64,000 bases of DNA from Bolinopsis microptera. Its lineage: Eukaryota > Ctenophora > Tentaculata > Lobata > Bolinopsidae. The stretch is from contig NC_087076.1 of assembly GCF_026151205.1 (NCBI RefSeq), positions 8,904,902 through 8,968,901 of the forward strand, read 5' to 3'. The translations under genes and the position numbers were made by a program. Under the pieces are notes generated by a model, which saw only the letters and a program-made list of their open reading frames with translations, did not search any database and had not been told where the DNA came from. Shown here in pieces: positions 1 to 64,000 of the stretch (its first letter is position 1; each line of letters starts with the position of its first letter).

Positions 1-3000
1 GACGCTTTGCTGCATCATCACACCCTTGAAATTGTATCCCTCTCTCGATTATACGTTAAAACAATTTCCTGATCACACCGTTACTAGTAATCTCTTATGT
101 TGGCAGCAAGTTGACTGTATGCTAATGTATGCTAATGTATTCTGATATTCATATATGTTAGAATAATATTCATTAGCCTCTATCACAGCACTGCGTATAA
201 TAGTGTAGTGCCATCCTAGAGATGCACAATGTGTACAGAACATACTATTTTCAGTGTACACTTTCCGTGCTGGTAGTACGAGATTTACTCTAAATGTGCT
301 GTGAGAGAGAGCGAGAGAGAGAGAGAGAAGAATTATTAATTTGACAAAATTTCAATTAATCTCAATTAACACGGTTTCCAAATACATTGATACTCTTTTT
401 CCGGGGGTATCAGGACAGCATACCAAAGGTGCTTCAGCTTGAGGGTTGAATGTTTTTGTCGTTAGACATTGGTGACAGAATAATTTGATGGCGTTGAGGC
501 GCGAACTTTTAATTAAGAAGACAAATTCAATACAATGTGTTATGTGTTGGTGGATTTCAGACAGGGCAACAATGATATTCAAATTTGATGAAATTTGGTG
601 AATTCTTTGAGTCTATGAAGTATTGAAACGCCCTATCATACATTATGTGATGACTTAGAATTGTAATAACATTACATTCAAATTAGAAAATATGCATCAA
701 GAACCTTCCCACGAAAATCAATTATGTAATTAAGGAATTTTCTGAATAAAGGCTTAAATGTAGAAAATAGAGAAATGAACGCCCAGTGACATAACAATTA
801 TTTTACATTATAGTTAACTCTACAAAGGCGGCCACCAACGAATCATAAGCCGAGCATGTCTTGGAGTTCATGTTTACGCCTAGCATGTACACTTGCAGAT
901 TTAAGTACTGAAGCATGCTGTTGAATAATATGCTATTATTATGTCGAATTCATTACATTTCATCGTCCGGAATATTTTTATTGGTGATTTAAATATTATT
1001 ATGTTCTTTTAACAGAAAACATCCGAGTGAGTGTCCAACATTGGATTCATTCGTGAAACGTCTGTGTCATGCAAGTTAGGAATTTTAGATGAAATAATGT
1101 TTATTTTAGGCATTATGGAATTATAATTAAGTAGGTACTGTCAGTTTCACTACTCATAATAAGCTTTGGGTAAAATTTGGAATTTTGTCAAAGTTTTTGA
1201 AGATTAACAAATAATTCCAAACAGTAAACACACCTCGAAATGACGATAATGCGCAAACTTTTGAATATTTGAGGAGTTGTTCAGTCCAATGTTATGGTAT
1301 GTCCCAGATAATTTTACCACATAATATTACTCTGCAGCCCCTGAACGATCAAAGGTGTCAAGAGCCCACTAGCCCTCCAAATTAATAATCTTGCTCCGAC
1401 CCCAAAAACATTGTTAAGAACATTTACAGGACCACACGGAGGTGCACCTTCCTGGATTAACCAATCAGAACGTCTTATTATCATCACGTGACCAGATCCA
1501 GCCAATGGCAGCCAAGTAATTGCAGTAAAGAGATTCAGTAAAGTATCCAATAAGTTGCACCGCACATTGTTCCTAGATCAGGAAATGAGTTTATCACAGT
1601 GTTTCACTAAAGTGCACGTGCAGCTCTTCTAGCGCACGTGCGACAAGAAATGGGGCCTGCTTCCTGGGGACCGCGAACAATGTGACTGATATTGTTTCCA
1701 TGATACTTCAAGTACTTCAACTAATTGCTACTTTGTTCGTACTCATCTGAACAATGGCTCATCAATAACTTATAAAGTATCATGAGTGTTCTATACGTAA
1801 CAGTTTGAACCCAACAAAAAGCCTCTTCGCCTTATATATTTCCTTTAACAGTCCGTATCTTGAATTACCCGAAATGTTAATACAGTCTACTACAAGAATC
1901 CATATCCTACCACCGTAATCACAAGCTAACAAGAATATCCCCAAAAAACACGAGATACCAGTCTGTAAGTGCCCGTAAGTCTGAGAGTCAATGTTGTGCC
2001 CTGTCAGTTAAGTCATGCACTGTCACTTGATCCTATTTATACCAGCACCCTTTTCTGACGGCTTCCGACGTGCTACTACACCAACATTGTCAACAAATTC
2101 CTTACCTGAAAAAATGTGATAAAGCTGCCTAGCACCTGCCTAATTTCACTAAAGTCGGTAGAAGGAAACTGTACAAGTTTGTAAGGCTAAAACTCCTTTG
2201 AGAGGTGAGGCTTGCGTCTAGGCACGCCCCCTTGAAATTCCTCGAGGAGAAGTTGGAGAATGGGAGATGTTACAAAATTACAATCCAGGCTCCGGCTACA
2301 GATCTGGTCTACGTGGTTGTGTCAGTCGGATGGTAAGGTTTGAGCTTACTGTATAACAGGTAGGGTTTTGAAGTCTTAGTGTACATTCAACATTGGGTTT
2401 GCATTTTTAATCACGTACAGTTGTACAAGGCTTTCTCTTGTGTGCCCGAAATAAGCTTCAAACGAGGCGAACTGTTGTCACGTCCTTACAGTGAATAGTG
2501 AAATTTGTCAGCTATCTAATCGTGTCTATCAGTACGATTATTAGAGTCGCCATAGTCCTGAATGCTGCATATATTTCGTTTCTATTTCTGGTAATAATGT
2601 CAACAATAACTACAAGCGGCACTGTCAATAACCCAAGTTAGTCAATTATTTTGACAAAAAAGAACCCACACTCAGTACTAACTGAAATTGGCTGGGCACC
2701 CATTTGTAATGCTGTCGTTCAAGTGCCGATTTCTGAAGTTCTGAGTGCATCATTGTCACTGAAATGACCGTTACACCTGTCTGCGATCTAGTGTCTAGGG
2801 AAATGTATGAGGAGACTTTGGTAAATAACAAATGTGTCAGCTTTTCAAAAATAGGATCACTTCAGACCTCCGCGGTTCTAAAAACAAGAATATCATGACA
2901 TGAATGTAGGACACATAACACACACTAAGCATGATCTAAGTAGGTCAACCGATATACACTATCATTCATCTCATCATATTATAATACAGATATAGTTGAG

Positions 3001-3108
3001 CTCTTGTATCAGGTGCATACACAGATATACAGCAGATATACGCCAGTAATTGACGGTAACCGTTATCAATACACAACAATCATCACCGACATATGATCAG
3101 AGTACCCT

Positions 3109-3202
3109 CACGTGTCGGAACCAGAGAGCACGTGTCGGAACCAGAGCAGTGAGCACGTGTCAGGGATCACGTGTCAGGAATACCAGCACTTCAGGTCACG
3201 TG
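3109..3202. promoter_or_regulatory. Dense cluster of five CACGTG E-boxes
   Basis: Five CACGTG hexamers start at 3109, 3129, 3154, 3169 and 3197, partly through a small tandem duplication (CACGTGTCGGAACCAGAG occurs twice). CACGTG is the canonical site of bHLH-ZIP and bHLH-PAS factors such as MYC/MAX, USF, TFEB and CLOCK types. A regulatory role is inferred only from density. Confidence 0.4.
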
Positions 3203-5399
3203 TTAGTTGCATTCCAGAAGGAGCAGGTAGTAGAGATACCAGCACTTCAGGGCCTCTGTATAGTAGGGTCTCTGTAGGAGAGGAAGGTTGGGGAGTGATT
3301 ATCAGAGACATTACGGTAGTTATAAAGGGCGTGTGTTACAGAGAGACGTAGAACAGTGCGACATTGTGCGACAGTGCGACATTGAGGGACACTACATTTA
3401 CCTGTAGCCACAGTTTGGCTGAGATGGAACCTTATATAGTATTGTAGTCGTATAAAGTATTGCGGACAAGACTGATCTATGATAGCTTCTCTCGAATGAC
3501 TTTAGGCGACCAAATGTACTGCAACTAAAGTCCCCATACCCATTATGATTTTATTTCTCCAATCATGGATTAGGAGTGTGATTAAGCTTTGTAGGTCACA
3601 GTAACTCTCAGGAATAGAGTTTGAAAATCACTTTCTACCTCCCAATAACGCTGTATTGCGAAGAATAATAAAACCCTCCTTCTAATCAAGGATATGTTAC
3701 CACAACCGTTAACCTGTGTTTAGAGGAGGAATAGTGCGGTTGCCATTGTCCCTAATCCATCGGGTACCTTTGAGTCCAGGGTTAACTACCGGAGCTAACG
3801 TTCTCTCATCTCACTTACGTGCTCTCTTAAAATAATCCATCACATTGTCTCTCAAGAATTATCAGTGTAACTATTGCAACAACCATTGTCCCCAGTACAA
3901 GAGTAATATATTACGGCAGCACACGAGCAGTATACCCTAGTATTGTAATACCCACACTATGTAGTTATATTGGTGTAGTGTATACGGTGGGCCTGTCATC
4001 CAACAATTCTTAGGAAATTTACACGGGTGAGCAAAATCTGTAGTAATTTCATGTTGTATAAATATAATCTGTACTAATTCTACACATGATATTATACGGG
4101 CTTATACCCCACTGTCACGACAAGTCTACCCTCAAGAATTACAATTTGTCGGTGATGGTGTGGGTGTTTCCTGATCCGGAGAATTTATCAGCTTTTTTCA
4201 GGGTAAACAACATGGTCCATGGTCCAACAATAACACACATCCTGCTTTATCACAGCTCCAGTGTCTCAGAAATTCTCACTCATGACAGTGTTAATCACCC
4301 ATAATTTGGTCGGAGGTTAGGGGAAGAATAATTCGTAATATTGCGGTGTCCGACTATAATTTTAGGATTTCACAGCAAAACCCGGTGATGGTTATTCCAG
4401 ATTTTAACAGTTTGCGATCACGATCGTTGCTGATAAGAGTTTTAAAATTAAAAAGAGGTTGCCGACACATTTAGTTCTTATCAAGGTGGCTAATTTTAAA
4501 TCATTAAATATTTAGAATATTAAATCTTAGTAAAATTTAGAGTAAGAACATAATTGAATAATATGAACATAATATACCGACTGATGTTCGACTGTCAATG
4601 ACGGTTTCAGAAAGTGGCATTAGTTTCAATGGTTTTATTTTAAGGGCGGCCTCATTGCCTTAATCAGGGCGCATCTTTCAGTCTCGACTCTGAAAATATT
4701 CTTCCTGGTAATATAAGACTTAAGGGCATGAACAATTGAACATGACATAAGGGCACCGTAAATTGGAGATGTTACAGGATAATAATATGTACCCTAAATG
4801 GTACCCCAATAATTCAGGATTGGAAACTGATTGTAACCTAATTGCAGTCTAATTGTAACCACAGCAAGGACCCCATCGTGTGTGGTTGGTAAAGAAATAA
4901 TATTATGGTAGCTGGTAATTCTGTACCCCAATAACCTACTGTGTAAATGTAAATTGTAAGACATGTTTTAATATTCACTGCCAACTGCCAAGGCCTGGAG
5001 GCCCCATAAAACCTCATTTTTCACTGAACATGACTGTCAAATATGACTGCCCAAATAATTATGTCCAATCGTTACAGACTCCAACATCCCCGGTAGATTC
5101 ACCTCTCCAGTCCAGCTCGAGTCTCTCCTACTTATGATACACACACGTGTTGAGTGAAACTGAATATCACGTGCAATCACGTGACCATTTTAGCTATCAT
5201 TATGTTATCCTGTTGTAATATATTTTGAGAAATTTCCAGTTCAAGTCAGAGCTAGAAGTTATTAAAGAAGTAAGTTTTCACTACTTATATATTAGAGTAC
5301 GTGTTACGTGGAGAAGCTAGCGACTGTTGATGGAGGTGTGGTAGACATTGTGTCGGAGTCAACAGTCCGTACCAGGTACTACAAGTGGGGAGCATGTTC

Positions 5400-5459
5400 C
5401 CCCGACAACAGGTCACTGTTGCTAGGTTACCCCGACAACAGGTCATTGTTGCTAGGGGT
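5400..5459. repeat. 30-bp tandem duplication
   Basis: Two adjacent 30-bp units beginning CCCCGACAACAGGTCA differ at a few positions. No function is evident. Confidence 0.8.
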
Positions 5460-8400
5460 TGGGAGGTGTTATCCAGAAAATAATATATTATTACCTGGAA
5501 AGTAGTAGTTCTTGCTAGTTACGATCCGTCATTGTGTAGTAGTAATAGATGACAACAGGCACAGCTGGATTTTCAACAAGTGCCAAAATGTAGTCGTTAC
5601 CTAATATCAATCATCATAACAGTCGTAACATCATCTAGAAGTAGTACTGCTACAATTTAGTCTTAGTCATAATACCCTCCAAAAGAATTGAAGTTTTTAG
5701 AACTTTCAATATTCTTGATACTTCCCTTGGGAAGAAGATACAGAAGATGGATATAATAATACGATACGGAACAGAATATTTCTGCTCACAGCACAGATTT
5801 CCCACCGATTTTACAGATCTTGAATCGGGTAATGTGGAATGTTGCCAGCGTGTGCTGCAGGTTTTCAAGGTGGACTAAGCTCTCACAAACCCAGCGCTTG
5901 CTACGTGACTGTCACAACACTTCGTCACTGAAGTACTGTGCTGGTTGTAGGGGAACCAATTGACAATTGCTGTTCCGATAGGCTTTTAAAAATCTAATTA
6001 AGACAATTCCATTGTGTGTCAATTCAGAGTCCCAAGTGTCAGTGAGTCAGTGGACAACAAGATAAGGTCCAAGGAATTCTAAATTAATTATTCAATATTC
6101 CAGGACATTACGTTAGTACTTTTGACCACCCTCTGCATGTAGATTCACGGATATTGTTTGTAATTCACTGACCGAAAGTCTAACAAGAAGGTACATTTTT
6201 TGACGCAACATTACACGTCTTATAATAATTTATGAGAAATATGTGGTAGACCTTAAAAACATTTCTGAGCATTTCAATGCCTATTGTTCCTGCGACACAG
6301 TTCCTGTCTTGACCTGTTAACGTCCAAATAAATACTAAAAGTTATAGCTGTAAATAGAACTGGTATGTATGTACAATATCAAATCAGAATTTAGTATACT
6401 AATGACGTTGGTGGTCAACTTCAACGTCAAAAGCGCTCACTTCTACAGCTTGTGAGGTTTGAAAGTTGTTTTGAAGTCTGAAACCTTGCAAAGCTTTGCT
6501 AAATTATAACGCGAGTGCGTGTTCACCCCCTCTTGAGTGCGAATTATTCATGGACCTCAGTCTACGGGGGTGGTGTTATCTTGACATCAGGCAGCGGGCG
6601 GTCAGACCCGGCCCTTCGACATTCACACTTCTCAAAAAGGAGACGCAAGGTCAGGGTTAGATAATCGATCATAATGTTAGAATTTAATCAGACAATAATA
6701 GAGGAGTATACGTAGAGAGAGAGAGAGGGAGAGAGAGAGAGGATTATCTCCCCAACTTCACTTCTACGGCCTCATCTGTGTTGTTGTGATGACCATTAGG
6801 TTTACCATCACGACACAGCTCCCATTTCCAACGCCTCACTGTCTTCTGGGGATCACGGCCAAGACAGCAGTAATAAGTGATAGATCCCAACCAAATGTTA
6901 AATATAGCAGGATTTGAGATGAAGGAGTAAAAGTGTGTTTTAGGCTGGAGGACGGTGGATGTTTTGAAGTAAAGAAGCAAGTTGGATAGTAAGTGCATTC
7001 TTTGGTAGGGTGATGACGTTATCTGTACAGAACAAGATCTGAAACGACCTGAAGGTCATTACCACGAGTTTATCTGTAAAACATCCATGTTGGCTGTAGC
7101 CTTGAACTGTCACTGTCACTTGGCCTCTAGACGGAACTTTCTCGTCATAGTTTGAAGGCCGCCCTTTGTCTGTCCTAAATGTCTTCAATAAACCTATTCG
7201 AAAGACCAAACGTCTTGATGGACAGTCTACGATCCATAGTCTGCGATCTAGTCGGTGCCTCACCAAAACATTACACTTCCCTCATCAATATCCTCAACTG
7301 AACCCTTAACTGACACCAACCAGCCTAAGATGCTTACATCTATATTTATTTATTACACAAGTTTTACACTCTGAGGGTCCCTGGTAAAACTAAACCTGGC
7401 GCCAGCTAGTCTGGTACCAATGTGCCACTTGTGTAAGCACCTAAACCGCGTGGTAATGGTACTTACAGCCCTTCACTCAACCATCACCCGCGCCGGAAGT
7501 CTCTGTGAACCAGTTGACACTTAGCTACTTTAGTAACCCTAACTGTACCCCGTTAGTAGCATTAGTAGCGTGCTGCTCATTCTCAGGATGTTTGTAGTTA
7601 TGTGGCGTGTGCTTCAAGAGCAGGAAGTCGGGGTTTTATTGAGGTGCAAAGTGTCTTATTGGGGTGATTATTTGCTCTCTCTGCCGATGGAAATTAATAA
7701 ATGAAGGAAGTTAAGTTTGGTTATTCGACGGTTAGTGAAATTTTATTAATCCCAGTCCAACTTGTGCCTGGGTGTTAGGAGGCCGGAGGAAATATAGCCT
7801 CTAAAGTGCTAAGGTTGGGCCACTAAATTCTTAAATTTGCTACAATTCTCCTGTCGGGATATCCCCTTATAATGGCCCACGTTTCAATTTCATTAACAAT
7901 ATTGCACCTAATAATCCTCTGAGCCTGGCACCTCTACATGAATTATCAGCTTTAATCTGAGATTAACCGCCATCCAAACAATAACACTCTCTCGTGCCCA
8001 ATTTTCATTTCCAAGTTAACAAAGAGGTCCTGATCACGTGTCTAATATACCACTCTCTGATTGGTCAGATCAGCTGAAAGCAACTTGCTGATTGGATGAT
8101 TCCCATGTACAGTATACAATGCACGATGTCGTGATTAATAGTTGCACGTGCTGCGCGCTCTGTCGTGTGCCCTAGTATTAAACATGCCGCGAGAGTTGGA
8201 CCCCAGTAACCAGTTGCAATACGATGAATTGAGCCTGGGATGATCGGTATTATAGCGTGGTTGTGCTAAACCAGCACTCACCAGCAGTCCCAGATTTCAA
8301 GATAATCTGTTGACATTCTCTCCACTATAATAATAGTGACTTTAGTTATTCAACGTCTGGATAGTGGTATTGTTTAAACCAAATACGGGACTACAAATCC

Positions 8401-11400
8401 AGAGATATACTAGATTGGACACCCTGCTCCTTCACCCCCGCCTGTATTATGTAGTGATTATTGGTCGGTGATTGTGTGCAAAGAAAATAATATGATCATT
8501 TGCGATATTGCTGGCTGGTTTCTCAAACATTGTACATTAACACCTTCAACAGTTTAACCTTTGAAATGCAGAAAGGTATCTCGATGGACACAGCTGTAAA
8601 TTGAAATACGGCAGGTACCATGAGTTTATACCGTACTCATCCAATTAAGTGTTACATTTCCGAGAGTAAGGCATTCGGCAATTGGGTTGGTCAAAACCTC
8701 AAAGTAATTACCGGACAATTCATGATATCGGATTTAGCGTGACCCTGTGACAACCACCGTTCAATTTCCAGCAAAGTTTACCCGATTTGAGCTGCAAGGC
8801 CGCACATCGAAGGTAATCGTACAAGTGCGAGATATAGTTAATCAGATAATAACCATGGTAAGAAGGTAAGTGTACGAACCTTGGTCTCCAGCTTAACAGA
8901 ACTCTCAGGGCGATGGGATTGATGTTTACCGTACACCTCACTGCGCTTAGTAAGTAGTAACCACCATGTAACATGTACATTACCAGTGGTTTCTTCTGTT
9001 CCGGGGTGATGGAACATAATGACGACCACGCAGCATTCCTACAGCTTCATTTATCAATATACCAGATACTAGACGAGTGGTATTTTGGTAAGTATTTGAA
9101 CCGTGCCAAGTACATGAGGGATCACGATAATCCTGTTAATAAGCACAATACCAGGATGAAGTTACATAATATTAATTACTCACAAAACCCTTTAAATTAG
9201 TAATCTACACATGTCGAGATCACTTCCGAGTGCCTGTACGTTAAAAGAGCCTCAAACTTGCCTTATAAGGAATAACCACTCTTTCAAGCTGCAGCTACAA
9301 AATATTATGATTAATACCAGATGATGTAGGTATAGTTTGAGGGATATTTCTCCCTCTTTCTCTCGCTCCCTCCCTCATTAATTACAGATATATATATATA
9401 TACACCCTGATATAGTACGACCAAACGTTCAGATTGTGCGTGGACAAACCAGGACACGACTCCTTTCATTCATAACAAACATATTTCAATCTTAGTTATT
9501 ACAACATCGAGAGCTATCTTTAATCTCTTAATCTGTATTAATATCAGCAACGATGGTTTGTTGGCAATTCTGAGAATGTTTGTTGCTGTGATCGCTGTTA
9601 AGAAAATATTTGAACATATCAGGCTGTGTGATTGAGGAAGCAGACGAATGATAAAATTATAATAATATGTTCTTGACATAAAACAATAAAATATGAGACT
9701 TCCTTGACGTATCCCAAAACTTCACTTGATATGATATTGCTTCTATCCATCTCATTGTTGTCTCATCCTGTATACCAAGTGTAGGTGTAGGTCAGGTAGA
9801 ATTTCAGATTAGACGTGTGTGTCGTGTGCCTAGCGTCAGCACCGGAAATGGGATAGTTTTGTTCGTGGGAAGCCCTCGTATCACGTGATCTCATGTCAGA
9901 GTTCTCTGCAACCTGAGCACATTGTGTAGAGAGTGTGTGCTGTTATTACAATGGGAGCTTTGTGCTGGGAGAGAAACTTGGTGATGAAAATATTTCTAAA
10001 ATCGGACCTCATTTAACTCATTTAATAGGCTGTTACATGTTGAAAATGTGTTGGTTTTATGTTCAAAAGGTTGGATTTGCCGAAAACGAGTCCTTTGTCT
10101 TACACCTCCCGGATTTCTTGACAGTTTTGGGTTTTAAAAGAGGCTATTTTAAACTGTTTTCAAGTAAATTCTGGTGTGAAAAGGTGGAGGGGTGCGGTGC
10201 TTGGTTCCTACTCTGGTGGAATATTTAGTTTTAATGCACGCACAGTTGAGCACATGAAAAACTCTGTTATTCTTGAGACGTAGTATTTTAAGAGAGAGAA
10301 CTCGGTTCTTTCAACTCCCATGAGCAGAATCACCTCAAAAACACTAAATTTGGTCCAAGAATTGTAGGCTTCTCTGGTAGGATGATTGCTCGGTGACAGC
10401 CAGCTCCTCTCACTACAGCTAGTCATGTACCTCACACACGTGTATCTTCATGTGTCATGGTGGCAGGTTACCAAAGCAACACTTATCGTGGTAACAGAAT
10501 AACACGTGGGCTGGTGGGTGGTGGATGTACTCCGACGTTTCGTCTCATCGCCCTTTACCATCCCTCACAACCAACCAGTGTCCAGTGCTGGGTCACGTGG
10601 TATTGACGACGAATCGTCTGGGAGGTGATGAGATTGTCAGGTATGATGTTGAAGGACCACACACACTTGTGCAATCAGTGTACTTGCTACTTTACAGATT
10701 ACAGTGTTACGAATACAAAGTTTCTCTCTCTCTTAGATCATCTCTTATCATCTCGTCTCACTCCACCACTCTCAATCAATCACCAAATTCAGTTAAAATC
10801 GCGTGCTTAATTTCAGTTTTGCTTGCTGGAATAACCGTGATAATATCACCCTGAGGCGGACGTGAAAACTCCCTACCTCTCCCGGATACAAAACTAATCC
10901 CAAGTAACACCACAACACAGAGTCACACGCCACACCTTACAACCTACAAGCAAATCTCTCATCTCTCACTGCCGTAACACGTTATAGACCACGTGTCTTA
11001 CTGATAACACACGCTAAGAATCTGTCTGTAAGTGTTCGTGACTGTGTCACGCATTTCCCATTAAACCTCCCCTTGCCATCCTACCGTCAAAGTAATCAGC
11101 GAGGAGGGGAGCTGCCTGCTGCTGCTCCTTTATAATATTATATCAACTCCTTGACAGCTTAACTTTCCAAAATATCATTCTGCCGTACTCCCCAGCTATT
11201 GTAATGTTATAATTCTGACAAAATAGAGTGAGAGAATTGAGAAAGGTCATTTTGTGGTTAAATCTTCTGAGATTTAACGCCTGATAGAGTATTGTTAGAC
11301 GGTTATAACAGGGAACAATGTACATTTTGATATTTCTTGTCGTATCCAGACAGGCTATATAACGCCAACGATTGACAGGCCAATATTTGGTTTTTGAGGT

Positions 11401-11432
11401 CACGATTTATCACATGACAGAACTGTCTGTGT

Positions 11433-11471
11433 CACGTGACAGCAATACTCACGATACAACTCGGTCACGTG
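11433..11471. promoter_or_regulatory. Paired GTCACGTGAC E-box palindromes
   Basis: Two full GTCACGTGAC decamers (cores at 11433 and 11466) lie 33 bp apart. This is the form of E-box preferred by TFE/USF-type bHLH-ZIP factors. Function is inferred only from the motif. Confidence 0.35.
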
Positions 11472-13406
11472 ACACTCAGTCACTTGTTGGGTGGTCCACT
11501 ACTGTAACGTCTTTGTCAACGCTAAAATTTAGCGACGACCAGTTTCTAGTGGAGCTGATAAAATGGATTATAATGAACCTGAACCAGATATAACCGTTAT
11601 ATATTATCTTATTATCCAGCTGAACCTGGACCAGGTTTTGTGGTATGATATTGGATGATGAAACTAAATGCAGGCCTCTGAAAACCTTCCTCTGACCATA
11701 ATCATAAAAGTTTAAATTACTGGAACTACTTTACCAACGCATTTTAGTTAAAATGTGTCACTTACAGGTGCCCGCCTTTAATGACAAATTGTATCTTTAA
11801 ATTTTGATAAATCAAAGCTGCTTGAACCGTTTAATAACGGCACTATCAATTTTCAATAGTTGCTCCATGTAAATCTAAAACTGGAAATGTACATTTATTT
11901 TAACTATTCACCTCATGAAATAACTTTAAATATAACAGCTACCAGATCTTAGCGCTGTAAGATTCCTAAAGCATACATTAAGTTTCGTTGTGATCTACGT
12001 ACATAAGATTTTAATGAAAATAAGCTGTTGAGTGTGGAGTGTGATCACTTTCTCATGATCATCATTCACTCAACAAATCAAAGTCTTTGTGAACTTCAGT
12101 CGAATTCTATATCAAATCTTTACTAAAACTAATGAAGCTTTGCACTCGCATTCCCGAGTCAAAAGAATGAGATCAAACACTCATTGACCAATAACAATCT
12201 CCACTCAGCATTCTCAACCAATGAAATTGCTTTAGGTTTGTCATGTGTCAGTTGAGCACATGTCAGTTAATTAAATCTACAGAAAACGATTACCCTGTTA
12301 AACACCTGCTACCTCCGCAAATCCTTCACATTCTCTTGCACTATTAACTTATTAATCGGGTTCAAACACCTCTCTCTCATCTTCTTGTCAAATACCACCA
12401 AGATTACTCGAAATTTAAGGTCGAGGGTTAGCGTTAGGGAAAATTCTAGGGTTATGTCTCTGTGACAGGTTAATATAAGGCGAAGGGTTATTATATTGAG
12501 TTGTCGAACGTCATGAATCATGATATGAAATATTGACGGTTAAAAGTGGTGCATCCCATCGCTTCTCAGTTGGAGATTCACCCCATCTCAGTACTAGCCA
12601 GCTGAGTTAAAAGGGTAAACTGTTGGTTAGATATTAGCCCCAAATACAGTATAATTATAGGGTAAATTGTGCTTCTAGTAGAATATCATAGAACTTTTCT
12701 GGAGCCTAGACGATCGTGAACAGGGGTAACTACAGCGTAGTCAGTGAATATTCTCTGTAAATTTACCATTCATGGTTGTAATTTTACATAATTGCGTAAC
12801 ATAATTGTTGGTACTTAATGATTTCCGGATGGTATCATAATTAGTATATGATTATCATAATGATGCTATACTATGATGACCTTTCATTTAAAATTATCGT
12901 ATTACTATTAGAAGAATAACTCATAATTATCACAGTAACTAGAATAAATAGGTAAATTGGACATTATTTACTAGTATGAGTATTATCCTGAATGCCTTGT
13001 ACACAGATTACTATCACAATTATCAAGGATACCACAATGCCATGAATACATAGTTTAGCCAACACAAATTCCTCCTTCCCCCTTATCCTTTTGTAACTGC
13101 AAATTGTAATTTAAGGAGATATTGAATTCAGGTCTGTGATTAATACTGTAAATCTTTTTATCAGACTTTTGGGACGTCTACTTAGATTGTAAATAAATAT
13201 ATAAAGTTAAACGGGTGATTTTTGTCTGATAAAAATCGTTAAACGGGATATTACTCCGTTATACATACTCCGTTACGGTATTTTGTTAGTTAACACCGTT
13301 AAATCACTGTCCCAACTCTCCAATATAAACGAGTTAACCCGAATTATATAATATTTTGTTAATCATTGCCGAAATCCAGACTGGAATCTAACCCTCTCCC
13401 CTTCAG

Positions 13407-16400
13407 ACGACCTGTACAGACGTTTGCACGTGCAATATAAAGAATGACAACTATCCACTGGAAGTGGGTGAGAAGTTGAGGTCGAGCAGTGTGAAACTGA
13501 TTGAGGGAGATGTGTTGGCAATCTCTACAAACGTGGTGAAGACTGATGTAGAGGTGTTCTTAGGAGTGGAGCATCAGAATATACACACTCTTCAAAAGGT
13601 AAGAGAAGTTCTGGTTAAGGTTAAATATTGTGTGTTTAATTTTGAAATTACTTATTAAGTTATGAATACCATGATATTCAACTGAAACCTGTTTCCTGTC
13701 ATACCGTGATAGAACATTTATCCTCCCTTATCATAAATTCCGAAACCAAGCATATGCTCTAAAATCTTGTGTCAAATTGGTCAAGCTGTCGTGTTGGTTG
13801 CGTCTAGGTGTTGAACTTTCGTCTGTTTTGATCTCCCGCCGCGCATCTCTCTTGATCTGTCCTGAACTTTCTTGGAGAACTCACCGACTTTTCAGCCTCT
13901 GCTCGCTAACCACCGGTCTATGCGCATATTGGTTTCAGGAGGCGCTCAATCACAGATACCTCCCCTGTTATTCTTCACCGAGCCTGGCACTTTAGTTAAA
14001 CCTGTTAAACTCGGCACAAAAATACCCCTGTCATTACCGCTGAATTTTTAGAAGCATATTATGTGCAGTACTGTAATTCCGAATCTTGGGCGGTTTTCTT
14101 GTGAGGTGCCGACAGAATTTCGGATGAATTCGCATTAACGTAGGAAAGCACATTGTCAAATACTAGTAGTGTGGCTGACTTCATGTCGTTTGAAACTTGT
14201 GATGTTATTGGCTTATTAAGCTTAAATGATCGATAATACGTTGACAAGGTAGAGTGAGAAAGTTGACAAGAGACAGTTTAAAATAAAATAACAGAACACC
14301 GTATAGCGGCGAAGCACGTTGAGTTTACAATACGTTTTAAATAAGTGCAGGTTAACTACCTGTGACTCTGTTAAACGTAAAGTGCCTATTTTTAGTGAAA
14401 ATGACTTATGTTAAATGCTTCTAAATTTGGATGTACAGCGAATAGAATTCAGGCCTCTAACTTTATAAACTGACGCGGGATGGATTCTTGTCAACATAAT
14501 GGAATTTATTCGTGAACAATGCATATTAAATATTTTATGAGCTCTAAAATCCCATGTGATCGAGCATGCTCAAAAGGATCCACTGTAGTGATGTTTTCCC
14601 GAGTGATTTCACGATACCCTTTCAGCTGTTCACGTGGATTCTGTTTAATGATCTATGATCCGAGCCTTTTAAACCGTTATTGATAATTGAGAAATTATCT
14701 GCATACATTTGTTTTGGATGGTGTTATTTTTAGAGGCGAATTGTTAAAGAAACGTGCTGGTAGATTCGGTGCGTGAATTCTTGAGAGTGGGTCTTCTATC
14801 ATGGTGATGTTGGAATGTAGGCTAGAACCTGCATGTTGATCATTCAATCAAATAGTTTGATTTTCACCAGCAACCATTGTAAAGGCCAAACATAAGTATC
14901 AGAATTGTATACTTTGACAAGTAACATCATTACCCGATCTGATAGAAATTTAACGTAACGCGCTAAGGCGAAAAGATAGCTTATTGTAGCCGATTACTGC
15001 TGCGCGCGTCAAAATAAACCACGTGTTTGACCACCTGTTATTTCAGTATGTCATCGAATCGGTGGATAGAGTTCATCACATAGACGATTACAGCACAGAA
15101 ACGCTCTCCAGCAAAGTGCTACAGATAAAGGTGTTATCCGAGAAAGCCGAAGTGTTGATCTTGACTGAAAACTCCGTAAGTACCAATTATCTACAGGCGA
15201 TATCCGCTCTTCAAAGAAACCTTTAACTTGTTTATCACCGACCAAAAGATTGGCACGTCAGACTCAGGGCGTGCCTAAAAACTCCAATTATGAACTAACA
15301 ATCCTTCTCCGCTAACAAACACCACCACTTCCAGGTGTTCACCCGTCCCATCTCCGTTTGCTCCAGCTACATTGACGCAGACTGTGAGAAGTGTATTGCA
15401 GTGCGAGACCCACACTGTGGGTGGTGTGAGATGGCAGGGAGGTGTACTCCTGAACACGAGTGTACGAGTGATGTGTGGCGTGCAGGGGGCGAGTGTACCA
15501 GCATCACCGCCCTGAAACCCAACATGATGAGCATGGGTACTCAGAGAGTGGGAAACATGGTCGCTGTAACCACCAACAATCACTACCCTGAGGGGACTCC
15601 TGTTAGTTGTGATTTTGGGAGGTACGGACTGAAGGAAGCTGCTGTTGGGGAAGATGGTGAAATCACTTGTTTGGTAAGTTAAAAGATTAGCGCTTTTACA
15701 AAACTATCACATCTCTCTGGCTGCCGGCTGACTGTGTTGACTTGGGATACCGACTTGACAGAAAATAATTATCGCGTGTTCATTCCAAGTTCCTTGTTTT
15801 CTGACCTTTTATTTATTTCAGATTCCTTTCCTTAACCCGCCGATAGACGGCCAGCACATGGTGGATTTCTCCCTCATTAGTGGAGACATAGTCCTTGCAT
15901 CATCCGAGCAGGCGTTCACCTTCTTCAACTGTGAATCTTACACCACGTGAGTGCGCCATGCCAGCTTTACTTTTACCTGTGACCTTCATTTGTAGGGGGT
16001 GTTTTCTGCTAACAACTCCAAAGTCGGAGGGGAGTTTACCGTTTGTTGGGGACTAAGGAGTTGGGTAAAACATTAAATTCCTCTCTTTGAAGTGCTGAGT
16101 TAATCTGCTGGGAAAGTTTGCAGATACGATAAGTGATAAGAGCAATAATTCAATTTCGGTGACGGTATATCTGATAAGACCCAGGATATTGCGTAATATC
16201 GGAAATTGAGAAAAACTACCACGAATACCAACACACATCTGTTTGAATTAAGCCTTGTAAGTGAAGAGTAATTTCTAAATCTATCCTTTATCTTTACTAA
16301 ATTCCCCTCTTCCTCAGATGTACATCCTGCACCAGTGCAGCAGTGGGTTGCGGGTGGTGCACGTACGCAAACCGTTGTGACCAGGTCTGTGAACAGATCT

Positions 16401-19400
16401 CAGAACCACATCAGTGCCCAGCCCTGAACTACGGGATCTCATACATTCCTGCTGACTACTCCCATCGACTTGAAATATCCGGCCGTAATCTGCCGCAACC
16501 TTTTGGGGTAAGTACCCTAAGTAGATACAAGATAATTTGGAGTTAGTTTGAGAATTAAGAACTTCCGCCTTGTTCATTTAGCAACAAGTTTCCATGTTCT
16601 TGTCTGCCATAATCAGCAGTGGAAGAGGATGTCCCAAATTTAAAAGCTTCGCATAACATGATTGTTATAATTTCGTAGCGTAACTGTTTGAGATGTCTCT
16701 TGCCATAAATAGTGGATGAAATGGCAAGCTTCGATTTAAAATAAGTGTTTAATGTGCTTGCAAAGTTGAGCGACGGTTAAACGAATTTTAATAGATTTGT
16801 TCAAATTAAGAAATGCGGTTGCTTTATGATGATACACTTAAATGGCAAGCACGCTGCATCACAAATGGACGTGATTTCAAAATACACAACATAACACAAA
16901 AGATATCGTTGCAAAAAGTCAATTACGTCATTAACCGATGACGTCACAATGTCACCATTTTTAACGTCACACTCCGTCATAGCAGGACCAAGACAGTTAC
17001 ACATGTGTAGTCAACATACACGGTGAGGAGACCAGACTCCCGGGTACCTACGTTAACGACACTAAAGTTATCTGTGCTACAAACCACACGTTTAACAGTC
17101 CTGCTACCGCTGGTGAAGTCATCTCCCCCGTCAAGGTTCGTTAGATCTAAAGATTGTCTTATCTCTTGATAATATCCTTACAATATCAGCAGGGGAGAGT
17201 TCATAGTTGACACTTGACATAATATGTACTTGATGATCACAGCATCAACATTCTATAACTAGATATTTTCCTTTCCAGGTGCTCTGGAATACCAAAGAAA
17301 TTGAATCAGAACGACAACCCGAAATAGACATCTACCGTTGTGGGGTCCTTGGTAAGGACTGCAGTTCCTGTCGTGCTAACTCCATGCTGAGAAGGTGTGG
17401 GTGGTGCGATGAACTCTCCCAATGTCTCCTCCAGACTGGAGGGTCCAACATATGTCCGGGAGCGTACAGTTCAGTCTGTGTCGGTCTCACTGTCGAGTCA
17501 TTTGAACCTAAACATGGTCCGGTGGAGGGTGGAACTCTGGTGACTATCAGGGGTACTAACTTGGGAAGTAGACCTACAGACATCACTTCTATCAAGATAG
17601 CAGGTCAGTAAAGTTATAGATTTAATCTCTTTAGTCTGCACTGTTTTCGGAGAACTATGTTTATCAAAAAACTGCTCATCCCTTAAAACTTAAAAACAGA
17701 AATCAATGAAACTTTAACTTACTCATTCCCTCAGGATTACCCTGCGAGGTACAGACAGAAGGGTTTGAAGTGTCCCGAGCAGTAGTCTGCCAGACATCCC
17801 CTAGTGGAGTGCCTAAACACGGCTTAGTGGAGGTCACTACTAGTGGGGACCAGTACATTTACCCTAACTTCATGTACTATTACAAGGTAAGGGCAACCTA
17901 GATTCAGCTGTTTATTTATTATAAGTACTGTATATTGTACGTTTTCTGATTATTTGTTATTAAATGTTCTCACTTAGCTACAACAAGCCTCACCTCTAAC
18001 ACCGTCTATCCCACAGAAACACAAGGTTAACGACGTGTCACCTCGTTGTGGTATCGCTGCTGGTGGAACTGATCTCACCATCTCTGGAGACGAGCTTAAT
18101 ATCGGGGTTTCCATGTCTGTTATTGTTGCTGGTACCATGTGTGACGTCATCGACAAGGCTACCCAGAAACAAGTGTCCTGTACCACCAGAGCAGGAGTGA
18201 TCGGAGAGTCCAACCTTCAGGTTAACATTGACGGTGGAATGGTTAACAGCCCCTTCCTGTTCCAAGTGGTGGAAAACCCGATACCTCAGTCTCTGAGCAT
18301 TAACAGTTCCATAAGCTCAGGAGGGATCCCAATAGAGATTGGCTTTAAAGAAGGGTACAGGCTTGAGTGCGTTCAGAAACTGTCGCTTATATTCGAGACT
18401 GTCAACAGAGTCAACGGTGAAAATAAATGTGAGAAATCAGGTTCCAAATTCTTGTGTAAAACTCCCACATTGGACATGGACATGGCAGGGCTCTCGGACC
18501 TTCCTGTATCTTATGTGACTGCCCATCTGAAGGCTGACAACCATCTGATAGCACTGAATCCTTTCCCTGTCCACGCTGATCCTATACTTGATCCTGTTAA
18601 TAATACTAATGAAGGTTTTTATTTAACTTATTTGTATGACAAACCCTATAAATGTAATCGTTTTTAGTTTTATTCTGCCTCACAAGGAGTGCTTGTTGAA
18701 AATCAAGTTACCATACGACCATAATAGATTAAGTTTTAAAACGTTCATTCTTTTCAGATGGTTTTATTGAGTGGCCTCTCTCTGGTGGACAGCAGTTTGT
18801 CATTAACGGACAAGGTCTGAACAAAGTTTCCGGTCTAGAGGTTTTTGTCGGAGGTCTTGCTGTAACTATAAACGACATAACCGAGAACCTCATTATCATC
18901 ACACCACCCAACTACAATACCTACAAGGAACACAAAGCCCAGATGAAGGCACTCTCCCGCCCTAAGCGTGAGGGGTCACGCAAGTTGCGTGAGGCTGATG
19001 ATGACGTCACAGATGCACCTGACAAGCGTTCTCACGACAAGAAGTATTCGTCGGAGTACATGGCGATCGTGACAGTGAAACTTGGAAACTGGAAGCACAC
19101 AGCAGGAAAGCTTTACTACACCAAGAGCCCTTCGGGTGGTATTCCTTATGTGGCTATCATCATCCCTATTGCTGGTTTTATTGTTCTAGTCGTCCTCCTG
19201 TCATATGTGGGACTCAAGTAAGTTCACATAAACCTCTGATATTATTATATCTTACATTGCTATTTAAATATTCAGACAACATTTTTGACATGTTTTTGTA
19301 AAATTCTGAATTATTTCTAACCAAACAAATTTTTCTAGATATCACAGAAGCCAGCGGTCTCATCGTCGAACTCTCAAAACGGTCCGCATGCACATGGAGA

Positions 19401-21760
19401 AACTGGAGATGCGAGTGGCAAACGAATGCAAAGATGCGTTCACTGCACTCCAAATGCAGCTGACGGACGTAAACGGAAACATTGCCGAAATTCCTTTCCG
19501 ACCTTTCTCGGACTTCATGTCGAGTGTTTTGTTTCCCGGCACAGAAGCTGAAACTAAGATCTTCTCGCCAGACTGAGTGCTCCCAGCTCTAAGGTGGTGG
19601 AGACAGCACGGTTAGCTCAGTTCAGACGACTGTTAAGAGATAGGGCCTTCTTGCATAAGTTCGTCGAGGTTGTGGAGGCTGATCCACACTTTGATGTGGC
19701 AGCCAAGTGTAAGATGGCCAGTTTGTTGGTCATCGTCATCGGCAACGACATGGGCTACCTCACTGAGGTTCTCTTCTCATTGATGGAGAAGTTGATAGAC
19801 AAGTTCCTGGCAAAGAAGAACCACCCTCAACTGCTGCTCCGGAGAACGGAGAGTGTAGCTGATAAACTCCTCACTCACTGGCTCAACTACTGTTGTTACC
19901 AGTATCTCCGACAAAACGCAGGAAATGCCATCTTCACCCTTTTCTCTGCCATCAAACAACAGCTGGACCTGGGACCTCAAGACGAGATAACGTACGAGGC
20001 TAAACTGAGTCTGAACAACGAGAAGATGTTAAGAGAGACAATCGAGTTTAAACCTATTGTAGGGACTGTCCGGGATCTTAACAAGAAGGAACATTCCGTC
20101 ACCTTACTGACTTGTGACAGTATCAGACAAGCAAAACGAAAGGTACAGTTTAATAAGAAGACCTCTTGATTTTTTTGACCTGTTCAGTTTCTGAGAAAGT
20201 AGAGAACAACATTTAAATTGTATCTCTTTTCAACATGTATTTGGTATAACTTTCAAATAAGTTAATCGAATGAAAGCTTAATTCGCCACTTTTCAGGTTA
20301 TCGAATCAGTACACCGAGGTAAACCCGCCTCTCAAATCCCCTCGATTGAATCCTTCGATCTCATGTACATCAGAACAGGGAACACCCCAATGATCCTCCG
20401 TGAGAATCAGGCCCCAATCGTGGAGGGATGGAGAAAGCTGTGTACTCTAGCGGACTACAAGATAGAAGATCCTACTCCAGTTCTCGCGATGATACCACTC
20501 AGCACAGACTCCGAACACAGCTCTCTCAGTCCTACTACTGACAGGAGGAAAGCTAGCTTCCTGACTACTAAGCGATACAGGAGTAAGGGTAACCTGATAA
20601 CAGCGGGAATGAACACGAGTGACACTGACAAGTCGGAAGAGCGACACCAGGTCTATCACCTGGTGAAACCTGGTTGCGACATCAACGAGTCTGACACCCT
20701 CCTCAGCACCAAGATGATGTCCGAGGTAAGAACATTTTTTATCAACTCTGAGATATTTGAATTGTTTGCAAATATAACTAAGTTGAAAAAATTTAGAGGG
20801 GATGCGTTTGTTTGTTGATTGATTTGTTCTCTGTCCATATTGATATTTTACCACATATCCTCTAACCCCTCCTCTCCCCAGGTGTTCCTTACCCGTTTAT
20901 TGTCAACTAAAGGTACCCTACAACCCTACGTAGACGACCTCCTGGGTAACGTTTTCATGTCACGTGAAAGAGTCCCTCCGGCTGTTAAGTACCTGTTCGA
21001 CTTCCTGGAGCGTCAGGCTCAGCGGCATAACCTACTTCACAATCAGGTACGTGATTATCCTCGGCCTTTTCAATCTGAATTCTGATTTTAAGTGTTCTAC
21101 TTTTGTCTTTCTACACTTTCATCCTCTCCTATATCAGGATATCGAATTAACGGCCCTTATTTCCAGGCTTGTATTCACACGTGGAAGAACAACAGTTTGT
21201 CACTTCGGTTCTGGATGAACGTGATAAAGAATCCTCAATTCCTATTTGACATCGACCAGACCCCTACTATCGACTCTTCTCTGAATATCGTGTGTGGCGT
21301 GTTTATGGACTCCTGCTCGACCTCAGATAAGGGGCTTACAAAGGATTCTCCTATAAACAAACTCCTGTACGCTAAAGATATTCCAAGATACAGGAAACAA
21401 GTCCAGAAACACTACGAACAGGTAGGCTGAACAGAGATTAAGGTTTAGCCGGTAGTCGGCTAGTATTGCTGTTTTAAAAACACTCAATCTCCCCTCAAAA
21501 TGATTAAGATAAAGTTTTTTCATGAACTAAAACTCTCCCTCCCTCAGGTGTCGTCCCTCCCTCCAGCACCATTAGACTTCCTAACAGGTCTCCCTCCTAC
21601 TGGCCTCAACTCCACCGTGGCCGTCTCAGAGCTCCTACAAATCGCCAGCAAGTACTCCAAACAGTTACAAACTTCTTTTGGACCCGACTCACCCTCTCTT
21701 AACCTAAAATTCACATCCATCATTGACGCTAGCTTAATGACAGCTCCCAATTTAGTGTAG
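13407..21760 (+). CDS. Plexin receptor, 3' fifteen exons (5' end outside window or not found)
   Basis: Plexins are single-pass semaphorin receptors whose intracellular split RasGAP domain acts on Rap/R-Ras-type GTPases. The exons are 13407-13598, 15047-15175, 15335-15673, 15822-15946, 16318-16507, 16983-17135, 17279-17603, 17735-17886, 18017-18614, 18758-19217, 19339-20142, 20297-20725, 20882-21046, 21167-21421 and 21548-21760. All have GT-AG borders and matching phases, giving about 1,509 residues. In order I see the end of the Sema domain (first two exons), three PSI domains with the CGWC core (exons 3, 4-5 and 7), IPT/TIG domains (exons 5-10), a transmembrane helix (IPYVAIIIPIAGFIVLVV, about 19138-19191) and the GAP domain. 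Both GAP blocks are present: RRTESVADKLL in exon 11 and LRFWMNVIKNPQF in exon 14, with a Rho-binding insert in exon 12. Exon 11 has a frame break near 19560-19590. The N-terminal Sema portion is missing. Confidence 0.96.
18958..18969 (+). other. Furin-type cleavage motif RPKR in the plexin ectodomain
   Basis: Exon 10 encodes SRPKREGSRK about 60 residues before the transmembrane helix, followed by another basic patch (KRSHDKK). RPKR fits the proprotein-convertase rule R-X-K/R-R. Vertebrate B-type plexins are known to be cut by convertases in the same juxtamembrane region. Cleavage here is inferred. Confidence 0.5.
19556..19596 (+). other. Frame break inside plexin exon 11
   Basis: Upstream the frame reads a conserved plexin block (IPFRPFSDFMSSVLFPGTEA) and stops at TGA, 19574-19576. 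The next conserved block (VVETARLAQFRRLLRDRAFL) is in the frame starting one base earlier. Exon 11 is 804 nt, but the flanking exon phases need 805 or 802. No intron fits between two conserved blocks so close together, so this is a one-base loss: an assembly error, an allele, or a real lesion. Confidence 0.85.
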
Positions 21761-23440
21761 TGTTTTCACGGTTTATTAGTTGATTATTTAGATAATTCGT
21801 TAATTGGTGAATTGATAAGTCGATTGCTAGGTACATGTTTTTTACGGTCGAGCCGATGTTACAGGTTGAGTGAACTGTGCAACTGTTTTTGAGTGGTTAG
21901 GGTTCGTTATGATTGATGCTGTTGTACTTGTAGAGCTATGATAGCAATGTTTTTACTGTTTTATTGGTGATGTGGAAATGCTGACAGCTGGCCGATTATT
22001 CGACGATTATAAGCGAAAACATTGAATAAATTGCTGATATAATCCGTTTATATAAGCTGTGCCTCACACTCGTTGTTGATATTATTGTAGATTATTTGTA
22101 CAAATACTATAATTTTGACGAAGTTTTATATACCAGAATGAGTTACGATCCAATTTTTGAAATGTCCAAAAAATTGAATCCTTTCATAATAATAAATTTG
22201 CATTCGATGGTGGAATATTTTGCTCTGCCTGATCGTAGCCCTTTCTCTTTTTTTCTCGGAGGAAGTTCAGATATTTGCAGGACATTGTTGAATATCAAAT
22301 AGTTAGTCTCCGTGACGAGGTGACCCGGTAACAGTTTAGCTGCAATGTCCAAACCTCCTTCGAAACAATACACCAGATAAATTTCCTGTTTTACGCATTG
22401 TTTGTTATTCATCTGCTTCAAATACTTTAAAACAATAGCGGGGTTAGTTACCTTCTTAAGTTTACTAACTTTACTCTAGGGGTTTACAAATGTTTATCCC
22501 GCACTGGGAACTTTATTTTACTAATTCCAGTCGCTAAGTTATAATGTTCACGTCATCTTTGTTTTTCCCCGTTTCAATGTTGACTGTTAAGTACTTTTTA
22601 ACAAGTTTGTACGAAAGTTGGCTTTAATGCATTTAAATCCCAGAAAGAGATATGAAAACGCATGGAATTGATGAAATCCATAATCAGTAATTGTTAAAAA
22701 CCGGTTGATGTTCTATTATCTATTTGAAATCTTATTTATAGGTTATTGTTTAGAAGTTAATCATAACTAAAAATCAATATTTTCAAAATTTTCACGATTA
22801 CAATTAACAAAAATAATGTGAAAGTAAATTTGCTTAAGACTTTCCGCATTGTTAAAGGAGATATTTTATAAGTCGAATGTGTAAAATTTCAATTGTTTTT
22901 AATCCATTTTGGACTTAAATTATTTATATAAAAGAATTTTCTCATCTTTTATCTAAAATAAATCGCCGTTTTATTTGGTTTGACTTAAGAAATTGAACTT
23001 ATAGGCGTCTTGCCCATGGAATGGAACAAGCTAAGCTAAGTTACATAAACTCGGTCACTAGGGTTTGCATTTTCTGTCCAAAATATTTTATCGAGAAAAT
23101 CGATAAATTTTTACATTTTAGTAATTATCGAAATAATACCGTTTATCGGTCGATAATTTGGCCATCGAATTTGAGTTCGTAAAATCAAAGAAGTAAGTAA
23201 AATAGGTTCATAGTCAAAAGCTTATATAATATTGAAACGTAAATACAACGTTTGACGTCACGTCGTGGACGCTAGATTTCCATTCACTATAACTTTAAGT
23301 ATAAGTATAATGTATAATGTATAAGCTCTAATCAGCTCACTTCATAATAATAATATTGATAAATTATGCTTTAACTAGGGAAACACTTGAAATGCGAGCC
23401 CTAAACAATCGAATTCCTTTTTAACTAGCTTGTCACGTGA
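21761..23440. other. Plexin 3' UTR and intergenic DNA
   Basis: A polyadenylation hexamer AATAAA at 22025-22030 lies 265 bp after the plexin stop and is the likely 3' end. The rest is AT-rich, with no exon, RNA gene or clear repeat recognised. Confidence 0.5.
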
Positions 23441-23790
23441 CCAAAAAAGTTTTTGTCTATGACTTTCCAGGGAAGCATTTTTACCCTATGGCTATACGTC
23501 ATGAAAGTGATTCGGAATTTAACGGGTGATACTCGTAAAATATCTGTTCCAGTCCAACTCGGCGCGTGTCCTGGTAGGTTGTAAACCTACAATTCTGAAT
23601 TCGGGATCAGCGTCCAAAAATACACCGAATTAGATAACTTTCATACCCTCAGGGCCTTGTAGGTTTACAACCTTATACCAGGACGCGCGCCGAGTTGGAC
23701 TCGTCGACAAACAGATATTATACGAGTATCACCCGTTAATCAGGGCCTTTTCACAAGAATTTTCCTAAAATTTGCGATTTAGTGGGAGCG
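23441..23790 (-). repeat. Composite interspersed repeat with nested inverted arms
   Basis: Read on the minus strand, the flanks (GATTCGGAATCAC-like, AAAATGCTTCCCTGG, GGTCACGTGAC, AGGGCTCG) match 54,010-54,225 on the plus strand. Inside sit two inverted arms, 23520-23592 and 23655-23738, ending in TAACGGGTGATACTCGT and its complement. The segment between the arms also matches the 54-kb copy (TCGGTGTATTTTTGGACGCT). A more diverged relative lies at 26,228-26,310. Confidence 0.75.
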
Positions 23791-24077
23791 GTTAAATTAA
23801 ATGACGAGAACACACAAATCAATGGCAAAGAACTGTGGATCTTCAGATAAAATTAGTTTTAAAATAAGTCATATTTGGATGCATTAGATACAGGTATGAT
23901 TGATGATATGATGATTAATGAAAGTGCAGGTGGGCTAGTGTGGGAAGTGTTATTTAGATTAGATTAGTGTGGGAAGTGTAATAAGATGAGATAATGGTAA
24001 GAATGCAATTGTTGTAGGTTGTAGGCCATGAAATTCAGGAGACAGGACGGTGTATGGCTCCATGATAAAGTGAGTCA

Positions 24078-25895
24078 TACAAGGAATACAAGGAATACAA
24101 GGAATACAAATTTAAAATCTTAAGCTACAATAGTAACTGTTAAGATAATAACAATATCATAAGATTTGAATTTATTATATTAATATAACTTAAACTAAAG
24201 TGAAAAATAAAGATTATGACAAAAAATATTTTGTTTACAGTCGCCTTGGTTATAATGCTGTAAGTAATGCTTGAGCCAGGCCACTTTGCACTCGTTGTTA
24301 CGCGAAAAGAAACAAAAGCGCTGGTACAGTGATTTTCAGTGTTCATGTACTGGCCAGAGAGTCGACGAATTTCTTGCGGTTGTTAAAACACGTAGTGGCA
24401 AATCTAGCAACGACTCTCGTGAGGTGGACTTGACTTTCATTCGTGATTAATTCAATGATTTCACTATTGTTGCTGATGAATTTGAGGACGTTTGCTCCAG
24501 GGATGACAGTGTAAACATAACAAGATGTCGCAGATGGTTTGATTAAATTTGATATGATTGATTGGATCTTGTCTAGGACTTTTCGCCTCGATGCAGCGTT
24601 AAGATCACAATGGTTAAGGAAGTGATCTTCATTCTCAATGATACCAGAACCTAAGACTATATTGCACCAGGAGCATATTCGCTCATCGCGAGGAGTTTGA
24701 TTATATCGGCCAAGTTCAATTTCGAGTCGATGTGCACTGATCCGCAGTCTTGTGATAATGATATTAGCACGGTCTGCATATTTGATGACACTGTCTAGGT
24801 AATACTCTTTGTTAAATTTGGATTTTAGGTCACGATAGAATTCTAATTTCCGAGAAGTGTTGATACACTGATACAGGATCCCCAATATTCTCTAAAGCTA
24901 CTTTTCAAAGTTTTAGTAATGACGTGTGGTGTGAATATTTTACTCCCGATGGGTCGTGTTGATTGCGGAGGAATTCGTTTCTTGAAACCGTTGTGAATAA
25001 GAAAGTCCTCTTTTGGTGGTTTTGCGATACTCGGGTTTCTTTCGAAAATTGACTTGGAGTGATTGTTTTTGAGTGTGCGGTAGGCTGTGACATGATCGGT
25101 AGAGAAACATGGGTCTAGCGCGAGGACAGGCTCCAAACCCCTGTACCAGTCCAATTTCATGTTCATCTGTTCTTTGAAAGCTAAGGATACAAGGGAGTTA
25201 TCTTTGAGATTTTTCAAGCGTTGGCTATATTTGAGAGTGAGGTTAATACATTCATAGATTAATGGGTAGCGGCCTGACTCACCCCAGACGCCTGCGTTGC
25301 TGGTTTTACGATTTACACCCAGTGACCATTTAAGAAAGTGAAGGTGAACTTTTTCGCTGTTCAGAAGACTTATTTTCTTGAGGATACTAGTTTGAAATTT
25401 TGTTTTTGTGTCGGGATCCATATTGAGATCGACTTGTTTTGTTATGTGTTTTATGATAGCCATATTAGGTGTGTAAATAGGCGCTTCGTAAAGAACGATA
25501 GGTTTAATAAGAGCGTCAAAGAGTGTTGTTAGAGAACGGAATGATAATTTGGATTTGTTTACTGAGCTTTTCATGCCATAAAGTGCACGCATGGCTTTCT
25601 TTTTGAGCTCAGTTCGGGCATTTGTGAATGTGCCGGATTTGTGTATTTCGATTCCTAGATAACAGTATGACTCGACTTCTTCTAACAAGTGATTACCAAT
25701 TTTGAGGGGAACCGGCTGATAATTATCGAAGCGGGAATTAAATTTCATGAGTTTAGTTTTATCTGCATTAATTTCGACGCCCCATTCCAAGCAGAAATTG
25801 TTCAAAGCATCGAGTTGCTTTTGGAGGGTTTTGGGGTCCAGTGCCAAGAGTATCAGATCATCTGCCCATAGTAAGTGACTGATAAGTTGGTTCAT
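24078..25895 (-). mobile_element. 5'-truncated non-LTR retrotransposon, 3' half of the reverse transcriptase (LINE A copy 1)
   Basis: The copy begins inside the reverse transcriptase palm at LLWADDLILLALD (the A/FADD catalytic motif). It continues through a thumb region with VEINADKTKLMKF and CYLGIEIH, and ends with a C-terminal cysteine/histidine motif, CSWCN...NEDHFLNHC. The protein is split over two frames: 25895-24843 and 24885-24343, so there is a frameshift near 24,860. The 3' end carries short repeats (AAGGAATAC units, 24078-24110, plus strand), a common LINE tail. It shares domain layout and motifs with the plus-strand copy at 50,334-52,076. Truncation at the 5' end is typical of LINE insertion. 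The clade is not determined. Confidence 0.93.
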
Positions 25896-26227
25896 TAGTT
25901 TTTAGGGATCATATGATCGTTTTAGGGAACTTCCGCCCTTGTGTCATGTGATCGACTTCCGCCCTTGTGTCTTCGCCCTCGTGTCTTCCACCCTCGTGAC
26001 TGGTTCCCATGTATAATAGCCATTAGATTTAGTTTTAATGTTTAGTTATTAAGTTTCATTGTAATATGTAGCAATTTGACGATTCTTCCATATGATTCCG
26101 GTGATTAGGTTTCAAATTCATGATTGGTAGAATCTCTCGAGCGAGCAATCACTCTGAACTTGAACTTTTGGATGTTCCTAAAAGGGCCCTTGGATCTGCA
26201 ACTTGAATAGATGTATTTGTGAACAAT

Positions 26228-26310
26228 GATTCCAAATCACCCCACATGAGATAGGGTTAGAATGTTCCCCGACGAAAAAGCTGTTTCGTCGTTTCGATCA
26301 CGTGACATGA
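26228..26310 (+). repeat. Diverged fragment of the 23.4-kb / 54.0-kb repeat family
   Basis: The order GATTCCAAATCACC, then AGGGTTAGAATGTTCCC, then TCACGTGACATG follows the layout of the copy at 54,100-54,185 with many substitutions. Confidence 0.6.
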
Positions 26311-26638
26311 CCACATTATAGTGAAGTTGGTCTCGTAGGGTTAGGAATTGGGTTACTATATGACATCGGATCTCATCTAATCATCAACTGGTTATAGGTT
26401 TCAGGTCATTATTATTGAAACTAATTAGTAGAAGAAAGCCTGTTCTTCCTTTTTCTTAAAATTTGTTAATACCTATCTCTTTTGCCATCCAAAATATCTA
26501 ATTTATTCAAACCCTGATCCCTCTTATATTATTATTTCATCAATTGAAATTATTCTGCCTGACAATTTATGATGGCGCGTTTTGTCACTTTGTGTACCTT
26601 ATGTGACACTGTTGCTAGCTACATAATGTTTGACATTG

Positions 26639-26970
26639 TATGGAAGCGCATGTGTGTCAAAAAAAATAATGATACACATGCGCTAGCAGGTTTACTATGT
26701 AAATCAATAGGTGGCCCATGTGTGTCATTTTTGTAAAATTGCTGTAAAATCTCTATATAATATTCTAATCGCTATCTTTATCTATTTATCTATGTATTTT
26801 ATCCTTATCTACTTTATCTTTAAACTCCTCTCCGCTCGCCTCCCGTGTGAAACGAGCGCGCCTGCATGCTGCACTGGCGCGAAAGCACATGGTCGGTTAG
26901 GTGAAAACGCGTGTTGCTGCACAGGCTATGCCTATATTTATATATTTTTTGACACACATGCGCTTCCATA
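26639..26970. mobile_element. 332-bp inverted-repeat element (MITE) with a GACATTG target duplication
   Basis: The ends are TATGGAAGCGCATGTGTGTC and its reverse complement, forming inverted repeats of about 27 bp. GACATTG flanks both sides (26632-26638 and 26971-26977), or 8 bp with one mismatch. A 7-8 bp duplication suggests a hAT-like mover, but the superfamily is inferred. There is no coding capacity. Confidence 0.75.
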
Positions 26971-27450
26971 GACATTGGTTGATAAAGCTTTTATCAAACG
27001 TTGTGCAACACGTTGGCATTAATTTGCCGGTTCAGGATTTTTAGTAACTTTATAAATTTCTTACCTGAACATTTGGGTATTTTTAAAAACATAATGAGTT
27101 TGTTTTTCCAACTTCCAATAAACTAATCAAAACCGGGTTCATTTGAGTTGAATGTTTTAAAAAATCTTTAGCTTAATTTTACTCCCCTTCTCCACAACTT
27201 TATAAAGTTGTACAGATAAACTACAGACTACAGATAATCAGATATACATCATCTGCAGTCTAGGTTTCTATCTCAAACCTTTAGTCGGGTGCGCAATTGA
27301 CTACACTACAATAAAGCTACACACTATCCTGTCACCTTTACATCAAGCTTCACAAACCTGGTGCACACAACAGTACACACAATAAGTGGGAACACAAAGG
27401 TTTTTACCTGGTTAAGGAGACAATTATAGTACAATAACCAGCCCCCGCCC

Positions 27451-27522
27451 CTCGTATATAAATATATAAGCTGGTCCACACACTCCCTCGTATATAAATA
27501 TATAAGTTGGTGGCAAACTCCT
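27451..27522. repeat. 36-bp tandem duplication
   Basis: CTCGTATATAAATATATAAG starts at 27451 and again at 27487. TATATAA-like boxes occur in each unit, but no gene start is seen nearby. Confidence 0.7.
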
Positions 27523-27577
27523 GTTGTGTGATATTGTGTGATATTTGACTCTGTTAAAACTTTGTACTCCCCTTATT

Positions 27578-27920
27578 GAGTTACTAGTGTAACCCGTGCC
27601 TACGGCCGGGACTTCATGACTGTCGCAGTCGAACTGATCGCTCAGTCGAAACCGGCCGCATTAGAGTAAATTTAATTCTGAGCTTCCAACACATATCCAA
27701 TAGTACTATAGTAATACTTAATAGGCAATCTTGCAGCTATACAAAACCATCAATTAAACCACTTACCACCAGCCGATTTAGAAAAACTTTGCTTATTGGC
27801 TTCGTCAGAATTTTGTCTAAACTATACCGAAAAAACCAGTCCCATAACTCTTACCGTTTTCTCGATTAATCCGTTCGGAAATTATACACATACACACATA
27901 CATTTATTGGGATTATTAGT
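27578..27920. repeat. Probable short interspersed element, related to 45.6 kb
   Basis: It opens with ACTAGTGTAACCCGTGCCTA and ends with ACATACATTTATTGGGATTA then TATAGATT. A segment at 45,618-45,935 has a similar opening (ACTAGAAAGCCCGTG) and ending (CATACATACATAC then TATAGTAGAGATT). Shared ends suggest one family. The class is not known. Confidence 0.45.
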
Positions 27921-27927
27921 ATAGATT

Positions 27928-28113
27928 GAGGCAGCGGGATTAGCCTATTTTCCCCCTCTTACATAAGTTGGACCACACACAAGTTGCTAAACTCGTGTGT
28001 GGTCGTGTGTTAAATCAGCTGAGGCAGCGGGATTAGCCTATTTTCCCCCTCTTACATAAGTTGGACCACACACAAGTTGCTAAACTCGTGTGTGGTCGTG
28101 TGTTAAATCAGCT
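27928..28113. repeat. 93-bp tandem duplication with internal hairpin
   Basis: Two essentially identical 93-bp units (27928-28020 and 28021-28113). Each contains ACCACACAC and GTGTGTGGT separated by 14 bases, able to form a stem-loop. Confidence 0.85.
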
Positions 28114-28167
28114 TTAGTGTAGCCTCAAACTCGTGTGTTTCTTTTCCTGCAACATATTTTTACACAT

Positions 28168-28300
28168 TTAGTTTGAGAACCTGGCATTTGGCAAGCAAGG
28201 ATCTGAGAGGCAGGGATAGTGAGGGAGTTGGGACCTCTCTTTTCACTTCACTGTTAGACATTGTTTCTACTCGGCTACGCTTATAGTTGAAATATTTATA
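28168..28300 (+). repeat. Upstream duplicate of the sulfotransferase first-exon/5' UTR region
   Basis: From TTTGGCAAGCAAGGATCTGA to TTTCTACTCGGCTACG this is nearly identical to 29183-29290, which directly precedes the sulfotransferase ATG. The upstream copy diverges just before the start codon and keeps no signal anchor. It may be an alternative 5' exon or promoter, or a dead duplicate. Confidence 0.75.
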
Positions 28301-28346
28301 TAACGTCTGCATTGTACCAACATAATTTGAATTACAGTCTTTACTT

Positions 28347-28612
28347 TATTTCTGCAAAGAGTTGATTTATTTCTGCAAAGAGTTGATTTATTTCTGCAAA
28401 GAGTTGATTTATTTCTGCATAGAGTTGATTTATTTCTGCAAAGAGTTGATTTATTTCTGCAAAGAGTTGATTTATTTCTGCATAGAGTTGATTTATTTCT
28501 GCAAAGAGTTGATTTATTTCTGCATAGAGTTGATTTATTTCTGCAAAGAGTTGATTTATTTCTTCATAGAGTTGATTTATTTCTGCAAAGAGTTGATTTA
28601 TTTCTGCATTAA
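28347..28612. repeat. 21-bp minisatellite, about 12 units
   Basis: The unit is GATTTATTTCTGCAAAGAGTT, with A/T variants at one position, repeated about 12 times. The downstream duplicate (29,487-29,510) has only one such unit in the same relative place, so the array expanded after the duplication. The open frame through it (repeating IYFCKEL) is a by-product. Confidence 0.9.
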
Positions 28613-29302
28613 TAGTTGATTTAAAGTCAATAGGCCGATTCGCAGTTTGCCTCGTTAATCCGTTTGTTTTTATTTTATGACAATATAATATATGAAAAAA
28701 TGGAAAAGAAATTACGAATTGATCGAATTCGCTTTTGTATTATTAGCGATTTTTGGCCCTAGTATTAGTAGAACTAGATGTTGTTACGGGGAAAAATGCC
28801 ACTTTTCTGCAACAAGCCTTTGTGATCTTTTAAAAATCCAAATAACAAATCATCGGACACAAATATGTAATATTTAAAGATCAAGAATCTGGTTAGAAAT
28901 ACAAATGAGGCCTAATCAGTCACGCGCACCACAAATGTGTGTTTTAAACTTTGACATCCTAGAACTCATAGGCCAATCAAGTTACTGTGTCTGTATTCGT
29001 ATTGTGTAAGCAGTCAGATCACATCATCCTGAGCTCTTCTTTCTTGCGTAAAAATGTGTACCAAAATGGACTGAAGCTAGTTCAGTTATGTTATGTTTAA
29101 AGTTTTTACAATGCGCATACGTGTATAGTAGTGGGGGCAGAGTGATAATAAATAATATATTCTTACACATTTAGTTAGCGAGCATAGAGAAACTGGCATT
29201 TGGCAAGCAAGGATCTGAGAGGCAGGGATAGTGAGGGAGTTGGGACCTCTCTATTCACTTGACTGTTAAACATTGTTTCTACTCGGCTACGTTCCTGCCA
29301 GC

Positions 29303-32300
29303 ATGTTCGTGGAGAAGAATACCCTCAGATGTGTTGCAGTTCTTGGTTCGTTGTCCTTGTTACTCCTTTATTTCAGAGATAGTATAGGTGAGAATGATTG
29401 TTGTTGTTTTGTTAAACTTTCATATTTTAAATTTAAATATAGCGTTTGTGTCGGCTTTATACCAGCGTAATTCAAATTATAGCCTTTATTCCTGCATAGA
29501 GTTGATTTAATGTCGGTCTAGGCCAATTCGCATTAAGCTACTTGTCCGATTAAAGGGGGTTAAGACGCATTTTCCCGGAATAAGCCGCTGCCACGTGACG
29601 AAGCATTATGCCTATAATGAGGCTGCAAGATCAAATTAAAAACATGTCCTGGTTTAATGTAAAACAATTAAAGAATTAAGTGAAACAGAACAGCGCAAAA
29701 ATAGTTCTGAGAAGAAAGAAAGTTAAAGGATCAGTCAGTTAAACGTTTTAAAAACATTCGCAATTTATTCGTATATATTTTGATGTTTAATATTAATAAG
29801 GATGTCCAAATCTTTGAAAATCAAATATAGTTAATATAATATGGCTGCCCGCCAGCCGCCATGTTATCATAACTATATTTGATTTTCCGCACATCTTTTT
29901 ATATCTTATCGTAGTATAAGTTGAATTAGTTGAACTGTTAGCCAACCAGATACGTTTTCAGAAGCTGATCTGGCGGGGTGGAAACAGTCACAAGAGTTCC
30001 TCAACATTAACATACACAACGAACAAGTACAAGTTGAGAAAGTACAGAAAGAGGAGTCTCACACATATTCAGAGTTACTCCCCGATTCGACCCCCACCAC
30101 AACAGTAACTTCTACTACTCCTAATTCAACACAGAATAATGACGACTCTTCTGATAAAGAGGAGGAGATTGAAACAGGTAGGAAATTATACCAGATGTAT
30201 ACCAGATGTATACCAGATTTATACCAGATGTATACCAGATGTATACCATATGTATACCAGATGTATACCAGATGTATACCATATGTATACCATATGTATA
30301 CCAGATGTATACCAGATGTATACCAGATGTATACCAGATTTAAACCAGATGCCCTCCCCCACTCCCAGACTGTCCTGCTCCGGGTGTTTTACCCCAGGTT
30401 TTCGTTCTTATAATCAATATCAATAATATCAGATAACGGTACCTGGAACAGTGCAGTTAAAGCAAGAAATCAGAGTTATAAAGGTTCGCTCTCTTTGGAA
30501 ATGGAGGTTATCATAGAGTCCGCTAAAGGTCACCATGTACAGCTTGATGATAGACTCAAGAGGACGATATCTTCCATCGATCAGGTAGTTATTGTTACCA
30601 TGGTAACTGTGATTATACGTAACTATAGTTACCATGGTAAATTTAATAATACGTAAGTTACTATTGATAATACATAGTAACCATGGGAAATGTTACCATG
30701 GTAAATACATAATGATACGTAACTAAAGTTACCATGGCAAATGTAATAATACGTAACTAAAATTACCATGGTAACTCCTCAGAGAAGTGGTGTAGCGCCC
30801 AGTCAGGCAACCCTACGAGACCACATCTCACAACAGTGTAAAACATTAGGACTTGACAACGGAGAGGTAGAAATTAAACCTAGACTAGTTTACTATAACA
30901 CTGAGCACAAGCTCATCTACGTGGCTAACCCTAAATGCGGTGAGTTTAGATGTCAGAAAAGCAATTTTAATTAATTAATGTGAAGCATTATCATTATCTA
31001 GCTAATTTTAATTTTCTTTGATAGATTGCAGTGGTAAGATTAGATTCTAATGTAAACTGGTGGGCCAATTAATTGTTTAATATAATAAAAATAAGCTTAT
31101 AATTATGAGAAGGCTTATTATTACCAGCAGGCAGAATTGACGTATTGTCTTGTTACTAAATCGCCTAAGAAAGTGTTGCCCCAACACTAGTTTTAAATAA
31201 AAGTCCTCGAGGTGACAAGGAAATGATTTCACAGGTAGCACCTCCTTTAAGAAGTTCATGTTGAAACTAGGAGGAGATAAAAGAGAATACTCCGAGATGG
31301 AGGAGGTACACAACGAGGAGAAGAATCCACTTTTAAAGTTAGTCCCACTTCACACAAAGTTAGTCAGATTTCACACAAAGTTAGTCACACTTCACACAAA
31401 GTTAGTCACACTTCACACAAAGTTAGTCACACTTCACACAAAGTTAGTCACACTACACACAAAGTTAGTCACACTTCACACAAAGTTAGTCACACTTCAC
31501 ACAAAGTTAGTCACACTACACACAAAGTTAGTCATACTTCACACAAAGTTAGTCAGACTTCACACAAAGTTAGTCCCACTTCACACAAAGTTAGTCCCAC
31601 TTCACACAAAGTTAGTCACACTTCGCACAAATTTAGTCACACTTCACACAAAGTTAGTCACACTTCACACAAAGTTAGTCAGACTTCACACAAAGTTAGT
31701 CACACTACACACAAAGTTAGTCATACTTCACACAAAGTTAGTCAGACTTCACACAAAGTTAGTCCCACTTCACACAAAGTTAGTCCCACTTCACACAAAG
31801 TTAGTCCCACTTCACACAAAGTTAGTCACACTTCGCACAAATTTAGTCACACTTCACACAAAGTTAGTCACACTTCACACAAAGTTAGTCAGACTTCACA
31901 CAAAGTTAGTCCCACTTCACACAAAGTTAGTCCCACTTCACACAAAGTTAGTCACACTACACACAAAGTTAGTCACACTTCGCACAAATTTAGTCACACT
32001 TCACACAAAGTTAGTCACACTTCACACAAAGTTAGTCACACTTCACACAAAGTTAGTCACACTTCGCACAAATTTAGTCACACTTCACACAAAGTTAGTC
32101 ACACTTCACACAAAGTTAGTCACACTTCACACAAAGTTAGTCACACTACACACAAAGTTAGTCACACTTCACACAAAGTTAGTCCCACTTCACACAAAGT
32201 TAGTCACACTACACACAAAGTTAGTCACACTTCACACAAAGTTAGTCCCACTTCACACAAAATCAGTCACACTTCACACAAAGTTAGTCACATTTCACAC

Positions 32301-34190
32301 AAAGTTAGTCACACTCCACACAAAGTTAGTCACACTTCGCATAAAGGTAGTCACACTTCTTTTGAATAATACACAGTTTACACTCCCTCTGTCCTTCAGG
32401 AGCCTCTGGGAAGCACCTCTAGAGTTGCAAAAGGAAGCTTTGAGAACATACTACAAAGTAACATTCGTCAGAAACCCCTTAGTTCGTCTTGTGAGCGGGT
32501 ACAGGAACAAGATAGTAAGAATTCCTAAGGGGCATTACGTGGACCAAATACAGGTACAGCCCCCGGCCCCCCCCCCCCTGTATTAGTGCTTTTCATGCAA
32601 CAAGTAAAACAAATCCTTTATGTCATGTTTCCAGGGTTTGGACTGGAATTTCCCGCTTAAAGAACCTCCATCACGTTACATTACATAATTTTCTGAAACA
32701 TATATTACATTTACAATAAATTATGCAATATCATAACATTACAATCAACAAAATAAATTTAATCGCAGAATCTCAAATGCAAATAATCGTAAATTAAACA
32801 CAAAAAACAAATAAACATGCAATAAATGAATATACGAATGCGCATCTTTTGTCAACTTACTCCTTCATAAAAGTAGTATGATATAACACTAAACAGCAAA
32901 ACCCGATTTACTGTGCAGTATACATTTTAGGGGGCATACAGTATACACCAAAACTGTCCAACCCAAATGACCTCATAGGAAGCTCAGTAACCATCTAGCG
33001 CAACGTTTCCACACCAAAAATTGTTTTCGAGGATTCCCATTTTTGTAATCGAGCATTTCCTGGTTAAAGTGCATCTTTCGGAAAAGCACAATTTGTTTTG
33101 TTGAGAGGCTATAAGTCAATCATTTCTTGTGATATCGAGCTGAAATGTTGCACGAAGTTTATTCATATCTTGTTCAAGATGTGTGTAAAATCTTGATATC
33201 GTATCGGAAAAGGCTGCGTTTTATAAAATGCACTTTGACCAGGAAATGCTCGATTACAAAAATGGGAATCCTCCACAAAAAATTGTATGGTATGGAAAGG
33301 GTGCGCTAGATGGTCACTGAACTTCCTATGAGGTCATTTGGGTTGGAAAGTTTTGGTGTATGCCCCCTTAAGAGGTAAGGCCTTGATTCAAATAGCAGAA
33401 TTGTCTACGTTTTGAGCTAAGGTTTTTGGGTTAGAAAAAAAAAGAATTAAAAACATGTACCTGGCAGGAGATTATAGCTCAGAACTACGGAGTGGATGCG
33501 GCACTGAGTTGGATGCCAAGGAGGCAGTACCGGCCCTCGTTCGAACAGTTTGTAGAGTACCTTATCTACACGGGAAATGGTAATTAATTAAACATACTAA
33601 TTAATTATTTAGCTAATTGACTTGTTCAGTTAATTACAATGTGTTGATAATATTCGGTTTATGATTGTAAGCTAAGTAGTTGTAACAGTAAGCCTTGTAT
33701 TTGAGAAAATAATGTAAATTAATTAAAACTATTGGGCAGCTAGAGAGAATTACCACTGGGCCCCGTTTGCAGACTATATAGGGTTATGTGGCTCAACAGT
33801 AAAGTACGATCTTATCGCACAGCTCGAAACAGCACATCAGCACGTAGAGGAGATGAAGGAGATGGTAAGTTAATCTACAAGTTTAGATCTAGGGTGAAAT
33901 ACTGATATTTTAAACCAAGTTTACACTAATTACTAATTACTAAATACTAATTATTACAGGTGCCAAGTTTAAAAGATATTCCCTTTCCCCCGAGCCGGAC
34001 TGAAAGAGCAGCGGATCAGTACAGTTCGGAGGAAGTGACCGCCCTGGCCTTCTCCAACCTGACCGAAACACTGAAAACAGGCGTTTATAAGCTGTACGAG
34101 AAAGAGATCAAATTATTGGGCTATTCACTGATACACGATCAAAACTTTCCCTTTCTCACATCGGCAACTGTTCATTTAGAGGATATATAG
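29303..34190 (+). CDS. Golgi-type carbohydrate sulfotransferase (Sulfotransfer_2 / CHST8-14-like)
   Basis: This family moves sulfate from PAPS to sugars of glycoproteins or glycosaminoglycans in the Golgi lumen. The exons are 29303-29387, 29962-30177, 30433-30584, 30783-30939, 31235-31337, 32400-32553, 33468-33579, 33740-33864 and 33960-34190. All phases match, giving 444 residues. The layout is a short cytosolic tail with a type II signal anchor (CVAVLGSLSLLLLYF), then a Thr/Ser/acidic stem (exon 2), then the catalytic domain. The 5'-PAPS motif NPKCGSTSFKK spans exons 4-5, and the 3'-PAPS motif FVRNPLVRLVSGY is in exon 6. HWAPF...YDLIAQLET (exon 8) and GVYKLYEKEIKLLGYS (exon 9) fit the family's C-terminus. 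The acceptor sugar cannot be told. Introns 2, 3 and 5 each hold a tandem repeat, and intron 5 could be translated through. Intron 6 holds a foldback transposon. Confidence 0.93.
30187..30350. repeat. 11-bp minisatellite in sulfotransferase intron 2
   Basis: The unit TACCAGATGTA repeats about 14 times, starting ten bases after the donor. The unit embeds GTATAC palindromes. Open frames across it are artefacts of the short period. Confidence 0.9.
30595..30776. repeat. Imperfect tandem repeat of palindromes filling sulfotransferase intron 3
   Basis: Units of roughly 34-40 bp each hold the palindrome TTACCATGGTAA or a close variant (six occurrences) and usually TACGTAA. The last one touches the acceptor (CCATGGTAACTCCTCAG). 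The intron is nearly all repeat. Confidence 0.85.
31325..32360 (+). repeat. 21-bp minisatellite that amplifies the intron 5 splice donor, about 48 units
   Basis: Units read CACTTCACACAAA followed by GTTAGTCA. The real exon 5 end reads CCACTTTTAAA then GTTAGTCC, so the unit looks like a copy of the exon-intron junction. Most units keep GTTAGT; four have the donor G changed to T (CAAATTTAGT) and one reads AAAATCAGT. The array is free of stop codons in the gene's frame, where each unit adds KLVTLHT. See the findings. Confidence 0.92.
32930..33367. mobile_element. Foldback MITE in sulfotransferase intron 6, piggyBac-like ends
   Basis: The ends are GGGGGCATACAG... and ...GTATGCCCCC, with TTTA on the left and TTAA on the right. 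Inverted arms share GAGGATTCCCATTTTTGTAA, GAGCATTTCCTGGT and the GACCTCATAGGAAG block. There is no ORF. The TTAA-like flank and GGGGGC start resemble the element at 47,271-48,006. Fragments of the arm also occur at 56,224-56,478. Confidence 0.8.
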
Positions 34191-35415
34191 TTTATTATAA
34201 AGCTATCAATTTTATATTTTAAAGGTACCATTACGAGTTACATGATTGTTGCGAAGAATCAAGAATGAAATTTGCATAAATTTTAATTACAATTAATGAT
34301 TTATTATTGAGATTTGTAAATGATAAAATTTGTATTCAGAAATTTGATTGTTTTAATGTACATTAAACATAAACTGATGACTGGACGTAAACAGCATATA
34401 TAAATTATTTGATGGCAACCACACAAAATCTCGGAGAATTATGGAAATTATTCGACTTTGTATATGCGGAAGAAACAATTCCTCGGTTGTAGATGTTCCA
34501 GATTCCTTCGTTACAGCTGTAAAGTGTGAGTTTTGTAGTATAGTTTGAGTTAAGCAAGGCAATTCGCAATGACGTTTATATGTGAAAAATATCTTGATTA
34601 AGATCAAGAGTAAGAGTTACCAAGTCAAAATATAATGTCGAAAAAATAATCTACACTGTAGAGTAAAGAAATAATCTACACTGTAGAGCAAAGAAATAAT
34701 CTACATTGTAGATTAAAGTAATAATCTACATTGTAGAGTAAAGAAATAAATCTCCAAATGGGAGTTTTTTAGAGGATGAGACATTTTTTAAAGAAGTGCA
34801 CTTTCTAAAACAGCGTTCTGATTATATTAAGTATGCGATAATAAGTAATGAAGTACGAGTAGAAACTGAGTAGAATTAGTAAGTAATAAATGAGGGAAAT
34901 GAAAGTAACATGAAAGAGTGAGATGACTGATGAAAGAAGTAAGAACGGCCAAAATAAGGGTGCTTGGAGCTGGTGAAATAATTATAAACACTGAGAAACA
35001 AACAGTTTGGAAATTATAAAGGAGTAAGGAAACTGATCCTGATACGCACTTTAGGTTCGATTTATAACAGATACAGCTGATACATACATTTTGTACGCAT
35101 ATACATACATATATTTACATGCATTTTACAATTTTACAACCTGATTTTAGGCCTGAAATCGGCGAGCTTAAAAGAAGAAGAAGAATACATCCCTTTTTGT
35201 TGAAGTGCAAATCATAACAAATTATAATTTAATCATCATATTTAACGAGTACGGCTTCAGAGTAATCTCTTTGTACCGGTCTTCTTTATAAGCTCCGTAT
35301 TACAATAAAATCCCATCAGATTCATGTTTTGAAACATGATCGCCATTAGTATACTGTTCCCTTCATTCTTCTTTGAATTTGTTTCTTGATCTGTGATTTT
35401 TCTACGGGGTCAACC
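34191..35415. other. Intergenic DNA between sulfotransferase and transporter
   Basis: It contains a 25-bp tandem repeat (34,644-34,744) and an AATAAA at 34745-34750 that could end the sulfotransferase transcript. The rest is AT-rich with no exon recognised. Confidence 0.5.
34644..34744. repeat. 25-bp tandem repeat, four units
   Basis: Four units of AAATAATCTACACTGTAGAG plus five bases. Each carries the near-palindrome TCTACANTGTAGA. Confidence 0.9.
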
Positions 35416-38358
35416 ATGGAGGACGATTTGAAAGGTACAAAAGTAGTAAGAAGTAAATATTCCGAAAATCAGCCATGCAAGGGAGTCCAGGAGTTCTTTG
35501 ACAACCGCGGAATCAAGTCTTTTACTAAGGTAATTTTTGTGGCACTGTAGCTGTGTTCGCAACTGTTTGTGAGACTGTGCGTTCGAATGTACAAATATTT
35601 TAAAGTTTTAAGACTGTCCAAGATGGAAGTTATTATTTCTTGTAATACTCTAGATATTTGCTTTCATCTTAACTTTGTTAACTAATGTAACTATTTTATC
35701 AATTCTTTGTGAATATTTGACTACTCCCCACATTAGATTGAGGAATGTTACAACTACATAGGACCCTTAGGACGAGCCCAGATATGTTATCTAGTTGTTC
35801 TGAGTCTTCTCAACCTGCTCTCTGCGTACAACTTCCTCATGGCCGTCTTCTTAGTGAGTAATAATTTCATCGTTATAGTTTAAATAATTAGTTACGACAG
35901 CAAACAGTAAAACTTTGTGCTTTGATTGCTACAGTTTTTTAGTACGCAGATAAAGTGATCGTATTATTACTGCCGGCCATCCCTACTATTTTATAATTAT
36001 ATCCTACTCCTACTATGTACTATGTAGGTATGTATTACCAGTAATTACTAATTATGGAAATGTCAAAATAAAACAAAAGTCACCCAAAAATAAAGGTTAA
36101 CCGTTCAGCTGGTGGTGCCGGAATGGGAGTGTAAAGCAGGTAAAGTGTGTGTTGAGGATATGTGTAAGATGCCCCGAGAGAACTGGGACTGGGTGCGGTC
36201 TGACCGGACCATGGTCAGCTACTTCGAGCTGCAGTGTGACTCCAGCTACGCTATCCTGGCGTCTTCGCTCTTCTTTGTTCCTGGAACTGTTGTAGGTTTA
36301 GCTGTCAGTGGGTGAGTAGGAGTTACACAAAACCTGCGGGTATTCTTTATTTCACTCAGAAACAGGTCAACTACTAATTATTTATTACTGTATTTCCATC
36401 AACTGATCCATACTAATTACATACCTGGTGTTAAAATAATTCGTGAAATGTATATAATATGTATTATTCGAACAGGTACCTGTCTGATAAATATGGTAGG
36501 AAGAAGACTCTCCTGTCATCTATAATATTGTCCCTGATTCTGGCTATCGGCCAGACATTTTCATCCTCCTACCCCCTCTTCCTAACCTTGAGAACCTTAT
36601 CAGGTAAATGTTCAAATTACATATCACTTTACAGTTTAACATCAGGATAACCGTATAACTGAGCCTAGTAAAATGTTAAATTGTTGTTACGTAAACTGAA
36701 TTAGAAAATTAGTGTGTACTGTGTTATCTATGATTGTACTCAAATGTCAGGCGTGACGAGCGTTGCTTACATGTCTATTCACATAACATATAGAGACGAG
36801 TTCTTCCCTTCAACAAAACGACCTGTTTGCTATTTCCTCGGGGTAAGTAATGCTATCTAATATTTTGCACGTGCAATTTAAGCGCATTTGGAAGTGCAAA
36901 CGTATGGCGGTATGGGGATATAATTTAATTTTAAACATGCAAATTTGTATGCTCAATTATTGTTAATTCTTTGTTCCAAACCCCAAAACCTTACAAGGAA
37001 GACATCGAAATTGCGATTTTTCAAGTTTATAACTGTTGACGATGATAAGATATATTTTTTTAAATAAATAGAAATAATACAATTTTGTCATTTAAAAGAT
37101 GTATTTGTAATTACAAATCTATTTCTCCATTTCAGTTGTTGTTCAAAACGGCTGGTCTCTTGCTGCTGGCTGGGGTGTACGAGATGTTCACTTCGTGGAG
37201 AGCTCTAAACGGGGCAAGTGCCATTCTCCTTGCTGTTCCACTGCTTGCAATATTCGTACCAGAGAGCCCACATTGGCTGCTCACTAACTCCACTACACAG
37301 GAAACCACTGATGTGCTCCTCAAAATGGCCAGGTTCAATCTCGGACCTGACCACGGTCTGAGAGAGGAACACTTCCAGTTAAAGAAGGTTTCTGAAGGTG
37401 GAGAGAGTGGGGATGTTATGATGATAATAAGGAACCGAGCCTTCCTCATCACCACTCTCAAGTTCTTCTTCCACTGGTTCGTTACAAGTTTGCTTTACTA
37501 CGGCTTCTATTACGCTCTTGATGCCCTCTCTGGAAGTGTTTCTATCAACTTCATGATCATGGGAGCTCTGGAGGTTAGGACACTTTATTTTTACCACTTC
37601 AAACTAACTCTGCATTATACTATCTAAGTGCATTAAAACCCAGATTAACCGTACATTAGAACGGTAATCGGTGTGTAGTCTTGATAAGGAGCTAGTGAGG
37701 GCGGGGGGGGGGGGGGGATGGAGCTAGTAAATTATAATATATTGGAAATAAAACGAAATCCTTCAGTTGCCCATGGCAGCCGCAACAGCGGTCATGATGG
37801 ACAAGATCGGGAGAAGAAAAACTCTTTTTGTGAACCTACTTTTGGTAATGATTTGCTGCGGACTTTCTCTTCTGAAAGTGAGCTTGGTTGGAGCCTGGAC
37901 CGTGAAGAGAGTGGCCTCTATTGTGGGCTCCAAGTGGGGGGTGGCCGCCATGTTCATGATAGTCTATATGTACACTAACGAGGTATATGTTACAGAATTA
38001 ATGTCTTGATGTTATTATAGCTCTTTAAAGTAGAGATACGTTTACAAAATGAATTTATTAGAGTTTAAAATTTCAATTAATTTAACGTTTACAGTTTAAT
38101 AATCAGGTGATGCCGACCTCTATCCGATCAACTGGACTGCATATGTGTTCCATATGTGCTAGAATCGGAGCCTTCATAGCACCATACCTTGTTAAGGCTT
38201 GTAACGACTCGAGCTACTACCTGCTCAACTCTTTGTGTGTGTTGCTGTGCGGAGTCGCTATACTACTAACGTTAGGACTTCCCGAAACCAAGGATAAAAC
38301 TCTGCGAGCTAATCTTAATGATGAGGGTGAAGTTTTCAGGGACGACGAAAAACTTTGA
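35416..38358 (+). CDS. SLC22-like organic ion transporter (major facilitator superfamily)
   Basis: SLC22 proteins carry organic cations, anions or carnitine-like zwitterions across the plasma membrane through twelve helices. The exons are 35416-35529, 35737-35853, 36109-36311, 36476-36603, 36751-36842, 37136-37573, 37767-37982 and 38107-38358. All borders and phases match, giving 519 residues, the usual family length. The N-terminus (IEECYNYIGPLGRAQICYL) and a cysteine-containing extracellular loop (exons 2-3) fit SLC22. The MFS loop 2-3 signature GYLSDKYGRKK spans exons 3-4, and PESPHWLL after helix 6 is diagnostic. A second MFS-type motif, DKIGRRK, is in exon 7, and YTNEVMPTSIRSTGL joins exons 7-8. 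The tail (LPETKDKTL) matches the family. Substrate cannot be predicted. AATAAA at 38644-38649 is a likely poly(A) signal. Confidence 0.95.
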
Positions 38359-38865
38359 AATGTCTTGGATTTTGTAGAAATTTTGACAGTTTAAATACAC
38401 GAACAATCGAATTCATATTAAATCAATATAAATTGTTAGATTAATTGAAAGTGTTTACTCGTTTGAGGTTGATTTAAGTGTAATGAAAATCTGATGTAGC
38501 ATTAGTACTTTATTAATTATAGCAATTTTATTCAGGTGTAAACGCACAATTATTTAATTTTTAGGCTGCTTTCTGAAACATCTACATTTTTGATTACTTA
38601 TTCTTGATTCTATTACCAAACACTGTGTAACATTGCTCAAACAAATAAACCTCCAATTAACAAAATTTACCTTTGACATTTTAACCCAATATCACCTTCG
38701 CTTCACCCATCCAAGAAACCAGATTTTAAAAACTTATCTAGCACCCTCTTTCGTATCCTACATGATTAAAGAGTAAGTTTAATAAAATTTAGATTTTAAA
38801 ACTTTTGAATTGGTATTATTCTTGGCGGTAAAATGAAAATTCTCATAATACGTAATGAACAACCA
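38359..38865. other. Convergent 3' region between transporter and GPCR
   Basis: The two stop codons face each other 507 bp apart. A plus-strand AATAAA lies at 38644-38649, and a minus-strand AATAAA lies at 38514-38509. If both are used the two 3' UTRs overlap by more than 100 bp. Confidence 0.5.
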
Positions 38866-41417
38866 TTAAAACTGCACAGATGTTGGGGCACGAGAAATCA
38901 TATCCACCCCACTCCCAACCTCATCATCAGAGTCCATCCCACTGTGTCCCACCCTGACATGAGGTCCAGTATCAGTGGCTTCATTAACAATAACAGGAGA
39001 AATGTGGTAAGTAGACAAGCTCCTGACACGTCTCAAGAAGAACTGAGAGGTAAGGGTGTATGTGAGGGGGTTTACCACAACTGAGAAGTAGTAGAAGAGG
39101 TAGGTGAAGACGAAGACCTGACTGGAGACCACACCCCGGTAGTAGGAGGACACCACCATGAAGGGCAACCAGCAGGCACAGTAGAAGAAGGTAACAAAGC
39201 AGCCCCGTCTGGTTAACCTCAGAACGCCCGGTACCTGGTACTTGGTGTGGTAGTAGCCCACTATCACGTACATTACAGCACACACCACAGTCGGGGTGTA
39301 GAAGAACAACACTGACTGGGAGGTCATGTACGCGGGGTGGGACGTGCCCGTGAAGTCACAGCGGCGTGATTTGTTGCTGTATTGGATGTAGAAACTGTGG
39401 GGTGTGATGTGACCCTTTATTGTGAAGGAGGTGAGAAAGAGAGCCGGTATTAGCCAGGAGACTAAGCTGAGTTTTATCATGAACCAGTTGGTGCAGCGGT
39501 CAAATCCTCTCACTGAAAATCATAATGTTAGTGAGACAAATCTTAGATAAGGGCTCTTATTCTATCATCAAAGTTACCATCAGATTAGGCGGTAAATTAC
39601 GTGACTGTGATAAAAAAGAACTTGTCGAAATTCAACCAAAGTCGTCAAACAGATTACACAATACACCGTAAACTGTACCATGCTGAAGTTTGGGATAAAA
39701 GTTCTATAACATAAGTCCAGATTTAAAGAGGCCATATTACCCGTGACGACTAAGATGGATAGAGTGATAGGCACGATCACCAACAAATCCACTTTTGAGC
39801 AGAAGGAAACAATGTAAGTAGTAACCACACAGAAACCCCGGTTGTCAAACAGCTTCTGGAGGAACAAGCCTGCACAATAATTGGAAGTGAATTTTCCGAC
39901 TGTGTGATTAATTTATGAGATCAAATAAATTCCAAATTAAAGTAGGAAGGAAGAAAGAAGCTTTTTATTTGAACTTCTTTGCTGGTGCTGATATTATCGA
40001 AAGAACATTCCTAAGCAGCTCATTTAGTCCCACAATCTCAATATTCAGAATTATTTAAATCTTACCTGGTCCCCTAATGAGACAAGCAACAAGAGAGAAG
40101 ACTAAGTTGGAGATAGCGAGGTTGATGTAGACAATCTTCTGAGCGATAATCCGCTGCTTGTACAGACTGTGAAGCAGAAATGCCAATAAGAAGCTGTTCA
40201 GGGTCACGCCCACACAACCTGGACAGGAGTGTTAGAACTGAAGGATAACGCCCACACAACCTGGTCAGGAGTGTTATAACTGAAGGATAACGCCCACACA
40301 ACCTGGACAGGAGTGTTAGAACTGAAGGATAACGCCCACACAACCTAGACAGGAGTGTTATAACTGAAGGATAACGCCCACACAACCTGGACAGGAGTGT
40401 TAGAACTGAAGGATAAAGCCCACACAACCTGGACAGGAGTGTTAGAACTGAAGGATAACGCCCACACAACCTGGACAGGAGTGTTAGAACTGAAGGATAA
40501 CGCCCACACAACCTGGACAGGAGTGTTAGAACTGAAGGATAACGCCCACACAACCTGGACAGGAGTGTTAGAACTGAAGGATAACACCCACACAACCTGG
40601 AAAGAAGTGTTAGAACTGAAGGATAACGCCCACACAACCTGGACAGGAGTGTTAGAACTGAAGGATAACGCCCACACAACCTAGACAGGAGTGTTAGAAC
40701 TGAAGGATAACGCCCACACAACCTGGACAGGAGTGTTAGAACTGAAGGATAACGCCCACACAACCTAGACAAGAGTGTTAGAACTGAAGAATAACGCCCA
40801 CACAACCTAGACAAGAGTGTTAGAACTGAAGGATAACGCCCACACAACCTAGACAAGAGTGTTAGAACTGAAGGATAACGCCCACACAACCTGGAAAGAA
40901 GTGTTAGAACTGAAGGATAACGCCCACACAACCTAGACAGGAGTGTTAGAACTGAAGGATAACGCCCACACAACCTGGACAGGAGTGTTAGAACTGAAGG
41001 ATAACGCCCACACAACCTGGACAGGAGTGTTAGAACTGAAGGATAACGCCCACACAGCCTGGACAGGAGTGTTAGAACTGAAGGATAACGCCCACACAAC
41101 CTAGACAAGAGTGTTAGAACTGAAGGATAACGCCCACACAACCTGGAAAGAAGTGTTAGAACTGAAGGATAACGCCCACACAACCTAGACAGTAGACAGG
41201 AGTGTTAGAACTGAAGGATCGTTCAAATATTCGTAATATTATTATTTATTAGTAAGAATATTCGTAACATTCAGTGATCTGTCCATTCCAGACCCCCGCC
41301 CTCTTATCGGCTGTATTAGCATACAGCTCTCTCCTTTTACTTACCTATTATAATTAGAGAGTATGCGGTGAAAAGAGCCAAAGAATCTGCCTCAGAAGCT
41401 TCACCACTCTCGACCAT
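38866..41417 (-). CDS. Rhodopsin-like (class A) G-protein-coupled receptor
   Basis: A seven-helix receptor of 333 residues. The exons on the minus strand are 41417-41345, 40218-40066, 39869-39741 and 39512-38866, with all phases matching. Helix 1 is split by intron 1 (AYSLIIIG then CVGVTLNSFLLAFLL, holding the conserved N). Helix 2 has YINLAISNLVFSLVA. The helix 3 cysteine is in NRGFCVVTTY, and the second loop has a cysteine in RRCDF. The DRY position reads FDRC, helix 4 has LVSWLIPA, helix 6 has FYCACWLPF, and helix 7 has VVNPLTYTL (NPxxY). Ligand class is not recognisable. The tyrosine of DRY is replaced by cysteine, which occurs in some class A receptors. Intron 1 is dominated by a minisatellite whose unit contains the exon 2 splice acceptor. 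Confidence 0.92.
40209..41215 (-). repeat. 42-bp minisatellite that amplifies the exon 2 splice acceptor, about 23 units
   Basis: On the coding (minus) strand each unit reads GTTGTGTGGGCGTTATCC, then TTCAGTTCTAACACTCCTG, then TCCAG. That is the start of exon 2, a branch-point-like CTAAC, a pyrimidine stretch and an AG. Variants change CCAG to CTAG or CTGTCC to CTTTCC, and I see none that loses the AG. Only the last copy (40,218) leads into real coding sequence. Long open frames on both strands across this array are period artefacts. Confidence 0.93.
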
Positions 41418-42286
41418 GATCTGTCCTCCTTATTAACCGAGCAGGTATTGACTTATGTGGAGGATTGTAGAAACTAGAAGGAATAGTAATTGAACGCACT
41501 GAAATTTTGAATTTTAAAAATACTGTGGGCTCTATTCCACCTTCTGTTTTTATATACACGCAGTTGCTAAGACCAAATGAAATACGTTTATTCTTAAACA
41601 TTGTATTGTATAAAATTATAACAATCTAACAAACGCAATCTTAAAATACACTCTATTGTTAATCAGAGCGGTACAACAACACGATTTAGTTCATTAAAGA
41701 TTTGGAAAATAAAACTTATTATTTAACTTCAAAACAGTGAAACATCGAACTCGTCGCATGTTTGAACAGCTCAAAGGTTTTCGATCAAAATTTGGTTCGA
41801 GGTTAGATAAAATGCTCAAATATACTTTAAGCCCCCCCTCCTCCCCTCCCCCACCTCCCTTATACTCCCCGCCAGGTATGGAAATTTGACATTTTGCTGG
41901 TTCTGATCTCAATTGGTCGATGTTGAACTGAATGCTAACTACATATATAAATCAAAAACTATCAACAATCTGAGAAGTTACAGTACAAAATCAACGAAAA
42001 CATATTTTAGTTCTTAAACACGGGACACGGGTTAAATCGCAGAATCATCGAAGGGACCTTTTCCAAGATAGTACTTAAACTTAAGAGGCATAAGTTTATG
42101 TCACACTGAGAAAATACTTGCTAAAACCCTCGGAAACATCAAGAACGCAGTGTAAGTACTAGTGTATTTATTACAATGGTAGTTGTGAATTGTGATAATA
42201 AGAAGCTAACAAAACGAGCACATGATTACGTCAAGTCTTCTTAAATTTCAAATGAGTGTTGTATTTCATAAATGTTCATTTAATAG

Positions 42287-42419
42287 AAGATAAGAATGAC
42301 GAAAAGGAAACAGCAAAGAATGCCGTGGGTAACGATTATGGAGCATTTTACTTCCTCCTTTTACTTTATACACTTATGCAATGTATACATGTCAGGGTTA
42401 ACGAATGTAACATTTATAG
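42287..42419 (+). other. Exon-like orphan segment
   Basis: It is bounded by an acceptor (TTTAATAG) and a strong donor (ATAG|GTGAGT) and open in two frames. One frame contains KRKQQRMPWVTIMEHFTSSF, faintly like the PWxxI segment of SLC17-type transporters. No neighbouring exon was found. It is probably chance or a remnant. Confidence 0.2.
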
Positions 42420-42781
42420 GTGAGTTTCTGATAGATGTTTGACGGTTTAGTTATTTAAAAGTATCTAATTATTATCAAAACACTTCCAGTCACCCTATAC
42501 GAACAAATACAATCCACAAACAATATTTTAAAAACGATGAGTTCAATATAAACTTGAATGATGGATGATTATATATTATGAATGTACATGCGTTATACGA
42601 ATCATTATAAAAACATTCCCGGCTATTCAGCAGTCATTTGTTACAATATCTTAATTTTAGTAGGGCTCCTTAGATGAGGCTGAGGAGAAGGTTGTATTTT
42701 TCAGAAGTATCCGGGTTCACCTTAAACAACATTAACTGTTATGTAACTTGGTATACATATGTATTAAACAACATTAACTGA

Positions 42782-45331
42782 TCAAGTCTGTCTGGCTGAG
42801 TCGAACACGATGTCTTCCTCGTCGTCGCTCTCGTAACCAAGAGGTCTCAGCTCGATATTGTCTCCACGAGCGCCCACGATGTGATATCGACTGCGAGGCA
42901 GACGACAGATTAGAACACTTTCGTGAGATTTCAGTTGACAGAAATCATATCTTAAGTCGCAGTTTAGAGGTTTTACTGTGTTTAAAGATATTTATCCGCT
43001 AATCATCCGGTCAAAAACGATGTTGAATTGATAAGGGCAGTAATAACAGTATCCACTATCCAGGAAGCCCACTTACTAAGGGTAGACAACTTTTGAGTAA
43101 GGGTCAGTGACCCTACCGTTATTGAATACTGATCTGATTATACTCATAGTTTCAATTAATATTAATACTAAATACTTATCGGACTAATTATACTACTTTA
43201 GTACTTGGGTTAATTGACAGGAGATGATTATTCTGCATCACTCTCATTGTGATGCACTAAACCTTGTAATATTTAGGATCTAGTATTGTGCTGAGCTAAA
43301 CTGCCACGTTTCAGAGCCTTCTTGAGCAACGAGAGCTAAACAGATAACTGCCACATGGCTCGGTGATCTCATGTTCAGTTCTTCATTTAATCGAATTAAT
43401 CATAATATCTACAAATTTAAGTACGTGCAATGAATTACACCCTCCACAAAATCATCGCGCGCTACGCTACTGAATTTGAGAAGACCCTTCTAATGCTGTG
43501 ATTACCAGGATTTCAGCTATTTTGGGATGGGCGTGGCCCCTGGGAGTGGCCTGAGTGGGTTGGGAGGTCGAAACTTGATTTTTATGATGGTTTGGGATAG
43601 GCAGTACCCATTTTTATACTAAAACATGGGCCACCTACCCCGGAACATAAATCGCATACGGGGGTAAAGATTCTTAGTCTGGATTTGTATGGGATTTGAC
43701 CAGGATTTCAGCTATTTTGGGATGGGCGTGGCCCCTGGGAGTGGCCTGAGTGGTTTGAGAGGTCGGAACTTGGTTTTTATGATGGTCTGGGATAGGCAGT
43801 ACCCATTTTTATCCTAAAACATGGGCCACCTACCCCGGAACATAAATCGCATACGGGGGTAAAGATTCTCAGTCTGGATTTGTATGGGATTTGACCTGGA
43901 TTTCAGCTATTTTGGGATGGGCGTGGCCCCTGGGAGTGGCCTGAGTGGTTTGAGAGGTCGAAACTTGGTTTTTATGATGGTTTGGGATAGGCAGTACCCA
44001 TTTTTATAAGTTTATACTAAAACATGGGCCACCTACCCCGGAACATAAATCGCATACGGGGGTAAAGATTTTCAATCTTGATTTTACCAGGATTTCAGCT
44101 ATTTTGGGATGGGCGTGGCCCCTGGGAGTGGCCTGAGTGGGTTGGGAGGTCGAAACTTGATTTTTATGATGGTTTGGGACAGGTACTAACTATTTAAAAC
44201 CCTCAACCTGTTCCAAATACCCCGGAACACAAATCGCATACAGGGGTGAAATCGCATACAAATCGCATACACAAATCAAGGAAACGTGCTCTCGATTTAA
44301 TTAAAGGCGGATCTAGCACGCGCAAAATTTAAAGCAACAACTTACTTGAGAAACATGTGACTGTTTCCTTTCAGACCCTTCATAATGAAGTAGATAACAA
44401 CTAACGCACTCACTGGAGCTATCTGAAGAGCAGTTAGTTATCAAACATCTTGTTCACAAAAGATTACTGATCATTATAATCTATTGAGCAACACAAAATA
44501 TGTAAGCCAAGTAGGAAATTATTACCCCATCCAACTCCTCCGAACACTTACAATATAAAGCATTAACTTGACAGTGTGGAACCGGGCATCAGTCTCCTCG
44601 GAGATCGTATCTGGGTCCACAACTTGTGGATTGTCATTCAGGTCATCTTTCTTATCTGTTATCCCCTCTTCTCCTTTTTGATCATTTTCATCTTTCTGTT
44701 GCTCATTAGTTTCACTTTCAGGTTCTTTTTCATCTGTTTCACTCTCTTCAGCTTCTACTTCACTTTTTATAGCGACATCATCTGAGCCACTATTTATATC
44801 GTCTACTTTAGTTGGATCAGAACCGGCGTCCTCCCCCACTCCCTCTTTTACTACATCATCCTGTACCTCATCCTCTAGCTCTACTCCCTCAGCTGGTTCA
44901 TCTGGCAGAACTACTACTCCCTTAGCTGGACTATCTGAAGGAACAGCTGGTTTATCTGGCAGAACACTGTCCTCAGTATTTGGTATATCTGGAACTGTCT
45001 CACCATCCACTAGATCAGTCTGAGCAACTTCAACCAGGCAGATACCTGAGGATAAATTTATTATAAAGCTTAAAACAGCTGCTGGTACGACACATTCCCA
45101 ACAGGATAAGTGAATATTATCTGCAATTAAATAAATCTTGTAACGCTATCAGAATAAAGCTCCTGTTTGATGGTTGTTCGTTTAGGACAATAAACTTGAT
45201 TAAACAATAGCCCCATTACATGACCTAGTAAACTGCTACTACAGAAGTTATGCTGAACTGCACTTATAACTCAATACTTTATTGCAATACTTACATGCTA
45301 GGGCAATGTAAAGACAGGTCACTAATCTCAT
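42782..45331 (-). CDS. FAM174-like single-pass membrane protein with long acidic ectodomain
   Basis: A type I membrane protein of 238 residues. The exons on the minus strand are 45331-45295, 45045-44552, 44422-44346 and 42890-42782, all in matching phase. A signal peptide (MRLVTCLYIALACICLVEVA) is split by intron 1. Residues about 25-165 form a Pro/Glu/Asp/Lys-rich ectodomain. The transmembrane helix (LMLYIIAPVSALVVIYFIM) lies across exons 2-3. The short tail reads RYHIVGARGDNIELRPLGYE followed by SDDEEDIVFDSARQT. The helix plus the tail pattern RY...E(L/M)xPL...DDEED..VFD is the hallmark I recall for FAM174 proteins, whose cellular role is linked to Golgi/membrane trafficking but is poorly defined. 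The family call rests on this tail. The acidic ectodomain is low-complexity and longer than I expect. Intron 3 carries a 195-bp tandem repeat. Confidence 0.75.
43504..44250. repeat. 195-bp tandem repeat, nearly four units, in intron 3 of the FAM174-like gene
   Basis: Units starting CCAGGATTTCAGCTATTTTG begin at 43505, 43700, 43895 and 44087. The first three are nearly identical; the fourth is truncated and diverges after about 44,180. There is no ORF. Confidence 0.92.
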
Positions 45332-45354
45332 CTTTGTGGATGTCTACATTCTCA

Positions 45355-45617
45355 CTCCCTCAGCTTTCCGTCGTATTATTATAACTATTATTATCAGTTA
45401 TTATTATAACTATTATTGTAAGTTATTATTATCAGTTATTATTATATCTATTATTATCAGTTATTATTATCAGTTATTATTAACAGTTATTATTATCAGT
45501 TATTATTATCAGTTATTATTATATCTATTATTATCAGCTATTATTATCAGTTATTATTATCAGTTATTATTATAACTATGATTATAACTATTATTATCAG
45601 TTATTATTATAAATATT
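45355..45617. repeat. TTATTATTATCAG-type microsatellite
   Basis: Irregular repeats of (A)GTTATTATTATC lie just upstream of the FAM174-like first exon. A shorter tail occurs near 45,943-45,960. Confidence 0.9.
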
Positions 45618-45935
45618 ACTAGAAAGCCCGTGGTAACAGGGACGAAGCTAGTAGTATTCTTTGAAAGAAAGTTTTAATCGCATCAAAAAAGATCCATCCC
45701 GACCGAAGATACAGCCGATTTAAATATAAAACACTTTAAACACAACGTAATCACCACAAAACTGATCAAAATGACGTTAAAACAATCTTTGCACGTGCAT
45801 GTGTGCATTAAAACACCGTTGCTATGGAACCTTTTGGTTGTTACCTAAATTCCTATTTCTCGTTTAATTTGCACGTGGGCGGTCGTACATACATACATAC
45901 AGACAAAAATAATTCTCTGAATTATAGTAGAGATT
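45618..45935. repeat. Probable short interspersed element, relative of 27.6 kb
   Basis: It begins ACTAGAAAGCCCGTGGTAAC and ends with CATACATACATACAGACAAA. It is compared with the copy at 27,578-27,920 by its ends only. Confidence 0.4.
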
Positions 45936-47041
45936 ATAAAGTTATAACTATTATTATCAGAAACTTTATTAATTCTTTGTCTACGAGATAATTATCTGAA
46001 CTTAGAACCGTTATTCTTCCACTGCACTTAAAGTGAAAAATAGAAGCATCGGATTATTAGAACATTGAAACAGTTTAATTTTGGCAGATAAAGACATATT
46101 CATTATATAATTTCTCTCTCATGTTCAAATTCTATATTATTTTCACTAAACAATATACAGATCACAAATGCGCGCGCGAGCGCTTGCGCGGCTCACTTAT
46201 CCAACACTCATGTTTACATCGTATCAGGCAATGGTTCAGTACAATTATGGAAGGGCACAGCCTGTCAAAAACCCTTTTCGCATGATCCGTCGACACCGCG
46301 TGAAGGTGACTGCATAATAACGGATTTACATGGAATCAAATGTTAATAAGCTTGCAGCTTCCGATGACAATGTGTTCAACTTGGTGTCATGCTTGAATTG
46401 GTTTTGGACCTCTTCATGCTTTTGATTATTTATTATTGTTATTTGGTATTATGAGCTAATATGTACATATACATATGGTATATCTAAAAGTTAAGTGTAT
46501 AGCGAGCATATTTAACAAATTTTAAGCAATACGTAATGTATTGCAATACGTAATGTATTGCAAGCAGCTGTTATTTAAATATCGCATAAAAATCATTTAA
46601 CTCAAACTAAAATTTTACTGGAATATAGGGAAAACTAAGATAAAATTAATGTCAGACCCGTCACCACTCTCAGCAGTAAACCAGGGCTCATAAAAGCTTA
46701 ACAGCGCCTGGGTCCGTTCACCAACTGTGCTAATGTGAGTGGCGGTGTGGTAAGACCCATTTTAACAGCGTGTATATTGTTTAATACAAGCGTGCTAGCT
46801 GCTAGCATACTTGTATCATTGAATTTTAAATCAAATTTATTCGGATATATATTTATTGATTATGTATTGAATTGGTGATAAATAATAAAATTGTCTTTTC
46901 TCAAAATTGTCTTTTCTCAACTGCTACTCACTGCTGCTAACTGCTGAAAAATCTCTATGAAGAGAGAGTTCTTCAGTCAGAGAAAGGGTCCTTTGTCCCA
47001 CTAGTCTTTGCAACATCTGGAGGAATGGACCACTCTGCACT
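45936..47041. other. Intergenic DNA without recognised genes
   Basis: It contains a 17-bp direct repeat (GCAATACGTAATGTATT twice, 46526-46563). Otherwise I see nothing. Confidence 0.5.
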
Positions 47042-47260
47042 GTGTTCATAGATAGTATCTCTGAGATGATAGCTGACCACAATAAAGAAGCTAAGAGCCA
47101 GGTCAAAAATCACATCAGGACACGATTCAGGTTTGATCTGCTACAAAGCACACTCATAGCACTCACAACTCAGGAAAATCAGAAGAAGACAAAAAAGCCA
47201 GCACCTTGGACTGAATGCAGAGGTATCCTTCAATCTCATACTTCAGAAGACGAGCTATGA
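47042..47260 (+). other. Short basic ORF, unassigned, next to a foldback element
   Basis: An open frame of about 70 codons reads KNHIRTRFRFDLLQSTLIAL then Lys-rich residues and a stop at 47258-47260. The composition looks protein-like, but no start context or splice partner is evident. It may be a fragment of a transposon ORF. Function unknown. Confidence 0.3.
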
Positions 47261-47270
47261 GTTCTCTTAA

Positions 47271-48006
47271 GGGGGCCGGGGGGGGGGGGGGGGGGGGGTC
47301 TTCATCAAAATTCTCTCGAAATTGACTTTATAGTTGTTTCTGGTAGAGGGGAGTGATATCTACCAGCTGCTTTTGGTCCCATGGAAAAATATTGTTCCTA
47401 GCCGAAATTATCGCCGGTCTAAGGTCAGCGCTTATGTGTAATTGTATTGCGCGAGCGATTTTCAATCGCAAATTCTGAAAATCGAGTCTAAAAATCTATC
47501 TTCTCCTACATTTTTTGAGCAATCACCCTGAAACTTTCAGGATATGTTCTAGGGACCATTTAGAAGATTTGTTTGAGCCAACATTTTGAGATAGGCCTTT
47601 AAAAATTTTTTATTCAATTTTGAAAATCTTGGACCTCGTTTTTTTACGATTTTTTCAGGTCCAAGATTTTCAAAATTGAATAAAAATTTTTCAAAGGCCT
47701 ATCTCAAAATTTTGGCTCGATCAAATCTTCTAAATGGTCCCTAGAACATATCCTGAAAGTTTCAGGGTGATTGCTCAAAAAATGTAGGAGGAGATAGATT
47801 TTTAGACTCGATTTTCAGAATTTGCGATTGAAAATCGCTCGCGCAATACAATTACACATAAGTGCTGACCTTAGACCGGCGATAATTTCGGCTAGGAACA
47901 ATATTTTTCCATGGGACAAAAGCAGCTGGTAGATATCACTCCCCTCTACCAGAAACAACTATAAAGTCAATTTCGAGAGAATTTTGATGAAGACCCCCCG
48001 GCCCCC
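47271..48006. mobile_element. 736-bp foldback MITE, piggyBac-type (TTAA target duplication)
   Basis: Two near-identical inverted arms of about 350-365 bp (47271-47635 and 47657-48006) flank a loop of about 21 bp. TTAA sits on both sides (47267-47270 and 48007-48010), the hallmark of piggyBac targets. The ends are GGGGGCCGGGG and its complement. The left end has a run of about 21 G where the right end has 6 C, so the G tract expanded after insertion. There is no ORF. Confidence 0.9.
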
Positions 48007-48010
48007 TTAA

Positions 48011-48449
48011 GTTTGTTTATGTAAATTTTATAGATAATTTATTGTAGCTTTTATATTATACGAAATGTTACGGACGAAATGTTACCAGCAACTAGGGGGG
48101 ACTCTCAACCCACCTCTTCAGCGGTAGTTGATACACCTTTCACAAGCAAGAGCCACTTTGGTCTACTTGCTGTGATGTGTCTCAGCTACATGGGTTGGGG
48201 GTAACCCTTTTTTTAAATTTTTTAAATTATAAATATAGTACTGTACCATACTACATCATCTTCAATCGGTGTGTCTATAAACACAAAACCTTGGATCTCC
48301 AAGTAAAATTCAAAAGAGTGAGAAGAAAATTCAATGAATTTAACAAACATTTAATTTAACACAAAGTTGGTAGTTATGTAGCGCTCAATTGTACAGTGGT
48401 GCGTTTGTATAAAATTTAACTGTTTGGAACCTGAGGTTGACCTGGAATA
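48011..48449. other. Spacer between foldback element and LINE
   Basis: No gene recognised. An open frame at 48177-48359 has no motifs. Confidence 0.4.
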
Positions 48450-49257
48450 AATGTGGGACAACTTCAAGACAACTGTCGCACAAGTGTCCATGGTAATCCT
48501 TGGGGAAAGACCTCAAAAAAATAAGGACAGGCACCAATCTCAGAAGACAAAAGAGTTATTGAAGAACCGTAAGGAATTTAAGCGTGTAAAGACCCTAATT
48601 CGAACGCTAACAGGTCAGAGTATTCTAGATTGAATAAGCTCTTTAAAAAAAGTAGCAAGGTGGACGATAACAACTGGGCACTTAGAATGGCCGATGACTT
48701 GGAAGAAGCTGCGAGAAAAGGTCAGCAACGCGAGGCATGGCAGAAGATCAATGTCATATCTGGAAAGAAGAAAAAGCAGTCGTTGTCAACTGCAGTTAGA
48801 GACGTATCTGGCCAGTTGATTGCCGACCCACATGCCCAAAAAGAAAGGTGGAAAGAGCACTTCTCTATGCTCTTGAACCCTCCCCCCCCCCCCCCCCCCC
48901 AAGAGGCCAATATTTCTGAGCTAGACAACATCCCTCCACAACCCAGTTTTGACGACCTTTCCGATTCGGATGAGGCTCCTACAAGAAACGAGATTGTTGA
49001 TGCCGTCAAAAAACTCAACAATCACAAAAGTCTAGGATAGGATGCTATCACCAACGAGCAACTTACATTAAGTATGGACAGGATGGGTTGGTTGATCAAC
49101 TAGTTTTGTTGTTCAAGAAAGTGTGGGAAGATGAAAAGGGTGACACCTCTCATTGCGCTAACAACAGAGGAATTACATTAACATCCACAGCCTCAATCTC
49201 CTGCAGATGATACTCCTGCGGAGACTTAGTAATGGCATGGAAAAATTAAGTATAATA

Positions 49258-50024
49258 CAGGGTGGGCCAAAAGTCAGTACCCATACGTTGACCTTTATAG
49301 ATAAGTCACAGAGTGCCCAATTTAAATACTTCTTTCTGGTATGACTTAGTACCACCACTGGTTCGAGGAATTTGTCAACTCGAAAAATATTCGCGTTCAT
49401 TTTTTTCAAATGGAGGTTCATTTTCACATTTATTTGATAGTTTGGATAGTCGGATCAAGCTAAATATTATTGAATTGTGTTTGGCCATTCGAATTACGTT
49501 TGTCCTGAAAGAATTAGAACTGTAGCTTCTCAGATGACCGAGATATGAAGCATAACGAGTTTATTCATTACGTGTGATCAGGTGATTGGTTTACCTAATC
49601 ACGTAATAAGGTGACCCCGTTAACTACCCCGTTAAACATTATGGGAATTGTTAAGGGTGCCCAATTAAGGTGTCGTGTCACGGTGTCACATAATCACCCA
49701 GTCAATTTTGTTAACGAGATACACAAAATGCTTGATAACTTCGTCATTTCTAATCCGTTTTGCCTCATGTTTTCAGATCATATGCAACATTTGATAATCT
49801 ACCGCCTCTGAAAAAATTAGGCGTTCAGCATGTTCAGAGAAAACAATATAGGTGTTTTAATATTGAATGGGCGTGGTCTAAAATATTCGAATTTTCAAAT
49901 TTTGACGACGGAATCCTCGAACCAGTAAGTACAGTATGCCATCTGCAAAGCAACAGCTCTCAAGTATAAAACACGGCGGAGCTATTAAGGCCAACGTATG
50001 GGTACTGACTTTTGGCCCACCCTG
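49258..50024. mobile_element. 767-bp mariner/Tc1-type MITE inserted in LINE B
   Basis: Inverted ends CAGGGTGGGCCAAAAGTCAG and the reverse complement, about 38 bp long, are flanked by TA on both sides (49256-49257 and 50025-50026), as expected for Tc1/mariner insertion. The interior has no transposase I can recognise. A diverged inverted copy lies at 58,700-59,000 and a lone end at 61,915-61,980. Confidence 0.88.
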
Positions 50025-50333
50025 TATATTGGTGTATATTCATTTTGTTGATTTCAAAGCAGCTTTTGATTCAATTGACAGGCAGTTCATTTGGAGAAGT
50101 ATGCAGCACTACGGCTTACCTGACAAGTACATTAGAATCATGAAGGCATTCTTTATTCACACAGTTAGTGCTGTTAGGGTCAATGGAGAGGTTACAGGTT
50201 GGTTTGATGTCAACTCGGGTACTGGGCAAGGTGATATACAGGGCCCACCAGTCTTCAACTATTGTTTGAATTTTTCGGCATACCTGATGGAACTGAACAA
50301 GGTCATTAGGCTTTACCAAAGGAAGTCATTGTA

Positions 50334-52076
50334 GGCTTTACCAAAGGAAGTCAATGTAATGACCATATATTCACGCTGATGTCCACCATAGAAAAATACA
50401 AGAAAGTCAAAAGTAAAATATATGCAGTGTTCATTGATCTTCGCAAAGCTTTCGATCTAGTCTGCAGACAAGCTCTCATGTTCAAACTAGCCTGCTATGG
50501 TGTCAATGGTGGCTACTACGACATCATCAAAGACATGTACAGCAAATCAGAGGGTCATATCAAGATGAATGGGAAAATCAGTGAAGCATTCAAGATCCTT
50601 AAAGGAACTGAACAAGGACACCCACTTAGCGCTCAGTTTTTCAAAGTTTACTTTAAAAAGCTTTCTGACCTCCTCAGCGAAGCTACTGCGAACTGTCCGA
50701 CACTCGCTGGACTTTCAGTGACTCACCTAGCGTGGGCTGATGATCTAGTAATCCTCGGCCTAGATCCTGAGTCTCTCCAAAAGTTGCTTACGATTATTGG
50801 GGACTACTGTAACGAATGGGGTCTGGAAATCAATATCTCCAAAACCAAATTCATGGTCTTCAATGGCAAAGGACCAGACATCCCAAATTGGCGTCCTTCC
50901 ATTCACGAAAGAGATATCGAGATGGTCTACAGCTACTGCTATCTTGGGATTATTATAAGCAGCACAGGGAAATTTCGGCAAGCAACTGACTCTCTATACC
51001 GTAAAGGACTTGGAGCTTACTTCAGCTTGAGAAGCACTATAGACCGGAGAATCGTTGATGCATCCTGCCTTAACAAATTATTTAACACCCTTGTTAAGCC
51101 AATTTTACTTTACGGCTGTCAAGTTTGGGCCCCGGTTCTACCCACCGTCAATAAGGTCCTCTCTAGCTTCAGCAAGTTTCACAATCTTGATCATGCGGTC
51201 TCTCACATCGCTAAACAGCAACTTGAGCAAGTGCATCTACAACACCTAAAATACCTTCTTGGTATAAACAGAAGGGCAGTCAATGCTACAGCCTGGGGAG
51301 AAACTGGCTCATACCCAATCATTATTGAAATGTTGAAACTGAGTACTAAATATTTCAAAAGAGTTATGAGCCTCCCCTCTACACAACTAGTCAAAGCTGC
51401 AATGACTGAGCAGATTAACCTCAAATTGTCATGGTTTGTAGGCATCGAATCAATCATCAAATCATTCAATAACATCGACCTTCTTGAAAGGAATTCATCG
51501 TCGCTGTTGAACGCAACCTCACTCGCAGACTCCTGCAGCCCTGAATTAATCACAGAGAACCTGAAAAAACAGTTCCGCGATTCCTGGGGTTCTCTGGTGA
51601 AAGATTCTAGAAAACTATCATTCTACAGTGAAGTCAAAACAGAATTTGCATGGGAGCCATATCTAACCTATGCTAGGTCTTTTCAGGACAGAAGGGCAAC
51701 CACACAGATTCGGTCCAGTTCTCATCACCTTAGAATTGAAAGGGGGAGATATGACAAAACTCCAATTGATGAAAGGACCTGCAACTATTGCGAGCGTAAC
51801 ACCAACCAGCTATTCATCGAGGACGAGAATCATATGCTCCATTTCTGCCCCCTAGGGAAAGGTCCTAGGGACAAATTTCAAAATCTCAGTGGAAACCTAC
51901 TCAACAATGTTGGTAATGGTAGCTTCAATCTTGCCTCCACGTTCATGTCGCAGTCTGATTGCAAGGATACTCCCAGTGATGAGGACGTAAGTTTGATCAA
52001 ACTCTCAACCAGCACCATTAACAAGATCTACAGACTAACCCTCAACTTCAAAGACAGTCTGAAAGCAGATAATTAG
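50334..52076 (+). mobile_element. LINE A copy 2: 565-codon open reverse transcriptase, 5'-truncated
   Basis: The frame is open from the insertion junction to the stop at 52074-52076. RT motifs in order are VGFTKGSQCNDHI, AVFIDLRKAFD (motif A), KGTEQGHPLSAQFF (motif B), LAWADDLVILGLD (motif C), LEINISKTKFM and YCYLGIIIS. The C-terminus carries TCNYC...EDENHMLHFC, the same cysteine/histidine motif as the minus-strand copy at 24-26 kb. The missing first RT motifs and endonuclease indicate 5' truncation. It interrupts LINE B. A 25-bp near-repeat (AGGCTTTACCAAAGGAAGTC) lies at the junction, 50309-50357. Confidence 0.93.
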
Positions 52077-53335
52077 TTTCCTTTCTCAGTTTTCTATTTT
52101 TGTATTCTTTCTTCTTTTTTCCTCTCCTCCCTTTTTTCCTCCCAGCTTTGAATCTGTGATGGATGTGATGGAAGGCTTGCGTTCACTTTTATCCCTACAT
52201 GGGCTCCCGGCCGTGCGTCCATGTAGGAGCTGTGGGGCCTTCCGAGTGATAGGGTTACAGTGACTGCTAGTAGAGAAAATATGAAGGTTCCACCAGTAGA
52301 CATAAGTATCGAAAGCAGGGCATTGGCTCGACCTCCGAGGCGGGGTATCCGTGAGGACCCTGGTCGTAATCAAATCTGCACTGTTTCAGTGTATCCTGAT
52401 GCCTGAAATCTCGGACATTGCCTACGTACGGGGTAGACAGCCACGGATGATTTTGTCTGTGAGCTTTTCATCACTTCCTGACATGAGCCAGACCTCAGCT
52501 GGATCCTTCCTTTCCCTTTTTCTTTACTTCCCGTTCAGTCTACCTCTTCATCATCAGTTTGAGTTGCTTCGCATTGCATTCGAACTTTTCCTCCTCAGTT
52601 CACCACGGCACCTCTTTTGGATGCCTCCTACCGGGCAACACTAGCTTTCAGACACTGGCTAACTTACCGCGCACGGTTTAGTTTCTGTGTCTTTTCTGTG
52701 GCCGTGTATTCCGTTTTATGCCACCCTCTCTGCCGTTTTCGCGCTTGCGCTCACCACTCCTCAGTGGGCTGTTCATTTGACAGAATTACTGGCTGGCACT
52801 CCCATCATCTTCTCACTCACCATCACTGCCCAATCAAATTTATGCAATCAAAATCACTATACACCCATAATCATGTGATCAAAACACAAAGCTTTGAAAT
52901 ATACTTTTTTCTGTTTGAGATTTGAATAACGTTACTGTAATGTTCCAAATTATATTTTAAATGTTCAAATGTTAGTAATGGGGGCTTTATTACAGCTGCC
53001 AGCACATGAAACTTCCCAGGCTCATAGTATACCATACCAGACATTTCTTTAACTCCTCGTTACAGCAAGGTTACTACAACACGAAGAAGAAAAGAAATAG
53101 AGAGAAGAATACGACAGCCATGGACTCTTACAAAAGACTAACAGAAGGAACATCCCAGTTTGATCTTTCTGAACTATGCATCTTATATCGTATAGTATTG
53201 GTATCTATTTTTTACGTATTGTTACTTTTTATCTTTGCTAGTTAATCAGGTTTTTGGGAACCGGACAATCCTGGTTACCCTGTTATGGGCCGTTCCCCTG
53301 GCTTCTGCAGGTCTAGTTTACCCATATATATATAC
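52077..53335. other. Probable LINE A 3' tail and unclassified repeat DNA
   Basis: A pyrimidine-rich stretch follows the LINE A stop, then GC-richer sequence to about 52,650. No further gene motifs are seen before LINE B resumes near 53,340. Open frames here lack protein character. Confidence 0.4.
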
Positions 53336-54009
53336 AGCTGCCAGCCACCAGGGTAGAAGAGAAACATCTCTTGAACACTAATTACTCTGATGACATGGCC
53401 ATGCTAGATAACTCAAAAGAGGGGCTGCAGGACACCACTGACCTTCTCTGCAAATATAGTGCCTATGCGGGTCTGAAGATTAATGCTGACAAAACACAGA
53501 GCATTGTTGTCAGTTAAAGTGCATCGCAGCAGAGGCCGTATTCTAAAGACGACACTATGGACATCGATGTGGAAGGTCTCCCAATACAGCAGGTCAGCAA
53601 TTTTACTTACTTGGGTGCTATCATCAGTGCGGATGGGACAATCGGCTGGAATTCAAAATGCCTCTGGGGCATTCTATCAGCTAAGCAGTATATGGTACAG
53701 TCGCAACATCAAGACTCCAACTAAAATCGGGATATACAAAGCGGCTGCCCTCACTATACTGCTTTATGGAACTTGGAAGTGCGGTATGGAATACTACACA
53801 GACGCAAATGTGTTCCATAGATGTCTGAGAAGAATCCTGAAAATCAAATGGTTTTTTCATGTATCTAATGCTGACGTACTTAAGCGGGCGAACATCGCCC
53901 CTGTTGATACTTTCGTACGAGCAGCTAGGCTCCGATGGTTTGGCCATGTGATGGAGGATGCCAGAAGAAAGAATACCCAACTATCTTCTGTACTGGATCC
54001 TAAAGCCGC

Positions 54010-54225
54010 TCCTACTAAATCACTCGCCCAAATTTTAAGAAAATTCTTGTGAAAAGGCCCTTTGGGCATGTAAGTGATCGGAATCGGTGTATTTTTGGAC
54101 GCTGATTCCGAATCACCCCCATGACGTAGGGTTAAAATGCTTCCCTGGAGAGTTATGGGCAAAAAACCGTTTTGGTCACGTGACAGGCTAGTAAAATACG
54201 AATTCTATTGTTTAGGGCTCGGGTT
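54010..54225 (+). repeat. Interspersed repeat copy, same family as 23.4-23.8 kb
   Basis: It runs from CCGCTCCTACTAAATC through AAAATTCTTGTGAAAAGGCC, GGTGTATTTTTGGACGCTGA, AATGCTTCCCTGG and GGTCACGTGAC to TGTTTAGGGCTCG. It interrupts the C-terminal part of LINE B. The 23-kb copy is in the opposite orientation. Confidence 0.8.
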
Positions 54226-54272
54226 AGGGTTAGGGTTGGGCCCAACCCTAACCCTAACCCGAGCCCTAAACA
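54209..54272. repeat. Perfect 64-bp palindrome of TTAGGG-type repeats
   Basis: The left half (54209-54240) contains GGGTTAGGGTTAGGGTTGGG, and the right half (54241-54272) is its exact reverse complement with no spacer. Further degenerate TTAGGG repeats follow to about 54,325. Confidence 0.95.
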
Positions 54273-54437
54273 TGGGGTAAGGGTTATGGTTAGCTTCGGA
54301 GTTATGGTTAGGGTTAGGATTGGGATGTGGGTTTATGTAAAACCGTTTTGTACGGCTGCAAAATCATAAAAACCAAGGTCACGTGAAATTTTTGGGCGGG
54401 CGAATTAGTAAAAGCCTCCTAAAGCATGGTAAAAGGT

Positions 54438-55755
54438 TACTGGGCCGCGCTCAGCCTGTCATTCCGCCAAATCTATATTTGGAATGTTAATGAACATAAT
54501 AGCCTGGGGTCCTCAGGTAAGGTAAAAGGTTAAAAGGTAGACCTCGGAAAAACTGGTTGACATGTATCAGGGAGGATGCAGCAATCTTCACAGGTGTCGA
54601 TAACATCACGATAGAAGATGAACGACTAGGAGGAGACCTTTTCAAGTACATGCACCTTTTTAAGTACAAGGCATAAAATACGAAATAAACTCGCGGCGCG
54701 TCAATAAAAATATGCGCGGCGCACCAATTTTTATTTCAATTTTTGATTTTATGCATATCATTTAAAACGAAAAACAGTAATCAAGCAGATTAAAGATATT
54801 TACTGTTTTTGCCCTGCATTATAGCATCCGTTGACATGAACATACGTTGCATGCAACTTTTTTGCGCAAAGTTGCTTGTTGCTCTAACCAGAGCCCTTTC
54901 GCTTGCAGTAGCGCGCGACTGCCGAAGGCGGCAAAGCAAAGATATATTCTACTTGTGAAACAAGCACGTCACGCGTATACACATGGCTATGTGAACAAAG
55001 TTGCCATGTTGCATGTCACTAAATGAATTATACATCAAAATTCTTCAAAATCTTTAAAAGCGTGGTTTAGTACTGCATTTGACCATTGTTAATTTCGAGA
55101 AGAAAGCGGCGCGCGCTACTTCGAAAAAACTAACATCCGTCAATACTGCATGGGCGCACAGGGCTAGACTAAAGTGCAACGAAACTGCTGCTAGCTGACT
55201 GCTGCTAACTGCTGCTGTCGCGCGCGCCATTTGCATGCAGCAGTTAGCAGTACTTTTTAGCTTTGTACTTTAATTTTCCTTTAGGTGGCGTTCAGCATGC
55301 CAAATTTCGTTTTTGTGGTGGCGTGGTGCGGTGTCATGTCAGGGCAATTATATGATAGAAGCAAAGAATATTATAATTTTGTATAACTTTGAGGTCCAAA
55401 ACATAATATAACTTTTGTTGTTGATTGAACACCTTTTGTGTAAAAATTATTATATTATATTAAAATCTTCACATAGCCATGTGTATACGCGCTACTGCAA
55501 GCGAGAGGGCTCTGGTGAGAGCAAATTAAAATCCAATGTTTCCTAATTGACTTAATTTTGGTAAAAGTAAGTCTGAAATGGACAATTTCAGCCTTTTTGA
55601 CTTAAAAAGGTTGTAATAACAACACATCTTTTTGATTGACGGTGTCAACCCATCGAGATTGTTGCTTTGCTTACCTGGGGACCCCAGGCTATTATGTTCA
55701 TAAACATTATGAACAATAAAGATTTGGCGGAATGACAGGCTGAGCGCGGCCAAGT
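54438..55755. repeat. Pair of inverted repeats about 1.2 kb apart
   Basis: 54438-54520 (GGCCGCGCTCAGCCTGTCAT ... CCTCAGGTAAG) is the reverse complement of 55,671-55,750 with few differences. A second nested pair is 54,893-54,995 against 55,472-55,525 (GAGCCCT..CGCTTGCAGTAGCGCG). The LINE B tail lies between the outer arms, so these may be separate copies rather than one element. The interior has CTGCTGCTAACTGCTG runs and no gene. Confidence 0.65.
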
Positions 55756-56223
55756 AATGCTCTGCAAGAAACACATATTTTAAAAATACAATAACAACAT
55801 TTTACATGCATGAAGAAAAAAACAAGTAATAATTTGGCTAAAAATGTTGGCTCGATATTAGAAAAATGTTGACATACGTTGCATGCCACTTTTCGCGCGC
55901 GAAGCGCGCGCCGCCGCCGAAATGACTAAATAACTGAATTATAGCCTAGAGACAGAGGTGCGGGAAAGAACTGTGTCAATATAGATATTTTAGATTTGAA
56001 CTTAGAGCCACATAACACATAACAAGGCCAAGACACATTCAAGGGTGATTTTCAAATGTTTCTCCCAATATTTGAGATAGGGAAGATATTGAGTTTTTGA
56101 AGGGTTGTTTTTATATAAGGTCATTGTGACATGCATTATATGTATACTGTTTGAAAAATTTTAATTATTTTATATTTAAATTATAGCCTCTCATGTCAAC
56201 CAGAACAATTATTTTTTCCAAAA
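55756..56223. other. Spacer without recognised genes
   Basis: It is AT-rich apart from a GCGCGCGAAGCGCGCGCC patch near 55,895-55,912. Nothing else is seen. Confidence 0.4.
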
Positions 56224-56478
56224 GATGCACTTTAACCAGGAAATGCACGATTAAAGAAATCGGGGTTCTCAATCAAAATTTGTTTCGTTTAGAGACGTTG
56301 CGCTACATGGTCACTGAAGTTCCTCTAAGGTCATTCGTTTAATTGGCCGACTCAAACCCCTGGCATTTTAACCAGGAAATGCTCGATTAAAGAAATCGGT
56401 GTTCTCAATCAAAATTTGTTTCATGTGGAGATGTTGCGCTAGATGGTCACTGAAGTTAATTGGCCGACACAAACCCAC
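56224..56478. repeat. Two direct copies of a foldback-arm fragment
   Basis: 56224-56358 and 56366-56478 share TTAACCAGGAAATGC, CGATTAAAGAAATCGG, GATGGTCACTGAAGTT and AATTGGCCGAC. The same words occur in the foldback element at 32,930-33,367. Confidence 0.7.
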
Positions 56479-56605
56479 ATTTGTCAGAAACCGGCAGATA
56501 TAGCCTTGAATCTTATTCATTTCCCTTTTTTTGCTTTTTATCATCTGATTCATTTCACATGTATATCGATTTACTACAAAGCTAAAATTCAATTCCGCAG
56601 CATAA

Positions 56606-57335
56606 CAGACGTTTCTTATTATACACATAATTATAGTGGTCTTTATTATTAAAAAATTTGTTGTTTTCTTTCTAATGCGAAGGAGCAAACATTTTTCGTC
56701 AACGTAGCCCACTTTTTTCACTTCATATATCCAAATCCGATTACTTATTCCCTGCGATCTTTTTGCCTTCGGCAATAGTAGGGAACAAATTTAACAAGAA
56801 TTGCGCATGTACAAATTAGGCCTATTACCTAATACTATACATTACATGTATACATTAAAATACACTCACGCCTCATATTCATTGATCACAGGCTAGCTAA
56901 ACGTCACATCTCCGCAAGCAACCCTTGTGCGCTGCACGCGGCTAGTTGACATGGTAACGGACAGTAGTAAGTAAGCACGAACGACGTATTCAGACCCACC
57001 TACCTCGTTCTCCAAAATCCACGTTTTTCTGCAAAAAAGACCATTTGTAACCTTTCACTTAACATTTTTTCAAAATTGTGAAATGGAAAAAATTCTAGGT
57101 TAAAAATACTATATGAGTTAAAACCGTTGGTTATCAAACATTGGAATTTTTTTCCCAACTCTTGCCGAAGGCAAAAAGATCGTAGGGAATAAGTAATCGG
57201 GTTTGGATATATGAGGTGGCCCGATGGACCTGCGATGATGACAAAAGTCTGCTCCTTCGAAATATAGACCACTCCCCTATAATTAAGTGAATAGGAAGCG
57301 TCTGTTATGCTGCGCGCGACGCTAGCCATGTGTTA
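56606..57335. repeat. Foldback repeat with arms of about 190 bp
   Basis: 56606-56790 is the imperfect reverse complement of 57,135-57,320, sharing TTGCCGAAGGCAAAAAGATC, GGGAATAAGTAATCGG, TTTGGATATATGA and CGTCTGTTATGCTGCG. ORFs across it are shadows. Confidence 0.7.
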
Positions 57336-57540
57336 ATTCATTACAGTGAAATTCCTCCTTCGCAAAGTTATTTTCCGCAATTGTCTGGATTTATTTATTG
57401 TTGATGCGCGGCGCTGCATTGGTCAAATAAATCGTCAATTTTTACCATGCACGAATCCCACTCATTTATAAAAAACATAGTATGTAAATATGGTGCACTT
57501 TTTTCCAGTCACACTTTTCACTCAAAAGAATTAATTAGTA

Positions 57541-58260
57541 CAGTCAAATACGTCTTTTTGTCGGACAAAATTCGCAACAAAACGATTTTAACGGGATATT
57601 TTCGGGACAGGTCCCAGGAATCATTCCAGAGAATTCCCAAAAAAAAAGACTTCAGGAAAATCCACAATTACCACTTTTCTGCCACCTTTTTACCACTTTG
57701 GTTTTCCGCAAATAAGTCACGTTCTGAATATCCTAGAAGATTTTAGTTTAAAGCAGTGTGTTTAGAAAACAAAGAAGAACAACTTTCTCTTTAACAACTT
57801 TTTCAAAAATAAATTATTTAATTAATTAATTAAATAATTACAAAATTTTCAAATATTTCAAAAATATATTTTGATAAAAATGTTCACAATTACATTCCAC
57901 GTATAATGAACTAATTTTTATAAAACTTTTGAAAATTTTCACTTTCAATATTTTGGACTTGTAAAATTTTCGAAATTTGTAAAGAATAACCACTATTTAC
58001 CACTTTTTACCACATTGAATCTCCGCTAATAAAACGACTTCTGAATGTCGTAGAAGGTTCTAGATTGAACCAGTGTGTTCAAAACATAAAAGAGAACATC
58101 TTTTTATCTGATAACCTTTGGATTAAATAATTAATTAATTAGTTAATCGATTATTAAACAAATATTCAAAAATTATAATAATTATTTTCGATCAAAATAT
58201 TTTAAAATTACATAACACGAATAATTGACAACTTTTCATTAAACTAATCGGAAAATCGAA
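57541..58260 (+). mobile_element. Pogo-like non-autonomous element, copy 1
   Basis: It is preceded by TA and starts CAGTCAAATACGTC, with TTCGCAACAAAACGATTTTA following; pogo/Tigger ends often begin CAGTCAAA. It contains two diverged internal units, one with TTACCACTTTTCTGCCACC...GTCACGTTCTGAATAT and one with TTACCACTTTTTACCACATT...CGACTTCTGAATG, about 330 bp apart. There is no transposase. The other end was not identified. Confidence 0.65.
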
Positions 58261-58319
58261 GCAGTACTTTATATAACCATATATACTAGATAAGAGTCTT
58301 ATTTATGAGTCCTCAGCTG

Positions 58320-58525
58320 GCACATTGGTGCAATTGTGCTGACATTTGAGGCAGGTTGATCCACAATGTATTCCTGCTTTTCTGCATGAACAAGCATTGC
58401 CACCTGACTTTAAACATAAAACAGTTGCAACTGATGTTTTGAATGAGCTTTTTCGGAGCTGTACTCATAAGAGTGGTCACTGGAACATGCGCCCCATTGT
58501 TCATCTTCCATCCCCATTCCCCAGC
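58320..58525 (-). pseudogene. Remnant of a cysteine-rich (CXC-like) transposon-associated ORF
   Basis: The minus-strand reading gives APKKLIQNISCNC and, after a frameshift, GGNACSCRKAGIHCGSTCLK then CQHNCTN. The C.C..(K)...C.CRKAG..C...C..C...C.N pattern is a tail seen in many invertebrate transposon-linked proteins. The match is recalled, not searched. It is broken, with no upstream partner. Confidence 0.5.
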
Positions 58526-58699
58526 TTATCGGATCTATAAGGTCATTCTCATCCCACGCCTGCAGCTGATGGTAAACACGATAAGTGCTGCCCCCTGTAT
58601 AAGTAATGTTTCAAATCGGTATTATAGCAGCAACGTGGTCGTTAAATAACACTTAGAAATCAAAATATCCTCCAAGTTACGTTTAGGGGGAGTGGGGGT

Positions 58700-59000
58700 G
58701 CCGTGAGTCAATACACATACGTTGAGTCTTATAATCAACATGTACTCGTGTTTGCGAACATGCTGTAAACTGCACTATAACATATTGCAATAGGCCATTA
58801 CATTCGGAATATGATCTGAAAAGATGGCGCGAAACGGATTGAAAATGACGAAGTTATCAAGCAATTTGTTTATCTCGTTCGAGAAACTGATTGGGTTATC
58901 AATGATTACCCAATCGATAATCACGTGACAGGATGTTAGGATACCGTAATTGGGCTTTCTGCACGATTTCTATGCCACTCATTCACTGGATCAGACACCA
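58700..59000 (-). mobile_element. Diverged mariner-type MITE copy
   Basis: CAATACACATACGTTGAGTC marks one end. The interior (AACGGATTGAAAATGACGAA, GTTATCAAGCAATTTG, TTATCTCGTTC) matches the complement of the 49,258-50,024 element. The far end is lost. Confidence 0.65.
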
Positions 59001-59188
59001 CCAGTCGGATCCACGGAGTTGGTAAGGATCGGCTATTCAGAACGATTCCGATAGTGGGAATCTAGTGCACTAAGCTACGGAGAAATAATAATAATAAAAG
59101 TCACGTCGGAGAAATTTTTGGGCGAGCGAATTAGTAAGAGCCTAACGTATGTGTACTATACCACCTCCCCCCTCCCCCACACAATAAC

Positions 59189-59554
59189 TTACCCTGTCTG
59201 TAATCCGATTTGAGGATTTATCATTTGGTGCGATCTCTACGTTACAGAATGGATATTTGTTTAAACTGTGTTCGTGAACCAAAGATGGTTCTGACTCAGT
59301 TACAACGGACTCATCTTCATTGGCCGATATGAATCTTTGGAACTGGTCTATGATCACTGTCTGCAATAACACACAATAGACGTCACTCTGAGCAGAATCA
59401 GTCAGGCCGTTGTACTGCCGTTTAATTTCGTTCAGTGACCAGGGGTTGTTGAATGTTGATCCAACCTGTGTTACGATGGTTTGTTTATTTATACAGAGTA
59501 TGAGAGGCCTCAGGATAATGAATAGGACTGTAACCATCCGTTTCAAACTTGCTG
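59189..59554 (-). other. Exon-like open segment, unassigned
   Basis: It starts after an acceptor (TATGCCCAG) and ends at a donor with GTAAGT near 59,189. It encodes a hydrophobic start (MVTVLFIILRPLILCI) and then GSTFNNPWSLNEIKRQYNGL and SDVYCVLLQTVIIDQFQRF. The composition is protein-like, but I do not recognise the family. It could be an exon of a minus-strand gene with the segments at 59,620-59,912, although the phases I tried do not join cleanly. Confidence 0.35.
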
Positions 59555-59621
59555 GGCATAGTTTAAAAGTTAGTGTACTTACTTAAAAGATAAATAGTTA
59601 AAATAGTACCTGGGTTTAACT

Positions 59622-59912
59622 CCTATTCACCGGAATTAACTCCTCATTTGCCTGGTAAATTAAAACATAGTATTGGTTGAGAATGCCTCTAGTTGCGCTC
59701 TCGAGTCTCGGTTGACATAAAACTGAAAAGTAAAACGGTAAAAACATATTACTATTATTGTATATTAGTTGACAGCTACTTACATAGAATCTGCACGCGT
59801 AGAGTATCAGGCACACGATGTGTTCTTCTGTTTTCAAAATGTCAACTATTTGGTGTGATTTCAGTCCTAGATTTTTAGCATATTTAACTTTTTTACGAAG
59901 AGAAGTCAACAT
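59622..59912 (-). other. Two further exon-like open segments, unassigned
   Basis: 59912-59784 begins with a possible start (MLTSLRKKVKYAKNLGLK), continues SHQIVDILKTEEHIVCLILY, and ends TTCTAT before GTAAGT. 59724-59622 follows an acceptor TTACTTTTCAG and reads CQPRLESATRGILNQYYVLI then YQANEELIP to a GTGAAT donor. Phase between the two fails by one or two bases. No family recognised. Confidence 0.3.
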
Positions 59913-60249
59913 AAAGTAAAAGCTGAAGCTTACACTTCCAAACGATAAACTGACAATCAGAGATAAGATCTCTAGTTAGCGATTGAAAAATTGCTAAGTC
60001 TTGTTTAAACAACCATTTTAACAATATAGTTAAGCACAATACTAAGTCGAGAGATATGATGTGTTAATATTTAATAGTTATTAGCTATAATAGTATCGTA
60101 CAAATTTGGATATTTTACCGTTTATTCCATTTATCTGGATCTCTTTTTATCTGTTATCTAATTCTAATCTATGTGACGATGTATGTTCGGTTATTCAAGT
60201 AAATTCATTTTACGTTTCACGTCACGGCAAATATTTTTGATAAAAATTA

Positions 60250-60914
60250 TATTTTTAAATTTTTAAAAATTTAATTAATATTTAATTAATTAATCAATTG
60301 ATTATCTTATCCAAAGGTTGTCAGATAAAAAGATGTTCTCTTTTATGTTTTGAACACACTGGTTCAATCTAGAACCTTCTACAAGATTCAGAAGTTGTTT
60401 TATTAGCGGAGATTCAATGTGGTAAAAAGTGGTAAATAGTGGTTATTCTTTACAAATTTCGAAAATTTTACAAGTCCAAAATATTGAAATATATCACTAA
60501 AAGTGAAAATTTTCAAAAGTTTTATAAAAATTAGTTCATTATACGTGGAATGTAATTGTGAACATTTTTATCAAAATATATTTTTGAAATATTTGAAAAT
60601 TTTTTAATTATTTAATTAATTAATTAAATAATTTATTTTTGAAAAAGTTGTTAAAGAGAAAGTTGTTCTTCTTTGTTTTCTAAACACACTGCTTTAAACT
60701 AGAATCTTCTAGGATATTTAGAACGTGACTTATTTGCGGAAAACCAAAGTGGTAAAAAGGTGGTAGAAAAGTGGTAATTGTGGATTTTCCTGAAGTCTTT
60801 TTTTTTGGGAACTCTCTGGAATGATTCCTGGGACCTGTCCCGACCATATCCCGTTAAAATCGCTTTGTTGCGAATTTTGTCCGACAAAGGCTTAAATTAG
60901 GACGGATTTGACTG
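60250..60914 (-). mobile_element. Pogo-like non-autonomous element, copy 2 (inverted)
   Basis: On the minus strand it starts at 60914 with CAGTCAAATCCGTCCTAATT, next to TA (60915-60916). It then follows copy 1 and copy 3 closely, including both internal units and the TTAATTAATTAATT block. Confidence 0.7.
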
Positions 60915-61044
60915 TACTAATACTTAAACTTGCAGTAAACAAATTTAATAAAATACTGCGTATAAGAAGCTTGAAATATTATTTGTGGTTTGGCCGATTA
61001 TGTACTGAGTATGTTTTGGAATGAGCAGATCCGTTCTTAGTCTG

Positions 61045-61172
61045 GTAGATTCAGTAAGAGTAGTAATAAGTTACAATAATCCACAGTTACGTTCTTTTCT
61101 TCCGGAGAGAGCAAGACCATATTTGAACAAACTTCCTCCAGACGTCAAGAGCTCAGATAAAAGACAGTTCTA
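61045..61172 (+). pseudogene. Fragment of a LINE reverse transcriptase C-terminus
   Basis: The frame reads RVVISYNNPQLRSFLPERAR then PYLNKLPPDVKSS before a stop. The pattern R..FLP.RA...N.LP..V is common at the C-terminus of jockey/CR1-type LINEs. It lies between two inverted pogo-like copies. Confidence 0.5.
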
Positions 61173-61311
61173 AGTTTTAAAGTTAAATTAGAAGGATTTA
61201 AGAAAGAGATGATTTCTGAAAAGTTTATTTTCCTTAACAAGAATTTCGCCGCGGTTAAACTTAAACCACGCACGATCAATTTTCCCTACCATGTACTTGT
61301 ACCATTTAGTA

Positions 61312-61855
61312 CAGTCAAATCCGTCCTAATTTAAGCCTTTGTCGGACAAAATTCGCAACAAAGCGATTTTAACGGGATATGGTCGGGACAGGTCCCAGGA
61401 ATCATTCCAGAGAGTTCCCAAAAAAAAAGACTTCAGGAAAATCCACAATTACCACTTTTCTACCACCTTTTTACCACTTTGGTTTTCCGCAAATAAGTCA
61501 CGTTCTAAATATCCTAGAAGATTCTAGTTTAAAGCAGTGTGTTTAGAAAACAAAGAAGAACAACTTTCTCTTTAACAACTTTTTCAAAAATAAATTATTT
61601 AATTAATTAATTAAATAATTAAAAAAGTTTTAAATATTTCAAAAATATATTTTGATAAAAATGTTCACAATTACATTCCACGTATAATGAACTAATTTTT
61701 ATAAAACTTTTGAAAATTTTCACTTTTAGTGATATATTTCAATATTTTGGACTTGTAAAATTTTCGAAATTTGTAAAGAATAACCACTATTTACCACTTT
61801 TTACCACATTGAATCTCCGCTAATAAAACAACTTCTGAATCTTGTAGAAGGTATA
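61312..61855 (+). mobile_element. Pogo-like non-autonomous element, copy 3
   Basis: It is preceded by TA and starts CAGTCAAATCCGTCCTAATT. It is nearly identical to copy 2 in inverse orientation, 397 bp away, and breaks off inside the second internal unit at about 61,855. Confidence 0.7.
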
Positions 61856-61914
61856 TTTAAAGTCTGTGAACAAATTGTAGATTTTTAAAAAAGACCGATA
61901 TTCAATATACTACA

Positions 61915-61980
61915 AGGTGGGCCAAAAGTCAGTGTGCAAACGTTGGCCATAATAGCTCAGTCACTGAGTGTATTTAAAGA
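61915..61980 (+). repeat. Single mariner-MITE end
   Basis: CAAGGTGGGCCAAAAGTCAG followed by ACGTTGGCC matches the terminal repeat of the 49,258 element. No partner end seen. Confidence 0.6.
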
Positions 61981-64000
61981 TCAAAGTAAACTAATTTGTA
62001 AATTGCCATATAGTAGCCTTTAGAAGCCTTTGGTTCTTAAAATTTTACACAATATAAAAACTACAGTAAAATATCTACAAAATTTACATTAACAAATCTA
62101 AGAGACCTCAAGGCTTGTCTTCTGAGGAATGAAGTTGAAGGATACATCTTGCAGTTCAAGATGCTGTGCTGTTGATCTTCCTCTGATTCAACAGGTTAAA
62201 CACAATTCTACTCTTTTCCATAGAGCAAGTCAAACTTTTCCGGAAGATGAGCGCAGTGCCTCCCCCTCTCGCATCAGACCTGAAGTTAAAAACAACTCTG
62301 AATTTATAGTAAGCTGTCACCCTATATAAATAGCCCACACTGCTAGTTCTATTCCTTTTAATACATTTACAATCCCAATACTGCCGTATCTAGACCGCAA
62401 CCAGTAACCATAAACAAATTTTACTATGTTGCCATTTTGTGTTAACAATAGCGAACAGCATGCACACCCTTTACCTGTCAACATTTCTAAGTTAGTTATA
62501 GAGTGACAACCATACTGCATATTGTATTAGGCTTCCTTTAAATACCAAATTGATTTGTTTTTAATTTAGTTTTGTTTCCATGCACCGGTTGCATGGAACT
62601 CTCATCCACAGATGTTGAGATGTATAACTGATATCAACTGTTTCAAGCGAATGTTAAAGAACCATTTATATAATCAGTTTTGATGTTTTTTCTTTCCATT
62701 TGTCTTCACTTTGCAAGACACCTTGGCTTTTATTTTTTACTGCACTCCATTTTATGTCTTGATCTCTATCTTTCTAGGATCTGTTTCTCTTTTGGTTGAT
62801 TATGTCACTGTAATCTGTACTAACCTTTATTATACCTACATGTATATTGTATTGTATGCAGTGGTTATACTTTTACACATTTGCTCACATCACTCACAGT
62901 CAGCCGCTCTGACTGGTTAACCTTCCTTGTGTTGTTGGTTAATCATATGAGCGGGATATAAATACCTCATTTCATTCCATTTAATAAATGGCATAACATT
63001 TGAATTTTAACTGAAAAAATTGTTTTTAAACTGAAAATAATGTCAATGTAATTTTGCATGACTATGTAAAGCTTGACTCTCATATATAATAATTAACTTA
63101 AACCTCCAACTTATCTCAACTCAACACTTTGGCGCATAACTGATGCATCCATCACTCCTAGTTTGTGAATGATATTTCATGGACTTTCTCAAACTTTCTC
63201 ATGATTGATTATATTCTTTTCATTTGGAGCTAGTTTTAACTTTAGGGCATGATTTTTCCTACCTTCAGCAACACTCTGTTATAAACCCTGTCTGTAAATA
63301 CAATGATCTATCAGGCACTTCCTTGTTGGATGTGACAAGGTGCATTATCTTCACAATTATTTGTGATCCTGCTATTATGTTTTGATAATACCTCTGTCAT
63401 ATTTGTGTCTGATTAAAACTGTGCACTTTCCAATTGAAAGAACTATCAAGTGAGAGTATGCCATAAAAATGGTAAACTAATAAACATACTAGTTACTACT
63501 CCAACTGGTTTTTAATGCCAACTGAGACATTGGTATCATTGCAAGAAAAGATGATCTGAGTCACGTGGTTTGTTGCAGAAAAAAGAAGATAAATGTGTGA
63601 ACAAATCAACATTTTGGTCCCATAATTTAGTGCACAGATAGAATGGTTACTGCAGAACGAAGTCAAACAATTGTTTCGCTGAAAGGGTGATATTTCACTG
63701 TAATGTGGCCCCCTCTGATGGCATAAATATTCATGCCTCGAGTCTGTGAACACTAAATGAAGCAATACAGTAGCCATTATTTTTCCACATATTGTCACTG
63801 GAAACTTCTCACCTGTTGTCGTAGTGACATAATGTACACACTTCTCCGTGTGTTTTCAACAAAACAACTTCACTGTTACCGTGACAACCAGTTGTGTCTG
63901 TGGCTTGTTAGGCTTACAGTTTGTGTTTGCTGTCACTCTCTCAGTTACAAAATACAATTAACAGAGTGTGCTGCTCGCAATTAAAATCAGCTTTATATGC
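61981..64000. other. Intergenic DNA, no gene recognised
   Basis: AT-rich with no supported exon. At about 62,945-62,985 the string GAGCGGGATATAAATACCTC then ATTTCATTCC resembles the 3' tail of CR1-type LINEs or SINEs, so 62,700-62,985 may be such a remnant. Confidence 0.4.

Follow-up and report, generated by a model that had tools for sequence, protein, structure and literature searches.

A 21-bp minisatellite across a donor boundary in a ctenophore sulfotransferase-like gene is probably a neutral mirage

When a minisatellite repeats a splice donor dozens of times without leaving the reading frame, does splicing exploit the extra sites, or is the first donor mostly used while the array serves no selected function? 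The question is raised by intron 5 of a sulfotransferase-like gene in a 64,000-nt stretch of the Bolinopsis microptera genome (NC_087076.1, positions 8,904,902 to 8,968,901; hereafter the window), for which the original prediction had proposed a length ladder of isoforms set by splice-site choice and repeat number. All eight introns of this gene are GT-AG (Table 1), and the spliced protein matches PF03567 (Sulfotransfer_2) at 118.3 bits against a curated cut-off of 22, covering profile positions 5-252 of 252. When the spliced protein was compared by sequence with solved structures, no sulfotransferase came up; the four matches were weak and unrelated, the best with E 0.029. An iGluR gene of the same genome agrees with a ctenophore origin: it matches the ML032222a iGluR of Mnemiopsis best (404.5 bits), ahead of a kainate-like receptor (230.2) and of kainate 2 and GluA2 entries (about 146 and lower), while a search of the assembly for COX1 found none. 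The regions flanking the intron 5 position look like what we take to be the two PAPS-binding motifs of a sulfotransferase, which places an insert between them as had been proposed. In our own reading of alignments, the linker that holds this position varies in length among relatives.

Table 1. Coordinates of the gene, its arrays and the acceptor array in the sister gene.
Feature	Position	Strand	Remarks
Sulfotransferase-like gene	29303..34190	+	9 exons, 448 aa, single open frame once spliced
Exons 1-3	29303-29387, 29950-30177, 30433-30584	+	
Exons 4-6	30783-30939, 31235-31337, 32400-32553	+	
Exons 7-9	33468-33579, 33740-33864, 33960-34190	+	
Intron 2	30178..30432	+	About two thirds 11-bp array (30187-30351), starting at intron base 10
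Intron 3	30585..30782	+	Mostly degenerate 34-bp array (30590-30774), starting at intron base 6
Exon 5	31235..31337	+	STSFKK motif; phase 2 end
Intron 5	31338..32399	+	1,062 nt, phase 2; donor AAA/GTTAGT, acceptor TCTGTCCTTCAG/GA
21-bp minisatellite across exon 5/intron 5 boundary	31335..32359	+	48 whole units and a partial one
Partial last unit and tail	32343..32399	+	Out-of-frame AAAG/GTAGTC site, then pyrimidine-rich tail and acceptor
Exon 6	32400..32553	+	Contains FVRNPLVRLVSGYR
Array across the exon 8 acceptor of the C13 gene	L001:4222-4348		Exon 8 begins at 4336

The array makes up almost all of intron 5, and TRF describes it with a period of 21, 48.8 copies and 93% matches. The proposal that the exon 5/intron 5 boundary had been copied about 48 times holds for the number of units, 43 of the 48 whole ones beginning with AAAGTTAGT, four with AAATTTAGT and one with AAAATCAGT. 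It holds less well for the exon, which contributes only its last three bases (AAA); of the 12 bases upstream of these, three agree with the unit. The intron length is a multiple of three, and reading on from exon 5 across the array and into exon 6 meets no stop (an open frame of 456 codons), both as predicted. Frame maintenance at any array donor was also borne out, with all 43 donor-like sites giving a stop-free, in-frame protein when joined to exon 6, as was the addition of 354 residues by full retention, which yields a stop-free protein of 802 aa compared with 448 aa for the spliced form.

The open frame is nevertheless weak evidence, because shuffled and random units are often open too: dinucleotide-shuffled units were open in the given frame in 85% of trials and random 21-mers in 63%, while the 57-nt tail, mono-shuffled, was open in 38%. 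Given a unit of 21 nt, an open frame and a 3n intron length are expected by-products; across both sister genes, 6 of 15 measured introns are 3n long. Three of the 11 variant types in the array are synonymous and eight are not. Of the 63 single changes to the unit, 16 are synonymous, so the observed share is near the one that would arise with no selection on the peptide; peptide-level constraint is not seen in the array, and we rejected peptide selection. The donor 9-mer is intact in 42 of the 47 inner units of the window array, though it is not significantly better kept than the remainder of the unit: its 9 of the 21 positions hold 3 of the 11 variant types (P = 0.23). Blocks of units are repeated within the array, the longest spanning six units compared with a mean of 3.2 in shuffles, of which 4 in 1000 reach six. 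The intron 5 donor is the weakest U1 match among the gene's eight donors (-1.6 versus -5.1 to -10.7 kcal/mol), a weakness that cuts both ways and could favour retention or inner sites. The site in the partial 49th unit, which is out of frame, is a stronger U1 match than the sites of the array (-6.3 versus -1.6).

A sister gene on C13 carries an array of the 21-nt type in the same intron and at the same donor, with 14 units compared with 48 in the window gene. Exons 4-9 are equal in length between the two genes and have a pairwise dN/dS of 0.18. Within the C13 array, AAAGTTAGT is found in 1 of 14 units (the first), GTTAGT in five and GT in 11, and two units of 23 nt disrupt the 21-nt register. 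Ten of the 14 offsets lead to a premature stop (three of these ten lack GT), the frame is kept only at offsets 0, 21, 42 and 63, and retention of the intron meets six stops. These figures, together with the near-neutral share of synonymous variants in the window array, lend no support to the idea of an isoform ladder under constraint. The C13 gene may be a decaying copy, since the 12 kb examined yielded no exon 1 and no AG lies ahead of the exon 2 match, and its frame loss would then say less. Intron 7 of the C13 gene presents the mirror case, with three copies of the acceptor, both extra ones leading to stops.

Among the 22 matches listed in a genome search with four unit copies as the query, 14 belonged to this array and four to the C13 sister gene; further matches may exist, as common words are passed over in this search. 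The other four listed were weaker (E 3e-9 to 1e-7) and lay in two 20-bp arrays on C2, and because these are built of a different unit we rejected the array unit as a dispersed element. Donor-like minisatellites are common in the genome, at a frequency close to that for a control word matched in dinucleotides. Counted as overlapping places rather than as arrays, AGGTAAGT three times in tandem occurs at 372+312 places (reversed control 0+0), its permutation AGTAAGGT, which keeps the dinucleotides, at 120+468 (own reversed control 5+16), and AAGTTAGT at 197+455 versus 4+12. Since the control word AGTAAGGT is about equally common, a genome-wide excess of donor-type minisatellites was rejected. Ten further donor-like arrays were located in the genome. 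We also considered intron 5 as a recent gain: by our own count, 46 of 82 PF03567 matches are stop-free from profile position 20 or lower to 190 or higher, which means that many relatives lack an intron at this position. In our own reading, however, a cluster on C1 also has its variable linker split by an intron in phase 2, and a gain of intron 5 is therefore not demonstrated.

We favor, with a probability of roughly three in four, the reading that the intron 5 array is a neutral mirage, with the first donor mostly used and no selected ladder function. A tandem duplication across the boundary would have produced units that each combine the last three exon bases with the intron start, after which the array would have expanded and been homogenised in blocks until it formed nearly the whole intron, probably beginning before the gene duplication. 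Most transcripts would use the first donor, perhaps with a minor in-frame tail from the next few units. Several observations were counted in favor of the neutral mirage: the presence of an array at this donor in the two sister genes alike, the acceptor case in C13 intron 7, the C13 loss of AAAGTTAGT and of frame alongside a dN/dS of 0.18 in exons 4-9, the block duplication, the ratio of three synonymous to eight other variant types, the amphioxus mirages, which are alike in form and reportedly spliced as usual, and the largely minisatellite nature of the window gene's introns 2 and 3, detected tandem arrays making up 6.8% of the window. Counted against it were the identity of the 43 sites over 9 nt, which leaves no sequence preference there for the first donor, the in-frame position of all 43, the many intact 9-mers of the inner units (although their excess is not significant), the weak native donor, the possible decay of the C13 copy, the human precedents described below, and the leucine heptads and coiled-coil-like Pfam matches, tempered by proline in 10 of 48 units. 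A conserved isoform ladder is not supported, and judging from the sequence a low-level one is possible.

An in-frame ladder like that of IFI6, with the spliceosome picking among the first several identical donors and adding seven residues per step to the variable linker, seems unlikely to us. The 43 stop-free junctions, the linker's variable length, the weak native donor and the IFI6 precedent itself (PMC4526556) would all fit such a ladder, but it is largely lost in the C13 gene, peptide-level constraint is not seen, and amphioxus mirages are reported to splice normally (PMC3087553, PMC3902484). It is rather improbable that the weak donor is tolerated through its 43-fold repetition, with U1 caught anywhere on the array to give an in-frame mRNA ladder whose spread is set by repeat number; each step would then add one leucine heptad to the variable linker between the co-substrate motifs, and the C13 gene, with its first four offsets in frame, would be a copy with only the first steps left. 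We give very little credence to a coding array, in which intron 5 is never or only sometimes removed and a repeat domain of ~354 residues, perhaps a coiled coil, results. The long open frame and stop-free retained protein would agree with this, as would the 45 of 48 units that have leucine at both heptad positions, and scores of the 456-aa frame above the cut-off for ADIP (44.9 bits), MscS_porin (39.5), ATG16 (33.7), Spc24 (26.6) and DUF2408 (25.1), matches that we ascribe to the seven-residue period. However, the spliced form covers PF03567 end to end, the sister gene has six stops at the same place, proline occurs in the array, and donor, pyrimidine tract and AG are all present. Assemblies frequently mis-size tandem arrays, but an artefact of assembly, in the array itself or in its number of copies, is scarcely credible, given that the units differ and have block variants in common, and that the sister gene holds a diverged copy; the number of copies by itself may not be exact.

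The ctenophore intron 5 array takes a form already known from amphioxus, and its 43 identical, in-frame donor-like sites in series offer a natural setting for testing how the spliceosome picks one of several equal sites. Mirages are minisatellites that duplicate an exon-intron boundary, whether donor or acceptor. In amphioxus they are described from Adh3, TnC and the globins BflGb6 and BflGb9, with PGBD5 repeats likened to them, and have many units with splice signals, homogenisation within clusters, length instability between alleles or cells, unit lengths of 10-72 bp (Adh3) or about 150-160 bp (globins), and reportedly undisturbed splicing (PMC3087553, PMC3902484). In the open-access literature that we found, none is described outside lancelets. 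Like these mirages, the ctenophore array includes the boundary (it starts at 31335, the last exon base being 31337, an exon part of 3 nt) and has a short unit of 21 bp, and both boundary types are hit (donor in window intron 5, acceptor at C13 exon 8); unlike them, it has a ctenophore host, 48 short units that fill nearly the whole intron, and donor-like units that are all in frame. The finding of such a pair, one at a donor and one at an acceptor, in two ctenophore sister genes suggests that minisatellites of this boundary-spanning kind arise in a wider range of animals.

In human IFI6 (6-16, G1P3), minisatellite units are reported to be able to act as donors, with three mRNAs as the result (PMC4526556). 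The intron 5 array resembles it in being a minisatellite at a donor with donor-like units, but inner-donor use in IFI6 was reported from RNA, whereas the intron 5 sites are known from sequence; by a criterion that we added ourselves, it also differs from an IFI6-type ladder in that donor signal and frame are largely not kept in the C13 relative. A 1995 paper by Turri et al. is reportedly on the IFI6 minisatellite. Internal tandem repeats at exon-intron boundaries, on average four 30-bp units, also occur in duplicated human genes, and 66% of the repeat-driven intron modifications are reported to have repeat-retaining transcripts as well (PMC2812944). While that set, as described there, comes from human segmental duplications, it shares with the ctenophore pair boundary repeats that differ between sister genes.

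The original prediction held that repeated donors in intron 5 of the sulfotransferase-like gene would give rise to an isoform ladder, and its account of the intron's anatomy proved correct. The 48 whole units of the array begin with AAAGTTAGT (43/48), AAATTTAGT (4/48) or AAAATCAGT (1/48), and 13/48 are identical to the consensus. Joining to exon 6 at each AAAGTTAGT site gave a stop-free protein (43/43), while full retention of intron 5 would yield 802 aa. The spliced protein, whose N-terminal part includes a hydrophobic stretch, matched PF03567 at 118.3 bits (profile positions 5 to 252). The claim that each unit copies the exon 5 / intron 5 boundary stood only in part: the unit takes in no more than three exon bases, and the preceding 12 match it at 3/12, so the copy is not deep.

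Features of the sulfotransferase-like gene (window positions) and of its C13 sister gene (positions in L001, the fetched DNA of that gene)
Feature	Position	Strand	Description
Sulfotransferase-like gene	29303-34190	+	nine exons, 448 aa; spliced reading frame
Intron 5	31338-32399	+	1,062 nt, phase 2, begins AAA|GTTAGT
Intron 5 array	31335-32359	+	TRF: sole array in intron 5, 21 bp, 48.8 copies
C13 gene intron 5	L001:3183-3509		327 nt; same array behind same donor, 14 units
C13 exon 8 tandem	L001:4222-4348		units of about 41-43 nt, across exon 8 acceptor at end of intron 7

The array is a mirage (a minisatellite duplicating an exon-intron boundary) in a ctenophore gene, most likely neutral and spliced mainly at the first donor; an isoform ladder maintained by selection is unlikely. 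Because the 21-nt unit lacks a stop in one frame, the array is open at any length, and two of the three forward frames of a consensus array are open. Dinucleotide-shuffled units were stop-free in a given frame in 85% of trials and random 21-mers in 63%, while the 57-nt tail of intron 5 was open in 38% of trials when mono-shuffled. A length divisible by three was found for 6 of the 15 introns measured across the window gene and its C13 sister. Of 11 variant types relative to the consensus, 3 were synonymous and 8 were not (16/63 possible changes are synonymous), and 3/11 fell within the nine donor positions (P = 0.23). No constraint was thus seen on the window array in either its synonymous share or its donor-position share of variants, with low power, since the array has grown by units duplicating each other in groups (up to 6 units in the longest repeated group). 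In favor of the ladder, the retained frame encodes a seven-residue repeat per unit in which both leucine positions are leucine in 45/48, and a 456-aa frame scored above cut-off with five Pfam families, coiled-coil-like or little-known. We give this little weight because proline occurs in 10/48 units and the 21-nt period itself yields a seven-residue repeat.

The close relative on contig C13 bears on whether the ladder is a kept capacity. Three window-gene exon peptides recovered it with one close match each (82%, 83% and 81% identity), and the further matches of two of these searches were at 64% identity or below. Exons 4-9 are of equal length in the two genes, with a pairwise dS of 0.38 and a dN/dS of 0.18 that averages over both branches. 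Since the array is also present in C13 intron 5, following the same donor, it probably predates the gene duplication. In C13, however, AAAGTTAGT occurs in the first unit only, GTTAGT in 5/14 units and GT in 11/14, and two units are 23 nt long. Splicing at offsets 0, 21, 42 and 63 keeps the frame and runs into no stop, making a three-step short ladder possible, whereas the remaining 10/14 lead to premature stops (3 of these 10 lack GT) and a retained intron would bring in 6. C13 has therefore not preserved the potential for a long ladder or for a retained product. Exons 2-9 of C13 form one stop-free frame; exon 1 was not found within the 12 kb fetched, and no AG acceptor immediately precedes the exon 2 match. 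The gene may begin at a different start, or its 5' end may be that of a decaying copy. If it is decaying, its broken array is less informative about the window gene, which slightly lowers our confidence in the neutral reading.

The best remaining argument for the original prediction is donor strength. We calculated pairing energies between each donor 9-mer and the U1 5' end. AAAGTTAGT paired at -1.6 kcal/mol, compared to -5.1 to -10.7 for the seven other donors of the window gene. A donor this weak, repeated many-fold, would make use of inner sites or retention plausible, and a minor in-frame tail of isoforms from inner donors is possible. The C13 gene likewise keeps the weak AAAGTTAGT donor, and, as read from the sequence, another gene (in locus L004) apparently uses a GTTAGT donor. 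Within intron 5, AAAG|GTAGTC at 32347 pairs better than the array sites; it lies 53 nt before exon 6 and would not keep the frame.

The intron 5 mirage is not the only such array in these genes. The tandem across the C13 exon 8 acceptor, which carries three GGCAG|CTAGAGA acceptors (4252, 4295 and 4336; splicing to the first would reach a stop after 8 codons, and to the second after 4), is the mirror image of the intron 5 donor array, and the window gene has a single such acceptor (33740). Window introns 2 and 3 (30178-30432 and 30585-30782) are largely 11-bp and 34-bp arrays from intron bases 10 and 6, with no counterpart in the TRF listing of the C13 gene, whose intron 3 has a (CT)155 run. 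Given the acceptor tandem and these intron-filling arrays, boundary-spanning and intron-filling minisatellites are a habit of the gene pair rather than a one-site device.

TRF-listed arrays make up 6.8% of the window. They include a 42-bp array at 40206-41192 (23.5 copies, 95% matches), its unit length likewise a multiple of three, and a 21-bp array of 13.2 copies at 28345-28623, which ends roughly 700 bp before exon 1 and has a unit that by eye is unrelated to that of intron 5. A 93-bp sequence also occurs twice in tandem at 27927-28113, the copies identical. Across the genome (264.65 Mb, 232 contigs), three spaced donor-like words occurred at 684 overlapping places versus 588 for a dinucleotide-matched control word, and we rejected a genome-wide excess of donor-like minisatellites because the control was nearly as frequent. 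Two C2 loci about 160 kb apart (L002:2411-3418 and L003:1006-2388) hold 20-bp arrays with nearly the same units and one similar flank, and look like a duplicated or mobile segment bearing a minisatellite. Searching the whole genome with PF03567 gave 82 sulfotransferase matches, and by our count 46 of these are long and lie in one open frame, so the family here appears large and partly intronless. The ionotropic glutamate receptor (iGluR) genes at loci L019, L022 and L024-L026 have uninterrupted reading frames of at least 900 codons; all listed matches of both families lie on contigs C1-C13. One iGluR gene of this genome had ML032222a iGluR, a Mnemiopsis sequence, as its best match by a wide margin, in keeping with a ctenophore.

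Donor minisatellites, and an isoform series from one, are already in print. A study of amphioxus describes mirages as minisatellite-like duplications at either exon-intron boundary with splice signals in many units, reports length and somatic instability of the Adh3 mirage, and gives RT-PCR suggesting that regular splicing is undisturbed (PMC3087553). Another paper adds TnC to the mirages, compares PGBD5 repeats to them, and states that the Adh and TnC mirages generate no aberrant mRNAs (PMC3902484). In human IFI6, the units of a minisatellite at a donor are reported to act as donors themselves, yielding three mRNAs (PMC4526556). Among duplicated human genes with repeats at exon-intron boundaries, a repeat-retaining transcript is reported as well in 66% of intron cases (PMC2812944), a result in favor of possible retention of intron 5 in the window gene.
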